DNA of 56,244 nt from a virus: positions 1 through 56,244 of the IMG/VR virus record IMGVR_UViG_3300044527_000109, one strand, 5' to 3'. Below the pieces are notes generated by a model. The model was not told the origin of the DNA and did not search any database. It was given only the letters and a program-made list of their open reading frames with translations. Within the stretch, counting starts at the first letter, position 1; the number at the start of each line of letters is the position of its first letter. Below, piece after piece: positions 1 through 56,244 of the stretch. Position numbers and translations under genes: made by a program.

Positions 1-73
1 CTGTGCCGGTGGGCGCATTAGTTGTTTTAGGCTGATTTGCGCCTATAGTGCTGAATCCTACATATTGTGACAT
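1..73 (-). CDS. gp25: Baseplate wedge protein, probably gp25 (N-terminus only)
   Basis: Only the first 24 codons lie in the window; the gene runs off the left edge. It begins ATG with MSQYVGFSTIG and continues through a polar stretch ending TTNAPTGT. A start of the type 'YVGFSTI' is what I remember for gp25-like wedge proteins of marine T4-like phages, and the position directly beside a gp5-like spike gene fits. gp25 is a small wedge component that helps nucleate the sheath. No Shine-Dalgarno is visible. A CTAAATA late-promoter-like motif ends only 5 nt before the ATG, so the mRNA could be leaderless. The gp25 identity rests on a short fragment and on context and is tentative. Confidence 0.5.
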   Translation of the reverse strand, partial: MSQYVGFSTIGANQPKTTNAPTGT

Positions 74-78
74 ATTAG

Positions 79-85
79 TATTTAG
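79..85 (-). promoter_or_regulatory. Late-promoter-like motif CTAAATA before gp25-like gene
   Basis: On the minus strand the sequence reads aaCTAAATACTAATATG. The same string (tACTAAATACTAg) precedes the portal gene. With T4 late spacing (start about 6 nt after the motif) transcription would begin at the ATG itself. Motif and position are seen; promoter activity is inferred. Confidence 0.45.
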
Positions 86-90
86 TTACT

Positions 91-3000
91 TTATGTGGCT
101 GCCCCTATACCAGTAGCACTATCTCCATCTGCTACGTTAGGAGTTGTAGATGATGCTATAGCAGATGCTATAGCAGGATATTGGTTAGGTAAATCGTCAA
201 TTTGTGCTATTATTGTTTCCCATTCTTCGATGGCAGCGTAATACTCATCTCTTGCTTCATCTATCGCAGGGTCGCCAGCCGGATAGTTAAACTGCGTAGT
301 TAGGTATGCATCTAGTTTCGCTTCAATGTTTGCTTCAGCCGCTGATCTTTCTTTTGTCAATATATCTGATTCAGCGATATAATCTCTTCCCTGTTGTTCG
401 ATATCATCGATAGTGCCTTCTGCGGCTTCATCGATTTCACCGAATGTAGGTGTCGGTATTCCAGGATCACCCAATTGACTTGTTACAGCCTCTGTTATAG
501 TGCTTCTATCCGTAGTGTTAAATCCAACACTAGGTATCTTTATTCCCGACCCAGGACTTGCTAATGAAGACATTGCGCTTTGCAACTCGCTGGCGGCGCC
601 TGCAGGTAGACCAGCAGATAATAGACCCTTTAGTCCATCTCCTGAACTTGTTGCTTTGCTTAATAAGTCTGATGCATCTTTTGTGAGATTATCTACCCCA
701 GTCAATGCTTTGTTAAACGATCCTGTTATAGCATCCTTCAATGTTCCAGTACCCGGTAAACTTGGTAATGCCCCAGCGGCTAGATTAGTCACAGCAGAAG
801 CCATTCCTTGTCCACCAGGCAGTTTAGACAAACCACTTGCTACTGAGGAGTTGACTGTTGATATCAATCCTGATTTAATATTACTTGCTGTCTGTGCTAA
901 ACCTTGTGCCGATGTCAAAGAAGATGATAATGATGACGGGCTAGCAAATGCAGTGGCTACTGTAGTTGCAGTTTTTGACACAGCCGATAACTTACCAGTG
1001 ACTGATGCTAAAGCGTTGTTGCCAGTTACCGAACCTAAAATAGTGCTGGCTTTCACTAAACTGTCAGCAACACTACCTGCATTGGGCAATATAGATTTTG
1101 CTTGATTTAACAGACCTCCGGCTGCGCCGCCTACCGCATCAACTAGTCCGCCTTGACCTAAAATAGAAGTACCTGTTTGTGATGCTATCTCATTGATGCT
1201 TGATTCTGAGGCAGCCATAGTACCTTCGGCCGATTTTTTAGCAATCTCAGTAAGATTCTGCGGCACACCTGCTTCTAATGGCTTGAATGAGGCTTTGATT
1301 GCGCTGAATGCAGATGCGGCTACACCTTTGGCTTGATCAATTACAGCATCAAGGCTGGGTGACTTGATGAGTGCATCTACTGAGTTCTGTATTCCACTTA
1401 AAGCCCCATCTAAGCCGTCGCCTATACCTGATGCAAAATTACCAGACGCAATATCTTTGATTACTCCATCTACTTCTCCGGTAACTCCGGCAATGGCTGC
1501 TCCTGGATTGCCTAATGATTTGACTGCATCTAATGTAGAGTTTAATCCGTTTTTAGTTGTGGCAAGAACCATGCCACCTATCTGGCTAGCGGTCTCGGCA
1601 CCGCTTATAGCACCTGCTGATTGCAATGATGTTTGAGCCTGCTGTAATGTCTTACTCAATGACGCACCTTGTGCAGGAACGCTTGATATCAATTGTGGCA
1701 ATGACTGCGCACCTTCTTGACCAGTAAACAAATTCTGTGTCAATGATTTAGAAACATTTCCAGTAGACTGAGCCAATGAATTAACTAATGCCGCGCTTCC
1801 GGGCTTGATAGTTCCCGCTTGCTCAAGTTGAGTTGCTGTCAATGCATATTTACCAACAGCAGCCTGAACACCTTGTGCTGTTTGTCCTATCGCGGTACCT
1901 TGTGTTACTGCACTTGCCAACGGTCCTACAGATGCTTGCTGTGCTACCGATCCTGCTATGGCACTTGTGACATCAGAGTTTAGAGCCTTAGTAGCAGCCG
2001 GTATGCTAGGCACTGATGCTGCCGTAGCCGCGCTTACTGGGTTGTCTAAGGCTGCCGCCGCTGCCTGATTTGTGTTTTGTATGCTAGCAGGAGGTGCTGC
2101 CGGTAAATTGCCATCAGCAGTCACATCTGTTTTAACGTCTACACCTTGACCTGCATTAGACCACGGTGCGTGTGCTGGAGCGCGACTAGTGATGCTTACT
2201 AATTTACCCGGTGCTGCCAAGAATCCTTTTTGCTGATCGAACAATGTGTCTGTATGTAATATCTTATCGATAGCAGGAACTTCTTGTGGCTTAGTACCTG
2301 TCTGACCCGAATTAAGATTAACTTTACTTCCATTTACATAAGCGATAGCACTACTTGCCATGCTAATATCACCACCGCTTTCCATGCTCATAGCACCAGC
2401 AACTTTCGTCAAATGTTTACCTTGAGTAAACACACCATAATCTGTTCCAACTCGACCTTTGAATTCTTTTTCACTATTGAATTGTATATTCTCACCTTGT
2501 AGATTTAGATTCTTAGTGGCATGTATGTTTACGTTGTTGTCTGCGTGTAAGTTTAAGTCACCTTGTGTGCGCAAGTTGATACTATTAGTAGAATAGATAT
2601 CTACTGTGCCCTCTTTACCTAATTCAATATAACTTTGACCATTACTATGAAGTATCATCAATACTTGACCATCATCACTCATCAATATCTGATGACCTAA
2701 CGATGTACGTATTCTTACCAATTGATCACGTCCAATGATATCACCGTCATCCATGACGATGCTGTGACCACCTCTACGTGCTACTACTCGTAATTGAGCA
2801 GCCTTATCACCTTTTAAGTTGTCTGCAATGGTCTTATCATCAAATCCACCTTCATAGATAGGTCTGCCTGGTGTACTTATGCCCCACCCAACTCTTGAAG
2901 GAGTCTCGCGTTGTGAACTTGAACCGATAGGTCCTCGTACTGGATCACGTAATATCCCCTGCTGAAACATGATCGCGGATGTATAACTGTGTATAGGCTT

Positions 3001-3546
3001 AGGTGCGGTCAAGTATTCACTACTGTCTGCTACACCTTTGTTATTTGTATTGATGTTGGTGACCGGTAATCTTAAAGCACCACCGTAACTTTGCGCTTCA
3101 CCTTCGTTTGGTATGATATTATCTGTAGCGCCTATAGCGGGAACCATTTGCAATGCTTCTGGTTCTGGTACACAACCTATGTAATAACCATAGTTCATGT
3201 CACCATCTACGAACACACATAATACAGTAGTGCCTATGTCAGGTGGACTCATCCACATACCATAACTGCTTGGATTAGTCTTATATGTACCTAAATCATC
3301 ATTGCTAGCATCGGGTCTTGTGAAACCAAAGAAAGGACTTAAGAATCTTACCGGTCTCCAGTTGTCTTTATTTTCAGGATCTAAGCCGCTGTTGTCAGTA
3401 ATATATACCATTATCTGACCCATGCGTTTAGGGTCAACATTATCTTTGACTATTGCTAATACAGGCGTCAGACGTGGATTGGCGCCGCCCGAATCAGGGC
3501 TACTGCGCTTTAGCGAGCCTTTCGGCTTGATTATGTCTTCTGCCAT
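91..3546 (-). CDS. gp5: gp5-like baseplate central spike protein with long Ala/Ser-rich extension
   Basis: The 1151-residue product is the likely membrane-piercing spike at the tail tip. Residues about 25-135 match the OB-fold of T4 gp5/VgrG-type hub proteins (LAIVKDNVDPKRMGQIMVYI; a conserved PPDIGTTVLCVFVDGD stretch). Residues about 250-420 contain a region typical of the gp5/VgrG beta-helix (GHSIVMDDG, then repeats such as GDLNLHADNNVNIHATKNLN). No T4-type lysozyme domain is recognisable between them. Residues about 470-1060 are low-complexity Ala/Ser/Gly/Thr, probably coiled or fibrous, and the last ~100 residues are charged. T4 gp5 has 575 residues, so this is twice as long. A GAGAGGA-type ribosome site precedes the ATG. 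It heads a run of minus-strand baseplate genes with short gaps. Confidence 0.85.
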   Translation of the reverse strand: MAEDIIKPKGSLKRSSPDSGGANPRLTPVLAIVKDNVDPKRMGQIMVYITDNSGLDPENKDNWRPVRFLSPFFGFTRPDASNDDLGTYKTNPSSYGMWMSPPDIGTTVLCVFVDGDMNYGYYIGCVPEPEALQMVPAIGATDNIIPNEGEAQSYGGALRLPVTNINTNNKGVADSSEYLTAPKPIHSYTSAIMFQQGILRDPVRGPIGSSSQRETPSRVGWGISTPGRPIYEGGFDDKTIADNLKGDKAAQLRVVARRGGHSIVMDDGDIIGRDQLVRIRTSLGHQILMSDDGQVLMILHSNGQSYIELGKEGTVDIYSTNSINLRTQGDLNLHADNNVNIHATKNLNLQGENIQFNSEKEFKGRVGTDYGVFTQGKHLTKVAGAMSMESGGDISMASSAIAYVNGSKVNLNSGQTGTKPQEVPAIDKILHTDTLFDQQKGFLAAPGKLVSITSRAPAHAPWSNAGQGVDVKTDVTADGNLPAAPPASIQNTNQAAAAALDNPVSAATAASVPSIPAATKALNSDVTSAIAGSVAQQASVGPLASAVTQGTAIGQTAQGVQAAVGKYALTATQLEQAGTIKPGSAALVNSLAQSTGNVSKSLTQNLFTGQEGAQSLPQLISSVPAQGASLSKTLQQAQTSLQSAGAISGAETASQIGGMVLATTKNGLNSTLDAVKSLGNPGAAIAGVTGEVDGVIKDIASGNFASGIGDGLDGALSGIQNSVDALIKSPSLDAVIDQAKGVAASAFSAIKASFKPLEAGVPQNLTEIAKKSAEGTMAASESSINEIASQTGTSILGQGGLVDAVGGAAGGLLNQAKSILPNAGSVADSLVKASTILGSVTGNNALASVTGKLSAVSKTATTVATAFASPSSLSSSLTSAQGLAQTASNIKSGLISTVNSSVASGLSKLPGGQGMASAVTNLAAGALPSLPGTGTLKDAITGSFNKALTGVDNLTKDASDLLSKATSSGDGLKGLLSAGLPAGAASELQSAMSSLASPGSGIKIPSVGFNTTDRSTITEAVTSQLGDPGIPTPTFGEIDEAAEGTIDDIEQQGRDYIAESDILTKERSAAEANIEAKLDAYLTTQFNYPAGDPAIDEARDEYYAAIEEWETIIAQIDDLPNQYPAIASAIASSTTPNVADGDSATGIGAAT

Positions 3547-3559
3547 GTATTAGTCCTCT

Positions 3560-5923
3560 CTAGTCTCTAGGGTTTAATGGTTCTAGTGGTTCTGTTTCTA
3601 GATTTTCTAGTGCATCCGGGTCAGAATTTGATTCGCCGCCAACTGGATCTGCTGTTTGTGAACCTGCAGGAGATTCGGCACCTGCATCGAACGCAGTACC
3701 TATCAATGATAATGTTTGACTGAATGTTCCGCTACTGAACACACTCTTGACTTCAGTAACTTCCCATATCACTGCACCTTGTGCCATATCTTTTATATAC
3801 TGAGGATAATTTAAAAAGAAAATATTATCATTGATTTCCATCAATCCAGTACTATTTTTGTAATCAACTGCTTCTTTGAATGCTACCTCTATGAATACTT
3901 GTCCGCCTTGTGCGCTTATGCTATAGCCGTCTGTACCATAAAATTTATTATAAAAATCTGTTAGTGAAGTAGCAGAATCACGCATTAAATAATCAGGATC
4001 ACCTAATATCTTTATAGTACCTTTGCTCCATGTTTCTTCATCTTGCAATGATGTGCCCAATTGATTCTGTGCTTCTAGTCCAACACCTAATGCGCCGGTT
4101 CTATCACCATTCGATCTAAGTCCAGGTGTTACACTAGTACCGCCGGCTGTCGCACTACCTGCACTGTTATCTTTTGTTCCCGGTGGTGGGGGATCAGCCC
4201 TCTGACCTTTATTGTTTGCGGTCGCTTGAGTATTACCTGTAGCAGAACCCGAACCCTGCGCCGCTTGAGTATCTTGTCCAGGACGTTCCGCGCCCGGATT
4301 GCTGGTAGCACCTACAGGTTTGAAATCTTTTTTAGGTACACCTAATACTGTATTAAAGAATACGTTATTGAATGTCAAACTATAATCTAATATCTCGCTG
4401 TTTTGACCAGTGAAATAATAATCATAACGTTTGTGAGGGCCATAATATCTTGACTTATCCGGAGCGAATGGAGTCATCACGCTAGGTACATCATATACTG
4501 TTATTACAAACACTTGTTCATAAGCCCAATCTTGTAATTTAGGATCCCAAGTAACACTTACAATATCTAAGTTCACAGCAAAGTATGCCAGTGGTACTGG
4601 ATTATCTCTGACTACTTGAGGATTGTTCTTTTGATCTGGGTCCGGTTGTTTTGCATTGGTATAGACAGAATTCATAGACTGCTCAATATAAGAACTTTTC
4701 TTTACTATCTGTTCTATTGCTGAGATAATGCTAGTGTCATTATTAAAATTAAACATTCTCTCGTTTGGATCAGGTGGTTTAGTTCCTTGACTATCATTCG
4801 ATTCTGTCGTAGTTTTTGCACCTGAACCGGGCCATCTAGATTTATCAAGATCAGACTTAGTTACGATTGACGCTTTACCTATTCTTTGAAATGCATCACC
4901 TAGATATTCTACTCTATAGACATTAGGAAATGTAGCATCAGCCGGATCTTTGTTTACCTTGTCTTGTTCCATCTTGTTTAATTTAGTAAACAAGCCTTCA
5001 GGTCCTTGAAGTGCATCATCTACAGTAGCACCTTGAATCTTGAGACCAGTTGCCATTCTGCCGCGTTTCACACCCAACAGTGCTTGTGCATTCATCCCGT
5101 GTGCTTCAACTGTATAAACAACACTTTTGCCATCTAATTTGAAAGTGATATTAGTGATACCTATATCGTAAAAATTTTCAAATAATGCGTCTGTGCCGGC
5201 TGGATCTATGGGGCTTCCGTATAATTCATCTTGCGGCATTATAAGATTACCATTGATGTCGTAACCGTAAAATCTTAATCCTAATATAAAAATCTGTTTG
5301 AAATCATTACTTAGATTTTTATAACTTGTACTATCAGAATATTGCTTTAACGCATCTGTTGCTTTTTTCAAGTTTGTTAGAAAACTAAATCCATATGGCT
5401 CAGTGATCTGAAATCTAACTTCTGTTACTGCGCTGGTCGCGCTGCCAATCGCTTTAGTTCCTATTGTTGTTAAGAAGTCTAGATTATCAATATAATAATC
5501 TAACTCAAAACCAGGCGCTCTTCTTTGTGTAGTATTATTGATACCACCCGATTGTGCTATCAAATATGCACCGGGACCCACACTTGATGTTTCTGTTGGC
5601 GGACCAGCAAATGATAATGCATCTATTTTTTGTCTACCATTATTGACGAACGCTTCATATGCGTCTGGTGTTATAACGTATAGTGACAAGTTATATGTGT
5701 AACTAGCAAGTTTAGACAATGGATTATATAATCTTTTACCAGGACGACCTGTGCCGCCTAATCCACTTGGTCCAGGACTTGCTACTGTGCCGGTGGCTCT
5801 TCCAGTACTTGATATAGTAGTTGCTACACCACTACCTCTCGCTATCACATTTTGTGGTTGATTTAGATAGGTTTTAGCGAGATTATTAAGATCATCGTCA
5901 ACCTGATTTACATTAGATGCCAT
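3560..5923 (-). CDS. Baseplate hub protein, gp27-like candidate
   Basis: 787 residues. The N-terminal ~90 residues are Gly/Pro/Thr-rich. The middle part (about 90-480) is a mixed beta region, followed by a disordered Gly/Gln/Ala/Pro linker (about 540-620). The C-terminal domain (about 630-760) carries GTIKILGDPDYL and later VFSSGTFSQTLSLIGT. Both are patterns I associate with hub proteins of contractile tails (the gp27/gpD-like fold, where the last strands read 'G.FtQtL.l'). The gene lies 13 nt upstream of the gp5-like spike gene in transcription order and 3 nt after the gp53-like gene, as expected for the gp27 partner of the spike. The linker insertion makes it about twice as long as T4 gp27. 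Function is assigned from context and short motifs, not from overall similarity. Confidence 0.55.
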   Translation of the reverse strand: MASNVNQVDDDLNNLAKTYLNQPQNVIARGSGVATTISSTGRATGTVASPGPSGLGGTGRPGKRLYNPLSKLASYTYNLSLYVITPDAYEAFVNNGRQKIDALSFAGPPTETSSVGPGAYLIAQSGGINNTTQRRAPGFELDYYIDNLDFLTTIGTKAIGSATSAVTEVRFQITEPYGFSFLTNLKKATDALKQYSDSTSYKNLSNDFKQIFILGLRFYGYDINGNLIMPQDELYGSPIDPAGTDALFENFYDIGITNITFKLDGKSVVYTVEAHGMNAQALLGVKRGRMATGLKIQGATVDDALQGPEGLFTKLNKMEQDKVNKDPADATFPNVYRVEYLGDAFQRIGKASIVTKSDLDKSRWPGSGAKTTTESNDSQGTKPPDPNERMFNFNNDTSIISAIEQIVKKSSYIEQSMNSVYTNAKQPDPDQKNNPQVVRDNPVPLAYFAVNLDIVSVTWDPKLQDWAYEQVFVITVYDVPSVMTPFAPDKSRYYGPHKRYDYYFTGQNSEILDYSLTFNNVFFNTVLGVPKKDFKPVGATSNPGAERPGQDTQAAQGSGSATGNTQATANNKGQRADPPPPGTKDNSAGSATAGGTSVTPGLRSNGDRTGALGVGLEAQNQLGTSLQDEETWSKGTIKILGDPDYLMRDSATSLTDFYNKFYGTDGYSISAQGGQVFIEVAFKEAVDYKNSTGLMEINDNIFFLNYPQYIKDMAQGAVIWEVTEVKSVFSSGTFSQTLSLIGTAFDAGAESPAGSQTADPVGGESNSDPDALENLETEPLEPLNPRD

Positions 5924-5926
5924 CTA

Positions 5927-6241
5927 TCAAATACCTAACGCCTGCTGTAGTGTTGTTAATTTAGGAACATAGAATTCTATGCCTGCTTTGAAATCAAAAT
6001 AAGGATCAAACCCTAATCTGTTTGGATTACGTGCGGCAAATACCCACCAAAGTCTGCTATCATTATACAAGTCATTTGCTAATAGATCAGGACGATATTC
6101 ATAGACAGCAGGCAAAGTATATAATACATCACTAGGTTGGCTAGGTATAGGTCTATTGACCATGAAGTCTAAAAACTTATTATTGAATACTCCTGTATTC
6201 TTATAAGGACTTGTTCTTGGATATAAACTATTTGTTGGCAT
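5927..6241 (-). CDS. gp53: gp53-like baseplate wedge protein
   Basis: 104 residues, shorter than T4 gp53 (196). The segment YEYRPDLLANDLYNDSRLWW followed by VFAARNPN is the hallmark of gp53/LysM-like baseplate proteins ('yRpdliA..lYgd..lWWvia..N'). The C-terminus, FKAGIEFYVPKLTTL, matches the usual 'G..i.iP....l' ending. In T4, gp53 joins neighbouring wedges into the hexagonal baseplate. Its ATG overlaps the stop of the preceding gene (TAATG), which implies translational coupling within the minus-strand baseplate operon. Confidence 0.75.
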   Translation of the reverse strand: MPTNSLYPRTSPYKNTGVFNNKFLDFMVNRPIPSQPSDVLYTLPAVYEYRPDLLANDLYNDSRLWWVFAARNPNRLGFDPYFDFKAGIEFYVPKLTTLQQALGI

Positions 6242-7872
6242 TACCAGAATCCTCCACCTGCACGTTTCACTCCTTGTAATAATGAACCGTTAGCATAGTC
6301 TTTCACGCTAAAGTTATTGCTGATTTCATATCTACTTACTATCGGTATCGCGCTTATATTAATATTAATCTTAGTAGGAACATACGTAGGTTCTACTGTA
6401 CCCGGTGGTACTGGGCTGTTGAAACGATTAGAACTACCAAAACTATATCCCTGAGACGTGCCACCTGGTTGCAATCGTAATCCTAATGCACTACCTACGC
6501 TAGCGATGCCTTGGCCCAATCTATCAGTAGCCATATTTTTCAACATAGAACCTATCGATGTATTTGTGGGTTTGGTTATATCTGCTGTCTGTGCCCTAGA
6601 TTGTCCGGCTTCTTCGGTCAATGATCCGGCTCTTATATAGTCTACATCATTGGGTAAACTATATGTGAAATTAGTTATGGCTAATGGATGGGCATTGAAT
6701 TGAAATTCACCTAATCCAAAAAGATAGCATAATGGGGGCGGTGTGCCTGGTTTAGGATCAAAATCTTGACCATAAAACATCTTAGTGACTGAGCGCAAGA
6801 AATGAATCACTGCCAATAGATATCTTGCTTCTTCTGTATCTTGTGCTGTGAAATCACATGTTATGCTTATTGTATCTACATAACTATTCTCATATTGAAA
6901 TATCTTGTAGTTGCTATGCACTGGTGCATTGGACTGATAGTTAGCACCATAAGTGACATTCACTGCGGGTGTGTAGGGGAAAATGATGCCATCAGTACCT
7001 CTTAATGGTGCTAATAGTTCGTTTGATTCATCCTTATAAAGATAATATGCTCCGGGACTTAAACTCAAGCGAACTCTCCAGTCTGCTTTTTGTTCAAAGT
7101 TTGTAGTATCTTGTAACGTTGCTTGGGCTCTAGTAGTATTCACCTCTCCCGGTAAACCTTGATTTGTATTGTCTACGGTCTGGTATACTTGACCTGTTTC
7201 TGGGTTTACAGCGAATCCTTGCACAACAGTTCCGTCGTCTCCTAATAGGGGAATACCTGCTTGAGCACCTACGGAAGCGGGGTCAGGGCTGTTTTGACCT
7301 TGATTCTGATTAGGTTGTTGTTCTGCTTGCTTTTGAGGTTTAGGATTGAGTACATCGTTTAATAATGAAACCCCGCCGACGACTGCCACAGCAGTTGCTG
7401 CCGTTCTAAGTATGCCGCTAGATGAAGATTGTTGAGTAGTTGTTGATATAGGCTGCGGGGCAGTAACAACTGTAGGAGGAACCACTGGGTTGGCGGAGAG
7501 GCCGGTGGCAATCGAGGGTGTTCCGGCACTTAAAGAATTTTCTATTGTAGTAAATTCTTGTTTTACCCCATTTGCAACATTTATTATTGTCCCTAAAGTA
7601 ATCGTAGAAACTGTATAGCCCGGAGGCACAAAAGGTTTTAATGCCGCTGATAATTCAGGATCACTGTCTGCGGGAAGAGGGGTATCATACCCAAATGAAT
7701 TTGCTAACTCTTTTAAATTGTCTATCTCTACATCCAACGCTCCTATGCCACGATTCAGATTGTCTCTATCATTAACCGTAGTGGGAGGATTATTGATGTT
7801 GTATTCTTTATATGCTCCGGGCAATGCTGCCTGAACTTTTTGTTGCAACGTTAGCGTATTATAGTCTGCCAC
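6241..7872 (-). CDS. Baseplate/tail-tube junction protein, gp48/gp54-like candidate
   Basis: 543 residues, starting at GTG with a good upstream ribosome site (GAGGGG, 10 nt before). The N-terminal ~250 residues are low-complexity, with a hydrophobic stretch near residue 160 (AATAVAVVGGVSLL) and a Gln/Asn/Pro-rich linker. The C-terminal half (about 265-540) is a beta-rich domain: SLSPGAYYLYKD, LLAPLRGTDGIIFPYTPAV, TISITCDFTAQDTEEARYLL, FYGQD, and NNFSVKDYANGSLL at the end. This resembles the tube-cap proteins of T4-like phages, which share the tail-tube fold and start tube polymerisation on the hub. It is the first gene of the minus-strand run, and a GATAAATA motif lies upstream at 7918-7925. 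The assignment to gp48 or gp54 rather than another tube-like protein is inference. Confidence 0.5.
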   Translation of the reverse strand: MADYNTLTLQQKVQAALPGAYKEYNINNPPTTVNDRDNLNRGIGALDVEIDNLKELANSFGYDTPLPADSDPELSAALKPFVPPGYTVSTITLGTIINVANGVKQEFTTIENSLSAGTPSIATGLSANPVVPPTVVTAPQPISTTTQQSSSSGILRTAATAVAVVGGVSLLNDVLNPKPQKQAEQQPNQNQGQNSPDPASVGAQAGIPLLGDDGTVVQGFAVNPETGQVYQTVDNTNQGLPGEVNTTRAQATLQDTTNFEQKADWRVRLSLSPGAYYLYKDESNELLAPLRGTDGIIFPYTPAVNVTYGANYQSNAPVHSNYKIFQYENSYVDTISITCDFTAQDTEEARYLLAVIHFLRSVTKMFYGQDFDPKPGTPPPLCYLFGLGEFQFNAHPLAITNFTYSLPNDVDYIRAGSLTEEAGQSRAQTADITKPTNTSIGSMLKNMATDRLGQGIASVGSALGLRLQPGGTSQGYSFGSSNRFNSPVPPGTVEPTYVPTKININISAIPIVSRYEISNNFSVKDYANGSLLQGVKRAGGGFW

Positions 7873-7891
7873 TTTGATTTAGCCCCTCTAT

Positions 7892-7912
7892 AGACAGATA
7901 AATAGACTGTCT
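7892..7912. promoter_or_regulatory. Inverted repeat AGACAG/CTGTCT around a GATAAATA motif
   Basis: Perfect 6-nt arms (7892-7897 and 7907-7912) flank a centre containing ATAAATA. A plus-strand GATAAATA spans 7897-7904. It lies between the divergent baseplate operon and the gp55 operon. It could be an operator, a hairpin in the leader of the leftward transcript, or a late promoter for gp55. The repeat is seen; its role is unknown. Confidence 0.35.
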
Positions 7913-7917
7913 GCATA

Positions 7918-7925
7918 TATTTATC
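7918..7925 (-). promoter_or_regulatory. Late promoter motif GATAAATA for baseplate operon
   Basis: The minus strand reads GATAAATATATG, 45 nt upstream of the GTG start at 7872. It matches T4 late consensus TATAAATA at 7 of 8 positions, as do several other motifs in this window. Confidence 0.6.
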
Positions 7926-7958
7926 GCCACAAAAATCACCAAATTTTACCCTCTTCTG

Positions 7959-7987
7959 TTGCTTTTGCGCAACAGATAGTGTATTAT
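7959..7987 (+). promoter_or_regulatory. Sigma70-type promoter for gp55 operon
   Basis: TTGCTT (7959-7964), a 17-nt spacer and TATTAT (7982-7987) lie just ahead of the gp55 gene, followed by a good AGAGAGGA ribosome site. A host-type early or middle promoter is what a late sigma factor gene needs, because it must be made before late transcription. Confidence 0.6.
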
Positions 7988-8014
7988 TCTTACAACATTA
8001 TAAGAGAGGATTAG

Positions 8015-8911
8015 ATGTCTATAGCAAAAAAGCCCGTTAATTACCTTAACAATAAAGATATTTTAAAAGAGATACACGCAAGCAAGAATAGTTATTGCAG
8101 TTTCGCACGCCAAGAGTATCATCAATATGATCTGATTATCGATACCCCGGCAGATCCGTTAGAAAAAAGCCTAGCACAAATATCAAAACCAAAAAACATC
8201 AAGGCTGCTAAAGAAATCAGAGCCGCACGAATTTTGGCTACGACCGGTGAGGAAGTCAAACTTAAAGACATACCTACTACTGACTTAGTATTTCGTGTAA
8301 TGACATGGGAGCATATACCCATGAACCCAAAACAACCCCGAAAAGTCGTAGTCAAAAAGACGGCTAAGGATATATTAGAATTTGATGACGTAGATGAAGA
8401 TAGTTTATTTGAAGATTTAGAAATCGAAAGCACCAAAGATGAAGTTGATGACATGGTTCATGTCAAAGTGAATTTTCCCCCTTTCCAGCATTATAAGATT
8501 GATGAAATCGGTAGCGCAGTATGCGTAGGAAAAAGTCACTGGACAGGTGGTGTCAAGACCGGAGAATTCAGCAAAGATCACGGTCAGATCACAAACAAAC
8601 TAGCACGTATGTATATCATGCTTTGTGAAAAGTATGCTATGAAGTTCAATTGGCGTGGCTACACATACAACGATGAGATGCGCAACAGTGCCATTCTACA
8701 ATTAACATATGTTGGCTTGCGATTCAATGAAGCAAAGAGTGCTAACCCGTTCGCATATTACACAGCCGCTATCACTAATAGTTTTTGCCGTGTATTGAAT
8801 ACCGAAAAGCGTAATCAAAATATTCGTGATGACATTCTTGAGATGAATGGGTTGAACCCAAGTTATTCTAGACAAATGTCCGGCATGAAACTAGATAGTT
8901 ACGAAGAGTAA
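8015..8911 (+). CDS. gp55: gp55-like late transcription sigma factor
   Basis: 298 residues, against about 185 in T4. The C-terminal part (about 190-275) matches the sigma region-2-like core of gp55: YTYNDEMRNSAILQLTYVGL, then RFNEAKSANPFAYYTAAITN and SFCRVLNTEKRN. Aromatic/basic residues there recognise the TATAAATA late promoter and contact core RNA polymerase. The N-terminal ~110 residues (NNKDILKEIHASKNSYCSF...) are an extra domain of unknown role, joined by an acidic linker (about 120-150). I see no clear hydrophobic clamp-binding tail like the one at the T4 gp55 C-terminus. It is the first gene of a rightward operon leading into gp47/gp46. The many NATAAATA motifs in this window are its expected targets. 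Confidence 0.85.
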   Translation: MSIAKKPVNYLNNKDILKEIHASKNSYCSFARQEYHQYDLIIDTPADPLEKSLAQISKPKNIKAAKEIRAARILATTGEEVKLKDIPTTDLVFRVMTWEHIPMNPKQPRKVVVKKTAKDILEFDDVDEDSLFEDLEIESTKDEVDDMVHVKVNFPPFQHYKIDEIGSAVCVGKSHWTGGVKTGEFSKDHGQITNKLARMYIMLCEKYAMKFNWRGYTYNDEMRNSAILQLTYVGLRFNEAKSANPFAYYTAAITNSFCRVLNTEKRNQNIRDDILEMNGLNPSYSRQMSGMKLDSYEE

Positions 8912-8955
8912 CCATAAAACTTGAACAAATACAAAGAGTTATATAAAATATCTTG

Positions 8956-9972
8956 ATGTCTAATTTATTTAAAAAGGCAGCATGTTTTACTGATATACAT
9001 TTTGGTCTTAAGAGCAACAGTCTTGAACATAATCAAGACTGTTCGGACTTTGTCGATTGGTTTATACAGACTGCAAAACAAGAGGGTTGCGAGACTTGCA
9101 TTTTCTTAGGTGATTACAATCACCATCGCGCAAGCATTAATATACATACCATGCAATATGGATTAAGAGCCTTAGAGAGGCTCAATGATGCATTTGATCG
9201 TGTGTATTTTATTCCGGGCAATCACGATCTTTATTATCGTGACCGCAGAGATATTCACAGCGTAGAGTGGGCCAGACATTTACCCAACGTCACAATCGTA
9301 AATGATTGGTTTAGTGAAGGTGATGTTGTTATCGCGCCTTGGCTAGTGGGTGATGATTACAAGAAGTTGGCAAAACTCAGAGGTAAGTATTTGTTCAGCC
9401 ATCTTGAGTTACCGCACTTCTATATGAACGCTATGGTCGAGATGCCAGACGTAGGTGAAGTCAACGATACACATGTTCAACAATTTGAAACTGTGTTTAG
9501 CGGCCACTTTCATAAGCGCCAGGCACGTAAAAACATTTGGTATATAGGAAATGCTTTCCCACATAACTATGCTGATGCAGGTGATGATCAGCGTGGTATG
9601 ATGATACTTGAATGGGGCCAAGACCCAATATTCAAAGCATGGCCTAAACAACCTGTTTTCCGTGTGTATAAGTTAAGCGAGATACTTGACAATCCTCAAG
9701 GACTATTATTACCTCGTAGCAATGTCAGAGTACACTTAGATATCGATATCAGTTATGAAGAAGCCAATTTCATCAAAGAAGAATTGATTCCTAAGCATCA
9801 ATTACGTGAAATGGCACTGATACCCATGAAGTTAGAACAACACCAACTTGATCTTGCTCCGGGTGAGATAAAGTTTGAAAGCGTAGATCAGATCATCATG
9901 GATCAGATTAGCAATATCGAAAGTCAGTTCTACGATCAAAAATTATTGCTAGACATTTATAGAAATCTATGA
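8956..9972 (+). CDS. gp47: gp47-like recombination endonuclease subunit (Mre11/SbcD family)
   Basis: 338 residues from ATG 8956 (a TTG lies one codon upstream). Calcineurin-like metallophosphoesterase motifs appear in order: DIHFG (~residue 13), GDYNHH (~48), GNHDLYY (~90), SHLELPH (~150) and GHFHKRQ (~180). The His/Asp/Asn residues of these motifs bind the two catalytic metals. gp47 pairs with gp46 to form a DNA-end-processing nuclease used in recombination-dependent replication and host DNA breakdown. The stop codon overlaps the start of the next gene (ATGA). In T4-like phages gp47 is normally followed closely by gp46; here two sulfotransferase-like genes separate them. Confidence 0.92.
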   Translation: MSNLFKKAACFTDIHFGLKSNSLEHNQDCSDFVDWFIQTAKQEGCETCIFLGDYNHHRASINIHTMQYGLRALERLNDAFDRVYFIPGNHDLYYRDRRDIHSVEWARHLPNVTIVNDWFSEGDVVIAPWLVGDDYKKLAKLRGKYLFSHLELPHFYMNAMVEMPDVGEVNDTHVQQFETVFSGHFHKRQARKNIWYIGNAFPHNYADAGDDQRGMMILEWGQDPIFKAWPKQPVFRVYKLSEILDNPQGLLLPRSNVRVHLDIDISYEEANFIKEELIPKHQLREMALIPMKLEQHQLDLAPGEIKFESVDQIIMDQISNIESQFYDQKLLLDIYRNL

Positions 9973-10631
9973 AAAAGATACATTATCGTAATATTGGTTT
10001 TCCTAAGACCGGTACAAATTGGTTGTGGGTTCAGTTGATGAAACACCCATTAGTAGATTGTAAGTTAGATGTAATGTTTAAAGAATACAGAGGAAATAGT
10101 ATTGAGTCTTATAAAAAAATATACGAGAAATACGATATCTCTGTAAACATGGATGTTCACGCTTACGATGGGTCATTTCCAAAAGATCATTATATAACAC
10201 CATTAAAGATACATGAACATACTACTCACGTTACTATGATATTGCGTAGTCCATACGAAATCATAAACAGTATGTTCAACATGGATAAGAATAGGAACAT
10301 CAATTTTAAACTGACTCCGGAACAGCATATTGAAAAATGTTATAAAACTTATTCAAATATGAAAAAAATATTCGATGATTGGGAATCTTGCAAGATTCCT
10401 GTCAAATATCTAGCATATGATGATCTTAAATCTGATCCTGAGAATTTTTTCTATGATATATGTGATCACATAGGATTAAAAAGGTACTATAAAGATATCG
10501 GATATAAATTTAAAACAGAGATCAATAGTCCATTAACATTTGACAATCCCATGATTATCAAATATATTAATGAAGGGATCGACTTAATAGAAGAAAAATT
10601 AAATCGTGATTTATCACACTGGAAGCATTAA
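9969..10631 (+). CDS. Sulfotransferase-like protein, copy 1
   Basis: 220 residues. The N-terminal GFPKTGTNWLW (residues 10-20) is the 5'-phosphosulfate-binding loop of PAPS-dependent sulfotransferases (PKTGTTWL). MILRSPYEIINSMFN (~90-105) matches the 3'-phosphate-binding strand/helix (usual form RdP.d...S). Such enzymes move sulfate from PAPS to hydroxyl or amino groups, so the target could be a glycan, lipid or other small molecule; it cannot be read from the sequence. The gene starts inside the gp47 stop (ATGA) and so is likely coupled to it. It is roughly half identical to the following copy across its length (same start MKKIHYRNIG, same end LSHWK). It is an insertion between gp47 and gp46. 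Confidence 0.75.
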   Translation: MKKIHYRNIGFPKTGTNWLWVQLMKHPLVDCKLDVMFKEYRGNSIESYKKIYEKYDISVNMDVHAYDGSFPKDHYITPLKIHEHTTHVTMILRSPYEIINSMFNMDKNRNINFKLTPEQHIEKCYKTYSNMKKIFDDWESCKIPVKYLAYDDLKSDPENFFYDICDHIGLKRYYKDIGYKFKTEINSPLTFDNPMIIKYINEGIDLIEEKLNRDLSHWKH

Positions 10632-10692
10632 TGATTTTACTGAAAAACATAACACTCAGAAAATATTGCTTAACATCTATAGGAATCTATGA
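10631..10692 (+). pseudogene. Duplication scar: remnants of gene 46 start and gene 47 end
   Basis: The spacer between the two sulfotransferase genes reads, from ATG 10631, as MILLKNITLRKYCLTSIG. The true gp46 start is MIKLKNITLRNF-LSIG. In another frame, 10662-10692 (ATTGCTTAACATCTATAGGA...) reads ILLNIYRNL-stop, against LLLDIYRNL-stop at the end of gp47, and then continues into the same ATGAAAAAGAT start. The two similarities meet near 10662. Both genes' edges are therefore present as a fossil, as expected if a block 'gp47 end - sulfotransferase - gp46 start' was duplicated in tandem. The fossil ATG even keeps a one-base stop/start overlap (TAATG) with the gene before it. Confidence 0.75.
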
Positions 10693-11357
10693 AAAAGATT
10701 CACTATAGAAATATAGGATTACCGAAAACAGGTACAAATTGGTTATGGTTACAATTGATGCGTCACCATCAGATCGATGGTAAGATGCGACAGCACCTTA
10801 AAGAATTTAGAGGGAATAATCTAGAGGATTACAAGAAGCGTTATGAAAAGTTTGATATCACAGTAAATCTTGACACTCAACTTTTTCATGATGCAAATGA
10901 CTTCACTAGCCCAGAAAGAATCCACGAACACACTACACATATCACAATGAGTTTAAGAAATCCATATGAGATATTAGATTCTATGTACAATATGTTATGC
11001 AACCATGATCCAAAATATTGTGCTGTAAAGAATTCATACACTGATATGGATAGTGATGCAGTCAAGCGTTATGTAGATTACAAAAGAATTTTTGATTATT
11101 GGAAATCTTGCAAGATAGATATCAAGTATATGTTTTACGATGATATGGTAGACAATCCTGAAAAATATATATTTGATATTTGTGAACACATAGGGATAAA
11201 ACCTTTATATCACGCAAAAATGAACAGAGTGTTTGTAACGGACAAGAAAGATCCCTTAGTGTTTGACAATACAAGCACGATCAAGTATATTAATGAGAAC
11301 ATATCTGCGATAGAAGATAAACTAAAACGCGATCTATCACACTGGAAAAAACAATGA
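10689..11357 (+). CDS. Sulfotransferase-like protein, copy 2
   Basis: 222 residues, paralogous to the preceding gene. GLPKTGTNWLW (10-20) is the PAPS 5'-phosphosulfate loop and MSLRNPYEILDSMYN (~90-105) the 3'-phosphate region. HEHTTHITM precedes that region in both copies. The copies differ most around residues 25-80, where acceptor specificity may lie (inference). Its TGA overlaps the gp46 ATG (ATGA), mirroring the overlap of copy 1 with gp47, so the insertion kept coupling on both sides. Homologues without an obvious P-loop are unlikely given the exact PKTGTNWLW. The substrate is unknown. Confidence 0.75.
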   Translation: MKKIHYRNIGLPKTGTNWLWLQLMRHHQIDGKMRQHLKEFRGNNLEDYKKRYEKFDITVNLDTQLFHDANDFTSPERIHEHTTHITMSLRNPYEILDSMYNMLCNHDPKYCAVKNSYTDMDSDAVKRYVDYKRIFDYWKSCKIDIKYMFYDDMVDNPEKYIFDICEHIGIKPLYHAKMNRVFVTDKKDPLVFDNTSTIKYINENISAIEDKLKRDLSHWKKQ

Positions 11358-13117
11358 TTAAATTAAAAAACATAACATTAAGAAACTTTTTATCCATTGG
11401 TGCTGTCACACAAGCGGTAGACTTTGATAGCAAAGAACTCACATTGATCTTGGGTGAGAACCTTGATCTTGGTGGTGACGGTGCTAGAAATGGTACTGGT
11501 AAGACCACACTCATTCAAGGCTTGAGTTATGCATTATTCGGTACACCGATCAACCAGATTAGAAAAGATAATCTAGTCAATCGTACAAACGGTAAAGGCA
11601 TGATGGTCACATTAGAGTTTAGTGTGAGCGGAATCGATTATAAGATTGAACGCGGTCGTAAGCCGAACGTACTCAAGTTTTATGTAGATAATAAAGAAGA
11701 AGAAACACAGAATGACGCTCAGGGCGAGAACAAAGAAACACAAGAACACATAGAACGTGCTATCGGTATGACTCCTGATATGTTCAAGCAAACAGTTGCG
11801 TTGAACACATACAGCGAACCATTTTTAGCCATGAAGGCTAACGATCAGCGCAATATCATCGAACAGTTATTGGGTATCACATTATTGAGTGAGAAGGCTG
11901 AGTTGATCAAGACATTGATCAAGAATACCAAAGATAGTATCACTGAAGAAGAATATAAAGTCAAGGCTGTTGAAGAAGCCAACAAGCGCATACAAGAACA
12001 GATCGATAATCTAAAGCGTAGAGCAAAACTATGGGATACTAAGCATGATGAGGATCTAAAGAAACTCAAAGATGACCTCGAAGATTTGCAAAAGTTAGAT
12101 ATCGATAAAGAGTTACAGGGTCATAAGGATTTGGCTGCGTACAACCAAAAGAAAAAAGATATCGCTGACTTAGACAAGACTATTTCCCGAACCCAAGATG
12201 ATTTAGATAAAGAAGAAAAATCATTAAAGAAAGTGGAAAAGGAACTAGCGCAGTTGAAAGAACACAAGTGTCATACTTGTGGTCAAGACTTCCACGATGA
12301 AAAGCACGCCAAAGTAACAAAAGAAAAAGAAAAGAGTAAGAAAGAGAATGAGAGAAACATCAAGGAATTCAATGACTTACTTGAGCAATTAAAATCTGCT
12401 AAAGATGAATTGGGTCCTGTCGGCAAGCAACCGAAACTATATTATGATACCGAGCAAGAAGCATTTCAACATCGTAGCCTAGTGGATGCATTAGTATCAA
12501 AGATAGATGAGAAAGACAAAGAGTTAAACCCATACACCGATCAAATCAGTGAGATGGAAAATCAAGCATTACAAGAAATAAATTTTGATAAGATTAATGA
12601 GTTGTCACGAATTCATGATCATCAAAAGTTCCTGCTTGATCTATTGACAAGCAAAGATAGTTTCGTCCGCAAGAAGATTATCGATCAAAATCTAAGTTAC
12701 CTCAATGCAAGGCTCACACACTACCTTGACAAGATCGGATTACCTCATCAAGTGATTTTCTTAAACGATCTTTCTGTTCAAATCACAGAGTTGGGTCGTG
12801 AATTAGATTTCGATAATCTTTCTCGCGGCGAACGCAATCGACTGATATTAGGTCTATCGTTTGCGTTCCGTGATGTATGGGAAAGCCTATACAGCCCGAT
12901 CAATACATTGTTCATCGATGAATTGATTGATAGTGGTATGGATAGCATAGGTGTTGAGAACAGCATGGCTATCTTGAAAGACATGAGCCGCAATCGTAAT
13001 AAGAGTGTGTGGTTAGTATCGCACCGAGAAGAGTTAGCAGGGCGTGTGCCTAGCGTACTCAAAGTTATTAAAGAGAATGGCTTTACTACATACAGCACTA
13101 GCCGAGACATGGCATGA
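11354..13117 (+). CDS. gp46: gp46-like recombination endonuclease subunit (Rad50/SbcC family)
   Basis: 587 residues. The first ~60 residues hold the SMC-type ATPase start, with Walker A GDGARNGTGKTT (~41-52). A long charged coiled coil (~190-430) has the zinc hook CHTCG at about residue 304, followed by ABC signature LSRGERNRL (~490) and Walker B NTLFIDELIDSGMD (~515-528). It powers the gp46/gp47 complex that resects DNA ends during recombination-dependent replication. It overlaps the preceding sulfotransferase gene and the following radical SAM gene by 4 nt each (ATGA), so the whole block is one coupled operon. Confidence 0.92.
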   Translation: MIKLKNITLRNFLSIGAVTQAVDFDSKELTLILGENLDLGGDGARNGTGKTTLIQGLSYALFGTPINQIRKDNLVNRTNGKGMMVTLEFSVSGIDYKIERGRKPNVLKFYVDNKEEETQNDAQGENKETQEHIERAIGMTPDMFKQTVALNTYSEPFLAMKANDQRNIIEQLLGITLLSEKAELIKTLIKNTKDSITEEEYKVKAVEEANKRIQEQIDNLKRRAKLWDTKHDEDLKKLKDDLEDLQKLDIDKELQGHKDLAAYNQKKKDIADLDKTISRTQDDLDKEEKSLKKVEKELAQLKEHKCHTCGQDFHDEKHAKVTKEKEKSKKENERNIKEFNDLLEQLKSAKDELGPVGKQPKLYYDTEQEAFQHRSLVDALVSKIDEKDKELNPYTDQISEMENQALQEINFDKINELSRIHDHQKFLLDLLTSKDSFVRKKIIDQNLSYLNARLTHYLDKIGLPHQVIFLNDLSVQITELGRELDFDNLSRGERNRLILGLSFAFRDVWESLYSPINTLFIDELIDSGMDSIGVENSMAILKDMSRNRNKSVWLVSHREELAGRVPSVLKVIKENGFTTYSTSRDMA

Positions 13118-14127
13118 GTCTAGCACTTTGGCACTGGCACATTGAAATCAGCAGTAAGTGTACATTACGCTGTCCTCGTTGCGCACGTACCGAAGTGCCT
13201 GATAGTTTGATTAACACCGAACTAGATTTAGAATTCTTTAAAAGAAATTTCACTCCAGAGTTTATTTCTAAAAACGTAGAAAAAATAACTTTCTGCGGTG
13301 ATGACGGTGATCCTATCTATGCGCATGAATTGATAGATGTTATCAAGTATATCAAGTCCGTCAAGAATGTCAGCATCATTATAGTGACCAATGGTAGTTA
13401 TAAGAAACAAGAGTGGTGGCTAGAGTTAGCACAGACATTGAACAATGTTGATCAGATACATTTCAGCCTAGATGGTTGGGATCAAGATAGTAACGAACAA
13501 TATCGTGTGAATAGTGATTGGGATAGCATCATGATCGGTGTGAACACGATTCGCGCTAACAGCGAAGTCTATATGTTATGGGACTGTATTGGATTTAGGT
13601 TCAATGAACAACGAATAGAATATATGAAAAGCCTGGCTAAGAAGTTAGGTTTTGATAGTTTTCAGTTGACTAAAAGCACAAAGTTCGGTAGCAAGTATGA
13701 GCATTATGGTAAAGATGATATACTAGAGCCTACTAGAAAAGACTTGATCAGCACTAGCCATAGATTTGAACGTAGATTATGGTATTTTAATAGTAGACCT
13801 GTTCCTGAACAATGGAAAAACAAAAACAACGAATTGTTAGCACAGGTTAAAACGATAGATAGTATCACGCCTATATGTCATATAGGAAATAAGGGATTAT
13901 TCATCAATAGCAGGGGAGAGTTTTATCCTTGCTGTTGGGTAGCCAACAGATATGGTCACAACGATCATTGGGGCAAGTTAGGAAAGAAATATAACTTGCA
14001 TGAGAACCTATTATCGATTGTGGTCAGTGACAGTTTTTGGAATAAAGATTTTATGAACGGCAGTTATGAGTGTTCTACTAAGTGTGCATCCAAATATGTC
14101 GATAAAAATTATGCCACTGAGTGGTGA
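13114..14127 (+). CDS. Radical SAM protein with SPASM/twitch-like C-terminal cysteines
   Basis: 337 residues. CTLRCPRC (Cys16, Cys20, Cys23) is the CX3CX2C motif that binds the [4Fe-4S] cluster for S-adenosylmethionine cleavage. The FCGDDGDP segment (~66-73) matches the SAM-binding 'GGEP' region. C-terminal cysteines (CHIGNKG at ~257, FYPCCW at ~274, CSTKC near 325) look like an auxiliary cluster domain as in SPASM/twitch enzymes, which often modify peptides. No precursor peptide is evident nearby. It is coupled to gp46 by an ATGA overlap. The reaction and substrate cannot be inferred. It may depend on iron-sulfur supply, which this phage could support with its own IscU (inference). Confidence 0.8.
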   Translation: MSLALWHWHIEISSKCTLRCPRCARTEVPDSLINTELDLEFFKRNFTPEFISKNVEKITFCGDDGDPIYAHELIDVIKYIKSVKNVSIIIVTNGSYKKQEWWLELAQTLNNVDQIHFSLDGWDQDSNEQYRVNSDWDSIMIGVNTIRANSEVYMLWDCIGFRFNEQRIEYMKSLAKKLGFDSFQLTKSTKFGSKYEHYGKDDILEPTRKDLISTSHRFERRLWYFNSRPVPEQWKNKNNELLAQVKTIDSITPICHIGNKGLFINSRGEFYPCCWVANRYGHNDHWGKLGKKYNLHENLLSIVVSDSFWNKDFMNGSYECSTKCASKYVDKNYATEW

Positions 14128-14143
14128 GAGAATACATATAAAC

Positions 14144-14701
14144 ATGCCTAGTCCACAGAAAGCCAAAGGTAATAGTTATGAACGCGAAGTTGCAAATTAC
14201 CTTTCACAATTATACAATGAGAGTTTTATTCGCGCCCCGGGATCGGGAGCCTACGTAGGTGGGAAAAATCAAGTAAGAACACAATTCTTACATGAAGGGC
14301 AGATACGTAGTTTCAAGGGAGATATAGTCCCGGGAGAAAGTTTCTCTAAACTCAACGCAGAATGTAAAAGTTATGCTGATTTTCCTTTTCATCTAGTGCT
14401 TGCAGGTTCTTGCAAAGTATTAGATGGTTGGATAGATCAAATGATGGACGTTGCCGAATCTGATGACATCAATGTGTTATTCATGAAGTTCAACAGAAAA
14501 GGTAAGTTCGTAGCAGTGCAAACTACTGTGACCTGGGTCACAGACAACTTTTTATATTACACATCATCAAAACACAAAGATTGGCTCATCATAGAGTTCG
14601 AACATTTTTTCAGATTAAACAAAGACCTACTTAAATCATATTGTTCCGGTAAAGCAGAGACCAACTCAAATCTAATCATAGATACATCAATTAGCGTTTA
14701 A
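14144..14701 (+). CDS. PD-(D/E)XK nuclease, Holliday-junction-resolvase-like
   Basis: 185 residues from ATG 14144. An upstream ATG at 14066 would overlap the radical SAM gene by 62 nt and adds residues with no family look. Motifs fit Hjc-type resolvases and related small nucleases: KGNSYEREVANYL at the N-terminus with its Glu, RAPGSGAYVGGK, FKGDIV (metal-binding Asp) and NAECKSY (the E-x-K pair). Such enzymes cut branched DNA, a role filled by endonuclease VII (gp49) in T4; no gp49 is visible in this window. It is the last gene of the recombination operon, which supports a role in resolving recombination intermediates. Confidence 0.65.
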   Translation: MPSPQKAKGNSYEREVANYLSQLYNESFIRAPGSGAYVGGKNQVRTQFLHEGQIRSFKGDIVPGESFSKLNAECKSYADFPFHLVLAGSCKVLDGWIDQMMDVAESDDINVLFMKFNRKGKFVAVQTTVTWVTDNFLYYTSSKHKDWLIIEFEHFFRLNKDLLKSYCSGKAETNSNLIIDTSISV

Positions 14702-14713
14702 AACAATTTGTTT

Positions 14714-15138
14714 GGTCGAGGTGCTCGACCCTCCTTGAGATTGTACAGATAGTGCTGTGCCGTCAGATTCTGGAGTAAGCGTAGAGTAACATCTACGGAA
14801 TACCGAGAGGGCAATCGACAGGTTTGCGAACCCTCAATGAGTCTATAATCTACTTTGTCTTGCGATTATAGAACATGCGTTGCCGAGATATGTAACAGTA
14901 TCTCACTACAGTCCCATAAACTTTATAGGGCAACCGGTGGCGATATACAGCGATAGGGCTAGTATGTCGGGGAACAGACGACATGGGTGATAGGGCATGG
15001 CAATGTGCTTTTTCCAATGGTGGTGCTGAATAGCACTACCATGGACTCTAAGGCGGCAATATGATTCCCTTAATAAAAAGATTAAGAAAAATAATAAGTC
15101 TGAGCGAAAGCGAAGACTTAGACAAACGAAGTTTGTCT
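14714..15138 (+). ncRNA. Candidate large structured noncoding RNA, family unknown
   Basis: The 466 nt between the nuclease gene and the minus-strand gp51-like ORF carry no plausible gene but many helices. Perfect or near-perfect stems: 14714-14720/14724-14730 (7 bp); 14743-14748/14755-14760; 14780-14785/14792-14797; 14807-14811/14831-14835; 14842-14850/14864-14872 (9 bp); 14879-14884/14929-14934 enclosing 14885-14890/14899-14904; 14964-14969/14979-14984; 15017-15027/15032-15042 (11 bp, one G-U); 15095-15101/15114-15120 with tandem G-A mismatches and a GAAA tetraloop; and 15121-15127/15131-15137. GATAGGGC or ATAGGGC recurs three times. The GNRA loop favours the plus orientation. Transcription could come by read-through of the recombination operon. 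It resembles no tRNA, tmRNA, RNase P RNA or intron core that I can recognise. The 3' hairpins may instead be terminators. Confidence 0.55.
15069..15138 (-). terminator. Hairpins acting as probable terminator of the gp26/gp51 operon
   Basis: Reading leftward, an 8-bp hairpin (15120-15127/15131-15138) is followed by the 7-bp stem 15095-15101/15114-15120, then by a U-rich run (TTATTTTTCTT) and a third hairpin at 15069-15086. It lies 30 nt past the stop of the gp51-like ORF. The same hairpins could be the 3' end of the structured RNA on the plus strand, although no U-tract follows them there. Confidence 0.45.
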
Positions 15139-15167
15139 TCCCAGATAAAGATTAAAAGATTTGTATA

Positions 15168-15398
15168 TTAGAAAAATGGAAGTTGTGTCTTCTTTGTGAT
15201 TTCCATATGTTCTTCAACTAGTTTGCTTATGGATTCACGTTCAAAAGTAGACATGTTAAGGACATCCTCATAAGTAGCACCACCTCTCATATACCAAGCC
15301 AAGGTGAGTGCTGCCTTACGTATGCCCTCTGTTTCTTTTTCTAAACTTTCAATATACTTCTGTACGGCTTCAGGGCTAGCAGTAAGAAGTTTCAGCCG
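15168..15398 (-). CDS. gp51-like ORF expressed by -1 frameshift from gp26
   Basis: An open frame of 76 codons, RLKLLTASPEAVQKYIES... to TQLPFF-stop, overlaps the end of gp26 in the -1 frame. Upstream the frame is closed 21 codons before (TGA) and holds no ATG. The first internal ATG would leave only about 40 residues. The frame starts exactly where a -1 slip on the T TTT TTC heptamer of gp26 would enter it. The predicted helical, charged sequence (EAVQKYIESLEKETEGIRKA) suits a tail assembly chaperone extension. The position after gp26 is that of gene 51 in T4, although T4 gp51 (about 249 residues) is far longer. A fusion of 273 + 76 residues is predicted. Sequence similarity to gp51 itself was not assessed. 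Confidence 0.65.
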   Translation of the reverse strand, partial: RLKLLTASPEAVQKYIESLEKETEGIRKAALTLAWYMRGGATYEDVLNMSTFERESISKLVEEHMEITKKTQLPFF

Positions 15399-15404
15399 AA
15401 AAAA
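15356..15404 (-). promoter_or_regulatory. Programmed -1 frameshift signal: T TTT TTC and downstream hairpin
   Basis: In gp26 frame the mRNA reads GAT TTT TTC GGC TGA, so the heptamer T TTT TTC (15398-15404) is in the correct phase for tandem slippage and sits one codon before the stop. Seven nt downstream comes a hairpin with 6-bp perfect arms ACTTCT (15385-15390) and AGAAGT (15356-15361), extended by TAC/GTA. Spacing, phase and the long open -1 frame together are the standard architecture of frameshift sites in tail assembly chaperone genes. Confidence 0.7.
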
Positions 15405-16216
15405 TCGCTGGCGTTCAACGTGAAAGGCTGAACGTATTCGTGTGTGCAGTTGTCACACTTGATGTCTAAGGGTTTTAATTCTGTGCTGGCCTTGAGTTGG
15501 GAATTATAATCACGTATAGCAATATAAACACTTCCATCGCAATTATGCAAGAAATCATCAATAAATTGTTTTTCTTCAACTCTAGTAGTGGGCGTATCGA
15601 TATATTCAACAGTTGTTGAAATGATTTTCATTGTAGTTTCCGTAATTACACGTACTGCTTCCTGTGTCTTTTTGTTACGGTCATCATCATTCTCTATCTT
15701 ATCTAAGTCGCCATAAGCCTTTTGTATCTTAAATTGCTCTAACCCGGCCTCATTCATTTCTTTATAAGAAAGAGGTCTAAATTTTATTTTCAGATCATTT
15801 ACTTTTAATTCAGTATCATAGTCGCCGTGCTTTAATTGTGATAGTACGGCTACAAGGTTCAAGCCATAAGTAGATTCATTCTGACATTTAGGGCACTGTG
15901 TGCTGATCTCTAATTGCTGTTGTCCACCTGCGGCTCTGATAGCAATCAATACAGCATCTAAATCGTTTGAATTAATTTGCCATGGATCTTTAATACTTGG
16001 TACGCAACTCTTGATCAAGTCTACAACAGCCGCGCCGTTGAACAATGCGTCAGGAGTTCTTACAGTGATCTCATCGATAGCAGTCATAGGATAAACTGGA
16101 ATCTCACCGTTAGGTGGCATATCTAATACCCCGGGTGAGTATCCTTTGCCCCCGCTAGGTAGTTTAAAATGTACTGCTGGTCTACGGAAATACTGTCTTA
16201 GTGGGTTGTTGTCCAT
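15392..16216 (-). CDS. gp26: gp26-like baseplate hub / tail assembly protein
   Basis: 274 residues, against 208 in T4. The N-terminal part (FKLPSGGKGYSPGVLDM, then a Pro-rich EIPVYPMTAIDEI stretch and TPDALFNGAAVVDLIKSCVP) is the pattern I know from gp26-family proteins of T4-like phages. Two Cys pairs, C108/C111 (CPKC) and C254/C257 (CDNC), probably bind one zinc. gp26 acts in hub assembly with gp51, and its gene lies near the tape measure gene, as tail assembly chaperones do in many phages. The gene ends in a slippery site leading to a longer fusion product. An AATAAATA late motif and a GAGGA ribosome site precede the ATG. Confidence 0.75.
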   Translation of the reverse strand: MDNNPLRQYFRRPAVHFKLPSGGKGYSPGVLDMPPNGEIPVYPMTAIDEITVRTPDALFNGAAVVDLIKSCVPSIKDPWQINSNDLDAVLIAIRAAGGQQQLEISTQCPKCQNESTYGLNLVAVLSQLKHGDYDTELKVNDLKIKFRPLSYKEMNEAGLEQFKIQKAYGDLDKIENDDDRNKKTQEAVRVITETTMKIISTTVEYIDTPTTRVEEKQFIDDFLHNCDGSVYIAIRDYNSQLKASTELKPLDIKCDNCTHEYVQPFTLNASDFFG

Positions 16217-16252
16217 GTTTTGTCCTCGTTAAAATCTGATTGGTTTTCCAAT

Positions 16253-16260
16253 TATAAATA
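16253..16260 (+). promoter_or_regulatory. Exact T4 late promoter TATAAATA for tape measure gene
   Basis: A perfect match to the T4 late consensus, 46 nt before the ATG at 16307. With T4 spacing, transcription would start near 16266. Confidence 0.7.
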
Positions 16261-16266
16261 CAAGTG

Positions 16267-16274
16267 TATTTATT
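16267..16274 (-). promoter_or_regulatory. Late promoter motif AATAAATA for gp26
   Basis: The minus strand reads AATAAATACACTTG, 50 nt before the gp26 ATG. With T4 spacing, transcription would start near 16261, so the 5' ends of this transcript and of the rightward one would overlap by a few bases. Confidence 0.55.
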
Positions 16275-16306
16275 GACACAAAAACCCACCAGAAAAAAGT
16301 AGAGAT

Positions 16307-19978
<3,672 letters not shown>

Positions 19979-19980
19979 TA

Positions 19981-19987
19981 CTAAATA
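19981..19987 (+). promoter_or_regulatory. Late-promoter-like motif CTAAATA before portal gene
   Basis: ACTAAATACTAG ends 7 nt before the ATG at 19995. With T4 spacing the leader would be about 2 nt. The identical ACTAAATACTA precedes the gp25-like gene. Confidence 0.45.
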
Positions 19988-19994
19988 CTAGATA

Positions 19995-21770
19995 ATGCCA
20001 TACACTAAACGATTCTTAAACAAATCCGGCGTCACTAGCCCGATATCAGGTATAAACAGCAATGCCGGTGCATGGAATTCCGGCAACGGGTCCAATGACG
20101 GCTACAATAATGCTGATTGGGGATACCGCAATTACATGAGTAGACTGCCTGAAGTTTACACAGGGCACCCTAATAGGATTGAACGTTATAATCAATATGA
20201 AATGATGGATGTCGATGCTGAAATCAATGCATGTTTAGATATTCTTGCTGAGTTCAGCACACAAAAGAATGAACATAATGGAACTCCATTCAATATAAAT
20301 TTTAGCGAAGAGCCTACTCCTCATGAAGTTAATATATTAAAACAGCAGTTACAGCAATGGTGCAAACTAAATCAGTTTGATCAGAGATTGTTTAAGATAT
20401 TTCGTAACACTGTAAAATACGGTGATCAAGTGTTTGTACGTGACCCAGAAAACTTTAAGTTATACTGGGTTGATATGGTTAAAGTTATTAAAGTTATTGT
20501 TAACGAAAGTGAAGGTAAGAAACCTGAGCAGTATGTTATCAAAGACTTGAACATCAATTTACAGAATTTATCTGTAGCACAAAAAACAAATACAGATTTT
20601 GCCGCAAATCCAGCAACTGGTTTAGGCGGTAGTGGGGGCGGAACAAATACTCCTTACACTGTTCCTGCTATGCCATATAATACATCAGGTAGCCGTTTTA
20701 CATTAGGTCAGAGCGAAGCCGCTATCGATGCGAAACACATAGTACATCTTAGCCTGACAGAAGGTCTTGACCGTTTCTGGCCTTTTGGTCAGAGTATATT
20801 AGAAAATATTTTCAAAGTTTACAAGCAAAAAGAATTGCTTGAAGATGCTGTTCTTATCTATCGTGTACAACGTGCTCCTGAACGTAGATTGTTCAAGATT
20901 GACGTTGGTAACATGCCGAGTCATTTGGCTATGGCATTTGTTGAACGTATCAAAAATGAAATACATCAACGTAGAATTCCTAGCGTATATGGTGGTTCAA
21001 GTATTGTTGATGCTTCATATAATCCATTGAGTATGAATGAAGATTACTTCTTTCCAGTCACTGCCGACGGTCGTGGAAGTAGTGTTGAAGTCATGCCCGG
21101 TGGACAGAATCTAGGTGAGATCGATGACTTGCGTTACTTCAACAACAGATTAGCACGTGGATTACGTGTACCAAGTTCATATCTACCAACTGGTCCAGAC
21201 GATAGTGATCGTCCATTAAGTGATGGTCGTGTCGGTACAGCATTGATACAAGAATATCGTTTCAATCAATATTGTGAACGACTACAAAACTACTTGTCAA
21301 TCAAGTTAGACGAAGAATTTAAACTATTCTTACGTTGGAGAGGATTCAATATTGATAGTGGGTTGTTTAATATAGAATTCAATCCGCCACAGAACTTTGC
21401 GGCATATCGTCAAAGTGAACTTGATACAGCAAGAGTAGGTACATTTCAGGCTATAGAAGCGTTTCCTTATATGAGTAAACGTTTTGCTATGGAACGTTTC
21501 TTAGGATTGACTGAAGAAGAGATTACAAAGAACGAAAAATTATGGCGTGAAGAAAATAATAAAGAGCCGTTAGACGAACCAAAAGGTAGCGATTTACGTA
21601 GCGTAGGCGTAAGCGCCGCAGACATAGATACAGATGAACAAACCGGAGACGAGATGGAAGCACCGCCTGAAGAAGAAATGGGTGCTGAAGTAGCAGGTCC
21701 AGTAAGCGCGGCTCCTGCAGGTGCATCAGCACCAGCGGCTCCAGCAACTCCAGCAAGTCCACCGGCATAA
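19995..21770 (+). CDS. gp20: Portal vertex protein gp20
   Basis: 591 residues, near T4 gp20 (524). Typical portal features include LPEVYTGHPNRIERYNQYEM and DAEINACLDILAEFSTQ near the N-terminus, AAIDAKHIVHLSLTEGLDRF (~245-265), ILENIFKVYKQKELLEDAVL (~270-290), RAPERRLFKIDVGNMP (~297-312) and the long RRIPSVYGGSSIVDASYNPL / MPGGQNLGEIDDLRYF / LPTGPDDSDRPLSDGRVGTA stretch. Twelve copies form the ring through which DNA enters and to which the neck binds. The last ~60 residues are an acidic then Pro/Ala-rich tail. It begins the head cassette 20-(67)-core-21-22-23. No ribosome site is visible before the ATG. Confidence 0.93.
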   Translation: MPYTKRFLNKSGVTSPISGINSNAGAWNSGNGSNDGYNNADWGYRNYMSRLPEVYTGHPNRIERYNQYEMMDVDAEINACLDILAEFSTQKNEHNGTPFNINFSEEPTPHEVNILKQQLQQWCKLNQFDQRLFKIFRNTVKYGDQVFVRDPENFKLYWVDMVKVIKVIVNESEGKKPEQYVIKDLNINLQNLSVAQKTNTDFAANPATGLGGSGGGTNTPYTVPAMPYNTSGSRFTLGQSEAAIDAKHIVHLSLTEGLDRFWPFGQSILENIFKVYKQKELLEDAVLIYRVQRAPERRLFKIDVGNMPSHLAMAFVERIKNEIHQRRIPSVYGGSSIVDASYNPLSMNEDYFFPVTADGRGSSVEVMPGGQNLGEIDDLRYFNNRLARGLRVPSSYLPTGPDDSDRPLSDGRVGTALIQEYRFNQYCERLQNYLSIKLDEEFKLFLRWRGFNIDSGLFNIEFNPPQNFAAYRQSELDTARVGTFQAIEAFPYMSKRFAMERFLGLTEEEITKNEKLWREENNKEPLDEPKGSDLRSVGVSAADIDTDEQTGDEMEAPPEEEMGAEVAGPVSAAPAGASAPAAPATPASPPA

Positions 21771-21778
21771 GATAAATA
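21771..21778 (+). promoter_or_regulatory. Late promoter motif GATAAATA before small core gene
   Basis: The motif directly follows the gp20 stop and ends 6 nt before the next ATG, giving a predicted leader of about 1 nt. No Shine-Dalgarno is present. Confidence 0.5.
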
Positions 21779-21784
21779 ATAACT

Positions 21785-22012
21785 ATGAAACTATTTGAGA
21801 TGTTTGATCCACCCATTAATGGGATGCAAGATGTTAATGCCGATAACAGCAAACCTGTGTGGAGAACCTCACGTAAAACTAAACTCACACTTAAACAATT
21901 ACGCAAATTGCGCAAAATGCTAGATGTTCGAAACTATGAAAAGAAAGAACATTTAAAGAAAGTCCGTGAACAATACGGTGCGGCAAATCAACCTCAAGAA
22001 GCAACCGCTTGA
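21785..22012 (+). CDS. Small basic protein at the gp67 position
   Basis: 75 residues: MKLFEMFDPP, then a strongly basic helix-rich centre (KTKLTLKQLRKLRKMLDVRN) and a short polar tail. In T4 the gene after 20 is 67, a small prohead core protein. The location and size match, but gp67 of T4 is acidic, and I do not see convincing similarity. Small basic proteins of this look follow the portal gene in other T4-like marine phages as I recall. It probably serves in core assembly or portal attachment (inference). Confidence 0.55.
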   Translation: MKLFEMFDPPINGMQDVNADNSKPVWRTSRKTKLTLKQLRKLRKMLDVRNYEKKEHLKKVREQYGAANQPQEATA

Positions 22013-22016
22013 TCGA

Positions 22017-22038
22017 TTTTAGATACTAATATCTAAAA
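22017..22038 (+). other. AT-rich perfect hairpin
   Basis: TTTTAGATA/TATCTAAAA arms (9 bp) with a CTAA loop start 5 nt after the stop of the small gene. It is followed by TTGTTACATTTTT. It may be an RNA stability element or a weak terminator. Confidence 0.5.
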
Positions 22039-22070
22039 TTGTTACATTTTTAACAAAAACGTAAAAAAAT

Positions 22071-22091
22071 AGTACTTATTGAGTGCTTTTT
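22071..22091 (+). terminator. Intrinsic terminator candidate
   Basis: AGTACT/AGTGCT stem (6 bp with one G-U) with a 5-nt loop, preceded by an A-tract and followed by TTTTT. It separates the gp20 transcript from the next late promoter at 22103. Confidence 0.5.
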
Positions 22092-22102
22092 ATAACTACG
22101 CA

Positions 22103-22109
22103 CTAAATA
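22103..22109 (+). promoter_or_regulatory. Late-promoter-like motif CTAAATA for core/capsid genes
   Basis: cACTAAATAAAT precedes the ATG at 22144 by 34 nt. A good AGGAGAT ribosome site lies in the predicted leader. Confidence 0.5.
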
Positions 22110-22143
22110 AATCTACAAAGCCATTTAACCCAGGAGATATACA

Positions 22144-22923
22144 ATGGATAACAAAAAATTTGAACAACTTATTGATTTGATCATCAATGAGAACGAAGAC
22201 AAAGCAAAAGAATTATTCCACGAGATCGTGGTTGAAAAGTCACGCGAAATTTATGAATCTATCATGGACGAAGAAATGATGGACGAAGAAGGTTCGATGG
22301 TTGGCGAAGTAGGCGATCTAATGGACGAGATTTCAGCAGAAGAATCAGGTGACGTTGTAGAAGCCGAAGAAGACGAAGCAGACATCGATTTTGACGATGA
22401 AGCAGAAGAAGCCGGAGACGACATGACCGCTGATCTAGAAGCAGATCACGATGCTGAAGGTTCAGTAGACAAAGAAGATTTAGGTGACATCAAAGACAAG
22501 TTAGATGATTTGATGGCAGAATTCGAAGCACTCATGGGCGGTGACGCTGATATGGGCGACGGCGAAGAAGAAATGGTTGACGTAGAAGTTGACGGCGAAG
22601 AAATGATGGAAGCCGTACAGTTACAAAAAGTATCTGTAACTCACGGTGATAACGGTGCTCAGACTAAGAGCCCGGTAACAGCAAACTCAGGCGCTAAAGG
22701 AATGGACAGCAAGCCTGTCAAATTCGCAGGCGGTACTGAATCTGTACCAAATGGTCCAAAAGGTCCATCAAATGAGTACAGCAAGAAAGAAGGCGATCTA
22801 CCAGGTGCAGGTTCATTCAAGAACGTACCAGGTGGCAAGGCAAAAGTTGATTTGTCAGCCGCTCCTAAGCCAGTGACTAAGGACGGTTCAGCAAATAGCA
22901 AGAGCCCGGTAGCCAAAGGTTAA
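22144..22923 (+). CDS. Acidic prohead core protein
   Basis: 259 residues, extremely acidic between 55 and 155 (long Asp/Glu runs such as EAEEDEADIDFDDEAEEAGD), then a Lys/Gly/Ser/Pro-rich tail with two related 'NSxxKSPV' segments. The N-terminal helix (FEQLIDLIINENEDKAKELF) resembles prohead core/scaffold proteins that are digested by the gp21 protease. Position between portal and protease corresponds to the small core proteins gp67/gp68 of T4. Several Leu/Ile-x-Glu sites are available for cleavage. The assignment as an internal core protein is from position and composition. Confidence 0.65.
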   Translation: MDNKKFEQLIDLIINENEDKAKELFHEIVVEKSREIYESIMDEEMMDEEGSMVGEVGDLMDEISAEESGDVVEAEEDEADIDFDDEAEEAGDDMTADLEADHDAEGSVDKEDLGDIKDKLDDLMAEFEALMGGDADMGDGEEEMVDVEVDGEEMMEAVQLQKVSVTHGDNGAQTKSPVTANSGAKGMDSKPVKFAGGTESVPNGPKGPSNEYSKKEGDLPGAGSFKNVPGGKAKVDLSAAPKPVTKDGSANSKSPVAKG

Positions 22924-22944
22924 TTAAGAGGAACTTGGAGACAA

Positions 22945-23583
22945 ATGGCTTTGTATCTCAAGGAGCACTTAACGTTCGATAGAGCGAACATGGTCGTTGA
23001 GTCCGTCAAGGAAGGCAACGACGAGTTAAAGACCCTCTATATGAAGGGCATCTTTATTCAGGGCGGGGTTAAAAACGCAAACGAGCGTGTTTACCCCGTT
23101 TCTGAAATAGAGACCGCAGTAGATACGTTAAACAAGCAAATCCAAGAAGGTTATTCAGTGTTGGGTGAAGTTGATCACCCAGACGATTTAAAAATTAACT
23201 TAGACCGTGTCAGCCATATGATCACAAATATGTGGATGGATGGCGCAAACGGTTTCGGTAAATTAAAAATTCTACCAACTCCAATGGGTCAATTAGTAAA
23301 GACAATGTTGGAAAGTGGTGTGAAACTAGGCGTTTCAAGTCGTGGATCAGGTAATGTAAGCGACTTAGATGGCAAAGTAAGTGATTTTGAAATAATCACT
23401 GTAGATATAGTCGCACAACCTAGCGCACCTAACGCATATCCTAAAGCAATATACGAAAGCCTCATGAATATGAAGCATGGTCATAAAGTCATAGATATCG
23501 CTAGAGAAGCAAGAGGCGACAAGAAGGTACAAAGTTACTTGGCTGAGGAAGTAAAGCGCCTCATCAAGGAACTTAAAATATAA
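22945..23583 (+). CDS. gp21: Prohead core protease gp21
   Basis: 212 residues, matching T4 gp21 (212). The fold is that of the S80/HK97-like prohead protease family. GEVDHPDDLKIN (~72-83) contains the catalytic His, GVSSRGSGNV (~130-139) the catalytic Ser, and FEIITVDIVAQPSAPNA (~148-164) the following conserved strand. It cleaves the scaffold, core and capsid proteins after Leu/Ile-x-Glu during head maturation and then destroys itself. An AAGAGGAACTTGGAG leader gives a strong ribosome site. Confidence 0.92.
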   Translation: MALYLKEHLTFDRANMVVESVKEGNDELKTLYMKGIFIQGGVKNANERVYPVSEIETAVDTLNKQIQEGYSVLGEVDHPDDLKINLDRVSHMITNMWMDGANGFGKLKILPTPMGQLVKTMLESGVKLGVSSRGSGNVSDLDGKVSDFEIITVDIVAQPSAPNAYPKAIYESLMNMKHGHKVIDIAREARGDKKVQSYLAEEVKRLIKELKI

Positions 23584-23599
23584 AATAGGGGATAAGAGC

Positions 23600-24712
23600 A
23601 TGTTAGATGCTATCAAACCATTAGTTGAAAGCGGTCTCATCAGCGAAGACATCTCAAACGAAATTAATAAAGTTTGGGAAGGAAAGTTGACTGAAGCCCG
23701 TGATCAAGTACGTGCTGAACTCCGCGAGGAATTTGCACACCGTTACGAGCATGATCGTAGCGTTATGGTAGAAGCCCTAGATAAGATGATAACAGAAAGC
23801 CTCTCAACTGAAATTGCAGAATTTCATGATGAGAGAAAGGCTTTAAACGAAGACCGAGTACAAGCGAAAATTAAAATGCAAGAAAATGCAGCCAAATTCA
23901 ATGGTTTCATGGTTACTAAACTATCCGAAGAAATCAAAGAATTGCGCAATGATCGTAAGGCTCAAATGGAGAATCAACAAAAGTTAGAAAAATTCGTTGT
24001 CCATGCTCTTGCAAAAGAGATCAGGGAATTTTCAACGGATAAGAAAGCAGTTGTTGAGGCTCGCGTTAAGTTGGTCACAGAAGGTCGCCAGAAACTTGAA
24101 GCACTTAAGCAAAAATTTGTTGCCGAAAGCGCAAAGAGAGTCAGCGATGCAATATCATCTCATTTGAAGGGTGAACTATCACAACTCAAAGAAGACATCA
24201 AAACAGCCCGCGAAAACAGTTTCGGACGTAAGTTATTCGAAGCATTTGCTAGTGAGTATTCTGTAACTTATCTAAATGATAAAGCAGAAGCCCGCAAGTT
24301 AATGTCAGTAATTACTGCGAAAGATCAGGCGTTGGCTGAGGCTACAGCAAAGGCTATTGAAGCACATAAGCTTGTAGAGTCAAAGGATCGTGAAGTTAGA
24401 ATCATTAAAGAATCAACTCAGCGTGAAAAGGAAATGGAAAAACTTCTATCTCCTCTAAACAAAGAGAAGGCTGATGTGATGAAGGCTTTACTTGAAAGCG
24501 TACAGACACCAAAATTGAAGTCCGCTTTCGATAAGTATCTACCAGCAGTTCTTAACACAGGAATTGAGAAGTCAGGCGCTAAAACTGCTCTCACTGAAAG
24601 TGTTGTAAAAGAAGTAACTGGTGATAAAGAAACTGCCAAAAAGAAAATTGAAGAAGATCCAAGCGTTGAAAACAATTTGATCGATTTCAAGCGTCTGGCA
24701 GGGCTTAAGTAA
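23600..24712 (+). CDS. gp22: Major prohead scaffold protein gp22
   Basis: 370 residues, mostly charged coiled coil (repeating EIAEFHDERKALNEDR, EIKELRNDRKAQMENQ, EIREFSTDKKAVVEAR units near residues 75-160 about 35 residues apart), Glu/Lys-rich with few aromatics. This matches gp22-type scaffolds, which form the transient core on which gp23 assembles and which are then cut into peptides by gp21. The C-terminus NLIDFKRLAGL is a short hydrophobic tail like those which contact the capsid protein. The position between protease and capsid genes is exact. Confidence 0.88.
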   Translation: MLDAIKPLVESGLISEDISNEINKVWEGKLTEARDQVRAELREEFAHRYEHDRSVMVEALDKMITESLSTEIAEFHDERKALNEDRVQAKIKMQENAAKFNGFMVTKLSEEIKELRNDRKAQMENQQKLEKFVVHALAKEIREFSTDKKAVVEARVKLVTEGRQKLEALKQKFVAESAKRVSDAISSHLKGELSQLKEDIKTARENSFGRKLFEAFASEYSVTYLNDKAEARKLMSVITAKDQALAEATAKAIEAHKLVESKDREVRIIKESTQREKEMEKLLSPLNKEKADVMKALLESVQTPKLKSAFDKYLPAVLNTGIEKSGAKTALTESVVKEVTGDKETAKKKIEEDPSVENNLIDFKRLAGLK

Positions 24713-24734
24713 GACATATTAGGAGAATATTAAA

Positions 24735-25931
24735 ATGTCAAAAGTACTCTTAGAAAGCCGTTGGGACGAGACCAAAGAGGCCCTGTTAGAAGGCTTAAAG
24801 GGAACTCGCCGTTCAACGATGGGTGTTATTCTAGAAAACACCAAAAAACAGTTGCTCGCAGAATCTACTGCAGGCACAACGACTGCTGGTAATATCGCAA
24901 CATTAAACCGCGTGATTCTTCCAGTAATCCGTCGTGTTATGCCAACTGTTATTGCTAACGAACTAGTCGGCGTTCAGCCAATGACTGGTCCAGTTGGTCA
25001 GATACACACATTGCGTGTACGTTATGCTCAGTCATTGACTGACAACTCAGCAGCCGCTACTAGCGTTGTTGCTGGTGAAGAAGCATTGAGCCCATTCAAA
25101 ATTGCTCAGGCCTATTCACGTTCACCTCAAAATGCAACATCATCAAATTACTACACAGGTAATGATACTGCGGCATTAGAAGGTAACGGCGGTAAGCAGA
25201 TCAGCGTACAAATCTTACGTCAGGCTGTTGAAGCCAAATCACGTAAGTTGCAAGCACGTTGGACATTTGAAGCAGCTCAGGATGCTCAGTCACAGCATGG
25301 TATCGACATCGAAGCAGAAATCATGGCAGCACTTGCCCAAGAAATTACTGCTGAAATCGATCAAGAAATCTTGTTGTCATTGCGTACTCTTGCTTCAACT
25401 GAGTTCACATACAACCAAGCAACAGTATCAGGTACTGCAACATACGTTGGTGACGAACATGCTGCCTTAGCAGTTCTAATCAACCGCGTAGCAAACTTGA
25501 TTGCACAGCGCACACGTCGCGGTGCAGGTAACTGGGCAGTTGTATCACCAGCATCATTGACTGTTCTACAGTCAGCAACAACTTCAGCATTCGCAAGAAC
25601 TACTGAAGGCACTTTCGAAGCACCAACTAACACTAAGTTTGTTGGTACATTGAACGGTGCAATGCGCGTATTCGTTGACTCATATGCACCAGATACCCAG
25701 CCAGTATTGGTTGGTTATAAAGGTTCAAGTGAGACTGACGCAGCCGCATTCTACTGCCCATACATTCCATTGATGAGCAGTGGTGTTGTTCTAGATCCAT
25801 CAACATTCGAACCAGTCGTGTCATTTATGACTCGTTATGGTTACATCGAATTAACTAACACTGCGTCATCGTTCGGTAACGCAGCTGATTACGTTGGTGA
25901 GATTGCTGTACAGAACTTAACATTCCAATAA
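24735..25931 (+). CDS. gp23: Major capsid protein gp23
   Basis: 398 residues (T4: 521; shorter forms are usual in relatives). Conserved gp23 stretches: NRVILPVIRRVMPTVIANEL and VGVQPMTGPVGQIHTLRVRY (~53-95), the substrate-like helix SRKLQARWTFEAAQDAQSQH (~170-190), NWAVVSPASLTVL (~263-275) and GYKGSSETDAAAFYCPYIPL (~330-350). LLAE-STAGTT near residue 43 is a plausible gp21 cleavage site (Leu-x-Glu) removing the N-terminal delta domain. It forms the hexamers of the head. A strong AGGAGA ribosome site precedes it, and a strong terminator follows. Confidence 0.95.
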   Translation: MSKVLLESRWDETKEALLEGLKGTRRSTMGVILENTKKQLLAESTAGTTTAGNIATLNRVILPVIRRVMPTVIANELVGVQPMTGPVGQIHTLRVRYAQSLTDNSAAATSVVAGEEALSPFKIAQAYSRSPQNATSSNYYTGNDTAALEGNGGKQISVQILRQAVEAKSRKLQARWTFEAAQDAQSQHGIDIEAEIMAALAQEITAEIDQEILLSLRTLASTEFTYNQATVSGTATYVGDEHAALAVLINRVANLIAQRTRRGAGNWAVVSPASLTVLQSATTSAFARTTEGTFEAPTNTKFVGTLNGAMRVFVDSYAPDTQPVLVGYKGSSETDAAAFYCPYIPLMSSGVVLDPSTFEPVVSFMTRYGYIELTNTASSFGNAADYVGEIAVQNLTFQ

Positions 25932-25964
25932 TCAAATCTTCTTTCGGGATGGGAAGAACAATCA

Positions 25965-25985
25965 GGGGACTTCGGTCCCCTTTTT
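25965..25985 (+). terminator. Strong intrinsic terminator after gp23
   Basis: GGGGAC-TTCG-GTCCCC stem with a stable UUCG tetraloop, followed directly by TTTTT. Confidence 0.9.
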
Positions 25986-25991
25986 GTCGGG

Positions 25992-25999
25992 CATAAATA
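25992..25999 (+). promoter_or_regulatory. Late promoter motif CATAAATA before desaturase gene
   Basis: The motif ends 4 nt before the ATG at 26004. The predicted start site falls on the start codon, and no ribosome site is present. Confidence 0.5.
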
Positions 26000-26003
26000 A
26001 ATT

Positions 26004-26711
26004 ATGATTGAAATCCTATATACCCTCATAGTCACACACATCACAATATTGTGTGTCACACTTTATCTCCACAGAAGTCAAGCACATAAATCAGTAGAGT
26101 TTCATCCTGCTGTCTCACATTTCATGCGATTCTGGTTATGGTTAACTACAGGAATGGTTACAAGACAGTGGGTAGCAATACATCGCAAACATCATAGATA
26201 CAGTGATTTTGAAGGAGATCCACATACACCACATGTGTATGGTATATACAATGTAGTATTCAAAGGTGCATTACTATATCATATTGCAAGTAAAGATAAA
26301 GAAATGATTAAACAATATGGTGTTGGCACTCCTGATGATTGGGTGGAACAGAATGTATACAGTAAACATTCTCGTCTAGGAATAGTTTTGTTATTATTGA
26401 TAAATTTACTTTTATTTTCATGGTGGGGACTGTTGGTGTGGGGCGTACAGATGATATGGATTCCGTTCTGGGCCGCCGGAATCATCAATGGCATAGGACA
26501 TTATTGGGGATATCGTAATGGTGAAACTAAAGATCACAGTAGAAACATTAGTCCTTGGGGCATTATTATTGGTGGAGAGGAGTTGCACAACAATCACCAC
26601 CTCAGTCCTGCAAGTGCCAAACTCAGTCGTAGATGGTTTGAGATAGATATAGGTTGGGTTTATACAGTTATATTAAGTAAACTGCATTTAGCCAAGATCA
26701 AGCAATCTTAA
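26004..26711 (+). CDS. Membrane fatty acid desaturase
   Basis: 235 residues. Three histidine boxes of acyl-lipid/acyl-CoA desaturases are present: HRSQAH (23-28), HRKHH (60-64) and ELHNNHH (about 193-199), which bind a di-iron site. Hydrophobic segments cover residues 1-22, 40-55 and about 125-165. The arrangement fits the delta-9-type family (box 1 H-x4-H, box 2 H-x2-HH, box 3 H-x2-HH). It would introduce a double bond into host acyl chains and so change membrane fluidity, with host electron donors. It lies between the capsid terminator and the accessory minus-strand genes, with its own late-type motif. It is an auxiliary metabolic gene, presumably taken from a bacterium; base composition does not stand out. 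Confidence 0.88.
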   Translation: MIEILYTLIVTHITILCVTLYLHRSQAHKSVEFHPAVSHFMRFWLWLTTGMVTRQWVAIHRKHHRYSDFEGDPHTPHVYGIYNVVFKGALLYHIASKDKEMIKQYGVGTPDDWVEQNVYSKHSRLGIVLLLLINLLLFSWWGLLVWGVQMIWIPFWAAGIINGIGHYWGYRNGETKDHSRNISPWGIIIGGEELHNNHHLSPASAKLSRRWFEIDIGWVYTVILSKLHLAKIKQS

Positions 26712-26719
26712 ATCAGCAT

Positions 26720-27385
26720 CTACTTCATGAATTCTTCTATACGACTAGATAAGATTAAATGCCCCTTTGCATTCAAATGATATCCGTCAGGGTAAAAATA
26801 TTCTTGCTGTATGTTTTGTAGATTTAGATATACATTATATGTTTCATACAGAAAATCTATAGTATCTCTATCAAATTTTTTTAAGTAGTTTTTAAAAACA
26901 GTAGAAATATAAACGATTTTAGGTTGCACATAATCTTTATAAAACATTTCCCGTATACTAGGTATAAAACTAATTAGATTTTTGGTCGATTCTATCTCTT
27001 CTAATTTGTGGTGCCCACCTATCATGTGTATCGGATAATTCAGACTATCAAACATCAGATATGAATTGCACCACAATTCATCATACATTTTTAAAACATC
27101 TTTGTATGTTATAGTGTAATCAGGAACATCGAAATATTTGGAATATAAATTATCAGATATTATATCTCTAAATGGATTGGTATAAAATGCAAAAACATAA
27201 TCAAATTCTGATAAGTCAACTGTTTTTAATGACCTATAAATTTCTGTATTTGAATAACCGCACACAGATAAATTAGTCACTATGTGACCCTTCATCTGTA
27301 GAAATAACTCTAGACCTCTATGTGTATTTCCGGTCTTATCCCAACACCCGCAACCCCAACTATCACCTGCTATTAAAACTTTCAT
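26720..27385 (-). CDS. SGNH/GDSL-type hydrolase
   Basis: 221 residues from ATG at 27385 (a TTG lies one codon upstream). Block I is GDSWG (7-11) with the nucleophile Ser, block II NLSVCGYSNTEIY carries the Gly, and block V DGYHLNAKGH carries the Asp/His pair near residue 200. Such enzymes are esterases or lipases and often deacetylate or acylate cell-surface sugars. The substrate is unknown. No signal peptide is seen. The start overlaps the stop of the upstream HNH-like gene (TGATG), so the two form a small minus-strand operon convergent with the desaturase gene, 8 nt apart. Confidence 0.72.
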   Translation of the reverse strand: MKVLIAGDSWGCGCWDKTGNTHRGLELFLQMKGHIVTNLSVCGYSNTEIYRSLKTVDLSEFDYVFAFYTNPFRDIISDNLYSKYFDVPDYTITYKDVLKMYDELWCNSYLMFDSLNYPIHMIGGHHKLEEIESTKNLISFIPSIREMFYKDYVQPKIVYISTVFKNYLKKFDRDTIDFLYETYNVYLNLQNIQQEYFYPDGYHLNAKGHLILSSRIEEFMK

Positions 27386-27753
27386 CAACTAATCCTTATA
27401 TCAGCATCAACAGTCATGTTCATGACTGACTTGCGCCCTTTCTTCAAGCGTTTTTGAAACAACCTGGCGCAGTTAGCACATAGTGTTTTTAGATTACTTT
27501 CTTTCTTGTTCTTCTTATTACCATCTTTAAATACTACATCCATCTGACATTTGTCCTGCGCTTTAAAGCCACAGAACTCACACTTCATTTGCTTGTTTTG
27601 TAGGTACTTGTGCTTCTCGCTATACAATAACTTACTGCAATCTATACAATACTTGTGCCATTTTTTGAATCCTAACTTACTTATACCGTTGGGCTTGGCC
27701 GGCACTATACCACAATGACTACATATAGGTCTTGATTTTTGTTTAGTAAGCAT
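27385..27753 (-). CDS. Degenerate HNH-type zinc protein
   Basis: 122 residues with four Cys pairs: CSHC and CIDC in the N-terminal half, CEFC and CANC in the C-terminal half. The second half follows the phage HNH pattern CEFCGF...CQMDV..DGN....SNLKTLCANC. However, the usual D-H-I-D-G-N core is V-F-K-D-G-N here, and the final CxxCH histidine is Ala. The catalytic metal site is therefore lost, while the structural zinc sites remain. It is probably a DNA- or RNA-binding protein rather than a nuclease (inference). It precedes the SGNH gene with a TGATG overlap. Confidence 0.65.
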   Translation of the reverse strand: MLTKQKSRPICSHCGIVPAKPNGISKLGFKKWHKYCIDCSKLLYSEKHKYLQNKQMKCEFCGFKAQDKCQMDVVFKDGNKKNKKESNLKTLCANCARLFQKRLKKGRKSVMNMTVDADIRIS

Positions 27754-27815
27754 GACTATATTTAGAAAAAAGTTCTAATTGGATCTTTTTTCTATGGCTT
27801 AGTAAGAATATATTT

Positions 27816-27823
27816 GATAAATA
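27816..27823 (+). promoter_or_regulatory. Late promoter motif GATAAATA for first fibre gene
   Basis: 29 nt before the ATG at 27853; a GAGGA ribosome site lies in the predicted leader. Confidence 0.6.
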
Positions 27824-27852
27824 TAATAAGATGATAGAGGACCTGTACAATA

Positions 27853-30741
27853 ATGAGTGCTGAACCGTTTAACACGTTAGGTGGATATTCCGTAGGAATT
27901 CCACCTGAATTAGTAATAGATGCGAATGGAAATGTTGTTAACAACGTCAACGCTCCCAATGCCAACGTCACGGCAAATCGTATATTTGCCAACGCATATC
28001 TATATGCTAACGGTCAACCACTAAGCATAGGCGCATCAGGTTCTAATACACAAGTTCAATATAACAATGCTGGATTGCTAGGTGCGAGTTCGGCATTCAC
28101 ATTTAATAGTGCTACTAGTTTATTAACAGTCACAAAATTACAAGTAGGTAGTAATGCCAACTTAGGAAACGTATCAAACGTTGTGATCTTGGGTGGTACC
28201 AATGGTTATTTCTTACAGACTGACGGTGCAGGTAATCTAACGTGGGCACCTGCAGGTAACGGTGGAAACACAGGTAACGGTGTGCCCGGCGGTGCAAACA
28301 CACAAGTTCAGTTTAATGATGCAGGTGTATTCGGCGGAGATGCAGGATTCACTTATAACAAGGTCAGCAATACTCTTTCAGTAGCAAATACTATATCTTC
28401 CGGCAATGCTATTACCGGTGTAAACTTATCAGTAACGGATGCTACAATTTATGGAACTTTATCAGCCACAGATATTATAGCATCAAATATAACACTATCA
28501 GCCAACATAACAAGTGCTAACTGGATCAATGCTAATTATTTTGCAGGTAATGGAAATAGTTTATTTGGATTAGTAGGCGCTAATGTCACAGGTCAAGTTG
28601 GTTTTGCCAATGTAGCAAATAATGTAGCAGGCGCTAATGTTAGTGGGGCAGTAGGTTTTGCCAACGTAGCAAATAATGTAGCGGGTGCTAATGTCAGTGG
28701 TCAAGTTGCAAACGCATTGATAGCCGGTACTGTTTACACATCAGCACAACCAAATATCACAAGCGTAGGCAATCTAACAAGTTTAACTGTTGTTGGCAAC
28801 ACTACATTAGGAAATCAAGTCGTATCAAATTACTTTATAGGTAATTTATTTGGTACAGCCAATCTTGCAAGAAATGTAACACTAGCATCTCAGCCTAATA
28901 TCACTAGTGTCGGTACATTGACATCACTTACTGTAAGTGGTAATACAACATTAGGTAATAGTGTTACATCGAATTACTTTATTGGTAATTTATATGGAGT
29001 AGCAAATAGTGCTACTATAGCAAACACAGCCAATCTAGCAACATTTGCCAATACAGCAAATTTAGCCAATGCCGCTAACGTAGCTGGTACAGTCACAGTA
29101 AATGCTCAACCAAATATTACAAGCGTAGGCAATCTAACAAGTTTAACTGTAACAGGAAATGTTACAGCCGCAAACTTTATAGGTAATTTTGTAGGTAATA
29201 TTTCTAACGCAAACTATGCAACATTTGCTGGCACAGTAACAACTAATGCTCAGCCAAATATCACTAGTGTAGGCACACTAACTTCCTTAGCAGTATCAGG
29301 AACTGTAACTGCATCAGGAATTTCAGGACCACTATTAACTCCATCACAGCCCAACATCACTAGTGTTGGTACGTTGACTTCATTAGCAGTAACTGGTAAT
29401 GTAACTGCAGGAAATATAAACGCTGGAAATCTATTAACAGCAAATTTCATATCAGGTACGTTGACAACCAACGCACAGCAAAATATCAATTATCTAGGAA
29501 ATATTGGTTGGTTAAATGTTGATACAGCGATACCAAATAGTAATGGTAATATATCATTCAATGGTAGCATGAGTGGTACTGGTTTAGGTAGTAATATTAC
29601 TATCACAGGTAACCTAAATGCAGGAAATTTCGTAGAAGCAAATTACTTAATAGGAACATTAACCACTGCTAGTCAACCTAATATCACAAACATAGGTAAT
29701 CTTACATCATTAACAGTAGTAGGTACTAGTAATTTAGGAGACGTAGGCAACATTACTATCACGGGTGGCAATGCTAATTACGTACTCAGCACAGACGGTA
29801 TAGGTAATTTAAGTTGGGTACCACAGAGTAACGGCGGCGGCAATGGTGGTACACCCGGTGGATTAAACACACAAATTCAGTTTAACGATAACGACACATT
29901 CGGTGGCGACAATACACTGACTTGGAACAAAACTATTAATTACCTGTATCTAGGCGGTAATGCAAACGTTCTAGGTACAATGAATGTATTGACTACATTG
30001 AATAGTGCAAACTTTACTGCTACTGGAACAGCAAACTTAAGCGGAACGGTATCATTAAGTAACACTACGATATTAGCATCTAGCACATTGACGGTTGCAG
30101 GTAATTTAAACACACAAGGTTCAGCAAACGTAAATCTAGGTAATATCGCTAATATACATATACCAGGTGGCGTTAATGGGTATGTACTCAGTACAGACGG
30201 ATTAGGTAATCTAAGTTGGAAAAATGCCGGTGGCGGCAACGGCGGTGGCACACCGGGCGGTAGCAATACACAGATTCAATATAACAGTGCAGGTACGTTT
30301 GCTGGAAGTCCATTTTTGACTTTCAATGATGTTACAAATGAAGTCAATGTAGCAGGCAACTTGATAGCGAACTCATTTCAGATGGGTTCTGGTGTCTATG
30401 AGTTTAGTAAAGCAAATGTTTATTTTGCTACTACGAACAGCACTAGTTCGCAAGTCTTATTGAGTATTCCAGCAGACGATCTTGCGGCAATAGATTTAAC
30501 GATCATCAGTGATGATGACATTATAAGAAACTTTATAAAAATTTCGGCAGTTGTGAAAGGAAGCACAGTTAACTATGCGGAATATAGCACACTGCCAGTA
30601 AACGGGTACACTGGAGACTTTGCTATAGAATACAATGCAGGAAACGTTATAGTAGAGCCTACAGTACGAGTAGTCATGACACCTCAGAGCGCAAATTTGA
30701 TGACTCATAGGATGCAAGTGACTACTTTTTATGTATATTGA
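27853..30741 (+). CDS. Giant repetitive tail fibre protein, type-A anchor (1 of 3)
   Basis: 962 residues. The N-terminus MSAEPFNTLGGYSVGIP is one of three related anchors in the cluster. The body is Asn/Thr/Gly/Ala-rich beta structure built from ~18-25-residue units of the form '[20 protein letters not shown]' plus an 'ATFANTANLANAANVAG' stretch. A linker module 'GGTPGGxNTQIQFN' occurs at about 147, 675 and 800. The C-terminal ~100 residues form a compact domain (VLLSIPADDLAAIDL ... VRVVMTPQSANLMTHRMQVT) related in pattern to the ends of the 34611 and 36956 products. It is probably a homotrimeric fibre or adhesin shaft. The GATAAATA motif and GAGGA site upstream imply late expression. Confidence 0.75.
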   Translation: MSAEPFNTLGGYSVGIPPELVIDANGNVVNNVNAPNANVTANRIFANAYLYANGQPLSIGASGSNTQVQYNNAGLLGASSAFTFNSATSLLTVTKLQVGSNANLGNVSNVVILGGTNGYFLQTDGAGNLTWAPAGNGGNTGNGVPGGANTQVQFNDAGVFGGDAGFTYNKVSNTLSVANTISSGNAITGVNLSVTDATIYGTLSATDIIASNITLSANITSANWINANYFAGNGNSLFGLVGANVTGQVGFANVANNVAGANVSGAVGFANVANNVAGANVSGQVANALIAGTVYTSAQPNITSVGNLTSLTVVGNTTLGNQVVSNYFIGNLFGTANLARNVTLASQPNITSVGTLTSLTVSGNTTLGNSVTSNYFIGNLYGVANSATIANTANLATFANTANLANAANVAGTVTVNAQPNITSVGNLTSLTVTGNVTAANFIGNFVGNISNANYATFAGTVTTNAQPNITSVGTLTSLAVSGTVTASGISGPLLTPSQPNITSVGTLTSLAVTGNVTAGNINAGNLLTANFISGTLTTNAQQNINYLGNIGWLNVDTAIPNSNGNISFNGSMSGTGLGSNITITGNLNAGNFVEANYLIGTLTTASQPNITNIGNLTSLTVVGTSNLGDVGNITITGGNANYVLSTDGIGNLSWVPQSNGGGNGGTPGGLNTQIQFNDNDTFGGDNTLTWNKTINYLYLGGNANVLGTMNVLTTLNSANFTATGTANLSGTVSLSNTTILASSTLTVAGNLNTQGSANVNLGNIANIHIPGGVNGYVLSTDGLGNLSWKNAGGGNGGGTPGGSNTQIQYNSAGTFAGSPFLTFNDVTNEVNVAGNLIANSFQMGSGVYEFSKANVYFATTNSTSSQVLLSIPADDLAAIDLTIISDDDIIRNFIKISAVVKGSTVNYAEYSTLPVNGYTGDFAIEYNAGNVIVEPTVRVVMTPQSANLMTHRMQVTTFYVY

Positions 30742-30749
30742 GATAAATA
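30742..30749 (+). promoter_or_regulatory. Late promoter motif GATAAATA for second fibre gene
   Basis: It overlaps the end of the preceding stop codon and lies 24 nt before the ATG at 30774; a GGAGAT ribosome site follows. Confidence 0.6.
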
Positions 30750-30773
30750 CGAAATTAGCGGAGATTATCAAAC

Positions 30774-33700
30774 ATGGCACTTAAACCACTTAATTCAGTA
30801 GGCGGCTTCTCAGTAGGAGAAGTCCCAGCAAATGTGATACTTGCAAACGCAGATATCACAGCAAATAAAGGTACGTTCGTAGGAAACGTTGCAGTAAGCA
30901 ACACTAATGCCGCGTATGGTATCTTAACAGACAATCTATATTATAGTAACGGTCAACCCTGGGATTTACAGGAAGCGGCTGGTTCTAATACACAGATTCA
31001 GTTTAATAATAGTAATAATTTTGGTGCGAGTGCAAACTTTACGTTCGATAATGCCACTAACTTATTGACAGTTGTAGGTAACGTACAATTTAACAATGCT
31101 AATCTTGGTAATATTGTAACCGCAAATTTTGCTAATATTGCTTCAAACACTGTTACAAATAACTTATCTGTCAACTTAGAACTTGCTGGTAACACAGCAA
31201 ACTTTAGTGGTAACATCACTGCCTTAAATGCTAATCTTGGAAATCTAGCAAGTGCTAACTTTGTAAACGTATCATCAAATGTCAACGTTACTAACACGAT
31301 GCAAGCAGGCAATGTACGTACAGACAATCTATTATATGCTAACGGCAATCCTTGGGACTTACAAGAAGCAGCCGGCTCAAATACTGAAATTCAATATAAC
31401 TTAGGTGATAATTTTGCAGCCAGTGCAAACTTTACATTCAATGATACAACAAACGTATTGACTGTAAATGGTAATGCTAATGTTACAAACACATTATTGA
31501 CACCAAATATCAACAGCGGTACCGGTAACTTAACACTAACGTCAAACGGCTCCAGTACTGTTTATGATAATACAGGTAACGTCACATTCCCTGCCGGTGG
31601 CTATGTAACAGCAGGTACATTCGTAGGTAACGTACAAGCCAACATTACAATCACTGCGCCAAATACAACTGTTCTTTTCTCAGACAATGGTTTGGTAGAT
31701 GGTAGCAATGCATTCACATTTAACAAGACATCAAATCTTCTTACATTAGGTGGTAACTTACAATCTGAGAATGCAAATCTCGGTAATCTTGCTTATGCAA
31801 ATTACATCAATGTTGCAAGCAACTTAATATCAAACAACGTAAACGTAAATGCGGCACTTAGTGGTAACACTGCTAACTTCAGCGGCAATGTTGTAGTACC
31901 AAACCTAACTGTAAATCTACAACTTGATGGTAATACTGCTAATTTTACAGGTAACATCACTGCTCTAAATGCAAGTTTAGGTAACTTAGCAACTGCTAAT
32001 TATGTAAATGTTGCTAATGATTTAAATGGTAACATTGCAAACTTTACTGGTAACCTAACATCACTAAATGCAAGTTTAGGTAACTTAGCAACTGCTAATT
32101 ATGTAAACGTTGCTAATGATTTAAACGGTAACATTGCAAACTTTACTGGTAACCTAACATCACTAAACGCTAATTTAGGTAATTTGGCTCTTGCAAACTA
32201 TGTAAACGTTGCTAACGATCTAAACGTTATTGGAAATGTAAATGCAGGTAACTTAGTTGGTACATTAGCAAACGGTAATAGTAATGTAAGAATATTCCAA
32301 GATGCTAACATTGAATTCAGTTCAAATGCTGTATCTAACATTGTGACAATATCCGATACTGGATTGTTCACATCAGGTAATATTCACGCAACAGCAGGTT
32401 ATATCATAGCAAATGGTAACGTGACTGCAAACAGTTTCTTAGTTGGTGCAAATCTTGCAGTAACCGGCGAAGCAAATGTTGGTAGTTTACTAACTTCAAA
32501 CATCACAGCAAATGGTAATCTAACGATTACTGCTTCAGGTTCAAATGTCAATATCAATCTTGTTCCTGGCGGCCCTAATGGTGTGATCGAAGCATCATTG
32601 GCTCGTATCGCACAAGTCGGTGGACCAACACAACCAAACGATGCGGCAACAAAAGAATATGTTGATAGCACTGCACAAGGTCTAACAATACACACGGCAG
32701 TAAGAGTAACAAGTGTAACTAACTTGAATGCTACTTACGCAAACGGTGGTAGCGTATTGACTACAATCGCAATCACTGGTGGTAAAACAATACAGTTTGG
32801 TGCAAATCACAATCTAAGCATAGGTGATGAACTTGCTTGGGATAACAGTTTCAATGGTATCATCGGCAATGACCCATACTTTGTCTACAGCACCCCAGGA
32901 GCCGATACTATAACAGTCAAGGCAGGGTATTTCGGTGCTGAAGTCACTACATTGACTAACGGTACTGGATTATCACAGACAGCAAGAGCAAACACGGGCG
33001 TTGGAGCAACACTAACAAACGCAGGTGCAAACGCCGCACTATCTATTGATAGTATTGCATTAGTATCAACAAACAGAGTTCTTGTTCAAGGTCAGACAAA
33101 TCAATTTGAGAACGGTGTCTATACTGTAACAACAGTGGGTAATGGTTCAACTGCGTGGGTATTGACAAGAGCAACAGACGAAGATACATATAGCCCAGTA
33201 GAGACAACGGCATTAGGTTATGGCGACTACTTCTTTGTATTAGAAGGCCTAAACTATGCTGGTTCAAGTTATGTATTGACTGATCCGGTAACTGAAATAC
33301 TGTTTGGATTGACAAACATTCAGTTTAGCCAGTTTAGCGCAGCCGGCACTTTTAGTGCAGGTAATGGTATTGCTATCACTGGTACAGTAATCAGCGCAAA
33401 TGTTGATAATGACACCACTGCTATCAGTTCAGGCAACATCGTCGTCAAGACAAGCGCAAATCTTGTGACACCAAACATTGGTGATGCAACATTTAGCAGT
33501 CTAACTTGGAATACACTAAGCAACGGCAACGTTACTGCAAACAACTTGAGCATTAGTAATATTGCTAATATCACACTCGACCTAACAGTTGGCGGTAATA
33601 TTGCGGCTAATGGTACTATCAGTTCAAATGCTAACGTAAGTGGATTGAATTTAACTACATCAGGTAATGTTCACGCAAGTGGTAACGTACTAGCAAACAA

Positions 33701-34589
33701 TGTCAATGCAAACACATTGATCGTTGTACCAACTGCTAACATCTCAAATATCGTCAATGCTGGTAACATAGACATTATTAATGCATTGACTGGCAACACA
33801 GCAAACTTCAGTGGTAATGTCGTAGTACCAAATCTAACTGTAAATCTAGCACTTGCTGGTAATACTGCAAACTTTAGTGGTAATGCTGTATTCAATGGAG
33901 CAAATGTAACAGTTGGTAATGCATTGTTAGGTAACACAGCAAACTTTAGCGGCAATGTCATCGTACCAAATCTAAGCGTAAACTTAGAACTTGCTGGTAA
34001 TACTGCAAACTTCACAGGTAATGTTGTTGCAGCCAACTTTGCTACAGCAGGTCTTGCAAACGTCAGTAACTTGAATGTACAAGCGAATGTCACATCAGCA
34101 TTGAATCCAAACGCTAACTTGACACTTGATTTGGGCACAAGTACTCAGCGTTGGGCAAATGTCTACGCAGGTAATATTGACGCTTCAGGTAATCTAACAA
34201 TTGCCGGAAATCTACAGTCAAATAATTACACAGCAAATATTATCACAGCAAATACTCAAGTAAATGTAGGTAATACTACTATTACATGGGATGAAGTTAC
34301 TACAACTGCGATAACTGCAAACCAAACTATATCAACGTTCACAGTCACAGGAGTGACCGGAGTTCAATGGTTAGTCAAAGGACTCGATTCAGGCGGCAAA
34401 CAAAGTGTAGCAACTGTACAGGCAGTTACAAACGGTAGTGCTGTAGATTGGGCAGTGTTCGGTGGAGTAACATTAGGAGGAAGCACGGGTACTCTTGCAG
34501 TAAACATAGCAGGAAGCAACATAGAATTACAAGTAACCCCAGCAAGTTCTAATTCAACTTTATGGGTAACTCAGTATAGATTGATATAA
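30774..34589 (+). CDS. Giant repetitive tail fibre protein, type-A anchor (2 of 3)
   Basis: 1271 residues. The anchor is MALKPLNSVGGFSVGE. Repeats of the type 'LxGNTANFSGNVVVPNLTVN' and '[20 protein letters not shown]' dominate residues 100-500. A shared globular module begins near residue 622 (DAATKEYVDSTAQGL) and runs to about 850. It recurs in three other fibre genes. The C-terminus (~1160-1271) differs from the other type-A proteins (ITANQTISTFTVTGVTGVQW ... TLWVTQYRLI), suggesting another receptor tip. Late expression is likely from the upstream motif. Confidence 0.75.
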   Translation: MALKPLNSVGGFSVGEVPANVILANADITANKGTFVGNVAVSNTNAAYGILTDNLYYSNGQPWDLQEAAGSNTQIQFNNSNNFGASANFTFDNATNLLTVVGNVQFNNANLGNIVTANFANIASNTVTNNLSVNLELAGNTANFSGNITALNANLGNLASANFVNVSSNVNVTNTMQAGNVRTDNLLYANGNPWDLQEAAGSNTEIQYNLGDNFAASANFTFNDTTNVLTVNGNANVTNTLLTPNINSGTGNLTLTSNGSSTVYDNTGNVTFPAGGYVTAGTFVGNVQANITITAPNTTVLFSDNGLVDGSNAFTFNKTSNLLTLGGNLQSENANLGNLAYANYINVASNLISNNVNVNAALSGNTANFSGNVVVPNLTVNLQLDGNTANFTGNITALNASLGNLATANYVNVANDLNGNIANFTGNLTSLNASLGNLATANYVNVANDLNGNIANFTGNLTSLNANLGNLALANYVNVANDLNVIGNVNAGNLVGTLANGNSNVRIFQDANIEFSSNAVSNIVTISDTGLFTSGNIHATAGYIIANGNVTANSFLVGANLAVTGEANVGSLLTSNITANGNLTITASGSNVNINLVPGGPNGVIEASLARIAQVGGPTQPNDAATKEYVDSTAQGLTIHTAVRVTSVTNLNATYANGGSVLTTIAITGGKTIQFGANHNLSIGDELAWDNSFNGIIGNDPYFVYSTPGADTITVKAGYFGAEVTTLTNGTGLSQTARANTGVGATLTNAGANAALSIDSIALVSTNRVLVQGQTNQFENGVYTVTTVGNGSTAWVLTRATDEDTYSPVETTALGYGDYFFVLEGLNYAGSSYVLTDPVTEILFGLTNIQFSQFSAAGTFSAGNGIAITGTVISANVDNDTTAISSGNIVVKTSANLVTPNIGDATFSSLTWNTLSNGNVTANNLSISNIANITLDLTVGGNIAANGTISSNANVSGLNLTTSGNVHASGNVLANNVNANTLIVVPTANISNIVNAGNIDIINALTGNTANFSGNVVVPNLTVNLALAGNTANFSGNAVFNGANVTVGNALLGNTANFSGNVIVPNLSVNLELAGNTANFTGNVVAANFATAGLANVSNLNVQANVTSALNPNANLTLDLGTSTQRWANVYAGNIDASGNLTIAGNLQSNNYTANIITANTQVNVGNTTITWDEVTTTAITANQTISTFTVTGVTGVQWLVKGLDSGGKQSVATVQAVTNGSAVDWAVFGGVTLGGSTGTLAVNIAGSNIELQVTPASSNSTLWVTQYRLI

Positions 34590-34610
34590 TATTAATAGGA
34601 TGTACCTAAT

Positions 34611-36935
34611 ATGGCTGTTCGACCATTAAATTCGATAGCAGGATTCTCGGCAGGGGATCCTGCCATTACAGTTATTCAGGCTAATGCCGATATAACTACT
34701 ATCAACTTTACAGCCAATGGCATAAGCAATGTTGGTAATGTCGGTAATTTTAAAATTACAGGTGGTAGTAGTGGTCAAGCATTGACTACTGATGGTAACG
34801 GCAATCTAACTTTCAGCACAATAAACACAGAAAGCAATCGTGCGGCTCCTATGCCGTATTTGATTCCTACTGGTGCGTCATATATTGTCAATAACAATTT
34901 TCAAGGTCTTTACACGCAAGCAATAACGATTGACGGTGAATTGACAGTTGACGGTATGCTCATTGAAATACAAGATAGCATACAATCTAGCCCTACTCAA
35001 GTTTTATTTGACACTAATGGAACTGCGACCGGTAATACTGGATTCACATTTTTAAACTATAACGGTAATTTAAATGTTCCCGGTAATATAAATGCTACAG
35101 GAAGCATCATACCTGGTGCAGATGATGTATATGATCTAGGTCGCGCAAATGCTCGTTGGCGTAATGGTTATTTTGGTGGCAATACGATTTACTTAGACAC
35201 AGCGACTATTAGTGTAGACGCTAATGGTTCCGTTGTTATTCGTAATGAATTAGGTGGAACATTTGCTGTTGAAGGTACTGAACAGACTAGTACTACAGAA
35301 ATAGAAAACGGTACTAGTAATGTAAAAGTTTATGCTAATGGAAACGTAGCAACTACTGTATCAGGTGTTTCTAATGTATTTGTAGTAACGACTGCAGGTG
35401 CTAATCTATTAGGTAATTTGACTGCTGGTGGCATAAAGACAGATAATCTTTACTATGCTAACGGTTCTGCTTGGGACCTAAGCAATCCAGGCGGCAGTAA
35501 TACACAAGTTCAATTTAATAACAACGGTGACTTTGGCGCAAGCGCCAATTTTACTTTTAACAGTACAACAAACAATTTAACAGTCACAGGAAATATCGTT
35601 ACTAATACCGGCGCATACTACGGTAATGCAGCCGGCTTGACAAACGTTCCTGGTGCTAATATTGTCGGTAACATCACAGGTAATATTTCTAATGCAGTTC
35701 ATGCCGGTACTGCAAACACTGTGACCGATGCCGCACAACCAAACATCACAAGTCTAGGTACATTAACCGGATTAAGTATAAACGGAAATATTAGTGTTAC
35801 TGGTACAGCAAATATAACTGATTTGGCTGTGTCAGGAAATGCTGTAGTAGGTGGAAATCTACAAGTAAACGGTAATTTAATTTATATCAACGTTGAAGAA
35901 TTCAGCGTAGAAGATCCGATAGTCAACTTAAACACTGGTCCAAACGGGGTACCTCCTGTAGCAAATACCGGTAAGGATATCGGTACAGCATTAAACTATT
36001 ACGATACACAAGCACGTATCGCATTTATGGGTTGGGATACTAGCAATGCTGAATTTGCATTTAGTAGCCAATCAAGTATTACGGGTGAAATAGTTACATT
36101 TACTACACTCGGTAATGTTCGCGCCCAGACATTTAAGGGTAATATTGAAGCGACTACTATTAGTGGTAATTTGACAACCGCAAGTCAAGCAAACATCACT
36201 ACGGTAGGAACATTAGGATCATTATCTGTAACTGGTAATGTTACACCCGGTAACGTATCCGGCGCTAATACTTTAGCAGGTAATTATCTAGTATCAAACA
36301 GTGGATGCGTAACTATCGGTAGCGCCACTATAGCAGTTACCGGAAATAATGCAGGTATCTTTGCGTCACTCGTAGATGATATTAATTTAGGCCTTGTATC
36401 AAACATCACGATGGGCGGTACTACTGCAAACGTTACTGTACAGGGTAATTTAATTGCTAATAATAATATCTCTGTGACAGGTAATGTTAGCGCAAATTTA
36501 GTTACTGGTACACTAACTACCAATGCTCAACCAAATGTTACAAGTGTAGGTACATTGACTAGTTTGAATGTAACAGGAAATGTTACATCAAATATTGCTA
36601 ATGCAAACACAGTTATTACTAATTCTATCGCAAGTAAGCGCGGTAATATAGCAGTTACTACAGATACGATTATTGATAGTTTTCCTGTCAGTAAGTATAG
36701 ATCAGCAAAGTATGTGGTAAGAAGTAGTAGTGATATAGGTTATGAGAGCCTAGAAGTGCTTTTGATACATGATGACATAAATAGTTATATTACAGTGTAC
36801 GCGGCGATAAACGATGGTGGAGGCAACACAGTCTCTATCACTACAGGGGTTAGTAGCGGAAATGTAGAGTTACGTGCGACTGGGTTGTCCACAAATACAA
36901 AAATAAATTTGATCGGGACATATGTTCCTGACTAA
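34611..36935 (+). CDS. Repetitive tail fibre protein, type-A anchor (3 of 3)
   Basis: 774 residues. The anchor is MAVRPLNSIAGFSAGDP. Next comes a segment PMPYLIPTGASYIVNNNFQG...TIDGELTVDGMLIEI (~80-125), also found in the 40588 product. A module INVEEFSVEDPIVNLNTGPN ... ARIAFMGWDTSNAEFAF (~425-490) resembles a conserved block in other phage fibres. Short TGN repeats follow. The C-terminal domain (~680-774: DSFPVSKYRSAKYVVRSSS, LEVLLIHDDINSYITVYA) is a common terminal fold of T4-like marine phage fibres. It starts 21 nt after the previous gene with an AGGA-type site and no late motif, so it is probably cotranscribed. Confidence 0.75.
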   Translation: MAVRPLNSIAGFSAGDPAITVIQANADITTINFTANGISNVGNVGNFKITGGSSGQALTTDGNGNLTFSTINTESNRAAPMPYLIPTGASYIVNNNFQGLYTQAITIDGELTVDGMLIEIQDSIQSSPTQVLFDTNGTATGNTGFTFLNYNGNLNVPGNINATGSIIPGADDVYDLGRANARWRNGYFGGNTIYLDTATISVDANGSVVIRNELGGTFAVEGTEQTSTTEIENGTSNVKVYANGNVATTVSGVSNVFVVTTAGANLLGNLTAGGIKTDNLYYANGSAWDLSNPGGSNTQVQFNNNGDFGASANFTFNSTTNNLTVTGNIVTNTGAYYGNAAGLTNVPGANIVGNITGNISNAVHAGTANTVTDAAQPNITSLGTLTGLSINGNISVTGTANITDLAVSGNAVVGGNLQVNGNLIYINVEEFSVEDPIVNLNTGPNGVPPVANTGKDIGTALNYYDTQARIAFMGWDTSNAEFAFSSQSSITGEIVTFTTLGNVRAQTFKGNIEATTISGNLTTASQANITTVGTLGSLSVTGNVTPGNVSGANTLAGNYLVSNSGCVTIGSATIAVTGNNAGIFASLVDDINLGLVSNITMGGTTANVTVQGNLIANNNISVTGNVSANLVTGTLTTNAQPNVTSVGTLTSLNVTGNVTSNIANANTVITNSIASKRGNIAVTTDTIIDSFPVSKYRSAKYVVRSSSDIGYESLEVLLIHDDINSYITVYAAINDGGGNTVSITTGVSSGNVELRATGLSTNTKINLIGTYVPD

Positions 36936-36955
36936 AAAAATAGGATCAAAACAAA

Positions 36956-39900
36956 ATGAGTATAAAAAATTTCGTAGTCAAAAATGGTTTAACAGTAGGT
37001 AACGCAAATATCGATGCGGTTTCTGGTAATTTATTTACAGGTAACGCTAATCTCGGTAATCTGGCTACTGCAAATTTCTTTACAGGATCGTTAACGACTA
37101 ACGCTCAACCTAACATCACTAGTGTAGGTACATTGACTGGACTCACAGTTAACGGCGTAAGCAATTTAGGTGCAAACGGTAACGTGATAATCACCGGTGG
37201 TACTTCAGGACAATTCTTGCAGACTAACGGTTCAGGTAACTTAAGTTGGGTAACAGTTGGTACTTCAGGTATCAGTAACGGCAATTCAAGCGTAAGCGTA
37301 CCGGTAGCAAATGGTAATATCATTGCAAACGTTGATGGCAATACAACAATGGTTATCACATCCACTGGTTCAAACATCACTGGATATGCAAATATATCAG
37401 GCAATGCTAACGTTGCTAACTTAGGCACAGGTGGCTTAATTACTGCAACCGGTACTGTTACTGGTGGTAATTTATCAACCGGTGGAACATTAAATGTAAC
37501 AGGTAATGCTAACGTTGGTAACTTAGGCACAGCCGGAATTGTTACTGCTACAGGTACAGTAACAGGTGGTAACTTATCAACCGGTGGAACATTAAGCGTA
37601 ACAGGTAATGCTAACGTCGGTAATTTAGGCACAGGTGGATTAATTACTGCAACTGGTAATGTAAGTGGTGGTAACTTAACTACTGCTGGCGCAGTAGTAG
37701 CAACTGGTAATGTAAGTGGTGGTAACTTAACTACTGCTGGCGCAGTAGTAGCAACTGGTAATGTAAGTGGTGGAAATATCACAACAGCAGGTCTCGTAGC
37801 CGCAACTGGTAACGTATCAGGTGGTAACTTAACTACTGCTGGAAAAGTTGTAGCAAGTGCATTAGAATCAAACGTTGCAACTGGTACAGCACCAATCGTA
37901 GTAGCATCAACTACTAAAGTAACGAATTTAAATGCTGATTTATTAGACGGTTATGATACTGCAACAGCGGCAACAGCAAATACAGTTGTTGTTCGTGATG
38001 CTAATGCAAACATTACTGGTAATAACATCAGTGGTACATTGTCAACAGCGGCACAACCAAATGTAACTAGCCTTGGTACACTTTCATCATTAGATGTGAC
38101 AGGTAATATAGTTTCAAGTGCAAACGTTGTAACCGATTTGATTGTTGGTAAAACATCAAGTGTGACAATTACTGCAACTGGTTCAAATCAAAATATCAAT
38201 TTAACTCCTACAGGTACTGGTACAGTTAACGTTGGTAACTTTATTATTTCTAACGTTAGTGCTCCAGTTGCATCAAGTGATGCGGCAACTAAACAGTATG
38301 TTGATGACATTGCACAAGGTTTACATGTACATGCAAGTTGCGATGCCGCAACTCCCAATACTCTTGCATCTATCTCAGGTGGTACTGTTACATATAACAA
38401 TGGCACAGCGGGTGTTGGCGCAACTCTTACTACAACCGGTACTTATACAACTATTGATGGTGTTGCACTATCAAATGGTATGCGAATTCTTGTCAAGGAC
38501 GAAGCCAACACAGCACATAACGGTATCTATGTCCGTACAAGCACAACTGTGTTGACCCGTGCTACCGACTTTGATACTGCTGCCGAGATTCAAGGTGGAG
38601 ACTTTACATTCGTTACTGCAGGTACACTATACAACTCAACTGGTTGGGTGCAAATTGATGACGTAACTACAGTTGGTACTGATCCAATCGATTGGGTACA
38701 ATTCTCAGGTGCAGGTACATACTTAGCAGGTACAGGATTAACGTTAACCGGAGATACGTTCAGTATCACTAATACTACTGTAACAGCCGGCTCATATGGT
38801 AATGGTGATTACAATGCTACATTTACGGTTAATAGTCAAGGTCAATTGACTGCGGCTGCCAATGTAGCACTAACTCCAAATGCCGCAAATCTATCAGGTA
38901 CAACACTTTCATCAACTGTTGTTAATTCAAGTTTAACAAGTGTTGGTACATTAGGCTCATTAGCAGTTACAGCAAATGTAACGGCAGGTAACGTATATGC
39001 TAATAGCGGTACTATCGGTGCTTCATTATTGACTGGTACACTGACTACTGCAAGTCAACCAAACGTCACTAGCGTTGGTACACTATCAACACTAAGTGTA
39101 ACAGGTAATGCTAACGTAGGTAATATCGGTGCAGCCGCAGGTGTGTTTACTGCTAACGTAAGTGCAGGTAACTTATCAACAGGTGGTGCATTAAGCGTAA
39201 CTGGTAATGCTAACGTCGGTAACTTAGGCACAGGTGGTTTAATTACTGCAACAGGTAACGTAAGTGGTGGTAACTTAACTACAGGTGGCGCAGTAGTAGC
39301 AACTGGTAACGTAAGTGGTGGTAACTTAACTACACTTGGTGCAGTAGTAGCAACTGGTAACGTAAGTGGTGGTAACTTAACTACTGCTGGAGCACTGAGT
39401 GTAACTGGTAATGCTAACGTAGGTAATTTAGGTACAGGTGGCTTAATTACTGCAACTGGTAATATTACCGGTGGTAACTTATCAACAGGTGGTGCATTAT
39501 CTGTAACTGGTAATGCTAACGTTGGTAACATCGGAGCAGGTGCAGGCGTATTCTCAACTACAGTAGCCGCAACCGGTAACGTATCAGGTGGTAACTTAAC
39601 AACTGGTGGCGCATTAAGCGTAACTGGTAATGCTAACGTCGGTAATATCGGTGGCGGTGCTGGTATCTTCACTGCTAACGTAAGTGCAGGTAACTTATCA
39701 ACAGGTGGTGCATTATCTGTAACAGGTAATGCTAACGTTGGTAACATCGGTGCTAATAACGCGGTGTTTACTTTAGTCACAGGTACATTGACTACAGCGG
39801 CACAGCCTAACGTCACTAGTATTGGCACATTGACTGGTCTTGCTGTAAACGGCAACATCACTGCTGCCAATATCACAGCAAACACAGGTGTGTTTACTGG

Positions 39901-40534
39901 TAACGGTAGTGGATTAACAAATCTTACAGGTGCTAACGTCACTGGTCAAGTAGCAAATGCTCTTGTAGCCGGTACAGTATACACTAATGCTCAACCGAAT
40001 ATCACTAGTGTTGGTACATTAACAAGCCTTGCTGTTTCAGGTAATGCAAGTGCGGGTAACATAAGTGCTACCGGCGACGTAAGCGGTGCAACACTAACTG
40101 GTACATTAACAACTGCGGCACAACCAAATATCACATCAGTAGGTACATTAACAAGTCTTGCTGTTTCAGGTAATGCGGTTGTAGGTGGCGTTGCTAAACT
40201 ACAAGTAGGTGTGACAAGCAATCGTGCAAATGTCAATGTACCAACAGCGACAGCAACACTAATTGATAGTTTTGCTCCAAGCGATTATAGAACTGCTAAG
40301 TATGTAATCAGCGCAAGCGGAACTAATGGCTATCAGTCAGTTGAAACATTGCTTGTACACGATGGTACAGATGCTTATATAACGATATATGGTTCAATAT
40401 CCTCAAACGTAAGTGCAGACATTATTGAACTAAGTGCAAATATCAACGGAGTATCAGGAAACGTATCTGTTTACGCGACTACAAACAGCGCAAGTTGTGT
40501 TGTAAATCTAGTAAGCAGTTATATTAAAACATAA
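36956..40534 (+). CDS. Giant repetitive tail fibre protein, type-B anchor (1 of 2)
   Basis: 1192 residues. The anchor MSIKNFVVKNGLTVGN differs from type A. Residues about 140-300 and 700-960 are 17-18-residue repeats ([36 protein letters not shown]), some identical at DNA level, predicted to form a beta-helix or beta-prism shaft. The shared DAATKQYVD module starts near residue 441 (includes [54 protein letters not shown]). The C-terminal ~100 residues (DSFAPSDYRTAKYVISASG, VETLLVHDGTDAYITIYGSI) are homologous to the end of the 34611 product. Confidence 0.78.
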   Translation: MSIKNFVVKNGLTVGNANIDAVSGNLFTGNANLGNLATANFFTGSLTTNAQPNITSVGTLTGLTVNGVSNLGANGNVIITGGTSGQFLQTNGSGNLSWVTVGTSGISNGNSSVSVPVANGNIIANVDGNTTMVITSTGSNITGYANISGNANVANLGTGGLITATGTVTGGNLSTGGTLNVTGNANVGNLGTAGIVTATGTVTGGNLSTGGTLSVTGNANVGNLGTGGLITATGNVSGGNLTTAGAVVATGNVSGGNLTTAGAVVATGNVSGGNITTAGLVAATGNVSGGNLTTAGKVVASALESNVATGTAPIVVASTTKVTNLNADLLDGYDTATAATANTVVVRDANANITGNNISGTLSTAAQPNVTSLGTLSSLDVTGNIVSSANVVTDLIVGKTSSVTITATGSNQNINLTPTGTGTVNVGNFIISNVSAPVASSDAATKQYVDDIAQGLHVHASCDAATPNTLASISGGTVTYNNGTAGVGATLTTTGTYTTIDGVALSNGMRILVKDEANTAHNGIYVRTSTTVLTRATDFDTAAEIQGGDFTFVTAGTLYNSTGWVQIDDVTTVGTDPIDWVQFSGAGTYLAGTGLTLTGDTFSITNTTVTAGSYGNGDYNATFTVNSQGQLTAAANVALTPNAANLSGTTLSSTVVNSSLTSVGTLGSLAVTANVTAGNVYANSGTIGASLLTGTLTTASQPNVTSVGTLSTLSVTGNANVGNIGAAAGVFTANVSAGNLSTGGALSVTGNANVGNLGTGGLITATGNVSGGNLTTGGAVVATGNVSGGNLTTLGAVVATGNVSGGNLTTAGALSVTGNANVGNLGTGGLITATGNITGGNLSTGGALSVTGNANVGNIGAGAGVFSTTVAATGNVSGGNLTTGGALSVTGNANVGNIGGGAGIFTANVSAGNLSTGGALSVTGNANVGNIGANNAVFTLVTGTLTTAAQPNVTSIGTLTGLAVNGNITAANITANTGVFTGNGSGLTNLTGANVTGQVANALVAGTVYTNAQPNITSVGTLTSLAVSGNASAGNISATGDVSGATLTGTLTTAAQPNITSVGTLTSLAVSGNAVVGGVAKLQVGVTSNRANVNVPTATATLIDSFAPSDYRTAKYVISASGTNGYQSVETLLVHDGTDAYITIYGSISSNVSADIIELSANINGVSGNVSVYATTNSASCVVNLVSSYIKT
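37649..37773 (+). repeat. Perfect 51-bp tandem repeat in fibre gene
   Basis: Units 37649-37699 and 37700-37750 are identical, and a third begins at 37751 and matches for 23 nt. Each encodes ATGNVSGGNLTTAGAVV. Near-identical units recur at about 39247-39400. Confidence 0.9.
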
Positions 40535-40569
40535 TATTAAACTAGTCTTAAAAAATCTGGTTTAGTTAA

Positions 40570-44814
<4,245 letters not shown>

Positions 44815-44837
44815 AACCATGTTCTAGGAGATAGAAT

Positions 44838-46097
44838 ATGGCAACACTAAAAAACACTACAGTCAACGATACAGGATTTTTAACACTCCCTAACGGTACG
44901 TTATCACAACGCCCGGGTAGTCCCACACTCGGTATGATGAGATATAATTCTACTATTGCTAGAACAGAAGTTTACAATGGTTCACTTTGGATAGATCCTG
45001 CTACTAACGCACCAGTAGATGGCGCCATAGTAACATCTGGTTTAGGATTATATTATGATTTTGGCAACACGGATAGTTACTATCCTAGTAGACAAATTGT
45101 TTATGATATATCAGGAAATAATAAACATGGTAGATTTGGCGCACCTACTATAAATTTGTTAAGCAATCCAACACAACAATTTAATAGTGGAGAGTTTGCA
45201 CAATACTATGATTTAAGACCTATTTTTGAAGCAAACGGATTATTGCCATATAGTTTGAGTTTTGATATGAGAGCAGATGTTCCGGGTGGTGTTTTGTGGT
45301 ATATGCAAAATGGATCGTATACAAAGTATAGTTTTGTTAACACTTCAGTTAATGCTACAACTTCATGGGCACGTTATAAAATTGAGAATATAACACCAGC
45401 CGGACCAAACGCTACTTGGTTACAAAATAGTCCAAGTGATAATAGAGCAATGTTAGCGACTTATACAGGTTATGGTTCAGGAATAAATCCTCAAGTAAGA
45501 AATATGCAACTTGAATTAGGTGCATATTCTACTCCTTTCGTTGATGGAATGCGTACAAATAATATGAGTTGGTCTTCAAGCAACGGTGGGTCGTTAGCAT
45601 TTACTGGCTTGAATACGCACATTAATGCAGGCAATATAAATTTACAACAGAATTTTACACTTGAAGTATGGGCTCGTATGACTGATAGTACAAGTTTTGG
45701 CATTTTTGGACAAGGCATTACTGCAATAAATCAAGGATTACACATATTGTATAATTCTGGGTCAAGAGGCATGGTATTTGGCATGTATGGTAATGATAAT
45801 GATTATGGTGATAACTATAGACCATCAAATAACGTATGGTATCATTGGGTATTCACATACAATAATTCAACTTTTGCCAAACAGTTTTATGCCAATGCAG
45901 TATTACAAACTCCTAGTGCAAGTGTGCAAAATCAATATACTGGTTCTGGACAATTTAATGTAGGATCAACCTATGGTATTCCTATATACGCAAGTGCTAC
46001 GGGTGATATTGCAATTGCAAGAATGTATAATCGTGTGCTTTCACAATCAGAAATCACACAAAATTTTAATGCTCAAAGATCAAGGTTTAATGTATAA
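44838..46097 (+). CDS. Short fibre/adhesin with LamG-like lectin domain (type-D anchor 1)
   Basis: 419 residues. The N-terminus MATLKNTTVNDTGFLTLP is shared with the next two genes. QRPGSPTLGMMRYNSTIART (~25-45) is a common phage fibre adapter. Residues about 70-230 look like a carbohydrate-binding jelly roll (ending MQLELGAYSTPFVDG). Residues about 265-419 form a concanavalin-A/LamG-like lectin domain (NFTLEVWARMTDSTSFGIFG ... WYHWVFTYNN ... GDIAIARMYNRVLSQSEITQ). It is probably a receptor-binding tip recognising a surface sugar. It has a good AGGAGAT ribosome site, and its stop overlaps the next start (TAATG). Confidence 0.78.
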   Translation: MATLKNTTVNDTGFLTLPNGTLSQRPGSPTLGMMRYNSTIARTEVYNGSLWIDPATNAPVDGAIVTSGLGLYYDFGNTDSYYPSRQIVYDISGNNKHGRFGAPTINLLSNPTQQFNSGEFAQYYDLRPIFEANGLLPYSLSFDMRADVPGGVLWYMQNGSYTKYSFVNTSVNATTSWARYKIENITPAGPNATWLQNSPSDNRAMLATYTGYGSGINPQVRNMQLELGAYSTPFVDGMRTNNMSWSSSNGGSLAFTGLNTHINAGNINLQQNFTLEVWARMTDSTSFGIFGQGITAINQGLHILYNSGSRGMVFGMYGNDNDYGDNYRPSNNVWYHWVFTYNNSTFAKQFYANAVLQTPSASVQNQYTGSGQFNVGSTYGIPIYASATGDIAIARMYNRVLSQSEITQNFNAQRSRFNV

Positions 46098-46810
46098 TGG
46101 CAAATCTTAAAAATACAACAATAAATGATACTGGCTTTATTAAAATTGCCACTGGTAGTACGGCGCAAAGACCTGCGACTACTGCCGGTAGTATTCGTTT
46201 TAACAACACTACAAGTCAAATAGAATTTGCTAATGGTTCAAGTTGGGCTAATACAAGTTTTACACCTAATGAACCAACACTTCATTATTATGAAGGACGA
46301 GATGCAAATTTGTATTTAGGAAATTGGAATAACACCACAAACTTTACAATGTTAGATTTTGGTCAATTAGGATGTGTTAATGCACATGGTTATAACACAG
46401 GCCCAGTGAATTACACACTATCACTAAGCAATTTACCAACACATACACAAATTAGATACTGTGTACTATGGCATTGTGTTGATAGTTTTGATAACGAAAC
46501 AAATAATTTATATTGCACAAATGCCGCCGGCGGAGAAACAGAAATTTTAAATTTTACAAAAGTATATAATACAGCACCATCTATAAATGTTTTATTATCC
46601 GGTGCTACTGCTGTTTGGAGTGGACCAAGAACATATTCTTATAGACCATGGGCCCAAGGAGCATATAATAACGATGGCTATATAACTATAGATACTGGTT
46701 TTTATAATCATGCTCTAACAACTTTTAGTGCAAGAAATTATATGGGAATAGATCAAGCTCAGGCAGACGAGGCCGCTTACCTCACACACGTACAAGTATG
46801 GATTAGATAA
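46097..46810 (+). CDS. Short fibre/adhesin, unknown tip domain (type-D anchor 2)
   Basis: 237 residues. MANLKNTTINDTGFIKIATG and QRPATTAGSIRFNNTTSQIE repeat the anchor and adapter of its neighbours. The C-terminal domain (~85-237: LYLGNWNNTTNFTMLDFGQL, RYCVLWHCVDSFDNETNN, VQVWIR) is beta-rich with an unusual number of Cys and Trp. I do not recognise it. The TAATG overlaps on both sides show the three type-D genes are one translational unit. Confidence 0.65.
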   Translation: MANLKNTTINDTGFIKIATGSTAQRPATTAGSIRFNNTTSQIEFANGSSWANTSFTPNEPTLHYYEGRDANLYLGNWNNTTNFTMLDFGQLGCVNAHGYNTGPVNYTLSLSNLPTHTQIRYCVLWHCVDSFDNETNNLYCTNAAGGETEILNFTKVYNTAPSINVLLSGATAVWSGPRTYSYRPWAQGAYNNDGYITIDTGFYNHALTTFSARNYMGIDQAQADEAAYLTHVQVWIR

Positions 46811-48465
46811 TGGCAACACTTAAAAATACAACAATTGATGATACAGGTTTTGTTGCACTACCGTCTGGTACAGGTGCACAAAGACCTAGCGCATCAGCAG
46901 GTATGTTACGCTATAATTCAAGTAGATCAGAGATGGAATTTAATGATGGATCAACTTGGGTAAGCGAACAAAAACGTGCAGAAACTATCCCTACATCTGG
47001 ATTAGTACTATACATGGATCCAGGAATGCCTGGCACATATAGTGGTAGCGGTACAACTGTTACTGATTTGAGTGGAAATAATAATAATGGAACATTGCCC
47101 GGTAGTGGTGTAACATATAGTACTGTTGGCAATGGTTCATTTCAATTTGATGGTACAAACAGAATTAGTATCCCCAACAGTTCTACATTAAATTTCGCAG
47201 GCACACAACAATATACTGTATTATGTTGGTTTAATCCAGCTGGTGGCGGCGGTACATGGCATGGACTAGTAAGTAAAGGAAATGACCAACAGTATTCTGT
47301 TGCCGTTAATAGACCAAGTTTGTATTTGCATTATGAATCTCCGGCCAACAATGCTATTAATACTCCGGCAAATAGTATTACATTAAACACTTGGCAACAG
47401 ATGGCTATACGTTTTGATGGCACATCAAAGTCAACATTTATTAATACTATACGATGTGCTTATCAAACAACTGTTATCAATACTCCAAGTAATACGGAAG
47501 AGTTACGTATAGGTGAAGGCAATACAGGAGAATTATTCATAGGGAACATGGGCTCTGTTTTAATTTATAATAGAGCATTAACTGATGACGAAATAGGTCA
47601 AGTATTCAATGCCCAACGAGGACGATATAACGTTACCGCACCACTCGGGTCTGCTTTTAATCCTGCTGATTCGGCATCTGTTATTAAAGCAATGAATACG
47701 AATGCTCCCGATGGAGTATATTATATTAACATACCTACAGTAGGTTCAACTAAAGTCTATTGTATAATGGATAGTGCTTATAATGGTGGCGGCTGGATGC
47801 TTGCTATGAAAGCAACTAGAGGGACAACATTTAATTACTCTGCAAATTATTGGACGACAGCAAATACATTGAATCCTACTGCTTTAAATCTTGATGACGG
47901 CGATGCCAAATATGATGTTTTTAATTATTATGAAGGCGCAGATATTATGGCCAGATGGCCTGATATAACTACAAGCGGAGGAAGTATACCCGGTGTTGGG
48001 GTTTGGACATGGATGGAAAAGAGTTTTAATAGACAAAGAAGTACAGTAGCAAAAATTTCACTATTAAACTTCTTCACAACTGCCGGAACATACTTGTACA
48101 ACGTCACTAATTACGGTGGATATTTTATACAAGACGCAAAAACCTTTAGTGGATGGAGCAGTAGTGTATTTTCAAGTCAAGTAGATATTCGTTTTTATGG
48201 ATTTAACTTTCAAAATTTTAGGGCGGGTTACTACAATTTCGCCGCTAAAGTCAGATGGGGCTTTGGTTGGAATGAAAATGGTGAAGGGCTTTATGTAGAC
48301 CCATCGTCACTTGCTATCGGAGGAGCCCCGGGTTCAGATGACGTAAGCGGTGGTATAGGTATGGACTCAAGTTTTGGAGATTATTCAGCGGGTGATCGTA
48401 TAAACTGCTGCCAAGATAATACGGGTATAAATCGTAGTGCCAGAGTAGAAGTCTACGTAAGATAA
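46810..48465 (+). CDS. Adhesin with LamG-like and fibrinogen-like domains (type-D anchor 3)
   Basis: 551 residues. The anchor is MATLKNTTIDDTGFVALP, and the adapter is QRPSASAGMLRYNSSRSEME. Residues about 63-275 are a LamG/concanavalin-like domain (FDGTNRISIPNSSTLNFAG, YTVLCWFNP, WQQMAIRFDGTSK, GSVLIYNRALTDDEIGQVFN). Residues about 278-551 look like a fibrinogen C-terminal-type domain: APDGVYYINIPTVGSTKVYC, IMDSAYNGGGWMLAMKATRG and a late FGDYSAGDRINCCQD. In animals these domains bind acetylated sugars; bacterial and phage versions are less known. Two lectin-like domains in tandem suggest binding of a complex surface glycan (inference). Confidence 0.75.
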   Translation: MATLKNTTIDDTGFVALPSGTGAQRPSASAGMLRYNSSRSEMEFNDGSTWVSEQKRAETIPTSGLVLYMDPGMPGTYSGSGTTVTDLSGNNNNGTLPGSGVTYSTVGNGSFQFDGTNRISIPNSSTLNFAGTQQYTVLCWFNPAGGGGTWHGLVSKGNDQQYSVAVNRPSLYLHYESPANNAINTPANSITLNTWQQMAIRFDGTSKSTFINTIRCAYQTTVINTPSNTEELRIGEGNTGELFIGNMGSVLIYNRALTDDEIGQVFNAQRGRYNVTAPLGSAFNPADSASVIKAMNTNAPDGVYYINIPTVGSTKVYCIMDSAYNGGGWMLAMKATRGTTFNYSANYWTTANTLNPTALNLDDGDAKYDVFNYYEGADIMARWPDITTSGGSIPGVGVWTWMEKSFNRQRSTVAKISLLNFFTTAGTYLYNVTNYGGYFIQDAKTFSGWSSSVFSSQVDIRFYGFNFQNFRAGYYNFAAKVRWGFGWNENGEGLYVDPSSLAIGGAPGSDDVSGGIGMDSSFGDYSAGDRINCCQDNTGINRSARVEVYVR

Positions 48466-48478
48466 TAAGGAAAAAATT

Positions 48479-48760
48479 ATGTCAAAAACATACACAATTA
48501 CAATATCAGATGCAGAACAAAAAGCACTGGAATATGTCTTTTATAGTCCACAGGACTGGATAGAATCTGCTTTAAAAGAACGCGCTACTCTTGCTATGCA
48601 AGAAATCGCTGATTATCAAATACGACAAGGATTAGTAACTGAGGGTACTTCCATAGAAGATGTAGTTTTAGGTGCTAATGTTAGAAGTGTCGTCCAAAGA
48701 CGAAATGATATAGATGCATATGCTTCTAGTATAGGAAACACATCATTTATATCTACATAA
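48479..48760 (+). CDS. Conserved small phage protein near fibres
   Basis: 93 residues: MSKTYTITISDAEQKALEYV, SPQDWIESALKERATLAMQE, then a polar tail. I recall proteins with the same opening (I/T-L/I-S/T-DAE-x-KAL ... P-x-x-W-I) beside tail genes in many phages, but no function is known to me. It follows the LamG/fibrinogen gene by 13 nt with an AAGGA ribosome site, so it may be a fibre assembly helper or a small structural protein. Confidence 0.6.
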   Translation: MSKTYTITISDAEQKALEYVFYSPQDWIESALKERATLAMQEIADYQIRQGLVTEGTSIEDVVLGANVRSVVQRRNDIDAYASSIGNTSFIST

Positions 48761-48802
48761 CAGGGTTACAGAGTCCATAAGTTTAATAATATATGGAACT
48801 AA

Positions 48803-48810
48803 AATAAATA
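48803..48810 (+). promoter_or_regulatory. Late promoter motif AATAAATA
   Basis: First of two motifs in the 133-nt gap before the fibre gene at 48894. Confidence 0.45.
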
Positions 48811-48836
48811 GTGTATATGCTAAACTTGGGTGAAAT

Positions 48837-48844
48837 GATAAATA
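48837..48844 (+). promoter_or_regulatory. Late promoter motif GATAAATA
   Basis: Second motif, 49 nt before the ATG at 48894. The leader holds an AGGAGAG ribosome site. Confidence 0.55.
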
Positions 48845-48893
48845 CATTACACATATGGCAAGAGAGTGTCTACCATAGTAGGAGAGAAAAAAC

Positions 48894-51800
48894 ATGCTAA
48901 TCTTAAAACAAAACGCGGCAAATACAGTACCAACACCCCCAGCCGGTAAAGGTACAATATTCTTAGACGATAGTGATACACTATCGGTAAAAACTAGTGA
49001 CGGTAATGTTGAAACGTTTCCAACAGTAGCCGCAAGTAACTCACAAGTCGTTTTCATGAACGGCACTGCGTTGTCAGGCGAAGCCGCACTTACATATGAC
49101 TTTAATAATAATGTATTGAACATTAGTGGTAATGTCGCTGCCGGTAATGTAAAAACTGATAACCTATTATATGCTAACGGTACTGCTTGGGATCTAAGCG
49201 ATCCAGGTGGTAGCAACACTCAAATTCAATTTAATGATGATGAATCATTTGGTGGCTCATCAGCATTTACTTTCAACAAATCAAGCAATCTCGTATCAAT
49301 GGGCGGTGCATTGAGCGTAACAGGTAACGCTAACGTAGGTAATATCGGCGCCGCGTCCGGTATATTCACAACTGTAACCGGTACATTGACAACTGATGCT
49401 CAACCAAATATTACTAGCGTTGGTACATTAAGTTCATTAGCAGTAACAGCAAATATAACAGCAGGTAATGTCTATGCTAACTCAGGCGTAATTGGAGCAA
49501 GCGTATTGACAGGGACACTAAGCACAGCCGCTCAACCAAACATCACTAGTGTTGGTTCATTAACTTCATTGACTGTAACAGGTAATGCAAACGTCAGTAA
49601 TATTGGCGGAAACAACGGTGTGTTCACTACAGTATCAGGTACGTTATCAACAGCCTCACAACCAAATATTACAAGCGTAGGTACACTATCAGCATTAGGT
49701 GTTAATGGTAACCTTACTGCGTCAAACATCAATGCAAATACCGGAGCATTTTATGGTAACGGTGCAGGATTAACTAATATTCCTGGCGGAAATATTACTG
49801 GTAATATTAGTGGTAATATTACAAATGCCAATTTTGCTGCCTTTGCAGCCGAAGTTACAGACGCATCACAGCCAAACATTACTAGTGTTGGTACCCTTGT
49901 TGATTTAACTGTAACAGGTAATGCAAGCGCAGGTAATGTTAATACAGCAGGTAAAGTAGTTGCTTCATCATTAGAATCAAACGTAACAACAGGTACTGCC
50001 CCATTCGTAGTAGCAAGTACTACTAAGGTAACAAACTTGAATGCTGACCTACTTGATGGTTATAGCACAGCAACTGCGGCAACAGGAAATACAGTAGTAA
50101 TTCGTGATACTGACGGAAGTTTTAGTGCAAACATCATCACAGCAACATTAAGTGGCGCAGCCACAACAGCCGGTACAGTAACAACAGCGGCTCAGCCAAA
50201 CATCACTAGTGTTGGTACATTAAGTTCACTAGCAGTAACAGGTAATGCTACTGCAGGTAATGTTTATGCTAACTCAGGTACAATTGGTGCTTCATTACTA
50301 ACAGGTACATTGACAACTGCGGCTCAGCCAAATATTACAAGTGTTGGTACACTATCAGCACTTACTGTAACAGGTAACGCAAGTGCAGGCAATATATCAA
50401 CAGGTGGTGCATTAAGTGTAACTGGCAATGCAAACGTTGGTAACATCGGTGCTACAAATGGTGTATTCACTAACGTATCAGGCAATGGTTCATCATTAAG
50501 TGCAATTACTGGTGCTAACGTAACAGGTACAGTACCAAGTGCCACAACAGCCGGTACAGTAACAACAGCCGCGCAACCAAATATCACTAGTGTTGGTACA
50601 CTAACAAGTTTAGCAGTAACAGGTAATGCTACTGCTGGTAACATTTATGCTAATAGCGGTACGATCGGTGCAAGTTTATTGACTGGCACATTAACCACAG
50701 CCGCACAGCCAAATATTACATCAGTTGGTACACTAACAAGTTTAGCAGTAACAGGAAATATTAGTGCTGGGAATGTAAGTGCAACTACATTTACAGGCGC
50801 ACTAAGTGGCGCGGCTACTACAGCAGGTACTGTAACAACTGCGGCTCAGCCAAATATCACTAGTGTCGGTACATTGTCATCACTAAGCGTGACTGGTAAC
50901 GTAGCAGCCGGTAACTTAACAACTACAGGTGTACTAAGTGTAACTGGTACAGGTGTAAGCAGTATTGCTGGTAATCTAGATATGACCAGCAACAATATTA
51001 TTAACCTTGCAACTCCGGTAGCAGGTACTGACGCGGCAACTAAGCAATATGTTGATGATTTAGCAAGTACTGCTCTTGTATACCACGAAGGTGTAATAGC
51101 AGCCACAACTGGTACATTGGCTAGTGCTACTGGCGGAACAATCACTTATAACAACGGTACAGCAGGTGTTGGTGCAACATTGACAACTACTGGTACATTC
51201 AACTTGATTGATACAGCAAACGTTCAAACAGTTGGTGCTCGTATATTAGTCAAGAACGAAGCAAACGCCGCGCATAACGGTGTCTATACTTACACAAGCA
51301 CGACAGTTATCACCCGTGCAACTGATGCTGATTCATACGGTCCTGGTGCCGGAGAATTGAGTCTCAATAATTACTTCTTTGTAAGCGGCGGTGACGTGAA
51401 TAAAGGTAGCGCATATGTTCTTGATGCTCCTACTGGGACAATCACATTTGGTACTTCTAATATTACATTCGCTCAGTTCAGTAGTTCACAAGTTTATCTT
51501 GCAGGCACCGGCCTAACTCTTTCTAATCTAACATTTAGCGTAAACGCAAGCCAGTCACAGATCACTAGTGTTGGTACTTTAACATCATTGGGCGTAAGCG
51601 GCACTATAACGGCTGCAAATATCACAGCAAACACTGGTGTGTTTACTGGTAACGGTAGTGCATTAACTGCACTAAATGCAAGTAATATCAGTTCTGGTAC
51701 ATTAGCACAAGCAAGACTTGCCAATAGTTCATTAACTGTTAACGGCACATCAATTTCACTTGGTGGATCTGGTACTATTACTGCAACAGCAACTAATGCA

Positions 51801-52556
51801 CTCACAATTGGTACAGGTCTTGGTGGCACAAGTTATAACGGTAGTACTGGTGTAACTATTACTAATACTGGTGTAACTAGTATTAGTGCAGGTACTAACA
51901 TTGCAGTCAGCGCCGCAACTGGCGGAGTCACAGTTAGCGTAACTGGAACAGTTCCAACTGCAACTACAGCAGGCACTGTAACAACTGCGGCACAACCAAA
52001 CATCACATCAGTCGGTACATTGACTGGCTTAACATTATCTGGTACATTGACCGGAGCAGTTCAAATTGGTACAGGTACAGCAACTCACTTTGGTACGACT
52101 CTAACAACCGGTGCAAACTCTACTGCAGGTACAATTACTGGTAACTGGTCATTAAGTGCTGGTTCAAGATTGAATGCTACTTACGCTGACTTGGCAGAAA
52201 AATATGTTGCTGATGCAGATTATGAAGCCGGTACAGTATTGATATTCGGCGGTGCCCATGAAGTAACACTATCAACAGATTATGATTCACATCGTGTAGC
52301 AGGAGTTGTATCAACTAACCCAGCATACACTATGAATAATGACTGTGCAGGCGCACATATCGCTACAATAGCACTACAAGGTCGTGTTCCAGTTAAAGTA
52401 CACGGCCCGATTGCTAAAGGCGATTTAATGGTAAGCGGTGCAGATGGTCGTGCTGTTGCAAATAATATGGCACGTGCAGGTACTATATTAGGTAAAGCAC
52501 TAGAAAACTTTGAAGGTGGTTCAGGCGTAATCGAAGTAGCAGTCGGTAGATTCTAA
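48894..52556 (+). CDS. Giant tail fibre protein with T4-like-phage C-terminal knob (type-C anchor)
   Basis: 1220 residues. The N-terminus MLILKQNAANTVPTPPAGKG, then TIFLDDSDTLSVKTSDGNVE, is a different anchor from the other fibres. The body contains many [10 protein letters not shown](T/S)SLxVTGN repeats, including three copies of the [14 protein letters not shown] unit. The DAATKQYVD module lies at about 712-870 ([20 protein letters not shown]). The C-terminal ~125 residues (YADLAEKYVADADYEAGTVL, RVAGVVSTNPAYTMNN, GRVPVKVHGPIAKGDLMVSG) are a conserved terminal domain of marine T4-like phage fibres that I recognise by pattern. A receptor-binding or trimerising role is likely. Confidence 0.8.
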   Translation: MLILKQNAANTVPTPPAGKGTIFLDDSDTLSVKTSDGNVETFPTVAASNSQVVFMNGTALSGEAALTYDFNNNVLNISGNVAAGNVKTDNLLYANGTAWDLSDPGGSNTQIQFNDDESFGGSSAFTFNKSSNLVSMGGALSVTGNANVGNIGAASGIFTTVTGTLTTDAQPNITSVGTLSSLAVTANITAGNVYANSGVIGASVLTGTLSTAAQPNITSVGSLTSLTVTGNANVSNIGGNNGVFTTVSGTLSTASQPNITSVGTLSALGVNGNLTASNINANTGAFYGNGAGLTNIPGGNITGNISGNITNANFAAFAAEVTDASQPNITSVGTLVDLTVTGNASAGNVNTAGKVVASSLESNVTTGTAPFVVASTTKVTNLNADLLDGYSTATAATGNTVVIRDTDGSFSANIITATLSGAATTAGTVTTAAQPNITSVGTLSSLAVTGNATAGNVYANSGTIGASLLTGTLTTAAQPNITSVGTLSALTVTGNASAGNISTGGALSVTGNANVGNIGATNGVFTNVSGNGSSLSAITGANVTGTVPSATTAGTVTTAAQPNITSVGTLTSLAVTGNATAGNIYANSGTIGASLLTGTLTTAAQPNITSVGTLTSLAVTGNISAGNVSATTFTGALSGAATTAGTVTTAAQPNITSVGTLSSLSVTGNVAAGNLTTTGVLSVTGTGVSSIAGNLDMTSNNIINLATPVAGTDAATKQYVDDLASTALVYHEGVIAATTGTLASATGGTITYNNGTAGVGATLTTTGTFNLIDTANVQTVGARILVKNEANAAHNGVYTYTSTTVITRATDADSYGPGAGELSLNNYFFVSGGDVNKGSAYVLDAPTGTITFGTSNITFAQFSSSQVYLAGTGLTLSNLTFSVNASQSQITSVGTLTSLGVSGTITAANITANTGVFTGNGSALTALNASNISSGTLAQARLANSSLTVNGTSISLGGSGTITATATNALTIGTGLGGTSYNGSTGVTITNTGVTSISAGTNIAVSAATGGVTVSVTGTVPTATTAGTVTTAAQPNITSVGTLTGLTLSGTLTGAVQIGTGTATHFGTTLTTGANSTAGTITGNWSLSAGSRLNATYADLAEKYVADADYEAGTVLIFGGAHEVTLSTDYDSHRVAGVVSTNPAYTMNNDCAGAHIATIALQGRVPVKVHGPIAKGDLMVSGADGRAVANNMARAGTILGKALENFEGGSGVIEVAVGRF

Positions 52557-52591
52557 TATCTATCGACTTCTTTCCTGCGATAAGTAAAAGC

Positions 52592-53032
52592 GTGACTAAC
52601 GTTTTTATACTCGACTACGAGACGCGCCTTAGGGCGTGGGCTACCCTCAGAGAGAAAATCCCTCAATTACCCATTGATCAGAGATGTGTTGAAATAGACA
52701 ATTTCTGGCAACGGGTACCTTTGATGACCCATTATCTACATACCGACTATATCAATGATTGGCCTGATCCATGGCAATTGATATCAGATAATCTATATTG
52801 TTATTATGGTAGAGCATTGGGTATGATTTACACCCTTATCTTGTCGGATACCAAAAATATTGAACTTGTAGAAGCAATAGACGATAATAGCAATGAAGTG
52901 GTATTAGTCCTAGTTGATGATGCAAAATATGTGCTGAATTATTGGCCTGATACGGTAGTAAATAATCTCATCACAGACTTTAAGATAACTAGAACACTAG
53001 ATATTTCCCCACTATATAATAAGATAGGTTAA
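52592..53032 (+). CDS. Conserved hypothetical T4-like phage protein
   Basis: 146 residues from GTG (MTNVFILDYETRLRAW). It is rich in Trp and Tyr (YLHTDYINDWPDPWQLISDN, YCYYGRALGMIYTL) and ends in a beta-rich part (VVLVLVDDAKYVLNYWPDTV). I recall similar proteins with the 'WPdPWqLl.dn.yC...ALGm.YTl' pattern in marine T4-like phages, with no known role. It lies between the fibre cluster and the nucleotide genes, 2 nt before nrdA, and is probably cotranscribed with it. Confidence 0.65.
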   Translation: MTNVFILDYETRLRAWATLREKIPQLPIDQRCVEIDNFWQRVPLMTHYLHTDYINDWPDPWQLISDNLYCYYGRALGMIYTLILSDTKNIELVEAIDDNSNEVVLVLVDDAKYVLNYWPDTVVNNLITDFKITRTLDISPLYNKIG

Positions 53033-53034
53033 CA

Positions 53035-55347
53035 ATGAAATTAAACGTTATTAAACGCTCAGGCGCACAAGAACCTCTAGCCGTTGAAAAATGGCAAGCA
53101 CAGGTTGCAAAAATATGTAAAGGTATTGCAGATGTAAGTCAGTCGATGATTGAAATCAAAGCACAGCCCCATTTTTATGATGGTATCACAACTAGAACCA
53201 TAGATGAAATTACATTACGAGCCATAGTAGATTTAATCGACGTAGAAAGTAATCCGGACATCGGTCATACTAATTATCAATATGTGGCTGGCAAACAACG
53301 TCTCAGTATGTTGCGTAAAGATGTTTATGGAAGTTATACACCATTGTCTCTCTACCAGATAGTACAAAAAAATGTAAAGGCTGGACTATACTCGCATGAA
53401 CTACTAGAGTGGTATAGCGAAGACGATTGGAATAAGATGAACGATATGCTAGAGCATGATAAAGATGAGCAGTATAGTTATGCCGCTATTGAGCAACTTA
53501 TTGAAAAATATCTAGTAAAGAATAGAGCAACGAAAGAAACTTATGAAACTCCTCAGATTAGATACATGGTTGCAGCCGCTACTGTGTTCCATAAGGAAGA
53601 ACCTAACACGGCTCGTATGCGTTATATTAAAGAATACTACAACGCGGCTAGTGACGGTCTTTTTACTCTTGCTACTCCTGTACTTGCTGGCCTTGGTACT
53701 CCCACCAAACAGTTTAGTTCTTGCGTACTCATCAGAAGCGACGACGATCTGGACTCAATTTTTGCGTCCGGAGAAATGATGGCAAAGTATGCCAGCAAAC
53801 GAGCTGGTATTGGTTTAGAAATTGGGCGACTACGTCCTTTAGGAAGTCCCATTAGGGGCGGCGAAATCATGCATACAGGTATGATTCCATTTTTAAAGAA
53901 ATGGTTTGGAGACCTGCGTTCATGTTCACAAGGAGGAATTCGCAATGCAAGTGCTACTATCTTTTATCCAATCTGGCATCACCAGTTTGACGACCTTATT
54001 GTACTCAAGAACAACCAAGGAACCGAAGAAACCCGAGTCCGTCATATGGATTATGGGGTTGTGCTTAGTGCTTTCTTCTGGAGAAGATTCAAAAACAAAG
54101 AAAACATAACTTTTTTCGATCCTAACGAAGTCCCAGACTTATATGAGGCTTTCTATTCAGATTGTGCGAAGTTTGAAGAACTTTACGTCAAATATGAGAA
54201 GCGCAAAGATTTGCGTAAGAAAACTATGAATGCTGAAGATGTATTCAAGGGCGGAATTTTAAAGGAGAGAACTGACACGGGTCGTATCTATCTTGTCTTT
54301 ATTGACAATGTGATGAATCAAGGATCCTTTGATCCTGAATATCATCCGATCTATCAGTCAAACTTATGCTGTGAGATACTTTTACCTACTAAACCTTTTA
54401 AGCGTCTTGATGATCCTAGTGGTCGAATCGCACTTTGCACTTTGGGGTCCATTAATTGGGGGGCATTCCGAAACCCTGAGGACATGCGCAGGGCTTGCCG
54501 CATTCTTCAGCGCAGCCTCTGTAATATTCTTGACTACCAGGACTTCCTAAGTATTCAAAGCAAACTAAGCAATGACGAGATTAGTCCATTAGGCATCGGT
54601 GTAACTAATCTAGCATACTGGCATGCCAAGCGCGGCTATAGATATGGAGAGAAAGATGCACTTCAAGATGTTAAAAGTTGGATGGAGCATCAAGCATATT
54701 ATCTGACTGAAGCAACAGTTGAACTTGCTAAAGAACGTGGCAAGTGTGTAGATAGTGATAAGACACGTTATGGTCAAGGTATATTCCCTTGGGAGTTACG
54801 TAGTAAAGGTGTGAACCAACTTGCAGACTTCAATACTGAATTGGATTGGGAACCACTAAGACAAGATATGTTAAAGTATGGGGTACGAAATGCAACGCTT
54901 ATGGCCATCGCTCCTGTTGAGTCTAGTAGCGTGGTCATTAACAGCACTAATGGTATTGAAATGCCCATGTCACTTATCTCAACTAAAGAAAGCAAGGCCG
55001 GGTCTTTTACACAAGTTGTACCCGAATATCAAAAGTTAAAAAATAAATATCAATTGATGTGGGAACAGAAAGACTGTGATGGTTATTTAAAGACTGCCGC
55101 AGTATTAGCCGCATATGTAGATCAAAGTATATCAACCAACACATTCTACAATCCTGCACACTTCACAGATCGTAAAGTTCCAACAACATTAATCGCTAAG
55201 AATTTGATGTTGGCACATAGTTGGGGACTGAAGACATTCTACTACAGTCTCATCAATAAGGCTGGATCAAAATCAGTAGAAGAAAAACCGTTAGCACAAG
55301 AAGTAGCAACATCAGAAGATGATGATTGCGAGGCTTGCAAACTTTAA
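53035..55347 (+). CDS. nrdA: Ribonucleotide reductase class Ia, alpha subunit
   Basis: 770 residues, full length (E. coli NrdA: 761). The N-terminal ~90 residues match the ATP-cone (LNVIKRSGAQEPL, FYDGITTRTIDEI). Active-site elements are present: QFSSCVLI (first redox Cys, ~229), NLCCEI (Asn443-Cys445-Glu447, thiyl radical Cys), ALCTLGS (second Cys, ~468), the YY pair of the radical pathway in KTFYYSL, and the C-terminal CEAC that passes electrons from thioredoxin/glutaredoxin. It reduces ribonucleoside diphosphates for phage DNA synthesis. It is followed 14 nt later by iscU and then nrdB, an unusual interruption of nrdAB. Confidence 0.95.
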   Translation: MKLNVIKRSGAQEPLAVEKWQAQVAKICKGIADVSQSMIEIKAQPHFYDGITTRTIDEITLRAIVDLIDVESNPDIGHTNYQYVAGKQRLSMLRKDVYGSYTPLSLYQIVQKNVKAGLYSHELLEWYSEDDWNKMNDMLEHDKDEQYSYAAIEQLIEKYLVKNRATKETYETPQIRYMVAAATVFHKEEPNTARMRYIKEYYNAASDGLFTLATPVLAGLGTPTKQFSSCVLIRSDDDLDSIFASGEMMAKYASKRAGIGLEIGRLRPLGSPIRGGEIMHTGMIPFLKKWFGDLRSCSQGGIRNASATIFYPIWHHQFDDLIVLKNNQGTEETRVRHMDYGVVLSAFFWRRFKNKENITFFDPNEVPDLYEAFYSDCAKFEELYVKYEKRKDLRKKTMNAEDVFKGGILKERTDTGRIYLVFIDNVMNQGSFDPEYHPIYQSNLCCEILLPTKPFKRLDDPSGRIALCTLGSINWGAFRNPEDMRRACRILQRSLCNILDYQDFLSIQSKLSNDEISPLGIGVTNLAYWHAKRGYRYGEKDALQDVKSWMEHQAYYLTEATVELAKERGKCVDSDKTRYGQGIFPWELRSKGVNQLADFNTELDWEPLRQDMLKYGVRNATLMAIAPVESSSVVINSTNGIEMPMSLISTKESKAGSFTQVVPEYQKLKNKYQLMWEQKDCDGYLKTAAVLAAYVDQSISTNTFYNPAHFTDRKVPTTLIAKNLMLAHSWGLKTFYYSLINKAGSKSVEEKPLAQEVATSEDDDCEACKL

Positions 55348-55361
55348 GAAAGGATGATATA

Positions 55362-55742
55362 ATGGCCTATAGCGCACAAGTGGTTGACCATTACGAGAAT
55401 CCTCGTAATGTAGGTAGTTTTGCAAAAGACGATGATAGTGTAGGTACTGGAATGGTAGGTGCACCGGCATGCGGTGATGTGATGAAATTACAAATAAAGG
55501 TAGATGATGTTACAGGTATTATTACAGACGCAAAATTTAAAACGTATGGCTGCGGCTCGGCAATCGCAAGTTCCAGTCTTGTTACAGAGTGGGTCAAAGG
55601 CAAAACCCTTGACGAAGCAGGACAACTCAAAAACAGTCAAATCGCCGAAGAACTAGCATTACCGCCAGTTAAGATACATTGCTCTATATTAGCAGAAGAT
55701 GCTATCAAAGCAGCCGTAGAAGATTATAGGAAAAAACATTAA
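55362..55742 (+). CDS. iscU: IscU-type iron-sulfur cluster scaffold protein
   Basis: 126 residues from ATG 55362, chosen because MAYS...DHYENPRNVGSF is the normal IscU start and an AAAGGA site precedes it. An in-frame upstream start would overlap nrdA. All three cluster ligands are present: Cys in GAPACGDVM, YGCGSAIASSS and KIHCSILAEDA, and also the Asp after the first Cys. LPPVK, the HscA binding site, is intact. Similarity to E. coli IscU as I remember it is very high, roughly three quarters identical. It assembles [2Fe-2S]/[4Fe-4S] clusters with host IscS. The location inside nrdAB suggests a link to iron demand during phage nucleotide synthesis, or supply to the radical SAM enzyme (inference). 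Confidence 0.93.
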   Translation: MAYSAQVVDHYENPRNVGSFAKDDDSVGTGMVGAPACGDVMKLQIKVDDVTGIITDAKFKTYGCGSAIASSSLVTEWVKGKTLDEAGQLKNSQIAEELALPPVKIHCSILAEDAIKAAVEDYRKKH

Positions 55743-55789
55743 GTGATAAATGTAAAACAATTTCTTGAAAAATTATTTAAGGAAAAACA

Positions 55790-56244
55790 ATGAGCAAAGC
55801 ACAATATAATTTAAAAACAAAAACAGACTACCTAAATCGCAAGATGTTTTTGGATCCACAGGGTCCTGTAACCATTCAACGATTTGAAGAAGTAAAGTAT
55901 AACAAACTACAAAAAATTGAACAGACAGCACGTGGTTTCTTTTGGGTTCCAGAAGAAATTAGTCTTACTAAAGATGCCAACGATTTTAAAGAAGCAAGTG
56001 ATGCGGTGAAACATATCTTTACTAGTAACTTATTAAGACAAACAGCACTTGATAGTTTACAAGGACGCGGTCCCGCGCAAGTATTCACACCTATCGTTAG
56101 CCTGCCTGAATTAGAAGCACTGATGTATAATTGGAGTTTCTTTGAGACTAACATTCATAGCCGTAGTTATAGTCATATCATTCGTAACATCTATAATGTA
56201 CCTAAAGAAGTATTCAATACTATCCATGACACTAATGAGATTGT
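55790..56244 (+). CDS. nrdB: Ribonucleotide reductase class Ia, beta subunit (N-terminal part)
   Basis: The gene begins at ATG 55790 after an AAGGA ribosome site and is cut by the window end after 151 codons. LDSLQGRGP holds the first iron ligand Asp, and ELEALMYNWSFFE, then TNIHSRSYSHIIRN, holds the Glu and His ligands and the radical Tyr. Compared with E. coli NrdB (E-T-I-H), the ligands are spaced E-T-N-I-H: one extra residue after the Glu, while the Asp-to-Glu distance is unchanged. The subunit generates the tyrosyl radical at its di-iron centre for NrdA. A GATAAATG motif lies at 55745-55752 but differs from the late consensus in the last base. Confidence 0.92.
   Translation, partial: MSKAQYNLKTKTDYLNRKMFLDPQGPVTIQRFEEVKYNKLQKIEQTARGFFWVPEEISLTKDANDFKEASDAVKHIFTSNLLRQTALDSLQGRGPAQVFTPIVSLPELEALMYNWSFFETNIHSRSYSHIIRNIYNVPKEVFNTIHDTNEI

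Follow-up and report, generated by a model that had tools for sequence, protein, structure and literature searches.

The window analyzed here is the whole of a 56,244-nucleotide stretch of viral DNA (IMG/VR record IMGVR_UViG_3300044527_000109). On the minus strand it carries a gp26-like gene whose end overlaps a second open frame in the -1 phase, with a putative tape measure gene alongside on the plus strand:

16307..19978, plus strand: putative tape measure protein with an amidase domain (1223 aa; PF01510, E=1e-18)
15392..16216, minus strand: gp26-like ORF in the 0 frame, proposed short chaperone form (274 aa; PF12322, phrog_150)
15398..15404, minus strand: slippery heptamer T TTT TTC, read directly in the 0-frame phase X XXY YYZ
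15392..15394, minus strand: 0-frame stop codon TGA of the short form, read from the sequence
15168..15404, minus strand: -1 frame C-terminal domain of the proposed long form (78 codons including two Phe codons, then a stop)
15356..15390, minus strand: putative stimulatory hairpin (arms 15390-15385 and 15361-15356), 7 nt past the heptamer

The gp26-like protein was matched over nearly its full length by PF12322 (T4_baseplate, E=2e-16, domain search) and by phrog_150 ('baseplate hub', E=2e-18, profile search). It has two CxxC knuckles and ends in ...ASDFFG*, and the AlphaFold2 model of this short form has a mean pLDDT of 82. A sequence-only reading of this DNA had proposed that the gp26-like ORF and the ORF following it are joined by a -1 programmed frameshift, and its description of the junction was accurate. 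The heptamer lies in phase at 15404-15398, with a single codon (GGC) between it and the TGA, and from the heptamer the -1 frame reads FFRLKLL...LPFF* to 15168, open for 76 codons beyond the two Phe and lacking a usable start. There is no ATG, GTG or TTG in this frame between its upstream stop and 15 codons past the slip site; its earliest start codon is a TTG 102 nt in, with none before codon 35. The modeled -1 domain is helical (pLDDT 71). Judged by sequence, the short and long forms share an N-terminal part and correspond to a single gene whose -1 extension is conserved.

Among the main ORFs of the window (15,959 codons), T TTT TTC occurs in phase only twice, one of these being the gp26 site, and Phe-Phe pairs are mostly written TTC-TTT (9 of 13). 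The second in-phase heptamer, at codon 359 of a ribonucleotide-reductase-like ORF (53035-55347, plus strand) and far from its stop, probably has no function; a heptamer by itself is therefore no evidence. We compared gp26 junctions across IMG/VR relatives with 38-99% identity to gp26, which were picked by gp26 similarity and not by the presence of the heptamer. Conservation of the heptamer and the overlapping frame, which the sequence-only reading had named as a check, was found throughout: TTTTTTC is in phase at 79/79 distinct junctions, one codon from the stop in 69 and four codons from it in the other 10. The codon before it is GAT, AGT or AAT, such that the residue varies and the final T is invariant. 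Farther from the window, and leaving T4 aside, 15/15 named phages keep the heptamer too (junctions read directly); there it is TTTTTTC in 12 and TTTTTTT in Cr30, phiM12 and HTVC008M, lies 0-4 codons ahead of the gp26 stop, and follows CAT, TAT or AAT as well.

The hairpin noticed past the slip site is present in the window, with six perfect pairs, a 7-nt spacer and an energy of -10.8 kcal/mol. This energy is unremarkable alone (z of -2.0 over 54 nt and +0.2 over 94 nt), and we discarded single-sequence energy as weak evidence and used covariation instead. RNAalifold recovered the identical helix in the consensus fold of 62 relatives that have the one-codon layout, and 95.9% of hairpin cells were paired, compared to 36-61% when one arm was slid by 1-3 columns. 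Both sides had changed in 13 cells (1.8 +/- 1.2 in shuffles), involving three pairs with compensatory changes of GC to AU, UA to CG, and CG to UA. The slip site of the window clade is thus followed by a structure that covaries, its 7-nt spacer lying within the 5-9 nt expected of a stimulatory element. Outside this clade the hairpin is an average tendency (mean z of -1.2, compared to -0.3 in control stretches), and several distant phages show no hairpin past the heptamer when folding energies are compared with control stretches.

Past the gp26 stop, the -1 extension runs for 75 or 72 codons and is unbroken in relatives, one being ended by the end of its contig. Differences in the -1 domain are 0.41, 0.25 and 0.62 at first, second and third codon positions, and dN is 0.26-0.64, with synonymous sites mostly saturated; from the third-position excess of changes and the low dN, we conclude that the -1 ORF is under purifying selection. 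By tblastn, the domain has homologues in Atu_ph07 (E 1e-10) and Phosso (E 3e-9), and in both phages their overlap with gp26 falls at the heptamer. Profile comparison of the window-clade -1 domain by hhalign gave 99.7% against the -1 domains of Atu_ph07/Phosso and 98% against those of 121Q, GAP32, Vibrio 2.275 and PA5oct. Matches were weak against the T4 gp51 tail (77%, E 2e-5, 33 columns) and the cyanophage tail (24-41%). The -1 domain of the cyanophage/KVP40 group matched the T4 gp51 tail strongly (97.9%).

The corresponding T4 genes are separate, as the sequence-only reading had it; they are not consecutive but divergent, with gene 26 on the minus strand and gene 51 on the plus strand. PF12322 matches both T4 proteins (9e-64 for gp26 and 4e-52 for gp51), and on the 282 positions of phrog_150, T4 gp51 spans 13-280 and T4 gp26 spans 14-235. 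To avoid circularity, we built a test profile only from frameshift fusions of phages that are not T4-type. T4 gp26 aligns with this profile as far as the slip-site FF and no further (hmmsearch, hhalign), whereas T4 gp51 aligns past the slip site (hmmsearch; hhalign 98.9%), so gp26 corresponds to the short form and gp51 to the long one. Compared directly by hhalign, the two T4 proteins gave 99.5%. T4 gp51 is a gp26 paralogue with an added C-terminal domain; the frameshift product therefore matches gp51 as a whole, and the 76-codon ORF matches only its tail. The second ORF of the window is thereby ruled out as a complete gp51. The ORF does lie at the gp51 position, as had been claimed, but it is the counterpart of the gp51 C-terminal domain and not gp51 itself. 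Since homology to this domain is weak for the window clade and strong for cyanophages, the name gp51 for the second part in the window rests on position and a weak match.

T4 gp26 reads GAG TTC TTT GAG near its end (EFFELL) and has no slippery site; at the junctions read, the heptamer is absent in T4 and its five duplicated relatives. In a tree of the gp26/gp51 N-domain, the T4-type gp26 and gp51 copies group together, beside KVP40/Aeh1, which is suggestive of a duplication within Straboviridae in a tree with long branches and some weak supports. The two genes are divergent in T4 and in the Acinetobacter, Krischvirus, Aeromonas 31 and phiP4-3 phages, whereas in the RB43 stretch (1501-3187) gp51, gp26 and gp25 follow one another on the same strand, giving two arrangements after duplication.

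Whole-record searches of 16 phages with phrog_150 and phrog_634 found two full copies in T4 alone. The same overlap, always in the -1 frame, is present in 15 named phages with one gp26 copy each, spanning jumbo phages (the layout was found in Atu_ph07, 121Q, GAP32 and PA5oct, among others), cyanophages, KVP40, Aeh1, Cr30, phiM12 and PhiW-14, and a U UUU UUY site is nearly invariant across the jumbo phage, cyanophage and KVP40/Aeh1 lineages. In S-PM2, P-SSM2, Syn9, HTVC008M, Cr30, Aeh1, phiM12, KVP40 and PhiW-14, the C-terminal segment comes directly after gp26 and is in the -1 frame. In S-PM2 and KVP40, the gene order is a tube-like gene, gp26, the gp51 tail, and a long ORF. The -1 segment of Aeh1 has no annotation.

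We consider it highly probable that the gene at 16216-15168 (minus strand) is one tail assembly chaperone gene, yielding a short and a long form by -1 programmed frameshifting. The second ORF might instead be an independent small gene, translated from an internal start or by re-initiation past the gp26 stop, with the overlap incidental. Public annotation treats it this way: S-PM2 gp51 begins just after gp26, and KVP40.0327 is likewise listed separately. P-SSM2, S-PM2, KVP40 and 121Q also have an ATG in the -1 frame 2-5 nt past the gp26 stop, so a separate short product is possible in some cyanophages. However, no start comes ahead of codon 35 in the window, and an in-frame start for the second ORF in relatives, which the sequence-only reading had listed as contrary evidence, was not found as a conserved feature: at 54/81 distinct junctions, ATG, GTG and TTG are all absent between the upstream stop and the 15th codon after the slip, and only 1/81 has a start accompanied by an SD-like site. 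A separate gene would not require the in-phase heptamer to be invariant or the hairpin to covary, and its T4-type counterpart, gp51, is a single continuous chain. We rejected a separate second gene on the absence of a conserved start and regard it as very improbable.

Transcriptional slippage on the U6 run, as opposed to ribosomal frameshifting, could also produce the -1 protein. The signal is indeed a homopolymer run, and the T runs of HTVC008M, Cr30 and phiM12 are longer than that of the window. Six bases is a short run for polymerase slippage, however, and ribosomal slippage would account for both the constraint on codon phase and the unvarying 7-nt distance to the hairpin, leaving the transcriptional route with only a slim chance of being correct. 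A chance open frame, with the heptamer a by-product of the conserved Phe-Phe end of gp26, has in our view a negligible probability. FF is found near the end of T4 gp26 too, in the absence of the heptamer, and the window's other copy of the heptamer has no known function. Yet T-TTT-TTC is used at every one of the 79 junctions in spite of the genome's preference for TTC-TTT, and unrelated genomes encode homologues of the -1 domain; these homologues and the selection on the -1 ORF rule out a chance frame.

Under programmed frameshifting, most ribosomes would terminate at 15394-15392 and release the short gp26-like protein of 274 aa. The hairpin 7 nt downstream would slow the ribosome at U UUU UUC, where in a minority of passes both Phe-tRNAs would re-pair one base back, and the slipped ribosome would read on to 15168, yielding a 349-aa fusion that ends in the helical domain. 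We infer the occurrence of slippage, its rate and the chaperone function. On the model of lambda gpG/gpGT, coating of the tape measure protein probably falls to the short form and recruitment of tail-tube subunits, via the extra domain, to the scarce long form; both would be absent from the finished virion. The scarce -1 product of lambda connects the tape measure with the tube protein (PMC5009743), and T4 gp26 and gp51 have been named as hub assembly chaperones (PMC3004832); T4 makes the same pair from two paralogous genes, with 26 encoding the short form and 51 the long one. A lambda-like division of labor is the most economical interpretation for the window phage, and the tail-chaperone assignment made from the letters alone fits both the gpG/gpGT design and the neighbors in S-PM2 and KVP40.

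A Foldseek search of the predicted fold against the PDB gave no match at E <= 0.001, and a profile search of PDB sequences with the chaperone gave no match below E 0.05. Solved tail chaperone structures include PDB 2OB9, 3KLU and 3FGX (PMC9603447). Since no solved structure was matched, we ruled out membership in the lambda-type chaperone fold, and the relation to these chaperones rests on design, not fold. We give slightly less than even weight to a scenario in which the frameshifted gp26 is ancestral in the T4 superfamily and the T4 lineage swapped recoding for duplication; the device for setting a ratio of short to long forms would then have arisen twice, in unrelated proteins, because the fold differs from that of lambda-type chaperones. 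The AlphaFold2 model of the gp26-like protein (15395-16216) also had BFVD matches to uncharacterized proteins of about 450-690 aa from Erwinia phage Special G, Ralstonia RSF1 and RP12, Erwinia phiEaH2, Klebsiella Eowyn, and a siphovirus, which are possibly unrecognized chaperone relatives in other giant phages.

The sequence-only reading had also placed the chaperone gene next to the tape measure gene. The neighbor is there, but it is divergent, on the plus strand, and its assignment is putative, with no tape-measure family match for the ORF at 16307-19978 in domain and profile searches. The PF01510 amidase domain is at the C-terminal end of this protein, which by sequence may carry a tail-borne peptidoglycan hydrolase. 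The window does not show the lambda-type order of tube, G, GT and tape measure on one strand, since its putative tape measure gene lies on the opposite strand, divergently, and the gp26-like gene adjoins no tube gene. Elsewhere in the window, two tandem paralogous ORFs (9969-10631 and 10689-11357, plus strand; MKKIHYRNIG.PKTGTNWLW...), sulfotransferase-like by eye, lie between gp47-like and gp46-like genes.

The 466-nt gap beside the gp26-like gene (14702-15167) contains a candidate structured non-coding RNA of about 370-400 nt. It was matched by nhmmer in most IMG/VR gp26 relatives, typically at E about 1e-45. Folding 40 relatives together gave a consensus of 92 pairs, with 92.9% of cells paired, 452 cells changed on both sides and 38 strongly covarying pairs; the plus strand is favored, with the other strand only slightly worse. 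No conserved ORF was found within the candidate in the alignment of these 40 relatives. The gap has no Rfam 15 match at E <= 1, the candidate has no match in the phages collection, and its core motif has no exact match in GTDB genomes. The core motif is present in at least 120 IMG/VR stretches, and among 80 such stretches a gp26 junction lies within 1 kb of it in 72 of the 73 that were testable. This candidate RNA may be newer than the frameshift finding.

Frameshifted tail assembly chaperones have been reviewed, with the -1 frameshift described as conserved in long-tailed phages except T4 (PMC5009743). Vladimirov, Gautam and Davidson (2022; doi 10.1016/j.virol.2021.11.003) name the tail assembly chaperones of T4-like phages; their work is cited for poly-T frameshift signals in these genes (PMC12846349) and, via PMC10885494, for some T4-like phages that have, in place of frameshifting, a short gene plus a long fusion gene. 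As this much of the design was already published for T4-like phages, the novelty of our finding is modest, and the window gene adds a well-supported case. It broadens the reach of the T4-type frameshifted chaperone, adding a large clade of freshwater and marine phages that have not been cultivated, as well as jumbo phages, whose records list two unrelated hypothetical genes at the chaperone locus. Cyanophage gp51 has been described as only ~20% of the usual length, with the first ~200 residues missing (PMC3037559), marine vibriophage gp51 as also lacking the first ~200 residues, and Aeh1 as lacking gp51 (PMC3037559, 2010). A truncated gp51 is what would be expected if the N-terminus came from gp26 by frameshifting, which may explain why gp51 looked 'truncated' in cyanophages and KVP40 and 'missing' in Aeh1. 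The contrast with T4 provides a testable case in which recoding and gene duplication answer the same dosage problem, and the covarying hairpin is a defined element for reporter tests.

In design, the window gene resembles lambda gpG/gpGT, with a short form, a scarce -1 extended form and a slippery heptamer near the end of a tail-region gene; unlike the solved lambda-type chaperones, with which no fold similarity was detected, its domain is larger and has CxxC knuckles. By description, it also resembles the chaperone gene of Adele, a Pseudomonas phage, and its relatives, which belong to a different myovirus family and have a T-rich slippery site (GTTTTT) near the gene end, an open -1 frame, and a second part misannotated as a separate gene, as here (PMC12846349). 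S-PM2, P-SSM2, Syn9, HTVC008M and KVP40 share the -1 overlap and a heptamer (TTTTTTT in HTVC008M) 0-1 codon from the gp26 stop. Their -1 domain gives a strong match against the T4 gp51 tail and a weak one against the -1 domain of the window clade, and in S-PM2 and KVP40 the long ORF comes next on the same strand, whereas the putative tape measure gene of the window is divergent. With T4 gp26/gp51, the window gene has in common the family (PF12322/phrog_150) and short and long forms sharing an N-terminal part: T4 gp26 ends at FF like the short form of the window, and T4 gp51 runs on past FF. T4 relies on divergent paralogous genes without a slippery site, whereas in the window a single gene would supply both forms.
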